Below are positions 1 to 64,000 of a stretch of DNA of 64,000 nt, piece after piece. Position 1 is the first letter of the stretch. Each line of letters begins with the position of its first letter. This stretch comes from Liolophura sinensis (Eukaryota; Mollusca; Polyplacophora; Chitonida; Chitonidae). Under the pieces are notes generated by a model. It was not told the DNA's origin. It saw nothing but the letters and a program-made list of their open reading frames with translations, and did no database searches. The stretch is taken from NCBI RefSeq assembly GCF_032854445.1, contig NC_088299.1, positions 10,843,608 to 10,907,607 on the forward strand. The letters run 5' to 3'. The position numbers and the translations under genes were made by a program.

Positions 1-1500
1 TGGTGACCCATTCTCAGCAACAAAATAAATGTGTTCCTCCGCATAACTGGGCTCCAGTAGTTTGTATTTTCACAGAGAAGTCGTGACAATGAGTCGGCAA
101 TGTTGCTATGTCCTGTAAATTTCTAATGCCTTCACAGCCTTGAAGAACTTGTTGATTACTCTCTGGTACATTTCAGGAGAAAAACTCATACCAAATATAC
201 CCCTTTTGTAACGATACAGTCCTTTATGTGTTACAAATGTCGTGATCTCTCTGGATTCAGGACTTAATTCAATTTGGTGATATGCCCATCTAATGTCCAG
301 TTTGCTAAATACTTTACTGACCTTACGGTCCTCTAGTTGTTCGTCTACAGTAGGTATAGGGTGTCTCTCACGTAATACTGCAGTGTTAGCCTGTCTCATG
401 TCGACACAAAGTCGGATATCTCCATTTTTCTTTGGTATTACTACAACTGGGGATACCCAGGGTGTTGGCCCCTCTACTCGCTCAATGATGTCCAGTTTTT
501 CTAGCACATTTAGTTTGTTTTCGAGATTGTCTCTTAGATGGAAGGGTACACGTCTTACTTCCTGTGCTACAGGTCGGACGGTTTGATCAATGTGAATTCT
601 CAGCTGAAAATCTCTTAGCTTCCCAAATCCTGTGAAACAGTCTCTAAATTCCTCCACTATGTTGCTGTCTGATTGTGTTTGCACAGTGTTTACTTCATGT
701 CCTAACCTTAAAACACCAAGTTGTTCTGCTGAATCTTTACCCAGCAATGGCTGACCTTGACCTTCAGTCACAACAAACTCTGCTGCTATTTGACGGTCCT
801 CTACACAGATGTCCGCTACAAAAGCTCCTACTGTTTTCAGTGGTTTTGTTCCCATATCCATACAGGATTTTCTCACATTTCTTGGGCTGACATTTAATTT
901 TCTGTAGTTTCAGTTTCTGCCATAGTTGTTTGTCAATGACATTACCAGAATCGATTATCAGCTGAAGTTTTACCCCCCCGCCCTCCCCCCCCCCGGAAAC
1001 GTCAGGTTGGCTTTCTCTGAACTGCTAGATGTCTCATTTAAGGTAAATACGAACTCGTCACCACTGTGAGATTTGCTTTGTGAAGTGTCTACATGATGAA
1101 CTTTTCCAGTGCTTTCCTTCAGTTTAGTTGTACAACTTTTGAAATGACCCTTGAAATGACACCGATCGCATCATTTGCCACGAGGACATTTCTGGTCTCT
1201 GTATGTATGACCTAAATATCCACAAGCAAAGCACCTGATATTTTTGTTTATGGTTTGGTTAGGCTTTTTCCTGTGGGAATTTGAATGTGACTTGGAGTTA
1301 GTGTCTCATTATTTTGGAGGGTTCTCCTTTTTGACATATACTTTAGCATTTTATGCTGTTGTCCCTTCAATGTCTTTAGCCTGAATTTCTGACATTTCCA
1401 TGGATCTGGCTATCTCACAAAGTTTCTGAAGAGTCAAATTTCTACCTTTCTCCAGCCTATGTTGCCTATGACTACAAAAGGCTTATTAGCTTTCTCCTGG
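1..1500 (-). mobile_element. Broken Ty3/gypsy retrotransposon (gag-pol relic)
   Basis: Read on the minus strand, parts of gag and pol follow in the expected order. Near 1,360-1,460 there is a gag-like stretch (LTLQKLCEIARSMEMSEIQA). At 1,140-1,240 there are two CCHC-type zinc knuckles (CFACG...H...C and CDRC...GH...C) separated by an in-frame stop. An aspartic protease core IDSG lies near 935-960, and the N-terminal half of reverse transcriptase lies at 106-876 (PVVVIPKKNGDIRLCVDMR, then SKLDIRWAYHQIEL). After 'FFKAVKALEIYRT' the sequence jumps, in another frame, to a segment resembling the end of RNase H (NIADSLSRL). The RT catalytic YxDD region and most of RNase H are therefore deleted. A homopolymer C run near 975-995 also disrupts the frame. 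It cannot encode active enzymes. Family placement as a K02A2.6-like gypsy element is from recall of family sequence patterns. Confidence 0.88.
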
Positions 1501-1991
1501 GGGTATAAAAATGGCTTTAAACTATAGTTTTCGTAAGGCCGGAATGGTTATTTCGGAAATTAAGTAGCCTGTTTTGGTGACGTCAACGGCGACACCAGCT
1601 AAGTTTGTGTTTGTGTGTGAGGTGGTGGTTTTGGTGGTGGTGATAAGGGGGGGACAAATTGAGGTAGCTAAGCTGATCTCGCTCTTCTTGTTTGTTCATC
1701 GGTGACGTCATTTCCCAATATTTTCGACCACTGACGAAAAACATGCATAAAATAGGGGAGTGATTAGGAAATATAAAATATACCATAAAAATGAGAAAAA
1801 AAAAAAGTATTTTTAGTCATGTTCCTTAAACCATATAATCTTCGTTCATAGCACCATTTCAAGTATCTTTTAAAGCCTCTCGAGCTGAGAACAAGGAGAG
1901 GTTTTGAAAAATGCCTAACCATTGTAAGACTGGAGTCTCACTGAGCGGCTGACATCGTACTCATTTGGCCACGATCCGATATATAATATTG

Positions 1992-2370
1992 TGTTATAAC
2001 CCCTAGTTACATAACTGCTAAGGACCTCCGTCACGTGGGACTAATCTATTGTTGGCTCACTACGGTCGGCCCTTTAATGACAGGTTTACGTAATGAGAAT
2101 CCGCAGTGTAAGTCTGTGTACTCACTTCATGTATTATGTCTCTTATAATTACAAACGTCGACATAACTGTAGGCTAAGGCATTATCGATTGCCCTAAGAC
2201 AATAACTGGCCTAATAAGTCAGCATTACAACCCACCAGAGATTCTGCTGAACCTATATAAGATTTCTCTGTGAGATAAGCTTCTCTATCCACACAACCCC
2301 CACCAAACCCACCGTCACCCTCATTAGTCTGCTACCAGTCAATAAATCAATAAGAGAGTTCAATTCTTCG
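1992..2370 (+). mobile_element. Possible solo LTR
   Basis: The block starts TGTTATAACCCC, has a TATA-like box CTATATAAG at 2,253-2,261, an AATAAA at 2,341, and is followed at 2,371 by TGGAGGCTACC, which has the TGG start of a primer-binding site. This order matches an LTR on the plus strand. It is opposite in orientation to the gypsy relic to its left, so it would belong to another element. No second LTR copy was found in the window and the 3' end is not a clean CA, so this is tentative. Confidence 0.3.
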
Positions 2371-2734
2371 TGGAGGCTACCCCCCACGTCCTCCCAGAAA
2401 GCTTAACCGTCGCCCACGCCATTGTCATGCTATCTGCCCTCCTGTATCCCAGTGCCAATACATGCTACGTCATCTCTGTATCAAAGCTTCAGATCGGACC
2501 TATTTTGGACAGAGGAAATGGCTGATCGACTTTCTTGGGTTATTTCCACCAACAGTAGTTTTTAATGAGCGAACGGTAGAGTAACTTGACATGCCCTCTC
2601 TGCTAGGTGTATCAGAACACAATCACGTGGGCATGGCGAGTGTTTAGTGAGATGTTGTAATGATTCCTGTTGTCACGTAACGTTAGGGGCACCTCTGTCT
2701 GAGTCTAATGGATAAGTAATTTGTAATATATACT

Positions 2735-3610
2735 CGGTCAAAAAAGTTACATTAATTTCCGCTATAGGGGATCACAGAAAACGCATTCACAGAATAAATT
2801 AGACGTTATATCAAACACACGGGCCGCGTGACACCGTTGTCACGTGGTGAGTATTTAACGACTCTGGGTGCTCTGATTTGTTAATTTTGTGTGCCATTGG
2901 ATAGTCACCCATTCAGTCTAGAAGGCATAACGACGTCGTGCCAAGACTGACGTTAAACGAGCATAATCAGGCCGTCGGTATGCTTTCTGCCGGACTAACA
3001 CAAGAGGAGGTTGCGAGGCGGATGCATTGGCACACAAACACCATAGAAGCGCTCGGCCGACGCCAGAGAACTTTTCAGGACACAATCGATCGTCCACTCT
3101 CTGGACGTCGCTTTGACGCCTATCTGAATGGGAAGGTGGAAACGTGACTCATCCGTAACGCGTACATTTCGCCACTAGTGTGCAGTTCGTCTGCAGTGCT
3201 GTCTACATCATTGCAACCTTGCTTGACGATATTGTGGCGTCAACGACGGACGTATCGCAGTATGGCGTTCGCGCAACCCAACCACCCGCAGACGAACTCA
3301 CACGGTTTGTGGGTTTAAGCGACGGTGGACTGGAATGATTCGTGCGGTTTCTACGGCTGTTTGACGTCTGTTTCTAAAATTTGTTAAACGAATCCACCGA
3401 TCTTGCGCAGGTGTATCATCGTCGTGATGAGCGTTAATTTCAACTGGGATTAAGAGACATCTGTCTTTAATCCCAGCTTTAATGCCTGTGTGGCCGAGAG
3501 TAACCGTTGTGGCGGCGGGTCAGTTATGGTGTGGTAAACCTTCACATTTCGCCACCATGCTCCTTTTATAGTTATTGATGGTAACAAATGCTGTTTTCAG
3601 CAGCTCAAGC
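2735..3610 (+). mobile_element. Tc1/mariner-like transposase relic, N-terminal and central part
   Basis: A 69-residue open stretch at 2,938-3,147 starts MPRLTLNEHNQAVGMLSAGL and continues TQEEVARRMHWHTNTIEALGR then DRPLSGRR, the paired-type helix-turn-helix DNA-binding head of Tc1-like transposases. Downstream, in shifted frames, the central DDE-domain signature GGGSVMVW is readable at about 3,515-3,535, followed by APFIVIDGN. Multiple stops and frameshifts make it inactive. Upstream, TACTCGGTCAAAAAAGTTAC at about 2,731 resembles the outer end of a Tc1-type terminal repeat; no matching inverted partner was found. The C-terminal part lies about 0.9 kb further on. Confidence 0.8.
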
Positions 3611-4529
3611 ACAGCGTTGTGGTCATATTACAAAATCGCCTCTTACTTGTATAAAGCTTGCCTCGTAACTTTGTAGTATAATATGAGACAAACCTGACTG
3701 ACACACATTGTTCACATTGGCAGTTACCATGATAACCAAAAATTTTTTAATTTTCTTGGGCTTTGTATTTTAACAAATGTACACAAGATGGTGCAAATCA
3801 GCCTGCCAGAAATTTGTCCACTGGAAAGAGAACTTCTGTGAGTAGGCCTACCTTGTTTGATGTATCGACAGAAAATTTAGTCCTATTTTTAAAAGTGGCT
3901 AGAAAATTTCCAGAGCTATTATCTGCTTAATTATTCTCCTTATCAACTGATCATTTCATAATGTTTAAATATTTCTCTAATGGTATGCAAAAGTTCAAGG
4001 CATAATTGTTTTGGATTCTGTTAGGCAAAATTGAAAGAAAATAGACGCATATTTAATGTGACATTGAAATATACGAGTTACTTCCCTTGAATGATAAACA
4101 CTTCGTTAAACGGCTGCCGCTAAGTTATTTACGTGTGCCCTGCTTGCTTATATATTCGATGTATAAAATCACTATGTTCCAGCCTCTAAAAATAATTTAG
4201 CAAATCCATTTAATCATATGCTCTACATACGTGTAGCCTTAATATTCATTGTCGTAAACTTTGGATGTTGTTGTTGTTTCACTGAAATGGAGGTGGCGAT
4301 GAAAAAGCGACGTTCTCTCATTGTATTATTCCTGGAGCTGTGGTGGCAAACTGACGGTGGGAAGGGTAATTGTGAAGTGCAAATATTACAGAATAAAAAT
4401 TTACAGACAATTTAACAATGTAGACCTTTTATTTTTTTTTTATGTAACGACTCATGACAACAGCGCGGATTCCAGCAGCTATAGACACAGTCGACACCTG
4501 TTGGCCAGGTCAGCCACCCCATGGAGTGT
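3611..4529. other. Unassigned DNA splitting the Tc1-like relic
   Basis: About 0.9 kb of AT-rich sequence separates the central and C-terminal transposase parts. No coding region, terminal repeat or SINE was recognised. It is either an insertion that later decayed or sequence brought in by rearrangement. Confidence 0.4.
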
Positions 4530-4740
4530 CAGTCACCGAAACCAAACCCTTCTCGCCCGTTGTCGTCCCATTCCTGCAGCGACACGGCCCCGGGATCACA
4601 TTTCAGCAGGACAATCGCGTCCCATACGGCTCGGGTGATAAGAACATTTATGGAAGCAAACAACTTTTCATCTGGACCCTTGTCCTGCAGATTTGGGACT
4701 AAAAGGATCGACGATTGAGACGGCAATGTGAGCTATCAAA
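4530..4740 (+). mobile_element. Tc1/mariner-like transposase relic, C-terminal part
   Basis: Two overlapping frames give VVPFLQRHGPGITFQQDN and then SHTARVIRTFMEANNF. This is the second catalytic-aspartate region of Tc1-like transposases (the family has QQDNARPHTA). The frame changes exactly within this motif, so a frameshift has destroyed it. It is very probably the rest of the relic at 2,735-3,610, since order and strand agree. Confidence 0.8.
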
Positions 4741-5224
4741 TTTTGGGGAAAACAGACGTTCTGACAGCACAACACAGCCCCCTCCTCCATCACCTATTTT
4801 ATTAGCGAAATGGAACCGCCCCAGCGTCCATGACGAGGACGGCAACTGTGTATAGATTGTCAATTTGAGCACACTTTGCTTTGCGTTTAATGTTAAAGTT
4901 TTTGGAGGTATGTTAGAATATGTCATTGTCAATATGACATTTTGTCTTCATATATTTCTTTGTCCACAGGACAAATGGACGCATTTGCTTTTCAGCAAAA
5001 CGACGTGACATAAACGGTATTGAGAATAATGTTGTTGTTGCTTAAATCTCTTGCACTTAATGACATGCGTAGTTAGCGATGATCACAAGCCAGGTAAATT
5101 TTAAGAAAAGCTCATTCATGTTTACCGAATATTATTTTATTTTTCAACCGATGAAGCAAAAGAGTACAATGTGTACAATATATCTATAATAATCTATTTT
5201 GCTCTATTTCTTTCTTTGCGATTT

Positions 5225-5428
5225 ACGCAGTGCAATTACGCAATTTACGCAATATTTCACTTATTCGAAGGCGGCCGGCATTAGGGTAGGAAAAAACAGT
5301 GCAGATCCCGGGGGAAACCCACGACCACCGACAGGTTGCTAGAAGACCTTCCCACGTAGGGCCGGAGAGGAACCTAGCATGAGCTGGACTTGAACTCACA
5401 GCGACCACACTGGCGAGAGGCTCTTCGG
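5225..5428 (-). mobile_element. tRNA-derived SINE (family A), minus strand, diverged
   Basis: Matches the reverse complement of the full copy at 30,091-30,355: tail-like AATATTTCACTTATTCGAAG, then the GGCCGGCATTA, CCCACGACCACCG and GGCCGGAGAGGAACCTAGCA blocks, then GAGCTGGACTTGAACTCACA, which contains the box B complement. The tRNA-like head is only partly present and the tail is degraded. Confidence 0.85.
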
Positions 5429-5480
5429 TGATTCTGATTTATTTAAGAGAATAGATATGTATGATCAGACCCAATCGTGG

Positions 5481-5819
5481 GAATGAAGGAATGAATGAAT
5501 GATTGGAGTTTAACGTCGTACTTGAAACTTTTCAGTCATATGACGGCGAGTCATTAGGTGTGTGTACATATATCGTGTCGTCTTGTGGAAGGGCGAGTCC
5601 ATGCAACCAAAATGCTGGCACCACTGAAGTATCATGCCAAAGACACAAGACATGACACCTCAACCTGTCATATTATACTGGCACCGGATCAACAAATCCC
5701 TTTTCCTTGCTCTAACCTCTCAGCCCTGAGCGCCAAAGGATCAGCAACAAGTGCCATTTTTAAAATCTTCGGTGTGCCCCGAGGCGCACGCTTTAACTAT
5801 TAGGCCACCGAAGCGGCCC
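5481..5819 (-). mobile_element. tRNA-derived SINE of a second family (family B), minus strand
   Basis: The right end, read on the minus strand, starts GGGCCGCTTCGGTGGCCTAA and continues TAGTTAAAGCGTGCGCCTC, a tRNA-like head with a box A-like segment. The left end contains GTTTAACGTCGTACTTGAAA and TTTTCAGTCATATGACG with GAAT repeats, like the 3' tail of such elements. A partial copy of the tail is at 36,343-36,425. It shares no obvious body sequence with family A. Confidence 0.7.
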
Positions 5820-5909
5820 AGAACGCGAGAAATTTATAAGACTGTATGAATATCAGTAAAAATAAATATTATATACATTGTATCAATAATATGGCTGTCA
5901 TACACTCTT

Positions 5910-6010
5910 GGGGCCGGTTTCATGAAGCTCACTTAGCTAAGTTTGTCCTTAAATAGCATGCCCTTAGCTAAGGGCTATTAGCACTAAGTGTGCTTCATGC
6001 GACCTGCCCC
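5910..6010. mobile_element. Short foldback/MITE-like element
   Basis: The 101-bp segment begins GGGGCCGGTTTCATGAAGC and ends with its near-perfect inverse, GCTTCATGCGACCTGCCCC. The inverted arms continue through CACTTAG / CTAAGTG. The interior also holds the small palindrome CTTAGCTAAG. The termini resemble those of the larger element at 60,509-60,724. Confidence 0.75.
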
Positions 6011-6137
6011 AGAGCTTTGCAGATTTGCTTTTGAAACAAAATATGGGGGCAATAGTCAGCAGTAGCATTTTAAAATCGTCAGTCGATTTGTCGTGAAGAA
6101 GCAAGGAAGAAATCAAGTTGCTCTTGCCCATTTTTGT

Positions 6138-6919
6138 TTACTGAAAATGGGTGGCGAAGTCAGTGGGTACAATTTGCGACATTCTCGTGTACTGACATTT
6201 GAACAGTTTCCTGAAGGCATCGTTGAAGCGTTTGTTTATTAGCCCGTACACAATGGGGTTGCAGCAGCTATTGGCGTAGCCCAGTAACAAAGTAAACATG
6301 TCCAATGTGCGTGGTGGTGGGTTGGATCCACCAAAGACGCTCCAAAACATAGTCACACAAAATGGTAGCCAGGCAACAATGAAGATAAGAACAACGACGA
6401 GCAACGAAGCCGTCAGGCGGATTTGTTCACGCATGCGCTTTTGTGCCTGCTTTTGCTTGTAAGTTGATACGCGCGTAGTGCCAGATAAATCTGCCTGAGC
6501 AGTCACCCTGAGTCTGTTCTTGGGATCACCAAGGGGTGATTTTCCAGCAGACGATATAGATATCTTTATATGCATAGTTTCCGGATGCACTAACGTGGAA
6601 GTTGGGGAATTCAGAACTTTTCCAGAGTTCCCTACATCATTGGCTGGAGCTATCTCTTTCGCTCGCCCGCTGATCGATATTGGACTATCGTCAAAATGAC
6701 CGATGCGTCGTCTACTATCCCGTACTTCCTTTAGAATGAGGATGTAACAGACGGTCATGGACGCAAATGGAATTCCGAAGCAGGTGAAGACCATGAAGAA
6801 AGTGTACGAAACGGAAGACGTCCATTTGCAGAAGCAAAAAGATTGCCTGGGAAGATATCCATACACACCCCAACCGAGCAATGGAGGACTGGCCAAGGCT
6901 AAGGACACAGACCATACAA
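6138..6919 (-). CDS. GPCR exon encoding TM4-TM7 and C-tail
   Basis: The acceptor on the minus strand is CTCTTCTACTTTCAG, immediately before TTGTATGG. Its two first bases complete the codon begun by the G left at the end of the upstream exon, giving Val160. The exon runs to a stop after DFATHFQ. The reading frame is also open upstream of the acceptor, but that extension (KNTVVLSVKTLLLS) duplicates the TM4 start and is intronic. Confidence 0.88.
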
Positions 6920-9900
6920 CTGAAAGTAGAAGAGTCTTGACACTTAGTACAACTGTGTTCTTAATCAGAATATAGCTGGCAAACGACAAAAGACTGGTTT
7001 GTGTATACACATATATAAATATACTGGTTGTAGAAAAAAAAAACCACCGCACTTTATATACATCGTTGAATTCCAGCTGAAGTTACGAGCTTCTGTTTTG
7101 TATTCAGGCACATTTGGGTACAATTACAATGTAAACCTGACACATGTTTACTATGTTTACATGTTCATCTAATTTTTACACTCAATAACACAAACAGTCA
7201 TCCTTATCGGACTATTTGTGCTTACTGAATATACCCACCTCATTACCATGTAGACATTTCAGATGTTTATGGTACTATGATATAATAAAAGACTTACAAT
7301 ATAGAGATTAAAACCAGAGCTGCCACGACAGTGTGATAATTGGCAAATGGTCATACGTAATCGGTGAAATACGGTCTCTTGCCAATTTACCTCGGCTACG
7401 GTTTTATTCTAGCTGTTCATGTAAATGCTTAGATGGCAGCAAATTACATGCCCCCTAGCACCATATCTAAAGCAGAAGTACGTAAACAAAAATATTCAGT
7501 GATGTTAATTGCAATATATTGGACGTCACTTGTCTAGAATTACGCAAAACATATTTAACATATAATCGCAACACACACATTACTAAACATACTCTTTACG
7601 AACAAACATCATTACGCGTTCATAAAGTGTAACGCAAATGTGTCTATAAACAAAACACTTCGTTTAGTGTGGAGCGGAGGGGTTCTGTTTTCTGTTCATT
7701 ATTGTAAACTATATAAATATAGTCTATAGGTTACCAACATTATATCGATCGACTAAACTTATATAATTGTGTATATCTTGAGATTTACTGCTAAAACGTT
7801 TACACCGTATATCTGTAGCCTACATGCATACGAATCGTGTATGGACGCAGTTTTGTGGCAAACCACCATAATCAAAACATCACTGAAATGAATGTACCAA
7901 TGAACTTAACGAGCATTATACTACGTCACTAAAGCGAGTCAAAGGCGTTGTTGATTCATGGGAAAATCGGAAACCGATCTCCGGGGTCATTAATAAAGAC
8001 TTTAAAACATCTAGCTTTGATCTAAGGGGATGTATGGCTTTAGTCTTTCATAGCCTTTGAGGGTTGTGATGACAAGGTGCCTATCTAATAGCATGTGGAG
8101 AGCGGAATACAGATAGAGTTGTAGATATGTGAATATCAAAGAGCAAACGTATCTGAAATCTGCCTTTGGTTGAGTATGGAGTCGCTTATTTTCTGATAGC
8201 ATGCATACCTAAGTAGGCTTGCGCAGGGTATTAGCTACATGTGGCCAATGGCCCTGAGTCAAAAACATCAAATGTGAACTTTCTGCTCCATGCTGCTGTA
8301 GTTCCCTACATAACGATCTAATCTGGAAAGCCTGCTTCGCAGCGCAGTGCATTGGTAACAAATACCTAAAGATTTAATTTGCTGTGATTATCTCGAAACT
8401 GACTGCTTTAGAAATAAGAATACTTGCTTTTTCACATACATTTTTGATTTGTCAAACCATTTTGATTGGGTAATTACAGATAAGATTGATGTGATATAAA
8501 ACAGATCAAGTAGAATGGATTAAAGCTGATGTAAAGCATTGAAATGACGAATATAGGATATAGGCTTGAATTATGTAGTTGGCTTTATGAATTATGCAAC
8601 ATGTGTACAGGCCATCTGACCCCAGAGATTGGACAAAACATAAATATATTTCCGTTTATTTCGTGTTAAGTTTGTTAAGTCTGCTTTAGATAAAAGTTGG
8701 ATAAATAACTTAGCAAGATTTGATTTTCAACCATGGAATGAAGTGAGAAAGTCAGAATCTCCGTATAATCTGTTAAATTTGACACAAAGTTTGGTATCTG
8801 AGTGATGCTGGAACGCAGGCTTTTCCGCTAATGCAGCAGATTATTCTGTTAACTATAACACACATATTCTATTAATTCAACATATGAATTCTATTAGATG
8901 AACAGGAAGTTGTTGTTTGTGACACAAGATTGTGTCACTTTCTGTTAAAGTTAACATTAATTTTTGAGTGTAGTTAAATCTGGTAGCAGGGCTATCAAAG
9001 GCCTCGCTTATAGGAGACCAATAAATGCAAAACTTCAGTTAAATATACATGAAGTACATGTACTTGAAACTGTGATTTTGATACACATCGATGTCAGCGA
9101 TGGAACAACCCTCTCGTGTCATGAGACATGGGAATACGACGTAAAACACCGATCAAATAAAGAAATAAATACTGTTGACGAGACAGAAATTGGACGATAT
9201 TGTGGTAACAAGCATTATCTTGTTGTACGGAGTCCGGAATGTTGGGGACAAAATAGGGTAAGTTGTATATATGTATCTATCTAAAGGCACAGCGATATGT
9301 TCAGATGTCAACCCCATAGGACGATAATTTCAAGTTATGGATAGTTGAGGTCATATTTGTTTATTTGTTGATTTGATTGGTGTTCTACGCCGTACTGAAG
9401 AATGTTTTTCTTATGCGACGACGGCCAGCACCATGGTGGGAGGAAACCGGCGAACATCCGAAAGTTGCTGAAACGCTTTTCCACGTACGGCCGGAGAGGA
9501 AGCCAGCAAGAGCTGGACTTGAACTCTTTGCAACTGCACTGGTCATTGTGCCGTGCTGGAGTTCACGTGATAGAAAACAAATATATTGTCGTATCAGTTA
9601 TGTGTGACACTAACGGCTGTGTCCAGACTAGAGGATCTTGATTTTTTAGACAATGAATGTGATTCTTCTTCAGTCTTTTTTAGCCGCACTATCTTGCGGC
9701 GCATCCGATTTTCTTAATGTGTACGATTCTGATTACTTTGCACTCGGTTATGCAAGACGAAAGATGAAAAGATATGCTTTGTAAACTACACGTGGGCTAC
9801 TTTATCGGTGCATAGGGCCTATATTCATTTAGTCTAGTGTTGCCCTTTCCTTTAAACGGGGTATTCAAGATCATTTCACTTACTCGTCATCGGATAGGTT

Positions 9901-10922
9901 GAAGATTCCAGGAAATAAGTGTGCCGGAGTAAACCACCGCTCTTTCAACAGGTCCCTGGCAAACCTGACGTAAGACCTCATTTGAACTATTGAGAACTGA
10001 GTTTAAGCCTACTACATCATCTGGTCAAGATCGAAGCGATTGGCTCTTCTGTAAGACGACCGGGAAGTTAGAGATCACGTGATCGCCGGAAATAAGATGG
10101 CCACCCCATGTTACAGCATAGAGGGAAAAGTCCATGTGTGCCACTCCATCACTGACAAGCAGACCTGCTTGTTAAAGAAAAACATAAAGAAAGCCTACAG
10201 AAATACTCAAACTATATAGAAAGCTTAAGGTCATAGAAATGGAACGAATACACTATTGCTAACAGCGATTCAAAAGTACCTATATTTTCCTGTGCTATAA
10301 CATTTGCCTGACAATTTTATTCGCCCACGCCATCTGTTATTTAGGAGATCACGTGGTCTCTACCTTCCAGGTCGTCTTACGGAATGGCGTGATTTTTTGG
10401 AAATGAGGCAGGGAGGAGGAGGGGGGGGGGGGGTGATAACTCACCTGTAATAACAATGGCGGTATTTTGTCGTGAAAAGTACATCTTAAATGTTGTTGGT
10501 TTACAAACGGCGGCATACCGATTCCAGCTTATAGCAGCTAGAGACATGACGCTGGCGATAAACGAGACCATGTTAGTGAATCCTAAGACAATGCAGGCCG
10601 TGTCCGAAAATCGCCAACCCCCTACAACAATGGTAAAGATCGTCACGGGCATACTGACGAGAGACACCAAGATATCGGCCGTTGATAGGCACAACAGCAA
10701 AGCGTTTGACAACGTCCTCAGCGCGGGTGATAAACAGACCACTATCCACAGAGCGAAATTACCGATGATAGCAACGATGAGAATCAAGCAGAGAAAGGCG
10801 GCTTCAGCGAGTCTTTCCGGGGTTGCAGTGGTCGTGTTTTTACTTGTTGTTGTTGCCGTTGTTGTTGTGAATTCCGCAGAGGGAGAGTTAAGAACCATTA
10901 CCGAATTGTTCATGTTTGTCAA
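6138..10922 (-). CDS. Class A (rhodopsin-like) G protein-coupled receptor, two coding exons
   Basis: Joined exons 10,922-10,445 and 6,919-6,138 give 1,260 nt, 419 residues plus stop, in frame. The N-terminus is Thr/Asn-rich with NxS/T sites at N5 and N29. TM1 is around 40-63 (GN at 54-55), TM2 71-97 (LSTAD, D83), TM3 107-132 with the disulfide Cys110, then NRY 134-136 in place of DRY. The join completes TM4 (VVWSVSLALASPPLLGWG). TM6 has FIVAWLPF and TM7 ends NPIVY. The third loop is long and basic. Position 3.32, counted from Arg3.50, is Asn rather than the Asp of amine receptors, and TM7 has no retinal-binding Lys, so it is neither a typical amine receptor nor an opsin. The ligand is unknown. 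It acts at the plasma membrane and, by family, couples to heterotrimeric G proteins. Confidence 0.9.
8755..8972. mobile_element. MITE, diverged copy of the 33,417-33,686 family
   Basis: It shares with the copy at 33,417-33,686 the blocks AATCTGTTAA, TCTGAGTGAT, CACACATATTCTATTAATTC, GATTCTATTAGA-like GAATTCTATTAGATGAA, and the 3' arm TTTCTGTTAAAGTTAACA. The order is the same. The terminal inverted repeats are recognisable but diverged. Confidence 0.65.
9358..9563 (-). mobile_element. tRNA-derived SINE (family A), minus strand
   Basis: Begins with tail complement TTTGATTGGTGTTCTACGCC, continues through the GGCCAGCACCATGGTGGGAG and ACGTACGGCCGGAGAGGAAG blocks to GAGCTGGACTTGAACTC. The tRNA-like head is truncated near 9,563. 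It lies in the GPCR intron, in the same orientation as the gene. Confidence 0.88.
10047..10380. mobile_element. 330-bp terminal-inverted-repeat element (MITE-like)
   Basis: The left arm from 10,051 is GTAAGACGACCGGGAAGTTA then GAGATCACGTGATC. The right arm ending at 10,380 is its inverse, with few mismatches over about 34 bp (GATCACGTGGTCTCTACC then TTCCAGGTCGTCTTAC). There is no coding content. It lies inside the GPCR intron, its right end about 65 bp from the TM1-TM3 exon's donor. Confidence 0.8.
10445..10922 (-). CDS. GPCR exon encoding N-terminus and TM1-TM3
   Basis: The start is MTNMNNSVMV at 10,922. The donor on the minus strand is ATTACAG|GTGAGTTATC, leaving one base of codon 160. The open frame continues a little past the donor into the poly-G stretch at 10,421-10,433, but this is intron. 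The stretch encodes 159 residues ending IVIT. Confidence 0.88.
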
Positions 10923-11211
10923 GGATACTCTACCACAGGTTCAAGATATTAGTGCACGTAAAACACATTCATGTTGCTCTCTGATGTCAGTGGACGCCAG
11001 GCAGAGTAATGTTGTTCTCTGGCATAAATGAATGGCAAATCTATTCAGGTTTGCTCTCGGATGCCACTGAATGGTGGAGGTTATTGTATCGATTCTTGAA
11101 AATCATTTGTAACAGATGTCGGAGATTGCAGATGTAAACACCAATAATCAGCGGAATCACGCAGGCGCAAACTGTTGTCCTGGACAGTCGATTCCAAAAT
11201 ATCAGCCATGT
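10923..11211 (-). promoter_or_regulatory. Probable 5'UTR part of the GPCR exon, with an upstream ORF
   Basis: On the minus strand, TTTTCTTTCCAG ends just before 11,211, a good acceptor, suggesting the exon starts there and an earlier noncoding exon exists further right. The 289 nt up to the start codon contain a 42-codon ORF (11,209-11,081, MADILESTVQ...) in a different position from the receptor ORF. If transcribed, it could limit receptor translation. This is inference from sequence only. Confidence 0.4.
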
Positions 11212-14079
11212 CTGGAAAGAAAACAGAATATACTAAGTTAATTTTCCTGCGCTATAACGTCTCTTACTTTACTATTTTATAAATTTATAATGCTTAGAAA
11301 AACACGAAGAATCATCTACAAATCTAGGCTTTGTAAAAGACAATCGTCAAGCTATCGTCAATAGACTACACAGACAATGTCCAAAACAACAGTCAAGACA
11401 AATTGAAGAACTAATAAAGTACATTAGAAACTATATATAGGACGGAGTCATGTAGGCCCAAAGATAAGGAATCATCAATTCCCAATGATGACGGAAAGAC
11501 GCGAGGGATGTTCTAAGCTTGTAAACGTAATCCACATTCCAATCGTGGAGCAATGACAGGACGGGTGTTAATCAAAATGCAATGTATCATTTGGGCTTTG
11601 ATTGCTTTTGTTCATATATCCTTCGCGACATGATTTAACGCAGCACATCCATGAATACAAAAATTCCCTCATTAGTTGGAATTAGAAAAGAGAATCGGAA
11701 CTAGTTCCTGGATACACCATCCTTGTTTATATTGACCACAGATTTATGCACTTTAATACCGTTTTCATGAGATTGCTTATAAAATGAGGCGAAAATACAG
11801 CATGTTGAATAATTGACGTCTGATTAACATTACTTTTTTCGTTTAGCAAATTCTGACCCATGCATAATACCAGGGGGTAGATAAGCTGCTATTGTTCAAG
11901 CATTTACATGAATATTAAAACTAGAACTATCTGCAGTTCACAGCTTCTATACAGCCTTCACGCATGGCTTTCGGCTTCTGCCTTATGCAGTACAGATCAG
12001 TATAGGGATATAACCATGATTGTAACAGTCGTGAATAAGTGAAGTGGTGCTGGTATTTTAAGAAACACAACCGTGTAACTGCTGTCAGATTAAATAACGA
12101 CATTTGGATGAGTTCACTGATATGAACCGTGCAGCAATGTGTTATAGCTTTACGTACTGGTTCGTAGCCCAGGGAATTTGTTAATGAACTGAGTAAGGGA
12201 ATAACAACTGTGAATTTGCAGTTTTCTAGAAAAATGACGAAAAGCAAATTCCAAAAAGAAGCAAGAACAATAGCCTTCCAGCTTTTGGCTTGGAAGCTCA
12301 ACAAACCAAACCTGAGGTTAACTGACAAGATGCCGGGTTTCACTGGTTATGCGTGACAATTTTCCAAATGTCAAACTGTCGTTTTCTGTGGTTTTACTCA
12401 CCATGCTATACTCATTAATATTTGATTGAAATCGTCATACGCCTACAAGAAACAGAATCTGGAAAATGTTAAAAAGCGAGATATGTTCATGCATAAGCAA
12501 AACCCTTCGGTAAATTAATATCCAAGTATTTAAGGATAATTAAAAATGTCCAAATTAAAACTACTCTTACTATAACATAAATGACTTGCGAAGAAAACCG
12601 TTTTATAATTTAAAGAAATCTATGTAAAATACACCATCTGGGTGCGGATTTGCGTGTTCTACGGGAGGACACATTTATTTATTCATTGTAAAACTTGGAA
12701 TAAATGGAATAACCTTGACACAAGAGGTTTTGTAACAGTAACCTGATATTTGATGATATTCGTTGCAATCGTCGCATGCACACATGATCTGAGAGATATG
12801 TGCACACTATATTGCTACCCGAGTCAGGACAATTTCCTGTCGGCATGACCATTTGGAGAGTCTGTAGTTTCCTTCCATTCCAATCTTAATAGGCTCAAAT
12901 TAGGAAACGGGACGGCGGGATAGAAAGCCAATAGCCTGAAGACTCCATAAACATAGTGAATGAAGCCTGACATCCTTACTCGTCGCATATAGGCCTAATT
13001 GTCGCCCTTGTTACATGCACAGGTTTCCAACATGCTGTTTTTTACTGGCCGGCGTCCGGTATAAGCGGAGGGCCATTAGATTACCACGTCACAAAGTTGA
13101 AAGCAAATGAACTATTATCTGTTACATCAAAAATATCAAACGCTTATTTCCATTTCTTTACACCTTAATTTGCTCTTTATTTTTATTATTATTTCTAAAT
13201 CACAAAGTTTTATACTACCGTTAACACACAACTGGACCCTGTAAGAGTTTTTAATTGCTATATTTTGTTAAAAATAAATAATATTGGCCCAAAAAGTATT
13301 GCACATTTCTGGGGTGATAACCGGTAGCAAAGTGGATTATTTCATAGTTTGTTATTATTTTGTTAGTGTGGTTATCACTCAATTTTTTGACAGGCATTTA
13401 AATTTTGCACGTCAAAATGGATCTCCACACTTTCATGGGAAAACAAAAATGACCGAATTTCAAACAAATCCGAAGCATAAATAAAGAACATGCAGATGAC
13501 AGTTATATGCTTATCAATTTCGTGACGGATATGATATTTATATGATATTTATGCTAATTAACAGCGCTAAAAGTGGTAAATTTAAGTCAAAATTATGTAA
13601 ATAGTTTCTGCATAGTATTTTAAATCACTTTGTCCAATGCCATACTTTGATCATGTAACCAAAAATACCATCAAATACTAATCCAGTTGTAAGTGGCAAA
13701 ATTACATAACGACAGGATAATTCGCAGTGAAGAATAACAACAGTGAATAGGGATGGCTCCTGAGAAATGTCAGTTTACCTCAGTTAGGATTTTTATACTG
13801 ATTGTAAAACCTTAAATGGTACTTACACTCTTCCCTAACCCGAGCATGATAGCGTAGGTAGAATTATGTAAAGCTACCGCAGTGATATTAAATGCGATTT
13901 AGTGAAGACGTCCAGGATATCTCAAAATGCTGTTTTGTGATCAAATGTAACAGACATTATATGAAAACTTATTTCGGTAATAGATAATAGTGCCCTTGCT
14001 GAACACGAAAACAGTGCAGAGACTAGGCGTCGATGATGTTTAGCCCACTCATGCAGCGCGCGGAGTGACGTATAAACAC
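11212..14079. other. Anonymous AT-rich intergenic DNA
   Basis: No coding region, terminal repeat or SINE was recognised here. A 138-codon open stretch at 11,927-12,343 (minus) has no recognisable domain and no splice or context support. An upstream exon or promoter of the GPCR may lie here unseen. Confidence 0.5.
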
Positions 14080-16134
14080 AAATTCAGCATGAATTCACAT
14101 GTCAACAGTATCCTTAATCAAAGCTCGATTTCGCTGAAAATTAGATACATTTAGATAAAATTAGATATTAATATAGATCATTAAATGGACTTACCGTTAG
14201 TTCCAAAATATAAGTTTTGTGGTAGGTTGTACAGATGTATCACGGAACAACCTCCACCATTCCTCTCCTATCGACTGAGCGAATCACTGGACCTAACTCC
14301 AACAATCTACTATAGTTCAGAATGAGGCTGCTAAATACAAAGTATTGATCTTCACCTTTGGTGCTTTCCCTCTTGGGCCTTACCAATCAGCTATTACCCA
14401 TGAGCGGTGGTGACAAATCTGTTTCTTTCTCAGTCAGTGCTCACCAATGTCCTACAATGGATGTTCACACTTATCTATATATAGAGCGAAAACTCAACCA
14501 GCATGCTATATGCGCATATACCGCACGATAATGGCAACGAACCAATCCATGTGCGCTAAAGCCTTGCACAAGGAAGCAACTGTGGCATTTGCTCCTTGCT
14601 TGTGTCACAAGTCAAAAATCAAAGGCCTCGCTCAATTTATTCCTACACATAAATAATGGTGGATAATTTTCTCTGCTTTTGCATAGGCACCACCCATTCT
14701 CTGTTTGTTTGTTGGCTTTTCTGTTGTTATCAGATTTTGGCCTGGTCCCTTTGTATGGCTTCAATGTGTTTGCATATCAGACGTCGTGGCATCAGATGTA
14801 CCTCATTTTGAGTAATACTAGACAAGTAACGTCAAGTAATTTGCAATAAACATCACGCTTTTTTTACCTAGTTTTGTTTAAGCTATCGTGGAGAATGTGT
14901 AAATTACTACTATTTAAGTATTTAAATGAACAGTTTTAAAAGATAAACCTAACAGGTAAATTGACACAGGTTAAGTGTGATCATTTGCCAATTACCCCAC
15001 TCTCCTCGCTGCTCTGGTTTTGCTCTCTATGGTGTGTCTTTTATTATATACTTTTATTCTTCTCGCCTTTTCCCTCTTGTATTTCGTGATATTATATCCT
15101 TATGCACCATTTTGGTGTCAAGAGCTTTATAGAACTCACACAGAGAATAATCCAGTTTGTTGGTCATGACATGATGATGTCTACATACAACGAACACAAA
15201 AATGGACAAAAAAATTAGCAAAAAATCGGTGTCCATGTATATGTAACGTTGGATAAAAAGATGCTTAAAGAAATTGCATCCTGCATGGAAATGTTTCCTG
15301 GCGTCAGTCTTGTAGGCTGTGCATTGAAGGAAACACTATTCATGCCGGATATGAAGGATACAGTTTTAGTCCAGCTACACGTCACAATAGATCTGGATGC
15401 ATTTAACTTATATGTCAAATAATCCTATAGTTTCGCAATTTCGTGATAAATTCAGTTTGTAGGACGCTAATTTTACCATGTCGAGCATTGCGATGATCCG
15501 TTGATTAAATGGTGGCTTTTACTGTGCTGTGATTTTAACAAGTGGCGTTCACCAGAAATGTAGATGGCATCCCCACTGATTGGTTTCTATTATACAATTA
15601 ATCCACCTTCAAAAGCCAATGTCCGAAATTTGCACTTGTGGTTAGCCATATGTGTGATGAGAACTTAAAGCACCTCCAAGTAACGTTTTCTTTGATTACA
15701 ATAAAACTGCGTGGATATACTATTTGCCTGTGTATTATTGAACACAGTTATGAAGGATTACGATTTGAGGTCATGTCGGCAATTTTTCTGCTATATGAGC
15801 TCTGTGGGATGCATGGGATTAAGTGTGACTGAAAATAATTGCAGTGGCTGATAGATGGATAGGAAAAATAAGTTACAATGGTTAGCTATATCGACGGCAG
15901 CCCCAGTGTAAAATGTGCGGAAATACGGCCGAAAATTACAATCCTTAAAACTTGTGCCGTTGTTGAATTCTGAACACAGAATAAAAGCTGTCCACATCAA
16001 AGGTTTGCCTGAGTTAAATTGCGACGGTCGGGATGCGTAGGCCTGTAGATGTCGCAAATTGCGCTTGGCATAACTTCCTTGACAATACATTTAAGAAAGA
16101 GCTGCAACACCCTCGAAAATGCTCTTGGCTTATA

Positions 16135-16205
16135 GTGTCAGAGCCAGATTGGGATAAGTGGAATATTGTCGAGTACGACATAAAACCCCAATGAAATCAA
16201 TAAAT
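16135..16205 (+). mobile_element. SINE family A 3' tail fragment
   Basis: GTGGAATATTGTCGAGTACG followed by ACATAAAACCCCAATGAAATC and AATAAATA matches the terminal part of family A. The second block copy carries the same fragment at about 21,117-21,190, so the insertion predates the duplication. Confidence 0.7.
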
Positions 16206-16344
16206 ATAGTGTAAGTAAACCGCTTCTCAGCTGATGAGGCGATAGCTTCAGAGCCTCAAAAGACAAGACCATATTCATTGCAGAATTGGACAGACGTGTG
16301 AGTATATCATACAACATGAAGGCATCGTCCTACATAAACCTCAC

Positions 16345-17118
16345 ATCGACGTTTGGCCTGACATGCCTGTTGTGTGTTGTCACACCGACGTTTGGGGTAA
16401 CATCCCTGTTGTGTGTTGGGGTGACATGTCTGTTGTGTGTTGGAGTGACATGCTTGTTGTGTGTTGTGTGTTAGGGCGCAATGCCAGTTTTGTGTTGGGA
16501 CGACATGCCTCTTGTGTGTTGGGGCGACATGCCTGTTGTGTGTTAGGGTGACATTTTTGTTGTGTGTTGGGGGGACATTTTTGTTGTGTGTTGGAGTGAC
16601 ATGTCTGTTGTGTGATCGGGGGGCATGCCTGTTGTGTGTTGGGGTGACATGCCTGTTGTGTGTAGGGGTGACATGCCTGTTGTGTGTTGGGGTGACATAG
16701 AAGTTGTATGTTGGGACGACATGCCTGTTGTGTGTTGGGTGACATGCCGGTTGTGTGTTGGGGTGACTTGCCTGTTGTGTGTTGGGTGACATGCCGGTTG
16801 TGTGTTGGGGTGACATGTCTGTTGTGTGTTGGGGGGGACATGTCTTTTGCGTGTTGGGGGACATTCCTGTTGTGTGTTGGGACGACATGTCTCTTGTGTG
16901 TTGGGGTGACATGCCAGCTCTGTGTTTGGACGACATGCCTGTTGTGTGTTGGGATGACATGCCAGTTGTGTGTTGGGAGGACATGCCTGTTGTGTGTTGG
17001 CCTGACATGTCTCTTGTGTGTTGGGGTGACATGCCAGCTCTGTGTTTGGACGACATGCCTGTTGTGTGTCTGGGTGACATGCCTGTTGTGTGTTGGGGAA
17101 CATGCCTTTCTGTGTGTG
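16345..17118 (+). repeat. 24-bp minisatellite (copy 1), about 32 units
   Basis: The unit is close to GTGTTGGGGTGACATGCCTG followed by TTGT. Because 24 is a multiple of 3 and the unit lacks stops in five of six frames, long open frames arise on both strands: octapeptide repeats such as HTTGMSPQ, TQQACHPN and THNRHVTP (minus) or DMPVVCWG and GVTCLLCV (plus). The longest is 338 codons at 16,307-17,323 (minus). Codon usage is dictated by the repeat and there is no domain, so I treat it as noncoding. Confidence 0.92.
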
Positions 17119-20100
17119 GCATTGCGTTGTGGTATAAAGCAATTGTGAATGCAAATGCCCTATGACTGGCTTGGCACATGGAAACGTACACAGTAGGACC
17201 TATCCACGGTAAATGAAACAAAAGTTCGCCCTTGGTTAAGTTGCACGATTTCCCTGATTCTCGAAGATCTATTGGTCTTACATGGGTGTTTTGAGGTTTA
17301 TTTGGAAGGATAACTTCCAGCAATATAAAAGCAATATTTTATGACAGTTGTTGGCCTCTTAATATTCATTCTTTTTGGACTAAACTTTAGATCATTTTCC
17401 ACAGACGACATTTCAAAGCATACCTGCTGTCTAAAGTCTAATAGCAGTTCCCACAATTGTGGGTTATTGATCCACACAGGAAATCCCGCGAAATTGATCG
17501 AGAGGAGATAGCACATGGCACTTAAAACTGGCCAGAGATTACCGGTATTTGATTATATACAAGTGAAGGTTCAACGGAATTTACCCATCATGGCCATGTG
17601 TCAGTCAGAATACGTGTCGATTGACTTTTAACCATTTAAAAGACAGCGAATCTCTCACTGCTGACACAACCTGGCGTTGCCTATGACCTGGTATAATACG
17701 TTTGTGAACCATTATATGTTGTTATGAAGGCCGGGCATTGATAATTAGTACTCTAAAACTGAATCTATCCTTACACCTTCGTTGGGTCGGCAACGGTGAT
17801 ATTTTACATGGCCGTTTGATTCTCATACAAAGAATACCGGAGAGGCGTCAAGTCATGTCCTTCAAAGGTTCGCTCAGAAAGGATTATAAAGAGAAAGAGG
17901 CGCTATATTTTTTTCTGTTTTCATAGAATTCTTTGATCACCATGATCAACCAATTACTTTCATTAATTTGTGGGCTACAAGTTTAAAAACATCTAAATTT
18001 AAATATTTAATGACTTGAAAGTTCCCATGGCCAAAAAGCGCGCGGGAAATCGCTCTAACATGGCCATCAAAACAACACAACCTGTGCAATATCTCGTTCT
18101 GACCAGCTGTACAGAGAGATCGTAAATGAGGTGATGAGCTGTCAAGCAGTGTCGTGATCGGGTAAATCAGCACCACTAGAAATATGTCACTGGCTGCAGC
18201 TGCGATTTTCGTATATGACACCTTTCATTTTTTTCGTTCTGAGGAATACGCCCCAGGTGTTTGAGTCAGACGTGTACATGTACTCACGAATCAAAAATGA
18301 TTCGTTTACATGTGAACGACTTTTCCCGCCAACTTTGTACCTGACATTCTTGGCTTGCCTTTTTTCTTCTTTCCAGGTTTCAACAATTGCAATTTTCAGA
18401 CAAACTACAGTTGCATACTCCTCACAGTATATAGGTAATACAAGGTTAGGCGCCAGTGGTAGGGGTGTAATCAGGTGCTAACGTCCTCCTCCCTATTTTT
18501 AGGGTGGAAGATACCAAAAAATACATAAATAAAAGACAAAGAAGAGAAAAAAAGGAAAAGAGAGTGCTGTTACACCAGAAGTCGCCAAAATACGCCTTTC
18601 ATCTTATATGAAAGGCCGTAAGCTCACGGAACCCTTGAAATCTCGCCTATTGACTGGCATAGTAACTCAACTACTACAACCAACAATCGCTATGAATATG
18701 ACTGATTAAGACAAATAAAGAAAGAACGAATAAAACATGTAGTTTACCCCGGCTTCCTGTCACAATTTTAGTTACCAAAAATCACCTCAAACGCGTAACT
18801 TGGTATCTAAAATAGCTAAACTAAGATTCTGGACTTTGCGTCCCTGGACCGTCGCCCTTATTTGGTTGTGAGAGTAGTTCTGAGAGTAGCTTTCGTCCCA
18901 TCCCAAAAATGCTCTGCTCCCACCCCACTAAACATTTTGATTATATGATTAGCTGGCATTCCTGGTGACGTCTCTGTTTTCTTCGACCCCAAATTTCGGA
19001 GTCCTTTTTACTCCTCACAGTGAGATTGCCGTCTACATCACTGAAGAATGCAATTTGTTGTCCATGTCATTTGTGCTGTGTGACATTTTTAATCAGCGTT
19101 GCTGGCGAGGCTGTATTCGGAAGATCCGCGAACCTAGACAGTCATATAAACGAGTTTCAGCCGATGTCAAAGTTAATTTGTGCCCTGGGACAAATTGATG
19201 GCATAAAACATTACGGACCATAAAATATAAACAAATTTTGCATTAATTCACAGCATGTCAACAGTATCCTTAATCAAAGCTCGATTTCGTTGAAAATTAG
19301 ATACATTTAGATAAAATTAGATATTAATATAGATCATTAAATGGACTTACCGTTAGATCCAAAATGTAAGTTTTGTGGTAGGTTGTACAGATGTATCACG
19401 GGAACAACCTCCACCATTCCTTGTCTCTCTCCTATCGACTGAGCGAATCACTAGACCTAACTCCAACAATCTACTATAGTTCAGAATGAGGCTGCTAAAC
19501 ACTAGGTCATGATCTTCACACCTTTGGTGCTTTCCCTCTAAGGGCCTTACCAATCAGCTATTGCACATAAGAGGTGGTGACAAATCTGTTTCCTTCTCAA
19601 CCAGTATGCTATATGTACATGCGCTATACGATAATGGCAACGAACCAATCCATCGGCACCAAAGCCTTGCACAAGGAAGCAACTGTGGCATTTGCTCCTT
19701 GCTTGTATCACAAGTCAAAAATCAAAGGCCCCGCTCAATTTATTCCTACACATCAATAATGGTGGATAATTTTCTCTGCTTTTACACAGGCACCACCCAT
19801 TCTTTGTTTGTTTGTTGGCTTTTCTGTTGTTATCAGATTTTGGCCTGGTCATTTTGTATGGCTTCAATGTGTTTGCACATCAGACGTCGTGGCATCAGAT
19901 GTACCGCATTTTGAGTACTACTAGACAAGTAACATCAAGTAATTTGCAATAAACATCACGCTTTTTTTACCTAGTTTTGTTTAAGCTATCGTGGAGAATG
20001 TGTAAATTACTACTATTTAAGTATTTAAATGAACAGTTTTAAAAGAAAAACCTAACAGGTAAATTGACACAGGTTAAGTATGATCATTTGCCAATTACCC

Positions 20101-21116
20101 CACTCTCGTCGCTGCTCTGGTTTTGCTCTCTATGGTGTGTCTTTTATTATATACTTTTATTCTTCTCGCCTTTCCCTCTTGTATTTCGTGATATTATATC
20201 CTTATGCACCATTTTGGTGTCAAGAGCTTTCTAGAACTCACACAGAGAATAATCCAGTTTGTTGGTCATGACATGCTGATGTCTACATACAACGAAGACA
20301 AAAATGGACAAAAAATAGCAAAAATCGGTGTCCATGTATATGTAACGTTCGATTAAAAGCTGTTCGAAAATGGCATCCTTCATGGAAATGTTTCGTGGCG
20401 TCAGTCTCGAGGACTGCGCACTGAAAGAAATGTTGGATATGATGGATATAGTTTTAGTCCAACTACACGTCACAATAGATCTGGATGAATTTAACTTGTA
20501 TGTCAATTAATCCTATAGTATCGCCGTTTCGTGCTGCATTCAGTTTGTAGGACGCTAATTTTACCATGTCGATCATTGCGATGATCCGTTGATTAAATGG
20601 TGGCTTTTACTGTGCTGTGATTTTAACAAGTGGCGTTCACCAGAAATGTAGATGGCATCCCCACTGATTGGTTTCTATTATACAATTAATCCACCTTAAA
20701 AAGCCAATGTCCGAAATTTGCACTTGTGGTTAGCTATATATGTGATGAGAACTTAAAGCACCTCCAAGCAATTTTTTTTTGATTACAATAAAACTGCGTG
20801 GATGTACGCATTTCCTTGTGTATTATTGAACATAGTTATGAAGGATTACGATTTGAGGTGATGTCGACAATTTTTCTGCTATATGAGCTCTGTGGGATGC
20901 ATGGGATTAAGTGTGACTGAAAATAATTACAGTGGTTGATAGATGGATAGGAAAAATAAGTTACAATGGTTAGTTAATGTGTGCGTGAGTTAAATTGCGA
21001 CAGTCGGGGTGTGTAGGCCTGTAACTGTCGCAAACTGCGCTTGGCATAACTTCCTTGACAATACATTTAAGAAAGAGCTATAACACCCTCGTAAATGCTC
21101 TTGGCTTATAGTGTCA

Positions 21117-21190
21117 GAGCCAGAGAGGGATAAGTGGAATATTGTCGAGTACGATGTAAAACCCCAATGAAATCAATAAATAAATATAGT
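21117..21190 (+). mobile_element. SINE family A 3' tail fragment (block copy 2)
   Basis: Counterpart of 16,135-16,205, with GTGGAATATTGTCGAGTACG and an AATAAATAAATA end. Confidence 0.68.
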
Positions 21191-21327
21191 GTAAGTAAAC
21201 CGCTTCTCAGCTGATGAGGCGATAGCTTCAGAGCCTCAATGAACAAGACCGTATTTGATGCAGAATTGGACGGACGTGTGAGTATATCAGACAACATGAA
21301 GACATCGTCTTACATAAACCTGAAATC

Positions 21328-21990
21328 GACGTTTGGAATGACATTTCTGTTGTGTGATGTCACACTGACGTTTGGGACGACATGCCTCTTGTGTGTTGGG
21401 GGCGACATGCCTGTTGTGTGTTGGGGTGACATACCTGTTGTGTGTTAGGGGGGCATGTCTGTTGTGTGTTGGGTGATATGCCTGTTTCTGCTGGGGTGAC
21501 ATGTCTGTTGTCTGTTGGGTGACATGCCAGTTGTGTGTTGGGACAACATACCTGTTGTGTGTTGGGGTGACATGCCTGTTGTGTGTTGGGGTGACATGCC
21601 TGTTGCGTGTTGGGGTGACATGCCTGTTGTGTGTTCGGATGACATGCCTCTTGTGTGTTGGGGTGACATGCCTGTTTGTGATGGGTGACATGCCTGTTGT
21701 GTGTTGGGCTGACATGCCTGTTGTGAGTAGGGGTGACATGCCAGTTGTGTGTTGGGACAACATACCTGTTGTGTGTTGGGGTGACATGCCTGTTGTGTGT
21801 TGGCGGGATGTGGCTGTTGTGTGTTGGGGGGACATGCCAGTTGTGTGTTGGGGTGACATGCCTGTTGTGTGTTGGGGTGACATGCCTGTTGTGTGTTGGG
21901 GGGACATGCCTGTTGTGTGTTGGCGGGATATGTCAGTTGTGTTTTGGGGAGACATGCCAGTTGTCTGTTGGGGAACATGCCTTTTTGTGT
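21328..21990 (+). repeat. 24-bp minisatellite (copy 2), about 27 units
   Basis: Same unit as at 16,345-17,118, with fewer units and different variant order. Long open frames again run through it, 236 codons at 21,287-21,997 (minus) being the longest. Both copies share the same non-repeat C-terminal codons (VY VxRCLHVV), which reflects the duplication rather than selection. Confidence 0.92.
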
Positions 21991-23780
21991 GCTGCATTGC
22001 GTTGTGGTATAAAGCAATTGCGAATGCAAATGCCCTGTGACTGGCTTGCCATATGGAAACATACGCAGTAGGACCTATCTACGGTAAATGAAACAAAAGT
22101 TCGCCCTTGGTTAAGTTGCACGATTTCCCTGATTATCGAAGATTTATTGGTTTTAGATGTGTCGATTGACTTTTAACCATTTAAAAGACAGCGAACCTTT
22201 CACTGCTGACAAAACCTGGCGTTGCCTATGACCTGGTATAATACGTTTGTGAACCATTACATGTTGTTATAAAGGCCGGGCATTGATAATTAGTATTTTA
22301 AAACTGAATTTATCCTTACACCTTCGTTGGGTCGGCAACGGTGATATTTTACATGGCCGTTTTGATTCTCATACAAAGAATCCCGGAGAGGCGTCAAGTC
22401 ATGTCCTTCAAAGGTTCGCTCAGAAAGGATTATACAGTGAAAGAGGCGCTATATTTTTTTTATCTGTTTTCATAGAATTCTTTGATTACCATGATCAAAC
22501 AATTACTTTTATTAATTTGTGGGCTACAATTTTAAAAACATCTGAATTTAAATATTTAATGACTTGAAAGCTCCCATGGCCAAAAAGCGCGCGGGAAATC
22601 GCTCTAACATGGCCATCAAAACAACACAACCTGTGCAATATCTCGTTCTGAAAAGCTGTACAGAGAGATAGTAAATGAGGTGATGAGCTGTCAAGCAGTG
22701 TCGTGACCGGGTAAATCAGCACCACTAGAAATATGTCACTGGCTGCAGCTGCGATTTTTGTATATGACGCCTTTCATTTTTTTTCGTTCTGAGGAATACG
22801 CCCCAGGTGTTTGAGTCAGACGTGTACATGTACCCACGAATCAAAAATGATTCGCTACATGTGAACGACTTTTCCCGCCAACTTTGTACCTGACATTCTT
22901 GGTTTGCCTTTTTTCTTCTTTCCAGGTTTCAACAATTGCAATTTTCAGACAAACTACAGTTGCATACTCCTCACAGTATCTAGGTAATACAAGGTTAGGC
23001 GCCAGTGATAGGGGTGTAATCAGGTGCTAACGTCCTCCTCCCTATTTTTAGGGTGGAAGATACCAACAAATACATAAATAAAAGACAAAGAAGAGAAAAA
23101 AAGGAAAAGAGAGTGCTGTTACACCAGAAGTCGCCAAAATACGCCTTTCATCTTATATGAAAGGCCGTAAGCTCACAGAACCCTTGAAATCTCGCCTATT
23201 GACTGGCATAGTAACTCAACTACTACAACCAACAATCGCTATGAATATGATTGATTAAGACAAATAAAGAAAGAACAAATAAAATATGTAGTTTACCCCG
23301 GCTTCCTGTCACAATTTTAGTTACCAAAAATCACCTCAAACGCGTAACTTTGTATCTAAAAATAGCTAAATTAAGATTCTGGACTTTGCATCCCTGGACC
23401 GTCGCCCTTGTTTTGGCTGTGAGAGTAATTCTGAGAGTGGCTTTCGTCCCATCCCAAAAATGTTCTGCTGCCAGCCCCCTAAACATTTGATTATCTGATT
23501 AGCTAGCATTCCTGCTGACGTCTCTGTTTTCTTCGACCGCAAATTTCAGAGTCCTTTTTACTCCTCACAGTTAGGTTGCCGTCCACACTATTGAAGAATG
23601 CAATTCCATGTCATTTGTGCTGTGTGACATTTTAAATCAGCGTTGCTGGCGAGGCTGTAGTCGGAAGATCCGCAAACCTAGACAGTCGTATAGATGAGTT
23701 TCAGGCAATGTCAAAGTTAATTTGTGCCCTGGGACAAATTGATGGCCTAAAACATTACGAACCCTAAAATAACAAAAAAT

Positions 23781-25820
23781 TTAAAAGATTAGAAGTCAGT
23801 TCGTCGACTTGAGGTGTTGTGGTTCCAAGTGTAACCTGGGGACCTGACTTTTACATGACAGCCACAGAAAAGTGTCGTCACCTAAATCGTTCACTGTTTA
23901 AAAGATTTCGTAAAGAGTCTAACCGATCAACAGAAAAAAATTCAAAATTCTTAATATAATTTTGAATATCTTCTTAGTTCTTACTAAGTCTAAATTCTGT
24001 ATTCAGCCACACGTAATTATAGATAATTAGGAATCAACCATATACACGCTAAATCTGTTTAAGAAATAATGATTTTATCTAGTCTTTTGTTGTTCATTTT
24101 AGTACAGTACATGTGGAAGACCTCAAATCTGAGAGAAAGGTGGCATAGTATATACTTTGTATTTCCCAGTGGGTCAAATTCTCCCTGGCACGTAAAAAGT
24201 GGGAGGGCCCTAGAATATCTGGGCCAATCCACACCTCATGTGATTCGTGTGTATCAAGACAAATCTTATTTTAGACTTTATAAAGCAGTCACTACAGTTC
24301 AGATTGCTTAGTGTTCATAAATTAAATTACCTTGATAGGGGTTTTCATTTAATCAACATACGACGAATTTTAAATGACCCAGAGGTTTGCAAGGCTGTGC
24401 ACGAAAGCCCCTATAAATCTCTTACCAATACACTAAACCACTAAACCGCCAACACTTCCAAGATGCGTTTACGCGAAAGCAGACAAAGATTGTGAGATGT
24501 CTGATTATACATGTGGTAGACACAGGTGTCAATCGTCGGATTTTGCTTACCATCCATGTAAACATGTCATAACTGGCCTCTTGCTATTGTGACCAATGAT
24601 GAGATGGGTCCGAGGTATAGAGAACTGAGAAACACAAAAGTGAGTGCTAATAAGGGAAATTGTCCTTTCGGTGCTTGAAAACTTTGCAAAAATGGTCTAA
24701 AAGAGAGAAGGTACAACTTTCAGTTCTTGACACTTGGTTTGACTCTAAGGTTTTGTATGCAATCCACTGTATTAGAGCTAATCCCATGTGACAGTTAAAC
24801 ACGCTGTACCACCAAACTTGTATCTACTCTCTTAACGAAGGCACTACAAGAAGTACAGTCATTTTTTTTAAAATACTGTTGTGCAGTAGCAAAAAATTCA
24901 GGCGTGAACTGTATGTGGTTTCTTAAAAACTCCAAACGTCCCACTGAAGAACTAGACGCTTAAATATAAGTACCATATAAGGATATCTCTACATGGGATT
25001 TCTCCATTCTCTATACTTCTATTCCTCACACAAATTGAATACATAAAATTTCATCACTAATTGTGCTGTGTTTAATACAATCGGGGGTGTACATATCTCA
25101 CATTGTAGCGTTTGTTAGATCCCATGTGTAGAGTGACGATTTCAACCAACGTCACAAGTTATTACTGCAAAAACCTGCGAATTATCTCTAGGATTATCTC
25201 TAGGCTAATTATTCAGTTACTTTGACAGTTCCTATTTTACTATAAACCGTCAAACTGCAGCGTTGTTTCAAAGTCGCAATTGTCATTCCACATCCACTTC
25301 GCTTATCTTTCCTGTAAAAGCTATTTTAACGACACACTGGATTATTTATGAATGTCATGTATGTATTTGTTCTGGGCTGAATAATGCAAAAAGAGTCAAC
25401 GTTTAGCTATTAAACGACAAGTAGTATAAAGGATACGGTAGTGGTCATAAAGTGGTTCTTTGGTACAATAGATGCGATTTATTGATTCACTCTTTTTTCA
25501 TGTACAAATATCACGCAGATATGAGTAAATACGAGTATCACCACTTATTGACGAAGCATTTAGCTTTCCAAATAGACACACAAAGATCACAAATGTTACA
25601 ACTGGGAGCGTATTGTGTCTGCGTGTTTATACTATGTACACAAATTCGCCTACCGATTCGTTTTGTTTGTCTGAACGATATAAAGAGGTTAACGGTTTGT
25701 GCTTGTTTAAATTTTCAATGGATCTTAGACAGTTAGGGTGGCACATGCTGCGTGGACCTATGTATACCTTTGTATACCAAGGATGACCTAAGATTCCTTT
25801 CACCTCGCCTTTACGATTCC
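23781..25820. other. Anonymous intergenic DNA
   Basis: AT-rich sequence with no recognised gene or transposon signature on either strand. Open stretches at 24,069-24,311 and 25,452-25,736 (plus) show no domain or membrane pattern typical of a known family. Confidence 0.5.
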
Positions 25821-25993
25821 TTTATTTCCTTGATTAGTGTTTTACGTTGTTCTCAACAAAATTTCACTTATACCACGACGCCCAGCATTATGACAGGATA
25901 AAACCGGACAGAGCCCGCGGGAAAACCACGACCATCCCTAGATTCTGGATCATTGCGCCGCCCTTACATGCTAAGCCCCTCGGCCACGGAGGC
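25821..25993 (-). mobile_element. tRNA-derived SINE (family A), minus strand, internally deleted
   Basis: Tail complement CTTGATTAGTGTTTTACGTT, then CCAGCATTATGACAGG and CGGACAGAGCCCGCGGGAAA, then the tRNA-like head complement CTAAGCCCCTCGGCCACGGA. The central block with GGCCGGAGAGGAAGCC is missing, so it is an internal-deletion copy with both ends kept. Confidence 0.85.
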
Positions 25994-28107
25994 GAATATC
26001 GCTTGCATATTTCGCCGGAGGAAAAGTTCATCCCTTCAAGCGAAAAAATCCGCCTAGCTGTGTCCCAGGCTTTAGGTTTGGATTTGTAGTTTGGCATTTG
26101 TGTTTATACCATAGTATACGTTTAATTGCCACGCACCTGGCGATGTCAGTTTTTTCCTCTCGGATTATGCTTTCTAACTTCATCCAGTGAACCTAACCGC
26201 CTCATTATTCATGAAATACACAGGTGTGTTTGAGCACGGCCAGACAATAAACAAATTAACAAACACATGCAAATAATACTGCGGATGCTTCAAGGTGAGA
26301 AACGAAACTGGAACACCTGCTGTTTGTTATATAAAGCCTATGGCGCAGTTTGTTCCCTAGGTTATCTTACTGACTATTACGCCAATTAGGGCGGACATCA
26401 CACGCTCGCATGTTGTTTGATCGTACGCAGAAGATCTGGACGACAAAGCTGATACATCCAAGCCACACCCCACACGGCCCAACCACCCTCCCCACACCTT
26501 CCACCCCAACAAGAAATTTAAGAAATTGTTAACTTCCAAAACATTATAGGAAATTGTTTGAAAATGTTGGCATGTGTTGACAACAAAAAGTCTAACCTGC
26601 TAGTTTACGAGCTGACGAAGAAAAAACTGAAACCCCGTATGGAAGCCGGATGCGGGTCGAGCGAACGGTACCGTTCGAGGGGACACGAGGAGGCGAAGAA
26701 GGTACCGATCGCGCGCAAATAGTTTGAAGATCTGTTTCTCAGTCGCGCTTTGATTGCAACCGACACTTTTCCGCAACATATAATATGCATTATAAGAGAC
26801 TTACAGCATGAAATTAAAAAACCAGACGGCAGAGTAATAGGTGGCAAGTGGTCATTCGTAATAGGCCTACTGCCTCTTGTGTAGGCTAGGATTTTATTCC
26901 AACTATTCATGTTCTGCGCCTGGCTTCACAACCCCGGTCTAAAGCTGATTTAACTCGTATAAAGAACAGCATAAATGCGCTAATACTTACTGAAATTAGA
27001 AAATCATCGAAACATTTTGTCTTATTGTAGCCTAGGCATCCATGCTACCAGTGATCGATTATGTGCGAGCGATATACAAGCTAAAACTACATACATTCTT
27101 GTATTAAGACACTCTGTTATACTGTGAAGTACTTAATTTTCGCGTGGAACTAATTTTCGCGGATTTCGCCGTCAATAATTTACCGCGACAAATAATTCCA
27201 GCGAAAAAAATATCCAAATTTGAATCATATACTACAGGTAGTATAATAATGAAGTGAAATCTTTGCCAGGGTGACGGGGGTTGCGCTAAGAAAGCCCGAC
27301 GGGCCAGCTAACTTTTTTATCAGCAGGGATGAGAAATTATGGTTTAAATATATACAAACTCTGGTACTAAGGCTTGGTGGGTATAAAACAAAGTGGGAAC
27401 TTATGCGTCTTTAGTTTGATCAATCTTCGCTATAACCGTAGAGTGAAAGAAAAGTAGATACCAGCACGTGCCGGCTTCTGATGAATGTCGCTCTGATACA
27501 CGCTATCCCATTGGCTGTGTCTCTCCTGTGGTCCAATGAGTGAGCTTCTAACAAACTGGGAACTGTGTACAACAACACAATGGCCGTTTGACAGCTACGG
27601 CGAAACAAAGGAGGATTAAAGCCACTCATGATGATACCTGTTTGACGCGCTTGAATATAAGCGGTATATATGTGGTACATCCAAAACGTATAATCCCTAA
27701 TAACGATAATACTGTTCACTGATATCCTTGGCAAATCTTCTGCACGATAAGATTTAATATTTTAGGTGCGTTTTGGTGACGCGACGGCTAAATTCACCTA
27801 TCTAAAGAGACCTATGCAATATGTATGGGTATCTGCCCCAATGCCCCACTTCCCCCTCCCCGTTTAAGCATTAACAAAGCCATACTCAATTGTTGAAATA
27901 TAGATGGACGAGCTGTGACGTACTCTCCCACTATTTAGCAACCAATGATCCGGATCACAAAAAGATTTATCCAGCATGTTATATATTGTCAGTTTACGCA
28001 GAAAGCAGTAAAAGCTTCTCCCCTATCGGGCGAAATTATAAATTATCGCTCAAGTAAACATGACGATTTTCTTTCCGGACAAAATTCTGCAATCGAGCCT
28101 TCCATCG
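25994..28107. other. Anonymous intergenic DNA
   Basis: No gene was recognised. A segment near 26,845-26,915 (GGCAAGTGGTCATTCGTAAT, then GATTTTATTCCAACTATTCA) resembles one at 7,345-7,425 in the GPCR intron and may be an old dispersed repeat. Confidence 0.45.
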
Positions 28108-28343
28108 AGTATTTCACTTGTACGACAGCGGCCAACATTATGGTGTTTGGAAACCGGGCCAGAGCCCGTTGGAAATCCACGACTATCCGCATGTTGATGA
28201 CAGACCTACCCACGTACGACCGGAGAGGAAGCCCGTATGAACTGGACTTGAACTTAGAACACTTGAACACAGCGACAGCATTGGTGGGAGGCTCATGGGT
28301 CATTTCGACGTGATGGCGTGCTAACCCCTCGGTCAGTGAGGCC
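28108..28343 (-). mobile_element. tRNA-derived SINE (family A), minus strand, nearly complete
   Basis: Contains AGTATTTCACTTGTACGACA, CCAACATTATGGTG, ACGTACGACCGGAGAGGAAG and the head complement TGGCGTGCTAACCCCTCGGT followed by CAGTGAGGCC. The A-rich tail is degraded at the left. Confidence 0.88.
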
Positions 28344-29582
28344 CCACTTTTAATTGAGGCTACATGTTTATTTGATAGTCTGTCCGTTTAAAGTAACATG
28401 AAGATCAACCATTTTATTTCAACTGCTTTTAGTTACATCATAATAAAAAAAAATTCTTTGGTTATTTATAGTAAAAAAAGACAAACTGGCAAAGACGACA
28501 ACTATTTTATTTGCTCGCAACTAAAACTTATATCCGTCTGTTTTTATTAAAGTACAGGATTTTACAAGTTTTACCATATGTGGGTGATTGTTTGATATGT
28601 GGGTGGACTGATCATCCATGCCGTGCCCCTCAGACCCACCCCAACTCACCGCATATTTACTCCTGGGATATTCCAAGATGCTATTTATTAAGATGACACA
28701 CCGAGGTGGTGGGGCTCCCATATCGAAACCACTTAAATAATTGCATAGCACCATGCATGCAGGAAAAGCTAACTCGACTGAGTGTATTGCAGGACTCAAT
28801 AGAGCATGGGGCAGTATAAAGGGTGACAAATGGGTATCCCATGCATAAAACAGGTTACTGGGTATTACAGTTCAGAAATGCAAGACAATAGTCATTAGTA
28901 TTGTGATGTACGCGTATTGCTTATGTGGTGCTATACGTACATACCTTACTTTGATCAGATCATTCGTTAAAAGTATTGGGATGAATAGCGTCAGATGAAG
29001 CAGCACATGAAACAGAATCTTTCATATGTATAACGAGTGACATTAAAGGAATCGTGTATAGTTTATTTGCTATATGGCGAAACAGTATACAGCACCTCTG
29101 GATACGTTAATATATGCGTATAAGCGGGCTAAACTAACCTGTAGTATGTGCATATATTTTTCACTCAAATCTATAATATTTAAAGCGGGTAGGCATTCTA
29201 ATTCCAAACATATTACTTAAGTCTTAGTTTATTATGGGTGTAAAAAATATTAGGCGGACCATTAGATACGTAGACAACAAATTTACACTGGTTCTTTACG
29301 ACATCTTAAAGTCAGTCGGGCACATTTGAACATGCGAGAAGTGGATTACCGTTAAACGTTCGATATTACACTATTGTAAATTATTTTCTGAGGACCGAAC
29401 AAAATGTGTTCACATGGAACTGCCCTGCATTTGGAAATCCAAGCCCGAAATGAACAGTTAAGCCTTCTTGTGAAGGTATTGTGACCAGCTACATACTGAT
29501 AATCCTGTTTATTATTAAACGAGTTACAGACAAGCTGTGTACACACGTGTAGTGACCAAGTGTAAAATACTTAAAAATAGTT
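28344..29582. other. Anonymous intergenic DNA
   Basis: Nothing recognised on either strand; no long open frame with family-like sequence. Confidence 0.5.
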
Positions 29583-29849
29583 TAATGGCGTAAACAAAGC
29601 ACCGTGTCAGTAAACAAAGGCATGTACTGCGATTGGGTGGGGACGTCATGCCGAGTGACTTTGGCTTTACGTTCAGCACATAGGGACAAGCTAAGCACTG
29701 TGGGGCTAATTGACCCTCGGCGTATAATGGCGTAAACAAAGCACCGTGTCAGTAAACAAATGCATGTGCTGCGATTGGGTGGGGACGTCATGCCGAGTGA
29801 CATAGGGACAGCACATAGGGACAAGCTAAGCACTGTTTGATCATACTGG
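29583..29849. repeat. Two-copy tandem repeat, unit about 142 bp
   Basis: TAATGGCGTAAACAAAGCAC starts at 29,583 and again at 29,725. The match continues through CAGTAAACAAA, GCGATTGGGTGGGGACGTCA and TGCCGAGTGAC, and both copies end GGGACAAGCTAAGCACTGT. Copy 2 has a short internal loss. Confidence 0.88.
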
Positions 29850-30090
29850 GCTTGTTCCGTGCCATTGGCAAAGGACTATGCAAACATGTCGGTATTGGGG
29901 CAAGATGATTTCAACGTCATATGATTGACCCTTTATAGAAATGATAAAGTACGTTAAACTGAAAGCAAATTTCTATGAAGCTCTCAACATTTTTTTCTAA
30001 TTTTTTAAAGTTAAAATCGCCACTGGGCATTGGTGGTTGTGAATGGCAAATTACTATTCCATGGGATTTAGAGAACTACATATATTCTGG

Positions 30091-30355
30091 GGGCCTCCGT
30101 GGCTCAGTTGGTAAGCGCGCGAGCACAGCGTAATGGCCCAGGAGTCTCCCACCAATGCGGTCGCTGTGAGTTCAAGTCTAGCTCATGCTGGCTTCCTCTC
30201 CGGCCGTACGTGGAAAAGTCTGTCAGCAAGCTGCGGATGGGCGTGGGCTTCCCCCAGGCTCTGCCCCGTTTCCTCCCACCATGATGCTGGTCGCCGTCGT
30301 ATAAGTGAAATATTCTTGAGTGCGGCGTAAAACACCAATCGAATAAATAAATAAA
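30091..30355 (+). mobile_element. tRNA-derived SINE (family A), complete reference copy
   Basis: Head GGGCCTCCGTGGCTCAGTTG contains box A (TGGCTCAGTTGG), and GTGAGTTCAAGTCTAGC contains box B. The body includes CTCATGCTGGCTTCCTCTCC, GGCCGTACGTGG, CTGCGGATGG and CGTTTCCTCCCACCATGATG. The 3' domain GTATAAGTGAAATATTCTTG, then AGTGCGGCGTAAAACACCAA, ends in AATAAATAAATAAA. It is transcribed by RNA polymerase III by family, and mobilised by a partner LINE not seen here. Confidence 0.93.
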
Positions 30356-30835
30356 TTCCGTGACCATATACGTGAGTTCGAAACCAGCTCATGCTGCTTC
30401 ATCAGTTTCGGCTCTTCGTTTGTAATTTTGTCAGGAACCCGATGGTGAAGAGTGTCGATTTCCCTCAAATCTATTAGGTTTTCATTTCCTATAAACCTGG
30501 CTGTATTGAATACTTATATTGCACAAGTAGCCCGCATGCCAACAAAATTCATGGCACTATTTATTTGTCTGACTACAGTGGCTAATCTTTAGCCAGTAAG
30601 CCCTGTTACGAGGATTTTGCGTGTTTAGTACAACCGATATCCGGAAGGATGTCACTTTACACGGGATATTTGCACGGACGAGTGTTATTTGTGTTGACGC
30701 GTACGTACTAAGGCATTCCAACATAATAATTTATGGGGAACTTTGTACTCTCAACAAATATTCTCTTAATTTTACAGACAGTCTGTGGTCCGAGTGATGC
30801 TAGTGTGGAGTCTAATGTTCAAACTTCCAACTTCG

Positions 30836-31008
30836 GACACTCGCCGCCATCGTATAAGCGAAAAAGTCTTTAGTATGACATTAAACAAAGATAAATCAAT
30901 CAACATTTTCACCCCAGTCCATATACACTTTAGGCCTTCGTCGTATGAGTGAAATATTCTTGAGTACGACGCAAAACACCAATCGAATAAATAAATAAAT
31001 AAAACATT
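30836..31008 (+). mobile_element. Two SINE family A 3' ends in tandem
   Basis: 30,836-30,902 carries CCGCCATCGTATAAGCGAAA and a degraded end. 30,935-31,008 carries CGTCGTATGAGTGAAATATT, CTTGAGTACGACGCAAAACA and a (AAAT)n tail. Both lack heads, consistent with 5' truncation on insertion. Confidence 0.8.
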
Positions 31009-31191
31009 TAAATTGATATGCACCTTAAGTGCATAAATTACACTTTGACTCGCTGTCTATGTGCAAATGCAAATACATAAATATACACTTCAGAGTTTTA
31101 TCGACGCTAATGATAAAAACATAAAATTCAAGGTGAAGCATAAAAAAACAAAACATTTATTCAGATGACATGTATCTGTACTGTATATACG

Positions 31192-31196
<5 letters not shown>

Positions 31197-31244
<48 letters not shown>
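31197..31244. repeat. (TA)n microsatellite
   Basis: About 24 uninterrupted TA dinucleotides. Confidence 0.95.
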
Positions 31245-31247
<3 letters not shown>

Positions 31248-32053
31248 AAGATGAGAGTTAACATTTCAACAAATTTATGCGGCAACAGAATGAGAAAGTT
31301 ACAGCAAATTTATGTAGCAAAGGTAAGGAAATTACAGCAAATTATACAGATTGGTATCCAATAAAGAAATCCGACTATACAGAAAAAGACTAAATGAGTA
31401 CATCTGTGCACGCGATACACTTGATGACAGTTGCAGATCACTTAGTCCGAGATTGCTCTGGAGTTGGGCTTGGGGTCATCCTTGGCCATACATAAGTTTT
31501 GCCAATCCTGCCGTCAGAGTAATCTCGAAGAATAGGAATAGGCTTCGGAAAATATCTTTAACAAACAGGTGAGGTAACATTTGTTCCTCACACCCTGATC
31601 ATCAACCGTAGTAACCATTTCTTGGTGTTTCCCTTGCACTTTTCGAACACTTTTTTCCCAAGTAATCAGCTAAGTTTAAGGATTTATTTTTTTATATAAT
31701 ATTCAGTGTTCAGTTGAAGATGCAGTTTGGAAGAGCGAATTGCCGGATTCTCACGTCTCGATGAAACTCGTATTAAATTTGTTTTTCTATATGATCGTGA
31801 CATTTTGGGAGACATAATTAATATTCAATTATGTGCATGACACAATTAATATTTAAAGATGTGCATGTAGTGTACATGTACTGTAAAGCATGCATGTTCA
31901 GTAATATGTCAGTTAGATAATATGTTGATATGCCCACCAACTAACGCATTGACAGAAACATGTCCGGTAGAACTTTCAGTGACATCCAGTGAGTTACTTC
32001 CAGTGGCATGTCCAAATTATTCATAGTGACATGTCCAATGGTGGTACGCAGGT
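31245..32053. other. Intergenic DNA, possible 3' flank of the small membrane-protein gene
   Basis: No coding region recognised. A TTTATT at 31,682 reads AATAAA on the minus strand, about 370 nt past the stop of the 32,054-32,332 ORF, and could be its polyadenylation signal. Confidence 0.4.
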
Positions 32054-32332
32054 TTACAAATATGGTACCTTCACTCCGTCCTCGTTGTATCCTTCCAGAT
32101 ACTGGTAACTGTTGCCAAATTGCGGACTCTGTACCTCCACTTGGTGCGCTGGTTTGCATACCCTTTTCAACTGGATTCTGATTTCATTCTTGGCCATAAA
32201 AAGAAGGACAATGATGATGAGAAAGAAAACTCCGATAATAAAGCCCATGACGACGTAACCGGCTTCCACTCTATGCTGATACTCTTCTTCAGGCTGCAGA
32301 TAGTCTAACGTCACATTCGCCATCTTGTCCAT
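32054..32332 (-). CDS. Small single-pass membrane protein, hypothetical
   Basis: A 92-residue ORF starting MDKMANVTLDYLQPEEEYQH. The first 24 residues are hydrophilic with a glycosylation sequon NVT at 6-8. Residues about 25-46 form one strongly hydrophobic segment (YVVMGFIIGVFFLIIIVLLF). It is followed by a basic stretch (KNEIRIQLKRVCK) and a Tyr-containing tail ending VKVPYL. The charge pattern (acidic outside, basic inside) fits an N-out, C-in single-pass protein without a cleaved signal. The start context CCAAGGATGG is favourable, and the AAG before it might be a splice acceptor, so this could be the last exon of a larger gene. I do not recognise the family. Confidence 0.5.
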   Translation of the reverse strand: MDKMANVTLDYLQPEEEYQHRVEAGYVVMGFIIGVFFLIIIVLLFMAKNEIRIQLKRVCKPAHQVEVQSPQFGNSYQYLEGYNEDGVKVPYL

Positions 32333-33416
32333 CCTTGGAAATCCTAGTCTGTTCGTTAAGCCTCCTGAAAACTACAATGTGGCTTGGAACAATTCCGCAA
32401 CGACGTTTACTGTCGATTTTTCTGGGTGAATGGTGTTTGAATTAAGGCAGTAAATGTTCAACTTGATAGTTGTATGACAATGACCAAGAGTTACACACTG
32501 TCCAGTTGATTGCACACTCTTTACAAGCTTCAAACGGCAATTTTCCGCCAAATTGAAGGGTAATGTAAGTCTATTTCTGGATGCTTGAACACTCTTATCT
32601 ATCTAGTCTAGCTTTCCGTACAGAGCCCTATGAAGTGTAGAACAGATTTCCGTATCACCGCATGCGCGTCGAAACTGGATCCACGCATATCACTTTAAAG
32701 CCAAACCTTGTTTATGAGTGATTCACGGACATGTTATACTGCGCGTTTAATAATAGGGCTATAGCGGTAACATATGCTGGCTTTTGTTCAACGTTCTCTG
32801 CATGTTTTTCTTCGCAACCTGTCTCCCAAAGTGGATTCTCTGCATGGACAATGCCAGGAAACAAGCAGGACGTATGTCTACGCCCTATACCCTATTTAAC
32901 TATGTTCTCATCACTGCACCTGTGTTGTTTTACAAATCGGAGCTATAAAAACAAAGTCATAAGGCATGGAGCAGTAGTACTTAAATCATACCTTAGGATA
33001 CCTTGCAAACAAAAGGTTGACAGACAAAATATACTAGTATATGGTGTCTGGAAATATTCGCTGTATTCATGCATTCCCATATATAGGAAATGAATACAAA
33101 CAACTTATATGTTTTATATAACAAAATGTATACAAGTCGTCACATAGTGGAATCGTGTCATTTTGACATGCATTTACACCTTACTTGCCTTGAAGAATAC
33201 TTGTTTATATAATGAAATAATAATAGTGAAAAATATGTACCTGTATATATAACATTTCAGTTTTTATCCCATACGTAAACCATATTCTTCGGAAAAGTGA
33301 ATCAGGTTTACATTTCGTCAGTAACACTCATATTCAATTCAAACAAATGTTCGATAGTTTTCATCATTCGCTATATGAACATTGCATATAGGTATGCTTA
33401 TATATATGCGTGCTTT
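32333..33416. other. Anonymous intergenic DNA
   Basis: No convincing gene. A 120-codon open stretch at 32,731-33,093 (plus) has no recognisable domain. Promoter or upstream exons of the small membrane-protein gene could lie here. Confidence 0.45.
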
Positions 33417-33686
33417 ACACTAAAAAAAATTAATCTGTTAATTCAACAGAAAAACTGTTGTCTGAGTGATATATTTGCTAGAATGTATTCTGCTGTTGCA
33501 GCAAACTGTTCTGAAATTGTTAAATATATCACACATATTCTATTAATTCGACATAAAGATTCTATTAGACGAATAGGATATTATGTTGAATATGACAGAA
33601 TATTATTTTATAATAACAGAATACATTATAGCATCACTCAGACAACAGACTTTCTGTTAAAATTAACAATAAATTTTTTTTTCGTG
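33417..33686. mobile_element. MITE with about 54-bp terminal inverted repeats
   Basis: The left arm 33,417-33,470 runs from ACACTAAAAAAAATTAATCTG to ACTGTTGTCTGAGTGAT. The right arm 33,632-33,686 is its inverse, from ATCACTCAGACAACAG to AAATTTTTTTTTCGTGT, with few mismatches. The 160-bp interior is noncoding. A 173-codon open frame running through it is a chance effect. A diverged relative is at 8,755-8,972. Confidence 0.88.
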
Positions 33687-33811
33687 TTGCGACAACTAGG
33701 GCATACTTACAGGAAAAAGATACTGGTCCCTGCGGTTATTTTTGCTGGAAAAACTACAAAACGTAATTCTAGAGCAGTGAGCATTTTTGTACCTAATTCT
33801 GCTTTTAAACC

Positions 33812-33912
33812 ATGGTGAGGTTTCTTCCCACGTATACCACCGAAGAGGTGAACTCACAGTGACCACACTCACTGTCCTGCGCTAGCACGCTAACCACTTG
33901 GTCATGGAGGCT
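33812..33912 (-). mobile_element. SINE family A head fragment, minus strand
   Basis: GGTGAACTCACAGTGACCAC, then GCGCTAGCACGCTAACCACT and TGGTCATGGAGGC is the complement of the tRNA-like head. The 3' half is missing. Confidence 0.78.
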
Positions 33913-34061
33913 GGCGAGGACCATACTATATCAAGGGTCAGGCCCAATAAAAGTGTGCAAGAAAGAAGAATCTGCACATTCTATGCCCCAGTCGTGCTTT
34001 GAAAGCATGTGCCCTTGTCCTTGTGTCCTTGCGGTTAAATGGTTCAGTACATGGACCTACC

Positions 34062-34320
34062 CATTTATTTATTTATTTGATTGGTATTTTACGCCGTACT
34101 CAAGAATATTTCATTTATACGACATCGACCAGCATTGTGGTGCGAGGAAGCCGGGCAGAGCCCAAGGGAAACACACGATCATCCGCTGGTGGCTGGCAAA
34201 CATTTACACACTACAGACAGAGAGGAAGCCAGCATGAGCTGGACTTGAACTCACAGCGATCGCATTGGTGAGAAGCTCCTGGGTCATTGCGCCCCGCTGG
34301 AACGCTAACCACCTCTGCCC
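34062..34320 (-). mobile_element. tRNA-derived SINE (family A), minus strand, nearly complete
   Basis: Starts with TTTATTTATTTATTTGATTG (tail complement), continues TATTTTACGCCGTACTCAAG, includes CCAGCATTGTGGTGCGAGG and GAGCTGGACTTGAACTCACA, and ends GAACGCTAACCACCTCTGCC. Confidence 0.9.
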
Positions 34321-34399
34321 CTTCCCTGTGCTAACAGCACATGTTGAGTGTCTGGTTTATGTGAATTACAAACAATGGCTAGCGTGACTGACGCCATAA

Positions 34400-34455
34400 C
34401 TGCATTGCATCTATCTCTCACACTAGCTAATCAGAATCGATTCTGTATTCCTCTT
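34400..34455 (-). repeat. Dispersed repeat, inverted relative to 37,078-37,130
   Basis: Its reverse complement reads GGAATACAGAATCGATTCTG then ATTAGCTAGTGTGAGAGATAG. At 37,088 the plus strand reads GGAGTACAGAATCGATTCTG then ATTGGTTGATGTGAGAGATAG. About 36 of 41 positions agree. Confidence 0.65.
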
Positions 34456-34632
34456 ATTAGTTATTTAAATTTCAAATAGGCCTAACTTTAAAACTGTTTC
34501 TTACGTAAGAAAGTCCAAATTTTGCTTGACAGTTTAAATTCTGGATAAGTTATTCTACAACAAATTTCAGCTAAAATGACAGAAAGGAACATACCAAGTA
34601 TAATGACTGAAGTTTTGACTATAGTCTGTTTC

Positions 34633-35242
34633 TTTTAGAGAGTCGCCTATATTTAGCTCTCTGTAAAATCAGTCATACTCGCTACCAAAATTGCCTATAG
34701 TCCATGACACGTAACAATACAAGCTCTACACATGGATACGTTAGGAGTCTATATTATTGCAAGGAAAATGAAGCTAGAACACTTTTTATAATTCATAATG
34801 TTAAACTCCATAAGCTAGGTTTCGATGGAAAGAACCCATTGCCTCGGGTAATTATTAAAAAACCAGTGGCATGTGACTCTGACGTCTTCCCTCGGGATTT
34901 GCCCAGTTTCCTCCCATTACAACGTTGGTCGCTGTCGTATAAGTGAAATATTCTTGATTACGGCGTAAACCAACGTAGCCTACAATTTTTATTTAGCTGT
35001 GAAAAACGCCATCGTTTATCGAGTACCCATGGAATTATAAATCAGTTACGCATAAAGTGTCTTTTGTCACGGAGTTAACAGTCTGCTAAGCGCCTTACGC
35101 TGATTTTGCAGTCAGTGCTCTTTATTGGTCGTACGCTTAGCAACAAGTGATTTTACCCGTCAGTTCCGGATTTCTTACATAGGCCTACAAGCCTACTGTA
35201 CGTCATTACTACTGACTGCTGGATATTGGCGACTCTCTAAAA
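34633..35242. mobile_element. Possible 610-bp terminal-inverted-repeat element
   Basis: TTTTAGAGAGTCGCCTATAT at the left is matched at the right by the inverse ATATTGGCGACTCTCTAAAA, ending at 35,242. Weaker similarity continues inward. It carries a SINE 3' fragment (34,885-34,972). There are no coding sequences. Target-site duplication is not evident. Confidence 0.5.
34885..34972 (+). mobile_element. SINE family A 3' half
   Basis: CCCAGTTTCCTCCCATTACA, then GTCGCTGTCGTATAAGTGAA and ATATTCTTGATTACGGCGTA; 5' truncated and without a repeated tail. Confidence 0.8.
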
Positions 35243-38200
35243 CGAAAATATCCCGGGGCCTGCTTAATATTACGGGAATAGTGTGACACCTGCTAGAACT
35301 GATATCAAATCAATTCTCGTGTCAGACCGGTATGGCAGGCTTCGAAAAGTTTTACTTAGAGGTCTATGTAGCGAAACCAAGATAAAACCTAATAAGCAAC
35401 AGAATGGTTAGTTCACGTTAGATTTTTCTGACGATCTCCCATTATCTTTGAGAATCACATTGGTCTACGTCGCAATGTCTACATCGGCCGCTTGGATTTT
35501 TCCAGCGGGCCATGGTCGACAGATTCAGTAAAACGTTCCTAAAGAACAATCAACTATTTAAGGCAAATTATACAATCACTGATCGCCCTAAACAAGTTTG
35601 GTGACATGAGCAAATGGGCGGAGTAACTTAAGGCACGCACCTGTGCACCTGACACCTGTAAAGCGCGGCAACACGAGAGCTTAGAAAGCTACTCAACTCA
35701 ACTCTGGTCGAGTGGAATTAGTCCCCGTGGCTGATGGCCGCGCGACTTTACCGGCATTGACGCAACGACTGGAGTGTAACTTCAGTTGCGTCGCGCCGTT
35801 GTTTCGTATATGCGAGCGTTTAGGACACCACGCAACAGGTGGGTTGTGCTGGGTCTCGTCTTATGCTCTACTGAACCTAACACACCTGTTCATACATGCA
35901 AATGAAAAGGAATACTATTGAACGACGAATGTGTTTTTAAGGAAATGTGCCTCAAAATTTGAGAAAAAGAAATTTCCATTTTTGAGGTGTATTTTTTCAC
36001 TAATAACTAACCCCTCCATATCTTCTGCACGTTTTCCGTCTGGTCGGGATTAACCTGGTCTGAAATGACGTTACCGATGAACATCCAGGGAAAGCACTTT
36101 GCGCCCCTCTCCCCTCCCCTCCCCTACCCGACCAATTGTTTTGGCACAGTTGACGTCACCACAACAAACTACGGCACTTAATTTGCAGACTGACCGCTGG
36201 GGCCTGATGAAAACTTTAGGTTATAGCCATTTTTACGCCACAAACAGAAGTTCGAGAATCTTCTTTGTACCTTTACATGCGAAATCACATCCTAAATTCT
36301 ATATTCATTAACATGGCGGAACATGAAGGCATACATACCTCCATGAGTGAGTGAGTGCTTAAGGTTTAACGTCATACTTAGCAATTTTTCAGGCATAAGA
36401 AGACGAAGAAATCCTTAGAGAGCCTGTAATGTGCCTCCATGTTGCAGAGCGGATTTCCACCGCTCTTTTATCTACATACCTCCATGATATTAAGAAATAA
36501 GAAACAAGCATTTCATATATCATTTAAAGGACAAAAACACAAGTGCGATAAGACCTTGCTACCCAGTAATTATCACATTACGGTTAGCAAGTGCTGCAGG
36601 CGCATACGCTGGGTTATCGATCAATGATCTGCTTTGTGCGGTACATTCCAGCACGATAATGCCCATTTCACGCCTTGTTAGTTTATGGTCATCTTCTTAC
36701 GAAGATACAAAAACACACCTGTAGGTTCTTGGGCACGAAAATAAACAACCTCTTGTGCAAAACAGCACATGGCATGACATGACATGACATCTACCTCAGC
36801 CAAACCTGCAGGTACCTACGATTTTCGAGGCCGGCAGCAGTGTTAGCGGCGGTGTTGTGGTACGTGGAGCTGGATTACTCCTACTTCCAACCCCGACAAT
36901 CAAACAGCTACAATTTTGTAAAGCTTGGCCTGTTTTTACAGACAGTGACTGACAACAAATATGCAACCTGAAAGTTACCTCATTTTTTTATTTTTTTTTA
37001 ATAATCAGTTTTTGAAATTCATTTGTTTATATATTATCCTTTGTTGGTTGTTGTTAGCCAATACCGTATTTCAACTTATAGGAGTACAGAATCGATTCTG
37101 ATTGGTTGATGTGAGAGATAGGCAAGCCCAGGCTATGCTTGCCCTCAGCTGAATTTTAAGTATGGTACATTTATTCAACCTTGACCAAAGTTGCTGGGTT
37201 TAACCCAGGGAACCCTATCTCCATTGTCAGCCAATCATCATCAATTTTTCAACCCAATCAGCAAATTAATTTAATATATTACATTTGTGATGCAAATTTC
37301 CTGATGCTACATATCGCATACCAGGCTTCATTTTAGGTGATGGAATCATCCAGGGCTACTTCTAGAAACAAAAATGTAAGCTTCTGACCAGGTTTTAAAG
37401 TTGACGTTATGACCAGGTGTAGAGAAATTTTATAAAATGCACCCTAAATGATGCTTTCTTAGAAATTTTAAGTGAAACTTAACTTTTTATATGTAAACCA
37501 TTGTATTTTTGTTCAATTCAGGCCTTATAGTTTGAAGTGATCTTTCACAATCCAACGATTAACACAATCCTGAGACAGAGTCAAGGTGTGCTAGGAGAAT
37601 GAATTTATACGTGCAAATCATATTTCTGGTCATGTACAAGTGGTGTAATAATCTCATATCTGCTCAGAACTGCTCAGTTTGGGAGCCCACATGTTTTCCG
37701 GAACTTGAACACCTACAAGGACGGAATTACTTAAAACACTGAGAGGGTGTTTCTACTACATGTATATAGAACTATGACTGTAGAGGTAATGCTTGAGGTA
37801 TTTTGGTAACATGCTGCCAAAAGCAAAAGAAACTTGTTGGTATGTTAACCGCACCAGTATCTTTACAACATGTGGAAGATCTTACAGAAAACAAAGTACA
37901 AAATTGCCTGTGGTCCTGGACCCAATTTCACAAACCAACATTTTACTTCAGCTTAAATTTTACCTATTAGCTTATATACACGTTAAGAAAACAGAAAATG
38001 TGTTTTTTTTTTTCAGAATAACACAAAAAGGTCATCATGTCTTTATAATCCTCCATTTGAAAGGAGAACAAAAATGAAAAGAAAATCAATCCCAGAGAAA
38101 GAAAGATAAAAGGAATCCATGACAAGAAAACTTCCAACATTTCCTGACAAAACTGTAAATAATTGCTACATTTCTACAGCAATCATTGTGTATTGACACC

Positions 38201-39039
38201 TGCAACCAAGAAAAAAAAGTTGTTCACATCTACGTTTTCATCCACTTTATAGAGCCATTTAAGAGTTTAGTGAAGCTCCATTAATTTATTAGAAAAAATT
38301 TAGTGCTAGCATTAAAAATAGCATTTTAACGTCTTCATAGGCATCTAAAAGTACATTTTTACATGCCAAGCTTTAGGGGAATTACAGTATCTACATGTAC
38401 TGCTCCACTGTTCTCTCCCTAACAGATTTGACTGTGTCGATATTTACCCTGGCTGGTCTCTCGTGTTTATTGCTGAGAGCTGGGGAAATCTTATCTTACA
38501 AACCATTTTTACACCATAAAAGAAGCTTTGATTTGTACTCCTACATATCAAAACATGTCAAAATTATGGTAATCATTGCACTTCATAAATCCTTTAATGC
38601 TTCTCTAAGCTCCCTGAGCTTATAGGTAGCCCCTTGCCTTGTAGTCTGGAATACACTTACTGTTTTAAAAATCCTGACAGTGCCCATGTAGACTACATTT
38701 TTTTCCCCTCTCAGGCTCCCAAAGTAAAGGTTTACTCGACATCACATATTTTGGCTGAAGTTAAATGTGGCTTTCAAGGGCTGGCCCCTAGTCAGCTTGT
38801 GCTAATTATTGATGATGGTTGTTAGCTGTACAGACGAGATGGTATGATTTATTCAAGATGACGGTAAACATTGCACCACATACTTCCGTATCTGACCTAA
38901 AAATCCCTTCATGGCTCAGTTACTCATTTTCTCTGACTATGAACATTTAATTATCATACACACGTGTTTTGAGCTTACCTTTGCAAAGTGGAATTTTAAT
39001 CTTACCAGAAAACTGTAAGTTTCAGCACCGGCAGAAACA
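35243..39039. other. Anonymous intergenic DNA
   Basis: No gene recognised. It holds a partial family B SINE tail at 36,343-36,425 (GGTTTAACGTCATACTTAGC, AATTTTTCAGGCATA), the dispersed repeat at 37,078-37,130, and a few GACAT repeats near 36,768-36,790. The right part may include the 3' flank of the TCP11-like gene; an AATAAA on the minus strand lies at about 38,846. Confidence 0.5.
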
Positions 39040-39132
39040 TTTTATGAACTAAGAATGCACTCTTTTAAACAAAGTTTTAAAAGAAACACAAAAGTTAAGC
39101 TTTTGACCAATGCAACAACCAATCCACTTAAC

Positions 39133-39178
<46 letters not shown>
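39133..39178. repeat. (TA)n microsatellite
   Basis: About 22 TA dinucleotides, lying some 460 bp downstream of the TCP11-like stop codon. Confidence 0.93.
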
Positions 39179-39181
<3 letters not shown>

Positions 39182-39639
39182 TAATGGTTATATTTGAAAT
39201 TCTGTAACGTGAAGTAATGCCATGTAATGTACATGTAATATACTGTCTTGGCTCAAAAACTTGGCAAAAAATTATTAATAATCTAAGTACCAATATATGA
39301 TACAGTGCATATTAGTCAATATCACAATATTAGTCAACATCATAATAATATTATTATTTTAACTAACTGAAGTCTAATACAAGCTTACACTATTTAACTA
39401 AACTAATGTAACTAACTCCCCACAACAACGGTATGAAGAGAATTCACAAATATCTAATCCAATAATAACAAACACACACTAGTCTTGCTGAGTGACAGAC
39501 AGATTCAAGCGTCATGCATAGCATTATGAGTGTAACAATAATTAATTTGGTATAAAATTGTTCGTTCAAAATATGCATCATGTGAGTCAGCAGTCAATCT
39601 GTGATAAAACCTTGGATGTTCAGCTTCTTTGCCCTTGTG

Positions 39640-41130
39640 TTACTTGTACTCAAGAAGATGCTCAATGATGCTGCTGTACCAGATTGAGAAGACAGAGCGA
39701 TTGTGGGCGATGAGTCGTAGGAACTGACCACAGACTTGGACGAGATCCTTCTGCACCGTGGACAATCCTTGAGGAATCTTCTTTGGCTCAGAGTGAGAGG
39801 AAAAACTGGTCTGGTAAATAAACTGATGGACTCTTGATCTGATGACTTGATGAACTGTGTGGCTTTCATCTAAAACCTGTACAATTTGGCCCTTGAGATT
39901 ATCCTCTTTGGATTTCTCCCTGTCTTGGAATCCGAGCTCTCGCAGCGTCTCGCCGACCACTTTGTTCACTTCCTCTGCCACGTGGGCCATCTTTTCCTTG
40001 AGCTCCGTTGGCTGCACGCCGTCTAGAAGAACATTTATACGAGATTGAAGAGTCTGTTTGAGTGCCTGTACGCCTACAATGGGTGTGCCCACAGTATGAT
40101 AAGTCAGCAGCAGAACAGCAGATATCAGTGTTAGTCTCTTCGTTTTATCTCTGAGTTCCAGGAATCTATTTTGGTCCATCAGCAGTGTCTCCGGAAATGT
40201 CTCCTTGTCATCCCAGTTTAGCAGCTCCATGTAGGCCTCATTCAACACCGTCACTGGTGTAATAGAAGACGCAGCTGCAGCCCCCAAACTACTAGAGCTT
40301 TCCTGTAATTTTTTCAAATTCCGACTTAACCAAAGCTTGGTAAATTGCAATCCATCACGCCCATTTTGTTTTTGAACTTCCAAAAGATCTTGAAATTTTT
40401 TCCGCTCGTACTCCACCGATTGCTGCTGAATGTACGGACGCATTTGCTGAATGGTGTAGTTCGCCATGTCCATCCCCATCATCTCTAGCAGCTGAAAGAT
40501 TTCCTTGAAAAGTGGAACAACTTCGGTGACTGTGCGCAATTTCTGAATGTTTTCATCCCTGATGGGGGCACAGAGTTTCGCCATGGTGTCTATTACGTAA
40601 CCAGAGTAGTAATGAATGTCAAAAGCATCTTTCTCCATTTTCTGCTTGATAAGTTCCATATCCAGCACCTCCTCAATCTGAGCCCGGAGTCGTACATGCT
40701 GAGGTAACAACAACGACAACAGCTTCTCCTTCACTTCTCCCAAAAGATTCAAAGCTGGCGTGTAATCTGGTGGATCCGCATTCAATTGTTCTTGCAGCAA
40801 ATCCCAAAAAGCTTGGTGCATTATATCGTGGACGCGTTTTTCCACACTCTGTGCTTGTGGTTCGTACTTTTCAAGTTTGAAATCATTATCGACGGCTATT
40901 TCATGAGCCAAGGTCATGTTTCTTACCCCTTTCGTCGCGGTCATTAGGTCTTGAAAGCTGATGAACTTGGGTGGGGAAGCGGGCACCGCAAGAAAGTCAG
41001 CATTACTTGACGGCGTAGGAATCGGTGTTGTTGTCCTTCTCTTCTTTGTATCGCTGGAATCTTCAAGTTCTGATTCATTCTGATTATCATCAGGCTGGTT
41101 TTGCACCTCTTCTAATTCCTTTTCAGACAT
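39640..41130 (-). CDS. TCP11L1: T-complex protein 11-like protein, intronless
   Basis: One uninterrupted frame of 496 residues, about the length of vertebrate TCP11L1. Residues 1-45 are acidic and low complexity, with a basic patch KKRR. From about 55 onward comes the Tcp11 domain: FISFQDLMTATKGVRNMTLA, then EIAVDNDF, VEKRVHDIMHQAFWDLLQEQ, RLRAQIEEVLDMELIKQKME, and the C-terminal helices ending EHLLEYK. The family is poorly understood; TCP11 itself is linked to sperm function, and TCP11L1 is widely expressed in vertebrates. No catalytic motif is visible. Its start lies 2.2 kb from the mTOR start, head to head. The absence of introns contrasts with the exon-rich neighbour. TCP11L1 rather than TCP11L2 is my best reading. 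Confidence 0.9.
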   Translation of the reverse strand: MSEKELEEVQNQPDDNQNESELEDSSDTKKRRTTTPIPTPSSNADFLAVPASPPKFISFQDLMTATKGVRNMTLAHEIAVDNDFKLEKYEPQAQSVEKRVHDIMHQAFWDLLQEQLNADPPDYTPALNLLGEVKEKLLSLLLPQHVRLRAQIEEVLDMELIKQKMEKDAFDIHYYSGYVIDTMAKLCAPIRDENIQKLRTVTEVVPLFKEIFQLLEMMGMDMANYTIQQMRPYIQQQSVEYERKKFQDLLEVQKQNGRDGLQFTKLWLSRNLKKLQESSSSLGAAAASSITPVTVLNEAYMELLNWDDKETFPETLLMDQNRFLELRDKTKRLTLISAVLLLTYHTVGTPIVGVQALKQTLQSRINVLLDGVQPTELKEKMAHVAEEVNKVVGETLRELGFQDREKSKEDNLKGQIVQVLDESHTVHQVIRSRVHQFIYQTSFSSHSEPKKIPQGLSTVQKDLVQVCGQFLRLIAHNRSVFSIWYSSIIEHLLEYK

Positions 41131-41370
41131 ACTTCCAGAAGACCATTCAAACCCCCCACTTCTAGAAATTTGTTATATGATAATAACAGATAAACAGATT
41201 GTACAAAAAATGACAACTTCATCGACCGAGTAATGGCGGCCGATGTTATGAGGCTTATCCCCCCTTGACGGAATTCTCCCATGTGAAATAAAAGTGCCGC
41301 AGACCGCAGAGCATTTGCGCCTAATTCTGAAGAAAACATCTCTGTTGTCAGAGTTTTGGTGCAAAACGAA
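41131..41370. promoter_or_regulatory. Candidate bidirectional promoter and mTOR noncoding first exon
   Basis: The gap between the two divergent genes contains a YY1-type motif ATGGCGGC (41,233-41,240) in a locally CpG-richer stretch, and ends with AAAACGAA|GTGAGTAAAC, a strong donor at 41,371 on the plus strand. mTOR coding exon 1 begins after a good acceptor at 43,250, so an upstream noncoding exon must exist, and this donor is the best candidate I see. Transcription start positions are not visible from sequence. Confidence 0.4.
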
Positions 41371-43250
41371 GTGAGTAAACGTACTAATTCACTGCAGTAA
41401 AAATGCAGACATTGTTTAATGATTTCATCTGACTGATGCTGTCGAACGAAGTCGCCAGTATGTCAGTCACTTCTCTGTCATGCTGCTATGGTTGTTGTTG
41501 TTATGTAGTCAAATGTTGATTACAGAAGGGATGACATTTATGCCACGCCCACCCAACCAGTTTGCCATTATGGGTGTCACTAATTTGTTTTGAAATTACG
41601 TCTACATTGTACTCATAGGCTGAACCGTCATAATTATTAAAATATGACTGGACACTGAATCGCAACTACCTGAAGCGGAGTTGTAAAGTTAAGCTTGCTG
41701 TTTTGGTCGGGGATTCTTTTGTCACGAGGTAATTGATATGACATCATTTCATTGGGGAATCTGCTTTTTACCCTGGACATCTTAAAAGTGTGTCAAGGAC
41801 AAGTATCAGCATTCACAGGACCATAAATTACAGCTATCATAGTCACAGAATCATAAAGATATGGGCAATATTTGAGACCGCACACATCCGTGCACTTCAC
41901 TAGTAAGAGGCAGTGGTAAGCCGACGATGAAGTGAAAGATAACATGGGAAGGTATACAAGGAAATGAAAAACATTGGACGATGTTCTGAGAACTACGACT
42001 GACAATATCCAAAACTTATAGTATAGACAGTAGAACAGCTTAGCATATGTAAATTATGACCGTCAACAAAGTCGCTTTTAGAAGAGTGTTGTGTTAAATT
42101 CAGCATTATTTAGGCAATGTTTTCACTGCTGTGTCTACAGAAGTTAATTGTGTTGACACAAGTTAAACAGTAAATACCTGGATGTCTGCGGTCCCGAATG
42201 GCTGACGTAAAAACAAAATGTGACAGCTATAATAAAGATAAGGTTGATGTATTTGTTGGTATGACTCATTACTCATATGTTCATTGTGAGAAGCTGATTT
42301 TTCAATGAATTGTCGTCATTCTACATCGTGTCAGTAACCTCAACGTCTCAAATCCCCAAGGGGCCTGCATGGCCAAGATGGTTAGCGTGTCAACGCAGCA
42401 CAATGACCTGGGAGCCTCTCCCAGATGTGATGCGGGTCACTGTGAGTTCAAAAGCAGCTCATGCTGGCCTCCTCTCTGACAGTATGTGGGGAGGTCTTTC
42501 AGCAACCTGCCTGCGGATGGTCATGGTTTTCCCTCAGGGTCTGCTCGGTTTGCTGGCCGCCGTCATATAAGTGAAAAAAACACCAATCAAATAAATATAT
42601 CAAATCCCCATAATGTTTATTCAGGATAAACAGGTATCATTTCAAATCAAGAATTACATTTTTAACGACACTCTTTAATACTGTTCTGTGATGGCTGAGA
42701 AGGTTGAGTATCCTCATGGGCAGAGGCATGCAGAGCGCCTTGTTTGGTGCTTAGTGTACTTGAGCAAGCCAAGCTCTGGTTAGGCTAGTGACAGTACACT
42801 GTGGTGGGTTGAGAAGTCATATCGTTTGATTTCTTTGGCATGACATTCCAGTGAGGCAGCGTCATAAATATGATATGATTAACTTACCTGTTTTGAAGTG
42901 TATTGCCTGAATATGCTCTACTTCACTTTGTTTCTAAGGTAATGTGTTAAGCAGACACTAAAAAATTCCAAGAATGGAATAAAAATGAAATTGAAAATCT
43001 TTTTTTTATTTTGTTGTGTCTTCATGTTGTTTACGATTTTCCTGTTTTTCAAGGCTTTCCGGTCAAATGAATATGTCCACATTTCCCATAAAATAGACAC
43101 TGAAAAAGATTCTTTCAGCCCGTAAAACAAAAATGTAAATAAATGAAACAAAGGCCTAACGTGCATAAATGACACTTTGATTCAGTGTCACTTTCTCTGT
43201 TGAAATGGAAGTGTTCACCTCACATTTTTGTTACCTTACTTTTCCTACAG
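41371..43250 (+). other. Proposed first intron of mTOR (5'UTR)
   Basis: No coding features. It contains one SINE (42,359-42,600). The 3' end TTACTTTTCCTACAG is a good splice acceptor. Confidence 0.45.
42359..42600 (+). mobile_element. tRNA-derived SINE (family A), diverged
   Basis: Head GGGGCCTGCATGGCCAAGAT, box B region GTGAGTTCAAAAGCAGCTCA, and CATATAAGTGAAAAAAACAC then CAATCAAATAAATAT. The TATTCTTGAGTACGGCGT block is deleted. Confidence 0.87.
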
Positions 43251-43536
43251 CGATGATTAGCTGAATTCTCTGTGCTGCACCATCGGGTATAAGAGAACCA
43301 ATCAGCCAAGATGTCTACAGCAATAGCCATGGCGCATTTCATCGCAGGCCTCAAGCATCGAAGTGAAGAGGTCCGCTTCAAAACGGCCAATGACCTGCAC
43401 CACTTTGTCAGCACAGAGCTGCGAGAAATGCCCTTGGATGAACACACGTCCTTCATGGATGATTTCAACCACCACATTTTTGAAATGGTTTCTAGTTCTG
43501 ATATAAATGAACGAAAAGGTGGAATACTGGCAATAG
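43251..43536 (+). CDS. MTOR: mTOR coding exon 1 (coding from 43,311)
   Basis: Acceptor TTTTCCTACAG; 60 nt of 5'UTR, then ATG in AGCCAAGATGT. Encodes residues 1-75 plus one base, ending ERKGGILAI. Donor GTAAGTTTG, phase 1. Confidence 0.93.
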
Positions 43537-46500
43537 GTAAGTTTGTGCAATATGTTGATAGTTTGACCAGTATAACAACACTGATGTTCATAATCCTCTG
43601 GGGTGCCTCTGTGGCTCAGTTGGTTAGCGTGCGAATGGCCCTGGAGCCTCTCACCAATGCGGTCGCTGTGAGTTCGTTCAGCTTATGCTGGCTTCCTCTC
43701 CAGCTGTATGTGGGAAGGTTTGCCAGCAACCTGCTGATGTTCGTGGGTTTCCCCCGGGCTCTACCTGATTTCTTCCGAGCATAATGCTGGCTGCCGTCGT
43801 ATAAGTGAAATATTCTTGAGTACGGTGTAAAACACCAGTCAAATCAAATCATAGGTTTTCGGTACTTATGAGGCTGTTGAGTACAACATGCATAAAGTGT
43901 CTTTGAGATGGTTTGTTTTCTAGCATGTCTACCACAATCTGATAAAGTCACCGTCTTTATATAATGGTTTCATTCATTCATAGGAATTAGGTTTCTGACA
44001 CGTGTAAATGTTCACTGGTAACCATGTGTATGTATTTCAGTGAGTCTGATAGGTGTTGACATCGGTAACACCACCACACGTATCAGCCGATTTGCTAATT
44101 ACTTACGTAACCTACTGCCATCCAATGATGTCGGGGTGATGGAAATGGCTGCACAGGCAGTGGGGCTCTTAGCTCTAACATCCGGCACCTACGTGGCTGA
44201 GTACGTGGAGTTTGAGGTGAAGAGAGCTCTGGAGTGGCTGACAGGGGACCGTCATGAAGGACGCAGACATGCAGCAGTGAGTCGTGGAATAAAGGACGTA
44301 TAAGTTGCCTTAATGTGGCTCTCACATTGACTTGAAGTGATGTTTCATTTCTTTCTTGAATGCATATCCCAGGGGCTCAGATTTGTTGAGTCAAAAAGAC
44401 ATTCCTGCTCATACATGTAGCAAATTCTCTAGATCTGGCTTCCTTTGAAATATGGAAGGCTGCATGGAAAAATATTGTACACTCATACTTTTCAAGTACA
44501 CTTCCAGCTTTCCTGTAATTCATTTGAGGTGCATGCAATTAAGTCAAGAGAGTGTTGAAATGTATTTACATAATATTAGGTAAATTATACAACATTCTAT
44601 AACCAAGGAATTGATAAATGATATAGTTTCTCACATTAATCAATGTCCAGATGTACAGATGTTTATTAAAATCTTTTTCGATCTTATTGGCTTTTGGTTG
44701 AATTTTGTGACCATAAAGAAATCAGCCACTTTGTGACATTGACAGCAAAGGAACGGATTCCATATGTTGTAATTCTTCAGCCATGTCACATATGTGTAAG
44801 ATGTTTATTCAAGTAGATAGTAGGTCATTGTTCTGTGCACAAAGTTAAACTTTTTGTGAAGCTCTGAAATCGGCTAACTCAACCAGTATCTCAGAAAATA
44901 TACAGGAATATATGGTGTCAGAAACCCGCATATTGGGCTTGGCGGTTACCGACACCATATATTTCCATACCCTATATGAGTTAAAAAGCAAACACATCAT
45001 TCTATTCTGTACCGATTCTGTTGCAGGTTTTAGTCCTGAAGGAGCTGGCTGTCAGTACACCTACTTTTTTCTTCCAACAAGTCCAGCAGTTCTTTGATTG
45101 CATCTTTAGTGCTGTGAGAGACCCGAAGGTAAACCATTGCAATTTCACTCTTCAGTAGTGTTGATTGCTGCTTCTAACGTACCACAGAGCTAATCAAGTT
45201 ACGAGAGAAGTAGACTTAATTTTCTTATATTATAAGGATGATGCCTTACAGAACAGAACTGACATCATGATTTAAAATCATATTTACAATATATATCCCT
45301 TGTTATGAATGGAACTGATACAAAATCTGCAAAAGTGTCTGTACAGATGGTGATGCTAAATGAACCGGATATGACATCATTAAAGCAAAATGCGTTAAAT
45401 AGGCATTGATACTAGGTACATGTATGTGTAATTTTTGTCATGATTTGATAAGGGAATCTGTAATACATGTATCTGGAGTCTTTTCAGTCAAGGCTTTGAA
45501 ACTTGATTTGCTGACATGTGTAATGATAAGATATATTGTTGTTGTTCTGAAATGTTGTGTGAACTTTTCTGACAGTGATAGTGTAAATTTTTGATATTCT
45601 ATGCATAATTTGTCTCCCCTACCAGCCTATTGTTAGAGAAGGAGCTGTTGCTGCTTTACGGGCTGCATTGGCGGTGACATCACAGCGAGAAACCAAGGCA
45701 ACGCAGCGATCTCAGTGGTACAAGGTAAGACATATTGAAAACAAGTGGCGTTGCTTTGAGTATCCTTTGTACATTTGTAGCAGGCTTCAGGTATTCCACT
45801 GTCGTTAGACTAGCCTGCAGATGTTGAGGGCGTGGGGTTAGAGCTGTGATTTGTGGATATGTTACCTAATGCCACAAGCTCACCACTAGTACACCCATAG
45901 CTGGCTTCTAGCATTCCACTACCATTCATCTAGCCTTCATATGCCGAGGATGTCTAGAGTTAGAGCTGGTGTCCTGCTAATGTCATAAGCTCGCCACCAG
46001 CCCACTCATAGCTGGCTTCTAGCATCCCACTACCATTCATCTAGCCTTCATGCCTAACCTAATGCCACTAGCTCACCTCTAGTACACCTGTAGCCAACGT
46101 CTAGCATCCCACTACCTTTCATCTAGCCTTCATATGCTGAGGATGTCTAGAGTTCGAGCTGGGTTCTTCTGATGTCATAAGCTCACCGCTAGTATACCCG
46201 AAACTGACTTTTAGCATTCCACTACCATTCACCTTCCCTTCATGTACTAAAGATTGAGAGTAAGAGCTGTGAATATTGTGCATGACGTTTTCAATTTGTC
46301 TATTTCAGCAATGCTATGAGGAAGCCAAGAAGATATTTGATGAGCCCCAGGGGAGAGAGAAGAGGTTGAGTCGTGATGACTGGGCACATGGATCCCTGCT
46401 TATCATCAATGAGTTACTGCGATGTAGTAACGTGGAAGGGGAGGTAAGTCTGTCAGCTCAGGGAGACAGGCAAGTGTGCGATTAGTGGTGGTGCAGTAAT

Positions 46501-49500
46501 TACAATGATACTCAAGTGTCTGTTACTGAAGTGTGTAACTGTCCTATAGTAAATGACTTGATAGATTAGCTTTTATTGATGTCCAAATATTTAATCAAGT
46601 CCTGAATGGTTCAGGAGCTATGAAATATTTTTTTGTTTGTATTTTGTTCTTTTTATGTATCTTGTGTTTTTATTTTGTGTGTTTCTAGGTACTTTTATCT
46701 TTTGCTTGGTGTCAAGCGATCTTGAATTTTTAATTAAACTCTTTACATTCCTTGGATTATTGGTGTGTAATATTAACTTCGTTTTTTTTGGCAGAGATTA
46801 AGAATTGAGATGGAAGAAATAACAGCTCAACAGAATCAACACAGGAAAACTTATAAGGTATGGCATCAGTTACTTTACGTGTAGACGTACCTATTTTGAT
46901 GGACATTTTGATAATGAGTATTTCTGAAAAATGATTCTTGTATACACAGTTATTATTTATATTATGCAAATTTCAGGGAATCGCATAAATTTCCGTTTTA
47001 AAAATGAACAGTTACAGAAATGTGCTTATAGAAATGCATGTCTTTCTTCCACATGAGCAATATTTCAGCCATAATGTGGCAAAAAGCTATTGTAATCTAC
47101 ATGTAGTTTAAAAGTGTTTTATAGCATGCAATTTTGTGAGCTTTACTTTCTTTAAAGAATTAATAAAGTTTTGACAAGGACAGATGTCATATCATATTGG
47201 GAAGGTCTGCCAGCAACTTGTGGAATGTCGTTGAGATCTACTGCCCTTCGTCGATTTTGGCTGGTCCTTTTATTAGCTGGCCAAAGTTTAATAACAGTTT
47301 CTGTTTAATTTTCATCTAAATATACTTGTATAGCATATTGTAGAAGCCATACATGAATTTTTGGATGATGGTGTCTGATAACAGATTAATTGTTGAAAAA
47401 TCACAGATCAGTCCAGGGAGTACTTGTTTACCACTACTGATCAGGCCAAATTCCACTGACCTCGGTAACTGATTGCCTCATCACTGTGCCCTGTATATTT
47501 GGTTTGAGCTAATACGTGATAATTATTGGTCGATTTAGTACATTGGATCCATTGTCTTTTCATTTTAACTTTCTATGAGTTCAACTCTGTCAGTCCTTCT
47601 CCCTAAATTATTGCTGTCCCTTTTAAATGATTGTATAAGGGCCTCCGTGGCTCAGTGGGTAAGCCAGCACAGGGTAATGACCTGGGAGCCTCTCACTAAT
47701 GCGGTCGCTGTGAGTTCAAGTCCAGCTCATGCTGGCTTCCTCTCCAGCCGTATGTGGGAAGGTTTGCCAGCAACCTGCCGATGGTCGTGGGTTCCCCCAG
47801 TTTCCACCTGCCATAATGCTGGGCGCAGTTGTGTAAGTGAAATATTCTTGAGCGCGGCCTAAAACACCAATCAAATAAATAAATAAATGATTGTATAATT
47901 GATGTTGCCGGGCAACAAGGTTAAAATTCCATTTGCCAGGCATTTTTTTTTTAGTTATTGCTAACCTTTCCAATTATTGCATGATTTATGTTTTAGGAGC
48001 TGCAAGGCAAGAAGGTGCAGGGAAATGTTTCAGCTCTTCAACAACTACAGAACAAGTTATCTCCCCTGTCAAACTTCGGCCTTTCAGCTCGACCTCTGCA
48101 GTCGAAAGCCACATTCTTTGAGAGCAGAACTTGTAAGGAGTTGATGAGCTCACATTTTGAAAAGGTAAGTACAATGAGACATCATTATTGATGAAATTAC
48201 TGTTATGTTGTGCAAGATTATTGATGAAGAGATTATTATGTACCTGAAAGGTTACATGTACTTGTACCTGTATATCTGCCCCCCACTCTCAGTGCTTGAG
48301 GGGCCTTGGTGACAATAAGAGGGTTGGCAGTGCTTGTGTGGCCGTTTGTACAGTCTGACATTCTGCTGAAGACCACTTGTCATCCACCAAAAGTTAATCA
48401 GCATCTTGTCAGCAAGGAACAGTTGGTAAAACTGACCTCCTGCATTAAAACAACAATGAAATAAATAAACATTTATATCAGAGAAGGCAGCTTGCAAAAA
48501 GTTATGTCTCTGAACTTATTGTGGCAATTCTGGTTTGTATTCAAATTTTAGTAAGTATGCTTTTTCTTGGAGACTGACAATGGTATGTCGCTATTCTCTT
48601 CAGGTGTGTGGTATGGTGCTCCGTCACAGAGGAAGTCGCAGCCTGTTTGTCCAGCAAACACTGCTCATGGTCATCCCGCGCCTGGCAGCCTTCAACCCAC
48701 CTCTCTTCTCAAGAAAGTCAGTACTGTATATACATTAGTACTATTATGACATATATTATACACAGGCCAGTGAGATGGATCAAGTAGATTGATAAAGCTG
48801 TCAAGTAATTGCATTTTAAGCAATAATATTTTAATATATTTTATATAATATAAGGTTTCCTTGTACAATTTACCTATCATCGTGCTGTGAATTATTATAA
48901 AAGTTGCATAGCAGGCACTTTTTGAAATGTTTCGATTGAATTAAATCACAACATACATGTACATTAAGTGCAATGAAATGGAAAAATGTTAATGAAGCTA
49001 TTGATACTTAATGTCCCCCATATAGCCAACGTTGTAATTTAAGCATTTGATAATGGAATATTTAGTCCAAGTAGCCTGGTAAAAGTGATGTTTGGGTTGG
49101 TAAAGCCTGAAAATTTGTAATCTATAAGGTATACAAACCTTGGACAAGAACTGTCCAATGTTGAAATGTTAGTTGTTCTGAATTGAAACTTGGTAAATGG
49201 CTTTCTATAAGTTACAGACCAAGTTCGAGCTTTGTTTGTTGATTTTCAAAAAAATTGTGTTTATTACGTAATTTTTGCTCTGTTGTGGACATCACGTGTA
49301 GCTATTATCCAAATCTTATCAAATCGATATGAAGCATGTATTGAGAAAGGAAAGGAAGCCTTCAAGAATGCTTGTCTTTTATATATGTTAACCATTTCAC
49401 TCATCTATGTTATTCTAGGTATCTGATAGATACGATGAACTTCCTGCTGATAATCCTTAAGAACAGCAAAGAGAAGACACAGGCATTCCAAGCGGTGGGG

Positions 49501-52500
49501 CTGCTGGCCGTGTCCGTACAGGAGGAAATCTCAAGCTTCCTGCCTCGCATTATGGAAGTCATCAAGACATCCCTGCCACCTAAAGATCTCCCACTCAAGT
49601 AAGTGGAGGGGGGGTAGGGTGTTGGTGGGGGGGTTGTCGGACATGATAGTGTGCTTAAAATCATAGCTTTTGAATAGACCTTTCCAAACTGTCATTTAAG
49701 AACATGCCGTTGACCAGTCATAAGCAGTATTGTTGCAGATAGGTCAACCGGTTGTCCCAGACTTCAGTTGCAAATGTTCAACCCTTTTGTGATGTCACTG
49801 CGAATGGAATGAAAAGTAACCTTGTCATAAGAAGGGTAGGTCGGAGGTCGGATGTGTTGGATCCATACATTGGCAGTTGATGAAACCTATCAGGAAATTT
49901 CAGTGGTCTTTCAGGATTAATGCCAGGTCTCTTTCAAGCATATGGCACAAGAATAGTGTATTTGATGACTGCTTAAAATATTGCATAGCAACCTGCGGAT
50001 GGTTGTGGGTTTCCCCCAGGCTCTGCTGGGTTTACTCCCATTATAATGCTGGCTGCCGTCGTATAAGTGAAATATTCTTGAGTGCTGCATAAAACACCAA
50101 TCAAATAAATACACCAGCACACCACCGTTTCACATCAGTGAGTTACCTTGTCTGAAAGGATAAACTGTGTGAGTGCATATTCTTCATGGTAGTTGTGAGT
50201 GTCCACAGTCTGACAAGATATAAAACTGATAAGGTGTAGACGTGACAAGATTGGTCATACAGGTGATAAGTATACATATATTTTTTTCTTACCTTACAGG
50301 AAGCACAAACACTTTGTGGTGGACCCAGCAGTTTTTACGTGTATCAGTATGTTAGCCCGGGCTGTCGGGCTGAGCATGTCACGTGACATCAAGGAGCTTC
50401 TAGAACCAATGATGGCCGTAGGGTTGAGGTAAGCCTAAAGATTGATGAATTTCGCTGTATTCCTGATCTTCTGTGCGTGTGAGACCAAAGGGAAGGGAAA
50501 AATTCATTATAAATTGACTTAGATATCATGAAATAAGTAAACATATTATTATTACTTGAAATTTCTTTCTGTTTGGCATGTCATGAGTATAGTTTTAATG
50601 AAGAATCCAATAAATACGATAATTTCTGTTTGTTGTGAAGCCCGGCGTTGACAGCTGCCCTCCGTGACCTAGCAACACAGATCCCTCAGCTCAAGACAGA
50701 CATCCAGGATGGCCTGCTGAGGATGCTGTCTATAGTGCTGATGGGACGACCCCTGAGGCACCCCGGGGCCCCAAAGAGTCCCACATCACCAATCCCCATG
50801 TCAAGTTCTGTGTCTAACCTAGCTGAACCTCAGGATGTCACCAGCATTACCCTGGCTCTAAGAACACTAGGCAGTTTCGACTTTGAAGGTAAGTCAGGAA
50901 ATACGCCCACTATTTGTTGCATAAAAGGTTCTAAAATTGCCCTGAATACAGTTATTGGCCGCTTAAAGTTTAGGATCTTTTTATAAACTTTAAAAAATGA
51001 GAAATGTTTGACACCAAAGTGTGATTGGTACCTTCTGTTTAATAGTTATGTTTGGTTATTTTGAACAAATAAAACATTTTAGGAATTGTTGCAGTTTTTA
51101 TTTTACGTTCACTTCTTAAAAAATTAATCTGTAGTATATGTATACACAGCACTTTTGTATACTTGGACAGATGGCACTACATCATGTAAATAAATGGGTA
51201 TGATAAAAAAGGGATTCTTTCCTACGCTTATCTCTTGGTCTGATATATTTGTGTGTTTATCTGATGGTTTCCCTTACAATGGAAAAACCAGTTATTAAAC
51301 TATAAAAATGGTCGCTGAAAAGCCAGACATAGTGATGGAGCTTTGTAAAATGTAAGAGGAAAAATGACATCGGCAGATTGTCTGTTTACATTCATCATGA
51401 ATAATGACATCAAAACGAGTTTGTCAGCACAAGTTGTTCCATATTCGTTTCTGTTCTGAAAGCTGTGATTTAACCTCCTGTGACAATGTATTTACAAAAA
51501 TAAGACCTCTGTGTATTTCCTTGCAGTTGCATCCAATAAAACTCAGAATTGAAAGTGTACGTCATTGGCCATTCATGGGAGGAATTTCACATTTTGTAAT
51601 TTTACTGACACGTCGGTTTCTTTCACCCATCAATGTAGCATATGTGAAATATTCTTAAGTTGGATAGCAAAGAAACAAATTTAAAAATTTTAATTTAATT
51701 TTAGGCCATTCCTTAACCCAGTTTGTTCGTCATTGTGCGGAAACTTATTTGTCCAGCGAGAACAAGGGCATCCGCACTGAGGCAGTGAAGACCTGTGCAC
51801 GACTCTTGACCCCTTTACTGAATGTAAGTTCGAATTCACTTGGTGGTTCACAAGTTTAAATTATTACTCATGTATGACAAATTAAGTGTACAGCTACTGT
51901 AATTTTTGAACCTGTTTGCATGTTTGCAAGGTGTTTATTTATGCCTGTTCTGAGGGCGTTCGTCTAAGTAGACTGAGAAAATTATACTTTTTGTCAAGCC
52001 CTGAAATCAACCATTGTAGTTTTGTTTCCAAAATCAGATGAAAAAGGGCATAACTACACTGAAAATTGCTCATGTGCAAAAAGGATGAGGAATTTATAGG
52101 GTATCGTGCAAAAGTGATTCTTGACAGTGACATTTGTGTGACCTGAAATTTAAATTTTTGGCCTTCTGTATCTATACTATCACAAGTTTTTCGTAGAAAT
52201 AGTTTTCATACTTGCTTACTGGGGACAGAAAAATGTTTTTTTTCAGGGGCCACTGAAAGATGTTTTAAAATTAATTCCAGTTTTTGCTTATCTGATGTCC
52301 TAAATGGCTTGGAAGTTTGTCGAAACCATTTCACCTTTTTGCTTCTTCATTTGCTCAGTTATTGTCCTCCCAGCCTGGACAGAGTGTGGCAGCCATGAAC
52401 ACAGTGGCTGAGGTCCTCAACAAGCTGTTGGTCGTGGGAATCACAGACTCAGGTTTTAGCTCATTTCTTCTTTTATAAGAATATCGAGAGGGTATAAGAA

Positions 52501-55500
52501 AATCCAAAAATGCAAGATAAAACGACTTTTGTGCAGAAGTGATATCCTGACTCTCGTGAAATTATCAGATGCAAACCATGAGTTTTGTAGCGTTTTTAAC
52601 CTGACTGCACCAATCATTAAAGGTGCGCAGAGTTTCTAATAGCTGCAGTCTGTGTTAGCTGCAAGACATTCATATAAATGTATTTTCATGGTAGGTCTCT
52701 TTGTGCAGCAAATATCTGTACCTACGAAAGATAACTTGTTGGAAAAGTAACACGATGTAATATTGTTGCAGTTAAATACATGTAATTATTGTGCTTAAGG
52801 AATAAACACTCACTCTGTGAAATTAACTGTGAGAAATATTCCTTGTAATAGGGTAAATTGTTGAACGTATTTTCACTCTCTTTTGACAGACTCTGACATT
52901 CGTTACTGTGTCCTGGCCTCGTTAGACGAACGCTTTGACCCTCACCTGGCCCAGGCTGAGAACCTTAGTGCTCTATTTGTTGCCCTCAACGATGAGGTGT
53001 TTGAAATACGGGAACTCGCTATTTGTATTATTGGCCGCCTAAGCTGTATGAACCCAGCTTATGTGATGCCGTCACTGAGGAAGACGCTGATTCAGGTACG
53101 TAAGTGTTCTGTGATGGTATCTACCTGTCTCCCAGTATTGACAAGATAAGCTTTATGAGGCCAGATTAGCTGTAGGAACAGAGTTTAACTGTATGAACCC
53201 AGCTTCTGTGATGCCATGACTGTGGAAGACACTGATTCAGGTATGTCTATTTTATGGGGTGTCATGAACCTGCTTTTCAATATTGATGGGTAAACTCTAT
53301 GAATCCAGCGTAGCTGTAGGAAAACGGCTGGCTTAACCGTACAAATCCAGCTTATGAGCCCAGCTTAGCTCCTGGCTTCACTGTACAAATCCAGCTTAGC
53401 TGTATGAACCCAGCATAGCTGTGTGAACCTAGCTTAGCTGTATGAGCCCAGCTTAGCTGCTGGCTTAACTGTACAAATCCAGCTTAGCTGTAAGAACCCA
53501 GCTTAGCCGTGTGGACCTAGCTTAGCTGTATGAGCTCACCTTAGTTGCTGGCTTAACTGTACAAATCCAGCTTAGCTGTATGAACCCAGCTTAGCTGTGT
53601 GAACCCAGCCTAGCTGTAGGAAGCCGGTTTACCTGTACATATCCAGCTTATGTGAGACATTCACTGAGGAGGACACTGATTCAGGTATGCATGTGTTCTG
53701 TGATGTTATCTACCTGTCTTTTGTTATTGACAGGATAAGCTTTATGAAGTCATATTAACCATTGGATCCCAGCATAGCTGTACAACCCAGGTTATGTAAT
53801 ACTGAGTCTCTACCTGTGTGGGGGCCTCAGTGGCTCAGTTGGTTAGCGCGCTAGCGCAGCGTAGACCCAGGAGTCTCTCACCAATGCGGTCGCTGTGAGT
53901 TCAAGTCCAGCTCATGCTGGCTTCCTCTCCGGCCGTATGTGGAAAGGTCTGACAGCAACCTGCGGATGGTCGTGGGTTTTCCCCAGGCTCTGCCTGGTTT
54001 CCTCCCACCATAATGCTGGCCGCCGTCGTATAAGTGAAATATTATTGAGTACAGCCTAAAACACGAATCAAATAAATAAATAAATCTACCTGCATGAACC
54101 AGGATTCACTGGATAGTTTGCATGAACTCATTTGTTGGGGATTACTTAATACTTACTCCATCATTACAGGAGACTCGCTACTCTTGATCTGCTCGTGAAA
54201 AAAAGTGTCATATGTGGTGTGGGAATGTTCATTACTGACTTGTCCAAGGTTTGTGGTTTGCTCCAGGCATCCTGGTTTCCTCCACTCATGGAACTGACTC
54301 TCTTCATTTAAGAGAAATATTCTTCAGTATGAAGTCAGAATCTGTTAAATCAGTCCATTAATAAAGAATTATATATTGAATAAGGACTGACTGGATACAT
54401 GTAGTTATTGTTTTTGATTGTTGATGCATTATTCATCTGTAGATCATCTGTCGAGTAACTCAATCTGAATCAGTGAAGAAGTACACTTTGAGTAATTTTA
54501 AATAATGACAGACTGGAGACTCATTGTTTTGGGTATTCATGCATTGTTCATCTGCAGGTCATCTGTCAAGTAACTCAATGTGAATCAGTGAAGAAGTACA
54601 CTTCGAGTAATTTTAAATAATGACAGACTGCAGAGTTATTGTTTTGGGTATTGATGCATTGTTCATCTGTAGATCATCTGTCAAGTAACTCAATGTGAAT
54701 CATTGAAGAAGTACACTTAGGGTAAATTTAAATAATGACAGACTGCAGAGTCATTGTTTTGGGTATTGATGCATTGTTCATCTGTAGGTCATCTGTCAAG
54801 TAACTCAATGTGAATCATTGAAGAAGTACACTTAGGGTAAATTTAAATAATGACAGACTGCAGAGTCATTGTTTTGGGTATTGATGCATTGTTCATCTGT
54901 AGGTCATCTGTCAAGTAACTCAATGTGAATCATTGAAGAAGTACACTTAGGGTAAATTTAAATAATGACAGACTGCAGAGTCATTGTTTTGGGTATTCAT
55001 GCATTGTTCATCTGTAGGTCATCTGTCAAGTAACTCAATGTGAATCATTGAAGAAGTACACTTAGAGTAATTTTAAATAAGGACAGACTGCAGAGTCATT
55101 GTTTTGGGTATTGATGCATTGTTCATCTGTAGGTCATCTGTCAAGTAACTCAATGTGAATCAGTGAAGAAGTACACTTAGAGTAATTTTAAATAATGAAA
55201 GACTGCAGAGTTATTGTTTTGGGTATTGATGCATTGTTCATCTGTAGATCATCTGTCAAGTAACTCAATCTGAATCAGTGAAGAAGTACACTTAGGGTAA
55301 ATTTAAATAATGACAGACTGCAGAGTCATTGTTTTGGGTATTGATGCATTGTTCATCTGTAGGTCATCTGTCAAGTAACTCAATGTGAATCATTGAAGAA
55401 GTACACTTAGGGTAAATTTAAATAATGACAGACTGCAGAGTCATTGTTTTGGGTATTGATGCATTGTTCATCTGTAGGTCATCTGTCAAGTAACTCAATG

Positions 55501-58500
55501 TGAATCATTGAAGAAGTACACTTAGGGTAAATTTAAATAATGACAGACTGCAGAGTCATTGTTTTGGGTATTGATGCATTGTTCATTTGTAGGTCATCTG
55601 TCAAGTAACTCAATCTGAATCATTGAAGAAGTACACTTAGGGTAAATTTAAATAAGGACAGACTGCAGAGTCATTGTTTTGGGTATTGATGCATTGTTCA
55701 TCTGTAGGTCATCTGTCAAGTAACTCAATGTGAATCATTGAAGAAGTACACTTAGGGTAAATTTAAATAATGACAGACTGCAGAGTCATTGTTTTGGGTA
55801 TTGATGCATTGTTCATCTGTAGGTCATCTGTCAAGTAACTCAATGTGAATCATTGAAGAAGTACACTTAGGGTAAATTTAAATAATGACAGACTGCAGAG
55901 TCATTGTTTTGGGTATTGATGCATTGTTCATCTGTAGGTCATCTGTCAAGTAACTCAATGTGAATCATTGAAGAAGTACACTTAGGGTAAATTTAAATAA
56001 TGACAGACTGCAGAGTCATTGTTTTGGGTATTGATGCATTGTTCATCTGTAGGTCATCTGTCAAATAACTCAATGTGAATCATTGAAGAAGTACACTTAG
56101 GGTAAATTTAAATAATGACAGACTGCAGAGTCATTGTTTTGGGTATTGATGCATTGTTCATCTGTAGGTCATCTGTCAAGTAACTCAATGTGAATCATTG
56201 AAGAAGTACACTTAGGGTAAATTTAAATAATGACAGACTGCAGAGTCATTGTTTTGGGTATTCATGCATTGTTCGTCTGTAGGTCATCTGTCAAGTAACT
56301 CAATGTGAATCATTGAAGAAGTACACTTAGGGTAAATTTAAATAATGACAGACTGCAGAGTCATTGTTTTGGGTATTGATGCATTGTTCATCTGTAGATC
56401 ATCTGTCAAGTAACTCAATGTGAATCATTGAAGAAGTACACTTAGGGTAAATTTAAATAATGACAGACTGCAGAGTCATTGTTTTGGGTATTGATGCATT
56501 GTTCATCTGTAGGTCTTCTGTCAAGTAACTCAATCTGAATCAGTGAAGAAGTGCACTTAGAGTAATTTTAAATAATGACAGACTGGAGACTCATTGTTTT
56601 GGGTATTCATGCATTGTTCATCTGTAGGTCATCAGTCAAGTAACTCAATCTGAATCAGTGAAGAAGTACACTTAGAGTAATTTTAAATAATAACAGACTA
56701 CAGAGTCATTGTTCTGGGTATTCATGCATTGTTCATCTGTAGGTCATCTGTCAAGTAACTCAATGTGAATCAGTGAAGAAGTACACTTAGAGTAATTTTA
56801 AATAATGACAGACTGCAGAGTCATTGTTTTGGGTATTGATGCATTGTTCATCTGTAGGTCATCTGTCAAGTAACTCAATGTGAATCATTGAAGAAGTACA
56901 CTTAGGGTAAATTTAAATTATGACAGACTGCAGAGTCATTGTTTTGGGTATTCATGCATTGTTCATCTGTAGATCATCTGTCAAGTAACTCAATGTGAAT
57001 CATTGAAGAAGTACACTTAGGGTAAATTTAAATAATGACAGACTGCAGAGTCATTGTTTTGGGTATTGATGCATTGTTCATTTGTAGGTCTTCTGTCAAG
57101 TAACTCAATCTGAATCAGTGAAGAAGTGCACTTAGAGTAATTTTAAATAATGACAGACTGGAGACTCATTGTTTTGGGTATTGATGCATTGTTCATCTGT
57201 AGGTCATCTGTCAAGTAACTCAATCTGAATCAGTGAAGAAGTGCACTTAGAGTAATTTTAAATAATAACAGACTACAGAGTCATTGTTCTGGGTATTCAT
57301 GCATTGTTCATCTGTAGGTCATCTGTCAAGTAACTCAATGTGAATCATTGAAGAAGTACACTTAGGGTAAATTTAAATAATGACAGACTGTAGAGTCATT
57401 GTTTTGGGTATTCATGCATTGTTCATTTGTAGGTCTTCTGTCAAGTAACTCAATCTGAATCAGTGAAGAAGTGCACTTTGAGTAATTTTAAATAATGACA
57501 GACTGCAGACTCATTGTTTTGGGTATTCATGCATTGTTCATCTGTAGGTCATCTGTCAAGTAACTCAATCTGAATCAGTGAAGAAGTACACTTACAGTAA
57601 TTTTAAATAATGACAGACTGGAGACTCATTGTTTTGGGTATTCATGCATTGTTCATCTGTAGGTCATCTGTCAAATAACTCAGTTTGAATCACTGAAAAA
57701 GTTCACTATTTAAAAGAGTAATTTTAAATAATGACAGCCTGGAGAGCCATTGTTTTTGAACTGTTTATTTGTGGTTCATCTAAAGATCTTGACAGAATTG
57801 GAGCACAGTGGAGTGGGTCGTAACAAGGAACAGGCAGCCCGCCTGCTGGGCCACCTGGTGTCTAATGCTGCGCGCCTGATACGGCCATACATGGAACCTA
57901 TCCTAAAGGTCAGCATATTCAAACAGCTCCAGATGGTTCACACTCCGTACCACATTGACTTATCGGGGAGAGATAACCTTCTACAAATGCTTCACCGTGT
58001 ACAATTTGACCAAAAATTATATAATATTCTAGTTTGATGCATTGATTATTAATTAATCGTACTTTTAACCAAAACTTAAGGCTGAGATTTTTATTTTTAA
58101 TAATGTTAATACATTGCTTAAGATCTAGGAACTTTTTACATATTTGACTTGTGAAAGAACCTGTGATTTTACATGTATGTGTATGATGTAATCTTGTCGA
58201 GAAGTTAAAAACCACTTCATCGGTGTACTGTACCTTGTATTTGAACAGGTGTTGATCCCTAAACTGAAGGAGCCAGACTCAAACCCAGCTGTGACTATCT
58301 GTGTTCTGGCTGCCATAGGAGAACTAGCCCAGGTATTTGTGGTGTACCGTTGGTGAATATAGGTTGATGTTGTACAAGTAGCCTAACTCTTCCAGTTTTT
58401 AGGACAGGTATTGGTTGTGCTGAAAGTGAAGAATTACATTTCTCTCCAAATTTTATGAAAAGTAAAGATTGAATATGTTGTTCATTAGCTGGACTAATCA

Positions 58501-61500
58501 TGTGGAAACAGAGGATCTGAATATTCCTGTCACATTTACATGTATATTGGCTAAAAAGAGTAGAACAGGTGTCCCCAAAATTAGAAGAATTAGGGATATG
58601 TGATGTTGAGGTTGAAGGATGCATAAGTAGAGCTACACTTGTATATGATCAGATACATATTTAATACAGACCACAGATTTCATGTTAAAGCCTTCTCTTT
58701 GCTATGCTTTTGACCATGAACTGATCAGTGTTTCACTATGCTACTCATTTGACAATACACAAAAAATGGAGCTAGACCCAGATTATCGACGTACTGTACG
58801 ACCATCGTCCTAAGATTCCTTAGTTATTCTGTTAAGAAAAAATTTCTGGTTGCTTTGCGCAACTAGTTATACTGCCTAAACTGTCACTAGTTGGTACTAA
58901 CTAGAAAGGTTCCCACACATTACCACACCGTTTTATGACTTATGGTACTGACAAAGCAGCCTCATAGTACTGAGTGGCAGTCATACAGTTCAGAACCAAT
59001 CACTACTGTCAGGTTACAGTGTTTGCTGTGTAATAACAGGTCTTGTTGCTTTTGCAGGTGAGTGGAGTGGACATCAGAAAGTGGGTGGATGAATTACTGC
59101 CCATCATACTGGAGATGTTACAGGATTCGTCTGCCCTTCAGAAAAGAGAGGTGGGTCAGGATTCCACAGTTGTTTATATTTTAATATTGGGGTGTAATGT
59201 ACTTAAAAGATCAGGTTCATGTGAGATGTGGAGCACAAAATTAGGTCAAGTTTATGATGCCTACAAAGAAAATTTGTTTGTTTGAAGAGATTCTGTATAT
59301 TGTTTATTTATTCATTTATTTGATTTAATGTTTTACGCCGTGCTCAAGAATATTTCACTTTTACGAGGGGGGCCAGCGTTTAGGTGGAAGGAAACCACAC
59401 AGAGCCCACAGGTTGCCTGATAGGAAGCATGAGCTGGACTTGAACTCATAGCAACAGCATTGGTGAGAGGCACCTGTGCTGGTGTGCTGACACTCTAATG
59501 TGATACCAGCTATTAAAGCAAATATAGTATATGTAGATACATGTTGTATTATGAATGTGCTTTATGTTTATTTGTAGTGTATGTACATGTACTTTATGTG
59601 TATGTTTATATTTGTAGTGTATGTACATGTACTTTATGTGTATATTTATCTATATTTGTAGTGTATGTACATGCACTTTGTGTGTATGTTTATCTATATT
59701 TGTAGTGTATGTACATGCATTTTATGTGTATGTTTATCTATATTTGTAGTGTATGTACATGTACTTTGTGTGTATGTTTATCTATATTTGTAGTGTATGT
59801 ACATGCACTTTGTGTGTATGTTTATCTATATTTGTAGTGTATGTACATGCACTTTATGTGTGTGTTTATCTATATTTGTAGTGTATGTACATGTACTTTA
59901 TGTGTATATTTATCTATATTTGTAGTGTATGTACGTGTACTTTATGTGTGTGTTTATATTTGTAGTGTATGTACATGCACTTTATGTGTATGTTTATCTA
60001 TATTTGTAGTGTATGTACATGCACTTTGTGTGTATGTTTATCTATATAGTGTATGTACATGTACTTTATGTGTATGTTTATCTCTGTAGTGTATGTACGT
60101 GTACTTTATGTGTGTGTCATGGGTTTCCCACAGGCGTTGGCCTGTTTCCTCCCACCATAATGCTTGCCACCTTTGTATGAGTGAAATATTTTTGAGTACG
60201 GCGTAAAACACCAATTAAATAGAAATATGTTATGTGTACATGTATTGAAGGTGGCCTTATGGAGCCTAGGACAGATGGTGGAGAGTACAGGCTATGTGGT
60301 AGAGCCGTACAAGAAGTATCCCTCCCTTCTGGAGGTGTTGCTGAATTTCCTGAAGACAGAGCAGTCTCCCGGCATACGTAGAGAGGTAAGTTGAAAAGAA
60401 TTGTTATTCCACAAAAACACGTAAAGCTGCAACTGAAAGCTTTGTCACACGCCTTCATTTTAGTTTTTCAGCTAGTGTGTGATTATCACACCTCATGCAA
60501 AAGATCAGGGGCCGCTTCCACAAAGCCATTTCTGACTTAACCCGAAATTGAAAACCTCCTCACAGTTTTGGTCTTTGGTATTGGAAGTTGAAATTTGGAC
60601 ACATTTGTTTTAAGATAATATTGATGAGGTGGACAAAACTTTAATTTCTAAAGCCGAAAAATGAGCTTTAAGATTACATTTCAGATTTTTACGTAAGTCA
60701 GAAATGGCTTTGAGGAATCGGCCTCATTGTGTGATTAGTGTACCTGTATCATCGTCCCCAGGGTAATGATTTTTGTTAGGTGTGTTTAGCTAGCATTGTC
60801 GCAGGAGCACATTAGATGTGGAAATGTGATAGCACACCTCAAACTCATCCTCTTTTTGAGTTTATCAGGTGTGTCTTATTAGCGCACCTAGACCTTGTCT
60901 CACCAGCACGTTAGATGTGGGAATGTGATAGCACACCTCAAACTCATCCTCTTTTTGAGTTTATCAGGTGTGTCTTATTAGCACACCTAGGCTTTGTCTT
61001 AGGAGTGCCTTAGATGTGGGAATGTGATAGCACGCCTCAAACTCATCCTCTGTGTGAGTTTATCAGGTGTGTCGTATTAGCACACCTAGACTTTGTCTCA
61101 GGAGTGCGTTAGGTGTGGGAATGTGATAGCACACCTCAAACTCATCCTCTTTTTGAGTTTATCAGGTGTGTCTTATTAGGACACTTAGGCTTTGTCTCAG
61201 CAGTGCGTTAGATGTGGGAATGTGATAGCACACCTCAAACTCGTCCTCTTTTTGAGTTTATCAGGTGTGTCTTATTAGGACACTTAGGCTTTGTCTCAGG
61301 AGTGCGTTAGATGTGGGAATGTGATAGCACACCTCAAACTTATCCTCTTTTTGAGTTTATCAGGTGTGTCTTATTAGGACACCTAGACCTTGTCTCGCGA
61401 GCACGTTAGATGTGGGAATGTGATAGCACACCTCAAACTCATCCTCTGAGTTTATCAGGTGTGTCTTATTAGCACACCTAGCACACCTCAAATTCAAAGG

Positions 61501-62989
61501 CATTAGTCCAATACTGTTATTGTTTCACCACCTGTGATGTCATGTTCCATTTTGCCTAGTTCAAGTTGTACCACTTATTCATGGAAAAAGTAACTTAGAA
61601 TTTCCAGAATGTCTCTGGTCCCTTTGATCTTGGGACATCGGTCAGGATGCAAATAGTTGAAAGTTGATTTAGCATGCATTATGATGTCATCCCACTGGAA
61701 TGTCATGAAGGAAAAGATTTTTTTTTTCGACGCATAGCATCTGGGTGTAAAATCTCAAAATGCAATAACAAGGAAATTTGTTATTAGTGAAGCATGAAAG
61801 TTCACTTTTAAATACATAATAGATCTGTGTTGATGATGACAGGTTATCCGTGTGCTGGGACTTCTGGGAGCTCTGGACCCTCATAAGCACAAGATGAATA
61901 TCGGGGTGATCTGTACCACGGGCGACTCCGCCGCCTCCGTGGGCATGACAGAGAAGAAAAGCACACAGGACGCTAGTCAACCAGGTAAACACATCATAGC
62001 CCTTCAGTAAACCAGTGACTGACGATGTGTTAAATTTGTCATCAAGAAAAAGTACTTCAGTACACGCAAGACTGTTAAGTTTTATTACACCCTTTCTTAA
62101 CACTGGTGCCGTGAGTTGATATATTTTTGAAGGGTTTTGCTTAATGTTTCACATTCTGGACTTTTTGACAATTTTTCTTGGGTTTAAGTGTTACCTTGTG
62201 AGCAAGTCATGTGTTTTAAATACGTTTTAGTCGGTTAGAAAAATTCTAAAAACGATAAATTAAACTATTTTCCCAGAGAGTGTTTAATGGTCTTTCAGCT
62301 GATAAATATTTTATTATAGTGGTTTCTTTGCCATTAAAGGTGTCCTGTTAACAAAAGTGACAGTGAAGCCTCTAGTTCACTTCAAAGGCAGGTTTATTGG
62401 TCAAAGAGTACAGTGACCTTTTTAACTGTGCATATGTATAACCCTACCTTCATATTTTGTACAGTTTAGAATTAATATACCATATTGCCTTAACCTATTT
62501 GCATATAAAAAAATAAACATTTTAAATGCAATTCATGCACTTTTTAAAATTTGACATTCCAAACAAACTTACGGTGTTCGAATCAACAGAATTTCAGGGT
62601 TTCACAAAGAGAATGATTTTATCAATCTACATTGAACAATGCCCTCAGAATGTGCTTTAATGATCATTTTACAAATGTGCGAAGAGACGAAAGAAGAAAT
62701 ATATTATTGGCACATGTTTTCCGTGTGACTGACAGGCGAGTACAACACGAGTGAGATGCTGGTCAACATGAGTTCATCCACCACCCTGGAGGAGTTCTAT
62801 CCCGCCGTAGCTATCGCTACTCTCATGAGGATCATCCGTGACCCCTCCCTGTCTCAGCACCACACCATGGTCGTCCAGGCCATCACATTCATCTTCAAAA
62901 GTCTGGGGATAAAGTGTGTGCCCTACATCCAGCAGGTGGTGCCCGCGTACCTGACGGTCATACGCACGGCAGACACAGGCTTCAGAGAG
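43311..62989 (+). CDS. MTOR: Serine/threonine kinase mTOR, first 983 residues (20 coding exons; continues past the window)
   Basis: The joined exons give 2,949 nt, open throughout and phase-consistent at every junction. The protein tracks the N-terminal HEAT-repeat solenoid of animal m[125 protein letters not shown], and [20 protein letters not shown]. In other animals this region forms the curved scaffold that binds Raptor in mTORC1 and shapes the dimer. The FAT, FRB and kinase domains (C-terminal 60%) lie beyond the window. mTOR is the nutrient and growth-factor sensing kinase of TORC1/TORC2 at lysosomes and elsewhere. The start [20 protein letters not shown] is chosen because it aligns with the family N-terminus and follows a spliced 5'UTR exon. 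The segment at residues 267-343 is divergent. Confidence 0.96.
43600..43851 (+). mobile_element. tRNA-derived SINE (family A) in mTOR intron 1
   Basis: Head GGGTGCCTCTGTGGCTCAGT then TGGTTAGC, box B GTGAGTTCGTTCAGC, tail GTATAAGTGAAATATTCTTG then AGTACGGTGTAAAACACCAG and TCAAATCAAATCAT. It has a short loss within the head after the box A region. Confidence 0.9.
44041..44276 (+). CDS. MTOR: mTOR coding exon 2
   Basis: Acceptor TGTATGTATTTCAG. Residues 76-154, from [20 protein letters not shown] to HEGRRHAA. Donor GTGAGTCG, phase 0. Confidence 0.95.
44905..44966 (+). ncRNA. Hairpin in mTOR intron 2, precursor-microRNA-like or foldback element
   Basis: GGAATATATGGTGTCAGAAA then CC pairs with GGTTACCGACACCATATATT then TCC across a 17-nt loop: about 20 base pairs with two mismatches and one bulge. 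Size (62 nt) and near-perfect stem are like a pre-miRNA. However, AACTCA at about 44,877 and TGAGTT at about 44,978 extend the symmetry outward with unequal spacers, which suits a small inverted-repeat transposon at least as well. Confidence 0.3.
45027..45128 (+). CDS. MTOR: mTOR coding exon 3
   Basis: Acceptor GATTCTGTTGCAG. Residues 155-188, [20 protein letters not shown] through SAVRDPK. Donor GTAAACC, phase 0. Confidence 0.95.
45626..45724 (+). CDS. MTOR: mTOR coding exon 4
   Basis: Acceptor TCTCCCCTACCAG. Residues 189-221, [20 protein letters not shown] through SQWYK. Donor GTAAGAC, phase 0. Confidence 0.95.
45780..46250 (+). repeat. Degenerate about 111-bp tandem repeat in mTOR intron 4
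   Basis: About five units containing variants of TAGCATTCCACTACCATTCA then TCTAGCCTTCAT, with starts near 45,791, 45,911, 46,022, 46,103 and 46,214. One unit is shortened to about 81 bp. Each contains AAGCTCACC and GAGTTAGAGCTG blocks. Confidence 0.85.
46309..46443 (+). CDS. MTOR: mTOR coding exon 5
   Basis: Acceptor TTGTCTATTTCAG. Residues 222-266, [20 protein letters not shown] through CSNVEGE. Donor GTAAGTC, phase 0. Confidence 0.94.
46795..46857 (+). CDS. MTOR: mTOR coding exon 6
   Basis: Acceptor GTTTTTTTTGGCAG. Only 21 residues (267-287), [20 protein letters not shown] then K, matching the family's RLREEMEEIT helix. Donor GTATGGC, phase 0. Confidence 0.92.
47193..47231 (+). mobile_element. 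Short SINE family A body fragment in mTOR intron 6
   Basis: GGGAAGGTCTGCCAGCAACT then TGTGGAATGTCG matches the middle of family A (family: GGAAGGTCTGCCAGCAACCT). Nothing else of the element remains. Confidence 0.5.
47639..47884 (+). mobile_element. tRNA-derived SINE (family A) with perfect 14-bp target-site duplication, mTOR intron 6
   Basis: Head GGGCCTCCGTGGCTCAGTGG, box B GTGAGTTCAAGTCCAGC, tail AATATTCTTGAGCGCGGCCT then AAAACACCAATCAAATAAAT. The target duplication AAATGATTGTATAA occurs at 47,625-47,638 and 47,885-47,898, directly outside the element, which fixes both ends and shows LINE-type insertion. Confidence 0.95.
47997..48164 (+). CDS. MTOR: mTOR coding exon 7
   Basis: Acceptor TTTATGTTTTAG. 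Residues 288-343, [20 protein letters not shown] through [11 protein letters not shown]. This is the most divergent part against vertebrate mTOR and shorter than the corresponding vertebrate loop. Donor GTAAGTAC, phase 0. Confidence 0.92.
48604..48716 (+). CDS. MTOR: mTOR coding exon 8
   Basis: Acceptor TATTCTCTTCAG. Residues 344-380 plus two bases, [20 protein letters not shown] through NPPLFSR. Donor GTCAGTACTG, phase 2. Confidence 0.93.
49419..49598 (+). CDS. MTOR: mTOR coding exon 9
   Basis: Acceptor ATGTTATTCTAG. Residues 381-440, [20 protein letters not shown] through SLPPKDLPL. Donor GTAAGTGG, phase 2. Confidence 0.95.
49983..50111 (+). mobile_element. SINE family A 3' half in mTOR intron 9
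   Basis: AGCAACCTGCGGATGGTTGT, then CTGCCGTCGTATAAGTGAAA and TATTCTTGAGTGCTGCATAA, AAACACCAATCAAATAAAT. 5' truncated. Confidence 0.87.
50300..50428 (+). CDS. MTOR: mTOR coding exon 10
   Basis: Acceptor TTTTTCTTACCTTACAG. Residues 441-483, [20 protein letters not shown] through EPMMAVGL. Donor GTAAGCC, phase 2. Confidence 0.95.
50641..50888 (+). CDS. MTOR: mTOR coding exon 11
   Basis: Acceptor TTCTGTTTGTTGTGAAG. Residues 484-566, [20 protein letters not shown] through TLGSFDFE, including the Pro/Ser-rich loop [20 protein letters not shown]. Donor GTAAGTC, phase 1. Confidence 0.95.
51705..51823 (+). CDS. MTOR: mTOR coding exon 12
   Basis: Acceptor TTTAATTTAATTTTAG. Residues 567-606, [20 protein letters not shown] through RLLTPLLN. 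Donor GTAAGTTC, phase 0. Confidence 0.95.
52359..52452 (+). CDS. MTOR: mTOR coding exon 13
   Basis: Acceptor CTTCTTCATTTGCTCAG. Residues 607-637, [20 protein letters not shown] through GITDS. The donor GTTTTAGC is weak compared with every other donor in the gene, yet it is the only site that keeps frame with exon 14. Phase 1. Confidence 0.9.
52890..53095 (+). CDS. MTOR: mTOR coding exon 14
   Basis: Acceptor TCTCTTTTGACAG. Residues 638-706, [20 protein letters not shown] through [12 protein letters not shown]. Donor GTACGTAAG, phase 0. Its 3' end with donor is copied at least twice in the following intron. Confidence 0.96.
53165..53808 (+). repeat. Exon-14-derived duplications and 19-bp minisatellite in mTOR intron 14
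   Basis: Degenerate copies of the last part of exon 14 plus its donor occur at about 53,190-53,240 (CTGATTCAG|GTATGTCT, donor at 53,239) and 53,628-53,750 (CTGATTCAG|GTATGCAT, donor at 53,685). The second also copies about 60 bp of the following intron (TGTTCTGTGATGTTATCTAC). Between them, 53,290-53,630 is a run of 19-bp units AGCTGTATGAACCCAGCTT with variants, in an 88-bp higher-order period (TGGCTT at 53,373, 53,461, 53,549). The unit equals coding sequence of exon 14 at 53,043-53,061. A fourth partial copy is cut by the SINE at 53,821. Confidence 0.9.
53821..54084 (+). mobile_element. tRNA-derived SINE (family A), complete, mTOR intron 14
   Basis: Head GGGGCCTCAGTGGCTCAGTT, box B GTGAGTTCAAGTCCAGC, tail GTATAAGTGAAATATTATTG then AGTACAGCCTAAAACACGAA and AATAAATAAATAAA. 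Flanking TCTACCTGTGTG (53,809-53,820) and TCTACCTGCATG (54,085-54,096) look like a 12-bp target duplication with two later changes. Confidence 0.93.
54255..54345 (+). mobile_element. Very degraded SINE 3' end (possible)
   Basis: CATCCTGGTTTCCTCCACTC, then GAGAAATATTCTTCAGTATG resembles CTGGTTTCCTCCCACCA and GTGAAATATTCTTGAGTACG of family A. Identity is low. Confidence 0.35.
54404..57785 (+). repeat. 115-bp satellite array, about 29 units, ending at the mTOR exon 15 acceptor
   Basis: The unit length of 115 bp was measured from repeated GTCATCTGTC starts, for example 55,823 and 55,938. Each unit runs through CAAGTAACTCAATGTGAATC, GAAGAAGTACACTTAGGGTA, AATTTAAATAATGACAGACT, GCAGAGTCATTGTTTTGGGT and GCATTGTTCATCTGTAG. 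Two variant classes alternate: TGTGAATCATTG with GGTAAATTT, dominant in the middle, and TCTGAATCAGTG with GAGTAATTTT, commoner at both ends. The last unit, from about 57,663, is diverged and ends GTGGTTCATCTAAAG, which is the functional acceptor of exon 15. There are no unique spacers, so it is not CRISPR-like. Confidence 0.96.
57786..57908 (+). CDS. MTOR: mTOR coding exon 15
   Basis: Acceptor TTTGTGGTTCATCTAAAG, the end of the 115-bp array. Residues 707-747, [20 protein letters not shown] through MEPILK. Donor GTCAGCAT, phase 0. Confidence 0.96.
58249..58332 (+). CDS. MTOR: mTOR coding exon 16
   Basis: Acceptor CTTGTATTTGAACAG. Residues 748-775, [20 protein letters not shown] through GELAQ. 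Donor GTATTTG, phase 0. Confidence 0.94.
59058..59150 (+). CDS. MTOR: mTOR coding exon 17
   Basis: Acceptor TTGTTGCTTTTGCAG. Residues 776-806, [20 protein letters not shown] through ALQKRE. Donor GTGGGTCAG, phase 0. Confidence 0.95.
59302..59490 (-). mobile_element. SINE family A, minus strand, mTOR intron 17
   Basis: TTTATTCATTTATTTGATTT, then TTTTACGCCGTGCTCAAGAA, ATATTTCACTTTTACGAGG, and GAGCTGGACTTGAACTCATA. It has an internal loss around the GGCCGGAGAGG block and a truncated head. It is the one clearly antisense SINE in the gene. Confidence 0.87.
59562..60113 (+). repeat. 44-bp minisatellite in mTOR intron 17, about 12 units
   Basis: Unit TTTGTAGTGTATGTACATGC then ACTTTGTGTGTATGTTTATC and TATA, with starts such as 59,658 and 59,702. 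Each unit contains the palindrome GTACATGTAC or GTACATGCAC. It is bounded by a minus-strand SINE on the left and a plus-strand SINE 3' half on the right. Confidence 0.93.
60116..60224 (+). mobile_element. SINE family A 3' half in mTOR intron 17
   Basis: TCATGGGTTTCCCACAGGCG, CTGTTTCCTCCCACCATAAT, then GAGTGAAATATTTTTGAGTA and CGGCGTAAAACACCAATTAA. 5' truncated directly at the edge of the 44-bp array. Confidence 0.87.
60251..60385 (+). CDS. MTOR: mTOR coding exon 18
   Basis: Acceptor GTACATGTATTGAAG, with a poor pyrimidine tract. Residues 807-851, [20 protein letters not shown] through SPGIRRE. Donor GTAAGTTG, phase 0. Confidence 0.95.
60509..60724. mobile_element. 216-bp MITE in mTOR intron 18
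   Basis: Left arm GGGCCGCTTCCACAAAGCCA then TTTCTGACTTA; right arm TAAGTCAGAAATGGCTTTGA then GGAATCGGCCT. About 31-bp terminal inverted repeats with three mismatches. Outer bases resemble those of the 101-bp element at 5,910-6,010 (GGGGCCGnTTnCAnnAAGC). Confidence 0.88.
60800..61490 (+). repeat. 99-bp tandem array of hairpin units in mTOR intron 18, about 7 copies
   Basis: Unit starts measured at AAACTCATCC: 60,841, 60,940, 61,039. Each unit contains an inverted repeat: AGCACACCT, AAACTCA, loop, TGAGTTT, AGGTGTGTCT. This gives a stem of about 16 bp with small internal loops. The last unit has lost the loop Ts. Confidence 0.92.
61843..61984 (+). CDS. MTOR: mTOR coding exon 19
   Basis: Acceptor GTTGATGATGACAG. 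Residues 852-898, [20 protein letters not shown] through TQDASQP. The Ser/Thr-rich stretch [20 protein letters not shown] is the variable loop of this region. Donor GTAAACAC, phase 1. Confidence 0.94.
62736..62989 (+). CDS. MTOR: mTOR coding exon 20
   Basis: Acceptor CCGTGTGACTGACAG. Residues 899-983, [20 protein letters not shown] through RTADTGFRE, including [20 protein letters not shown]. Donor GTGAGTCG, phase 0. Confidence 0.96.
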
Positions 62990-64000
62990 GTGAGTCGCAG
63001 CACCAGTTCACAGTGTTCATACACTGAGAAAACATGTTCAAAATCGCCTCAGGCTCAGGCCTTTGTGTTGAGGAGCAGGTAGTCTTTAATTTCCAAATGA
63101 CACTTTCAATTTCATCGAAAAAGTTAAGGTTAGAGTTAGGTCCAAATCAGGAAGGTCAATGTCCAGGTATTATGACTAAGCTACAATAGGCACTGAGACT
63201 TGCTCATTCAGCTAAAGCTATGTTCTTTGCAGCGGCTAATCGGTAGGTTACAGGATTAAATCTGGATTGTACTAATTTGACTCCGTCTTTAAGCCTTGAA
63301 GTTTTGTGAGGTAACTGCCAAAAAATTTTAAAACTCCGAACATTTCCTGTTACTTTTTATGAGCCTGTTGGTGAGAATTGCCAGAGGCCCATTATAGAAA
63401 CATGAAAAAAAGTGCAGAAATTGCTGAAAGTAGTTTCACCCAAGTATGCTGTGTCAGTGCGCTTAACTGAAATAGGCCGTGTTATGGTCAGATATTAACT
63501 TCCTTTCATGATGTTTTCTTCATTGTTTTTTGGGGATTTATATGTTATGAATATGCATTGAATAAAAATTGTAATCATGTTTGGAGTCATGCTTTCATGT
63601 ATTATCGTTAAATTTTTTGCCACAAAAGGTTATCGAATGCACTTGCGCTATTTTGAGGGTCATAACGCAAAAAGTCACGTACCTGTCATACCTTGATTGC
63701 CTGTGGTAGCTTTCACTCTGAAAAGATTTCCGTCTTGTAAAGTAACCTACATGCATGTATTTGACAGCGCCTGATTGTATTTTGGCGTACCTTAAAGGAT
63801 ACCTGAAAAGGAACTACAGCACAAAGATTATGTTTCTATGCCAAATGAAGAAAAGTATGCCCCCAGTATTTTTGTGACAAAAAATTTAATTTTTTTTAAT
63901 ACCTGTTAATTACCCCTATATATTATATTATGCATATTTTCCATCAACGGTTGGATTTTTTCAGAAATTACGCTTGGAACTCGGTAAACATTCCCAAAAG
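62990..64000 (+). other. mTOR intron 20 (incomplete)
   Basis: The family's next segment (a helix beginning FLFQQLG) is not present in any frame, so the next exon lies outside the window. No repeat was recognised. Confidence 0.7.

What the first reader, a model, noticed from the sequence alone, without database searches (positions are those of the whole stretch)
54404..57785. A 29-unit 115-bp satellite whose terminal unit is the real splice acceptor of mTOR exon 15
The last diverged unit ends TTCATCTAAAG|ATC, the functional acceptor; every other unit carries TTCATCTGTAG|(G/A)TC at the same place. The simplest reading is that a segment ending at the 3' splice site was amplified upstream, so about 29 AG decoys now precede one true acceptor. 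The terminal copy is more diverged than the central ones, as expected if the centre is homogenised and the splice site is under selection.
Basis: partly seen in the sequence, partly recalled or inferred. Interest (0 to 1): 0.75.

Follow-up and report, generated by a model that had tools for sequence, protein, structure and literature searches.

The report
Intron repeats copied from splice sites
In this probable mollusc's mTOR gene, one intron carries about 30 tandem copies of the stretch around its real acceptor and two extra copies of its donor; similar copying turns up in about one in six introns sampled, so it looks like an ordinary side-effect of a genome prone to tandem duplication, though a useful natural test of how cells choose splice sites.

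Summary
The array is real: 115 bp x 29, 95% alike, found at this locus only. The last 123 bp before mTOR exon 15 are homologous to the unit (score 115; best of 1,409 random pieces 28), and all 29 upstream copies keep AG. Two corrections: the pairing of the true AG with the decoy AG is ambiguous (two registers, 11 nt apart), and the left edge is diverged too, so selection on the splice site is not needed to explain the diverged last copy. Intron 14 is not alone: 14 of 90 introns tested (43 in mTOR, 47 in dynein, adaptin and myosin genes) hold a copy of the 80 nt around one of their own splice sites; in 11 of the 14 a copy keeps GT or AG. Splice sites are no hotspot (12/106 windows against 39/212 internal ones, P=0.14). 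This resembles the 'mirage' minisatellites of amphioxus, but the genome has an eight-domain haemocyanin cluster of molluscan type. Best reading: neutral tandem duplication blind to splice sites, the exon-proximal site being the one used. No RNA was available.

The parts
52890..53095 (+). mTOR exon upstream of the intron ('exon 14', counting from the first exon found in the window); true donor after 53095 (CAG|GTACGT)
   Evidence: tblastn with recalled human MTOR; splice sites
53186..53246 (+). donor copy 1: exon 3' end plus donor copied into the intron; decoy donor after 53240 (CAG|GTATGT)
   Evidence: local score 87, control maximum 29 in 1,470; rank 2 of 406 GTs, 10.7 bits against 10.9 for the true donor
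53349..53647 (+). minisatellite of 19-bp and 88-bp units; the unit CTGTATGAACCCAGCTTAG matches exon sequence 53044-53062 at 18 of 19 bases
   Evidence: TRF, motif list
53643..53747 (+). donor copy 2: exon 3' end, donor and about 60 nt of intron; decoy donor after 53684 (CAG|GTATGC)
   Evidence: local score 130, control maximum 29 in 1,470; rank 3 of 406 GTs, 8.7 bits
54376..54442 (+). left, diverged edge copy of the 115-bp array (weaker similarity back to about 54340), ending in the first decoy AG
   Evidence: nhmmer E 3.2e-05 with the array core masked; weaker extension by local alignment
54443..57662 (+). 28 full 115-bp units, each ending in TTCATCTGTAG or within one base of it; decoy acceptors at 54442 + 115n (29 in all)
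57663..57785 (+). terminal 123-bp diverged copy; contains the true acceptor TTCATCTAAAG|ATC at 57785
   Evidence: score 115 against control maximum 28; nhmmer E 2.2e-20 with core masked
57786..57908 (+). mTOR exon 15, ILTELEHSG...EPILK
   Evidence: phmmer to mTOR chains of the PDB, E 1.4e-19

Best explanation
Local tandem duplication, acting along introns without regard to splice sites, has repeatedly copied a splice site or its flank into the adjoining intron; slippage or unequal exchange then lengthened some of these into arrays and homogenised their centres. In mTOR intron 14 it happened at both ends: the end of exon 14 with its donor was copied at least twice, and the last ~115 bp of the intron, with a branch-point-like A at -19, pyrimidine-rich stretch and AG, was amplified to about 30 copies. 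Splicing survives because only the outermost, exon-proximal sites adjoin the complete exons, so exon definition picks them and the decoys stay intronic. Shown: array, homologies, copies in other introns, no clear splice-site hotspot. Inferred: the duplication mechanism, neutrality, and which sites are used.
For: Terminal copy homologous to the unit. Donor copies with exon sequence, scores 87 and 130 against control maximum 29. Array found only at this locus and the exon 15 peptide once in the genome. In mTOR, copies at 8 of 86 splice-site windows of 43 introns (both of intron 14, its acceptor with only 28 points, and one site in each of 6 others). In other genes 7 of 54 resolved introns score 30 or more. 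Null: 1 of 1,398 mismatched window-intron pairs reaches 30. No hotspot: splice windows 12/106, one-sided internal windows 39/212, Fisher P=0.14; array placement 6 of 20 near a splice site, 3.2 expected, P=0.06. 59 of 67 boundary-spanning copies keep GT or AG (this count holds only one of the 29 decoys of intron 14). Edge divergence with homogenised centre.
Against: No RNA, no second haplotype and no related species, so use of the sites and age of the array are unknown. The 115-bp unit carries no recognisable exon 15 sequence (exon start scores 14, below the control mean of 16), so copying across that boundary is not shown. In 3 of the 14 positive introns no copy holds an intact site: two copy only the flank and in the third the AG is lost (k>l, w>y, L021). 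The register at the true AG is ambiguous. A modest excess near splice sites (P=0.06) or a modest deficit (odds ratio 0.57) cannot be excluded.
Confidence: 0.8

Rival explanations
1. The array is a functional splicing regulator: decoy acceptors, or 49-nt pseudo-exons between a decoy AG and the unit's AGG|GTAAAT, are used in some tissues and send mTOR mRNA to decay.
For: All 29 decoys keep AG; in the two decoys looked at, a y-T-n-A-y context stands at -19 as at the true site. The true acceptor is weak: 11th percentile of 89 real acceptors; 2 of 29 decoys score higher and 22 of 29 score 5.1-5.7 against 6.2. AGGGTAAAT scores 7.4, near the lower quartile of real donors. Every decoy acceptor leads to an in-frame stop before exon 15 (0 of 29 open).
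Against: Intact decoys are expected from homogenisation alone; similar copies occur in unrelated genes; 27 of 29 decoys score below the true site with the larger matrix.
Confidence: 0.08
2. A tandem series of dual-specific AG|GT sites removes the intron stepwise or stochastically, like the polyubiquitin array.
For: 24 of 29 decoys read AG|GT; an AGGT array with stochastic splicing is described for UBC (PMC10809524, abstract seen).
Against: As a donor TAGGTCATC scores 2.5, below the 5th percentile (4.9) of real donors.
Confidence: 0.03
3. Splice sites are hotspots of array birth, for instance through R-loops or stalled forks at exon-intron borders.
For: 6 of 20 arrays lie within 15 nt of a splice site, 3.2 expected, P=0.061; without intron 14, 6 of 18, P=0.054.
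Against: Without the introns that have gaps or missing exons, 4 of 13, 2.9 expected, P=0.29; splice windows are copied no more often than internal ones (12/106 against 39/212; 7/83 donors and 7/83 acceptors against 49/248 internal windows searched on both sides).
Confidence: 0.08
4. The array ends near the exon by chance: an unrelated intron satellite that grew until it met the exon, the true acceptor not being part of the unit.
For: In the register favoured by central units, homology stops at 57781, 4 nt before the end of the true AG; no exon 15 sequence in the unit.
Against: Homology of the 123-bp terminal copy is far beyond chance and reaches to within 4 nt of the acceptor in either register; the left-edge copy shares ATTGTTTTTG and AGATC with it.
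Confidence: 0.1

Closest known systems
[quoted passage not shown] passages seen)
   Same: Exon end plus splice site copied tandemly into the intron at donor or acceptor; AG/GT often kept; concerted evolution inside the cluster with the cluster edges excluded.
   Different: This genome has an eight-domain haemocyanin cluster of molluscan type, so it is taken not to be a cephalochordate. Both ends of one intron are affected; the acceptor array is longer (about 30 units; the haplotypes of BflGb6 had 6 and 3) and shows no exon sequence in its unit. Undisturbed splicing is reported there and untested here.
Human CBS 31-bp VNTR across the end of an exon, c.1444_1467+7(16_21) (PMC2630376, passages seen)
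   Same: Tandem array made of an exon end and its donor.
   Different: Single human locus, donor only, 31-bp unit, length polymorphism known.
[quoted passage not shown]
   Same: A duplicated junction in which the machinery strongly favours the more distal site, as inferred here. The passage says 'splice donor', but the work it cites is titled on 3' splice site selection.
   Different: One extra copy, not an array.
Polyubiquitin UBC array of dual-specific AGGT sites (PMC10809524, abstract seen)
   Same: Tandem AG|GT motifs at unit boundaries.
   Different: Coding repeats, sites reported as used; here the motif is a poor donor.

Membership tests
[quoted passage not shown]
   Both copies hold exon sequence; the last 40 nt of the exon alone score 55
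mirage minisatellite (amphioxus type) | The same, for the 115-bp acceptor array | tested here: inconclusive
   Intron side of the boundary is in the array; exon 15 start scores 14, chance level. The array abuts the boundary, so it is called mirage-like and not filed as a strict mirage
mirage minisatellite (amphioxus type) | Copies carry AG/GT signals | tested here: met
   29 of 29 decoy AGs; 2 of 2 decoy GTs
mirage minisatellite (amphioxus type) | Concerted evolution inside the cluster, edges excluded | tested here: met
   Differences from consensus: first two units 11 and 5, units 3-18 0-5, last ten 2-9; both outermost copies diverged
mirage minisatellite (amphioxus type) | Regular splicing is not disturbed | not testable with these tools
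   no RNA data
mirage minisatellite (amphioxus type) | Length instability between haplotypes or somatic cells | not testable with these tools
   one assembly only; the array is found once
mirage minisatellite (amphioxus type) | Host is a cephalochordate (the hosts named in the passages seen) | tested here: not met
   8 haemocyanin beta-sandwich matches in one 11-kb cluster; that PF14830 is molluscan is recalled. The taxon is not a mechanistic criterion
dual-specific splice site array (UBC type) | Each AGGT works as donor and acceptor | tested here: inconclusive
   24 of 29 are AGGT but the donor score of 2.5 is below the 5th percentile of real donors; use not testable

The most novel reading that the evidence does not exclude
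In this mollusc, tandem duplication that captures splice sites is a main route of intron growth: about half of the long introns carry copies of the flank of their own donor or acceptor, many of them near full strength. The spliceosome must therefore choose the exon-proximal site among many lookalikes throughout the genome, and some of these arrays (mTOR intron 14, with 3 donors and 30 acceptors) are occasionally used, giving non-productive transcripts that tune expression.
Probability: 0.25. Interest if true: 0.65.

Novelty: new member of a known kind. Interest (0 to 1): 0.45.

Why it matters
If the sampled rate holds, one genome offers a large natural set of introns in which the true splice site competes with copies that match it over tens of bases. 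Local motif strength alone cannot explain the choice there, so the set would test exon definition, position and exonic enhancers directly, and would supply candidates for intron gain by mirage duplication, as proposed for amphioxus globins (PMC3087553, passages seen).

Tried and rejected
Exon 15 as part of the 115-bp unit: exon start scores 14 against the unit, chance level, not supported. Hotspot reading: permutation and window tests give no clear support. A 12-nt microexon (AG|VICQ and variants|GTAACT, the GTAACT present at 27 of 29 sites): in frame but without any evidence of use. Decoy donors stronger than the true donor: seen with a matrix from 19 donors of this window (10.4 and 9.6 against 7.9) but not with one from 89 introns (10.7 and 8.7 against 10.9), so dropped; likewise the true acceptor moved from rank 9 of 337 to rank 7 of 338 AGs. 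One search also printed three donor scores one base out of register; they were not used. A second locus for the array: none found (that search gives lower bounds). In one search, 22 of the 76 neighbouring exon pairs that passed my contiguity filter could not be resolved and were left out, pairs that failed the filter were skipped uncounted, and the 54 resolved introns come from 22 of the 28 stretches fetched; this may bias the rate. In one search, 7 of the 54 were left out for poor splice scores or a poor length fit. mTOR intron 12 (no acceptor assigned) was not tested. Literature: ten searches; no row that I was shown is a mollusc case, but four lists were cut (20 of 48 papers, 12 of 33, 10 of 1,481, 12 of 30), the library lacks most subscription journals, and a look-up by a DOI that I recalled for the original Adh3 paper found nothing held.
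Full report
THE OBSERVATION. The array is real. Tandem Repeats Finder gives 54421-57756, period 115, 29.0 copies, 95% matches. The DNA search of the 609-Mb genome found this locus only (12 matches listed, all inside the array; counts there are lower bounds). The gene is mTOR: 57786-57908 aligns over all 41 residues to mTOR chains of the PDB, the peptide is found once in the genome, and 20 exons of the window were placed with a recalled human sequence. Exon 14 ends at 53095 and exon 15 begins at 57786; the intron is 4,690 bp.

IS THE TERMINAL COPY HOMOLOGOUS? Yes. Its local score against the doubled consensus is 115; 1,409 random window pieces of the same length reach at most 28 (1,500 drawn, those touching the array dropped). 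Its last 30 bases taken alone are less telling: score 20, reached by 1.4% of 4,714 random pieces. With the array core masked, a profile of the units finds 57663-57781 at E 2.2e-20 and 54376-54442 at E 3.2e-05, and nothing else in the window below E 2.7. So both outer copies are diverged, and divergence of the last one needs no special selection. Six of 28 units are identical to the consensus; the first two differ from it at 11 and 5 positions, units 3-18 at 0-5, the last ten at 2-9.

THE REGISTER IS AMBIGUOUS. Against the central consensus, five of six scoring schemes pair the decoy AG with 57774, which reads GTGG, and put the true AG 11 nt further on; against the left-edge copy all six pair it with 57785; against the first full unit three schemes give 57785, one 57774 and two neither. 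Summed over alignments, the central consensus favours 57774 by 3.6 to 7.1 bits, the first full unit by 0.5 to 3.5, and the left edge ranges from 1 bit in favour of 57785 to 2.5 bits in favour of 57774; the 57774 register was allowed to choose its best end, which helps it. In either case homology reaches within 4 nt of the acceptor.

In the same intron the end of exon 14 with its donor is copied inward twice, 53186-53246 (score 87) and 53643-53747 (score 130); controls reach 29 in 1,470 pieces. Between them lies a minisatellite (53349-53647) whose 19-bp unit CTGTATGAACCCAGCTTAG matches exon sequence at 53044 at 18 of 19 bases. The exon sequence in the copies shows the direction: exon to intron.

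HOW GOOD ARE THE DECOYS? With a matrix from 89 other introns the true donor scores 10.9 and the two copies 10.7 and 8.7, ranks 1 to 3 of 406 GTs in the intron. The true acceptor scores 6.2, at the 11th percentile of 89 real acceptors and rank 7 of 338 AGs; 2 of 29 decoys score more and 22 of 29 score 5.1-5.7. An earlier matrix from this window alone put both decoy donors above the true one; that ranking did not hold. All 29 decoys keep AG, 24 as AG|GT. In the true site and in the two decoys looked at, an A in a y-T-n-A-y context stands at -19. Use of any decoy acceptor would meet a stop before exon 15 (29 of 29), and use of either decoy donor would add a length not divisible by three and meet a stop 17 codons past the true exon end.

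IS INTRON 14 SPECIAL? No. I fetched the rest of the gene and placed its exons. Of 86 splice-site windows in 43 introns, 8 have a copy in the adjoining intron: intron 14 donor (100) and acceptor (28, below my usual threshold of 30, but 70 with a window reaching 80 nt into the intron), and one site in each of six other introns (143, 104, 93, 50, 40, 36). The other 78 score 27 or less; of these the two highest are 27 (own control maximum 28) and 24 (own control maximum 23). Examples: three further matches to the start of the exon RDLFNAAFVSCW with its acceptor, and a 40-bp array whose unit holds ACAG|GCAGTAA, the start of the next exon. Two of the six introns contain an assembly gap or a missed exon. 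For other genes I took exon positions from family searches for myosin, adaptin and dynein and fetched 28 stretches (17 dynein, 4 adaptin, 7 myosin). Of 76 neighbouring exon pairs that passed a contiguity filter, 54 introns were resolved, from 22 of the 28 stretches; 7 of 54 score 30 or more. Leaving out 7 introns with poor splice scores or a poor length fit gives 43 mTOR plus 47 other introns, 90 in all: 14 of 90 have an end copied (7 of 43 and 7 of 47), 10 of 21 among introns of 900 bp or more and 4 of 69 among shorter ones. Mismatched pairs of flank and intron reach 30 in 1 of 1,398 trials. A limit: the test sees the 80 nt around a site. In 11 of the 14 introns at least one copy holds an intact GT or AG; in two (k>l, w>y) the copies hold only the flank, and in one (L021) three copies span the boundary and none keeps AG.

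HOTSPOT OR BLIND PROCESS? In introns of 450 bp or more, splice windows have a copy in 12 of 106 cases and intron-internal windows, searched on one side only, in 39 of 212 (Fisher P=0.14; internal windows overlap and are not independent). With internal windows searched on both sides, in introns of 300 bp or more, the counts are 7/83 donors, 7/83 acceptors and 49/248 internal windows. Arrays lie within 15 nt of a splice site in 6 of 20 cases, 3.2 expected under random placement in the same introns (P=0.061); without intron 14, whose two arrays miss this 15-nt mark, 6 of 18 (P=0.054); without doubtful introns as well, 4 of 13 (P=0.29). Arrays fill 10,862 of 48,692 bp of the gene span. The data fit duplication that takes no notice of splice sites. 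Of 67 copies that span a boundary, 59 keep GT or AG (only one of the 29 decoys of intron 14 is in this count), so there is no sign that decoys are quickly disabled.

MECHANISM. Tandem duplication followed by slippage or unequal exchange makes and homogenises the arrays (inferred). The complete exon adjoins only the outermost site, and recognition of the exon as a unit would keep that site in use (inferred). In the human CBS gene a duplicated intron 7/exon 8 junction is spliced at the more distal site (PMC2630376, passages), and in amphioxus the Adh3 data and globin RT-PCR are said to suggest that such repeats do not disturb splicing (PMC3087553, passages).

COMPARISON. [quoted passage not shown] The donor side here meets the definition. 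The 115-bp acceptor array abuts the boundary but its unit shows no exon sequence, so it is mirage-like only. None of the rows shown by my ten literature searches is a mollusc case, but several lists were cut and the library is partial.

VERDICT. The frequency, more than the single array, is what deserves a second look.

Noticed in passing
L001-L005 (G000:C5:10907500-10957099), joined coordinates 13938-14621: A 58-bp array that begins inside an mTOR exon end and repeats its donor runs up to a 200-N gap; about 380 residues of mTOR were not detected between the exons on either side, so the assembly may break in the array.
   Followed up: partly
window, about 53820-54085: A tRNA-like SINE appears to sit inside intron 14 with CTACCTG on both sides, possibly a target-site duplication, within sequence that itself resembles a further donor-side copy (read from the sequence). 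Similar stretches seem to occur elsewhere in the window; the family was not tested.
   Followed up: no
window 16392-17117 and 21372-21991: Two arrays about 5 kb apart share the same 24-bp consensus unit TTGGGGTGACATGCCTGTTGTGTG.
   Followed up: no
L025 (G000:C7:4455400-4465350), intron of an adaptin-family gene: 22 matches to an acceptor with flank and exon start over 1.2 kb before the exon, 21 with AG kept; a stronger case than the mTOR acceptor array because exon sequence is copied too.
   Followed up: partly
G000:C99: Seven COX1 matches spaced about 15.5 kb apart on one contig: apparently a tandem multimer of the mitochondrial genome, probably an assembly product.
   Followed up: no
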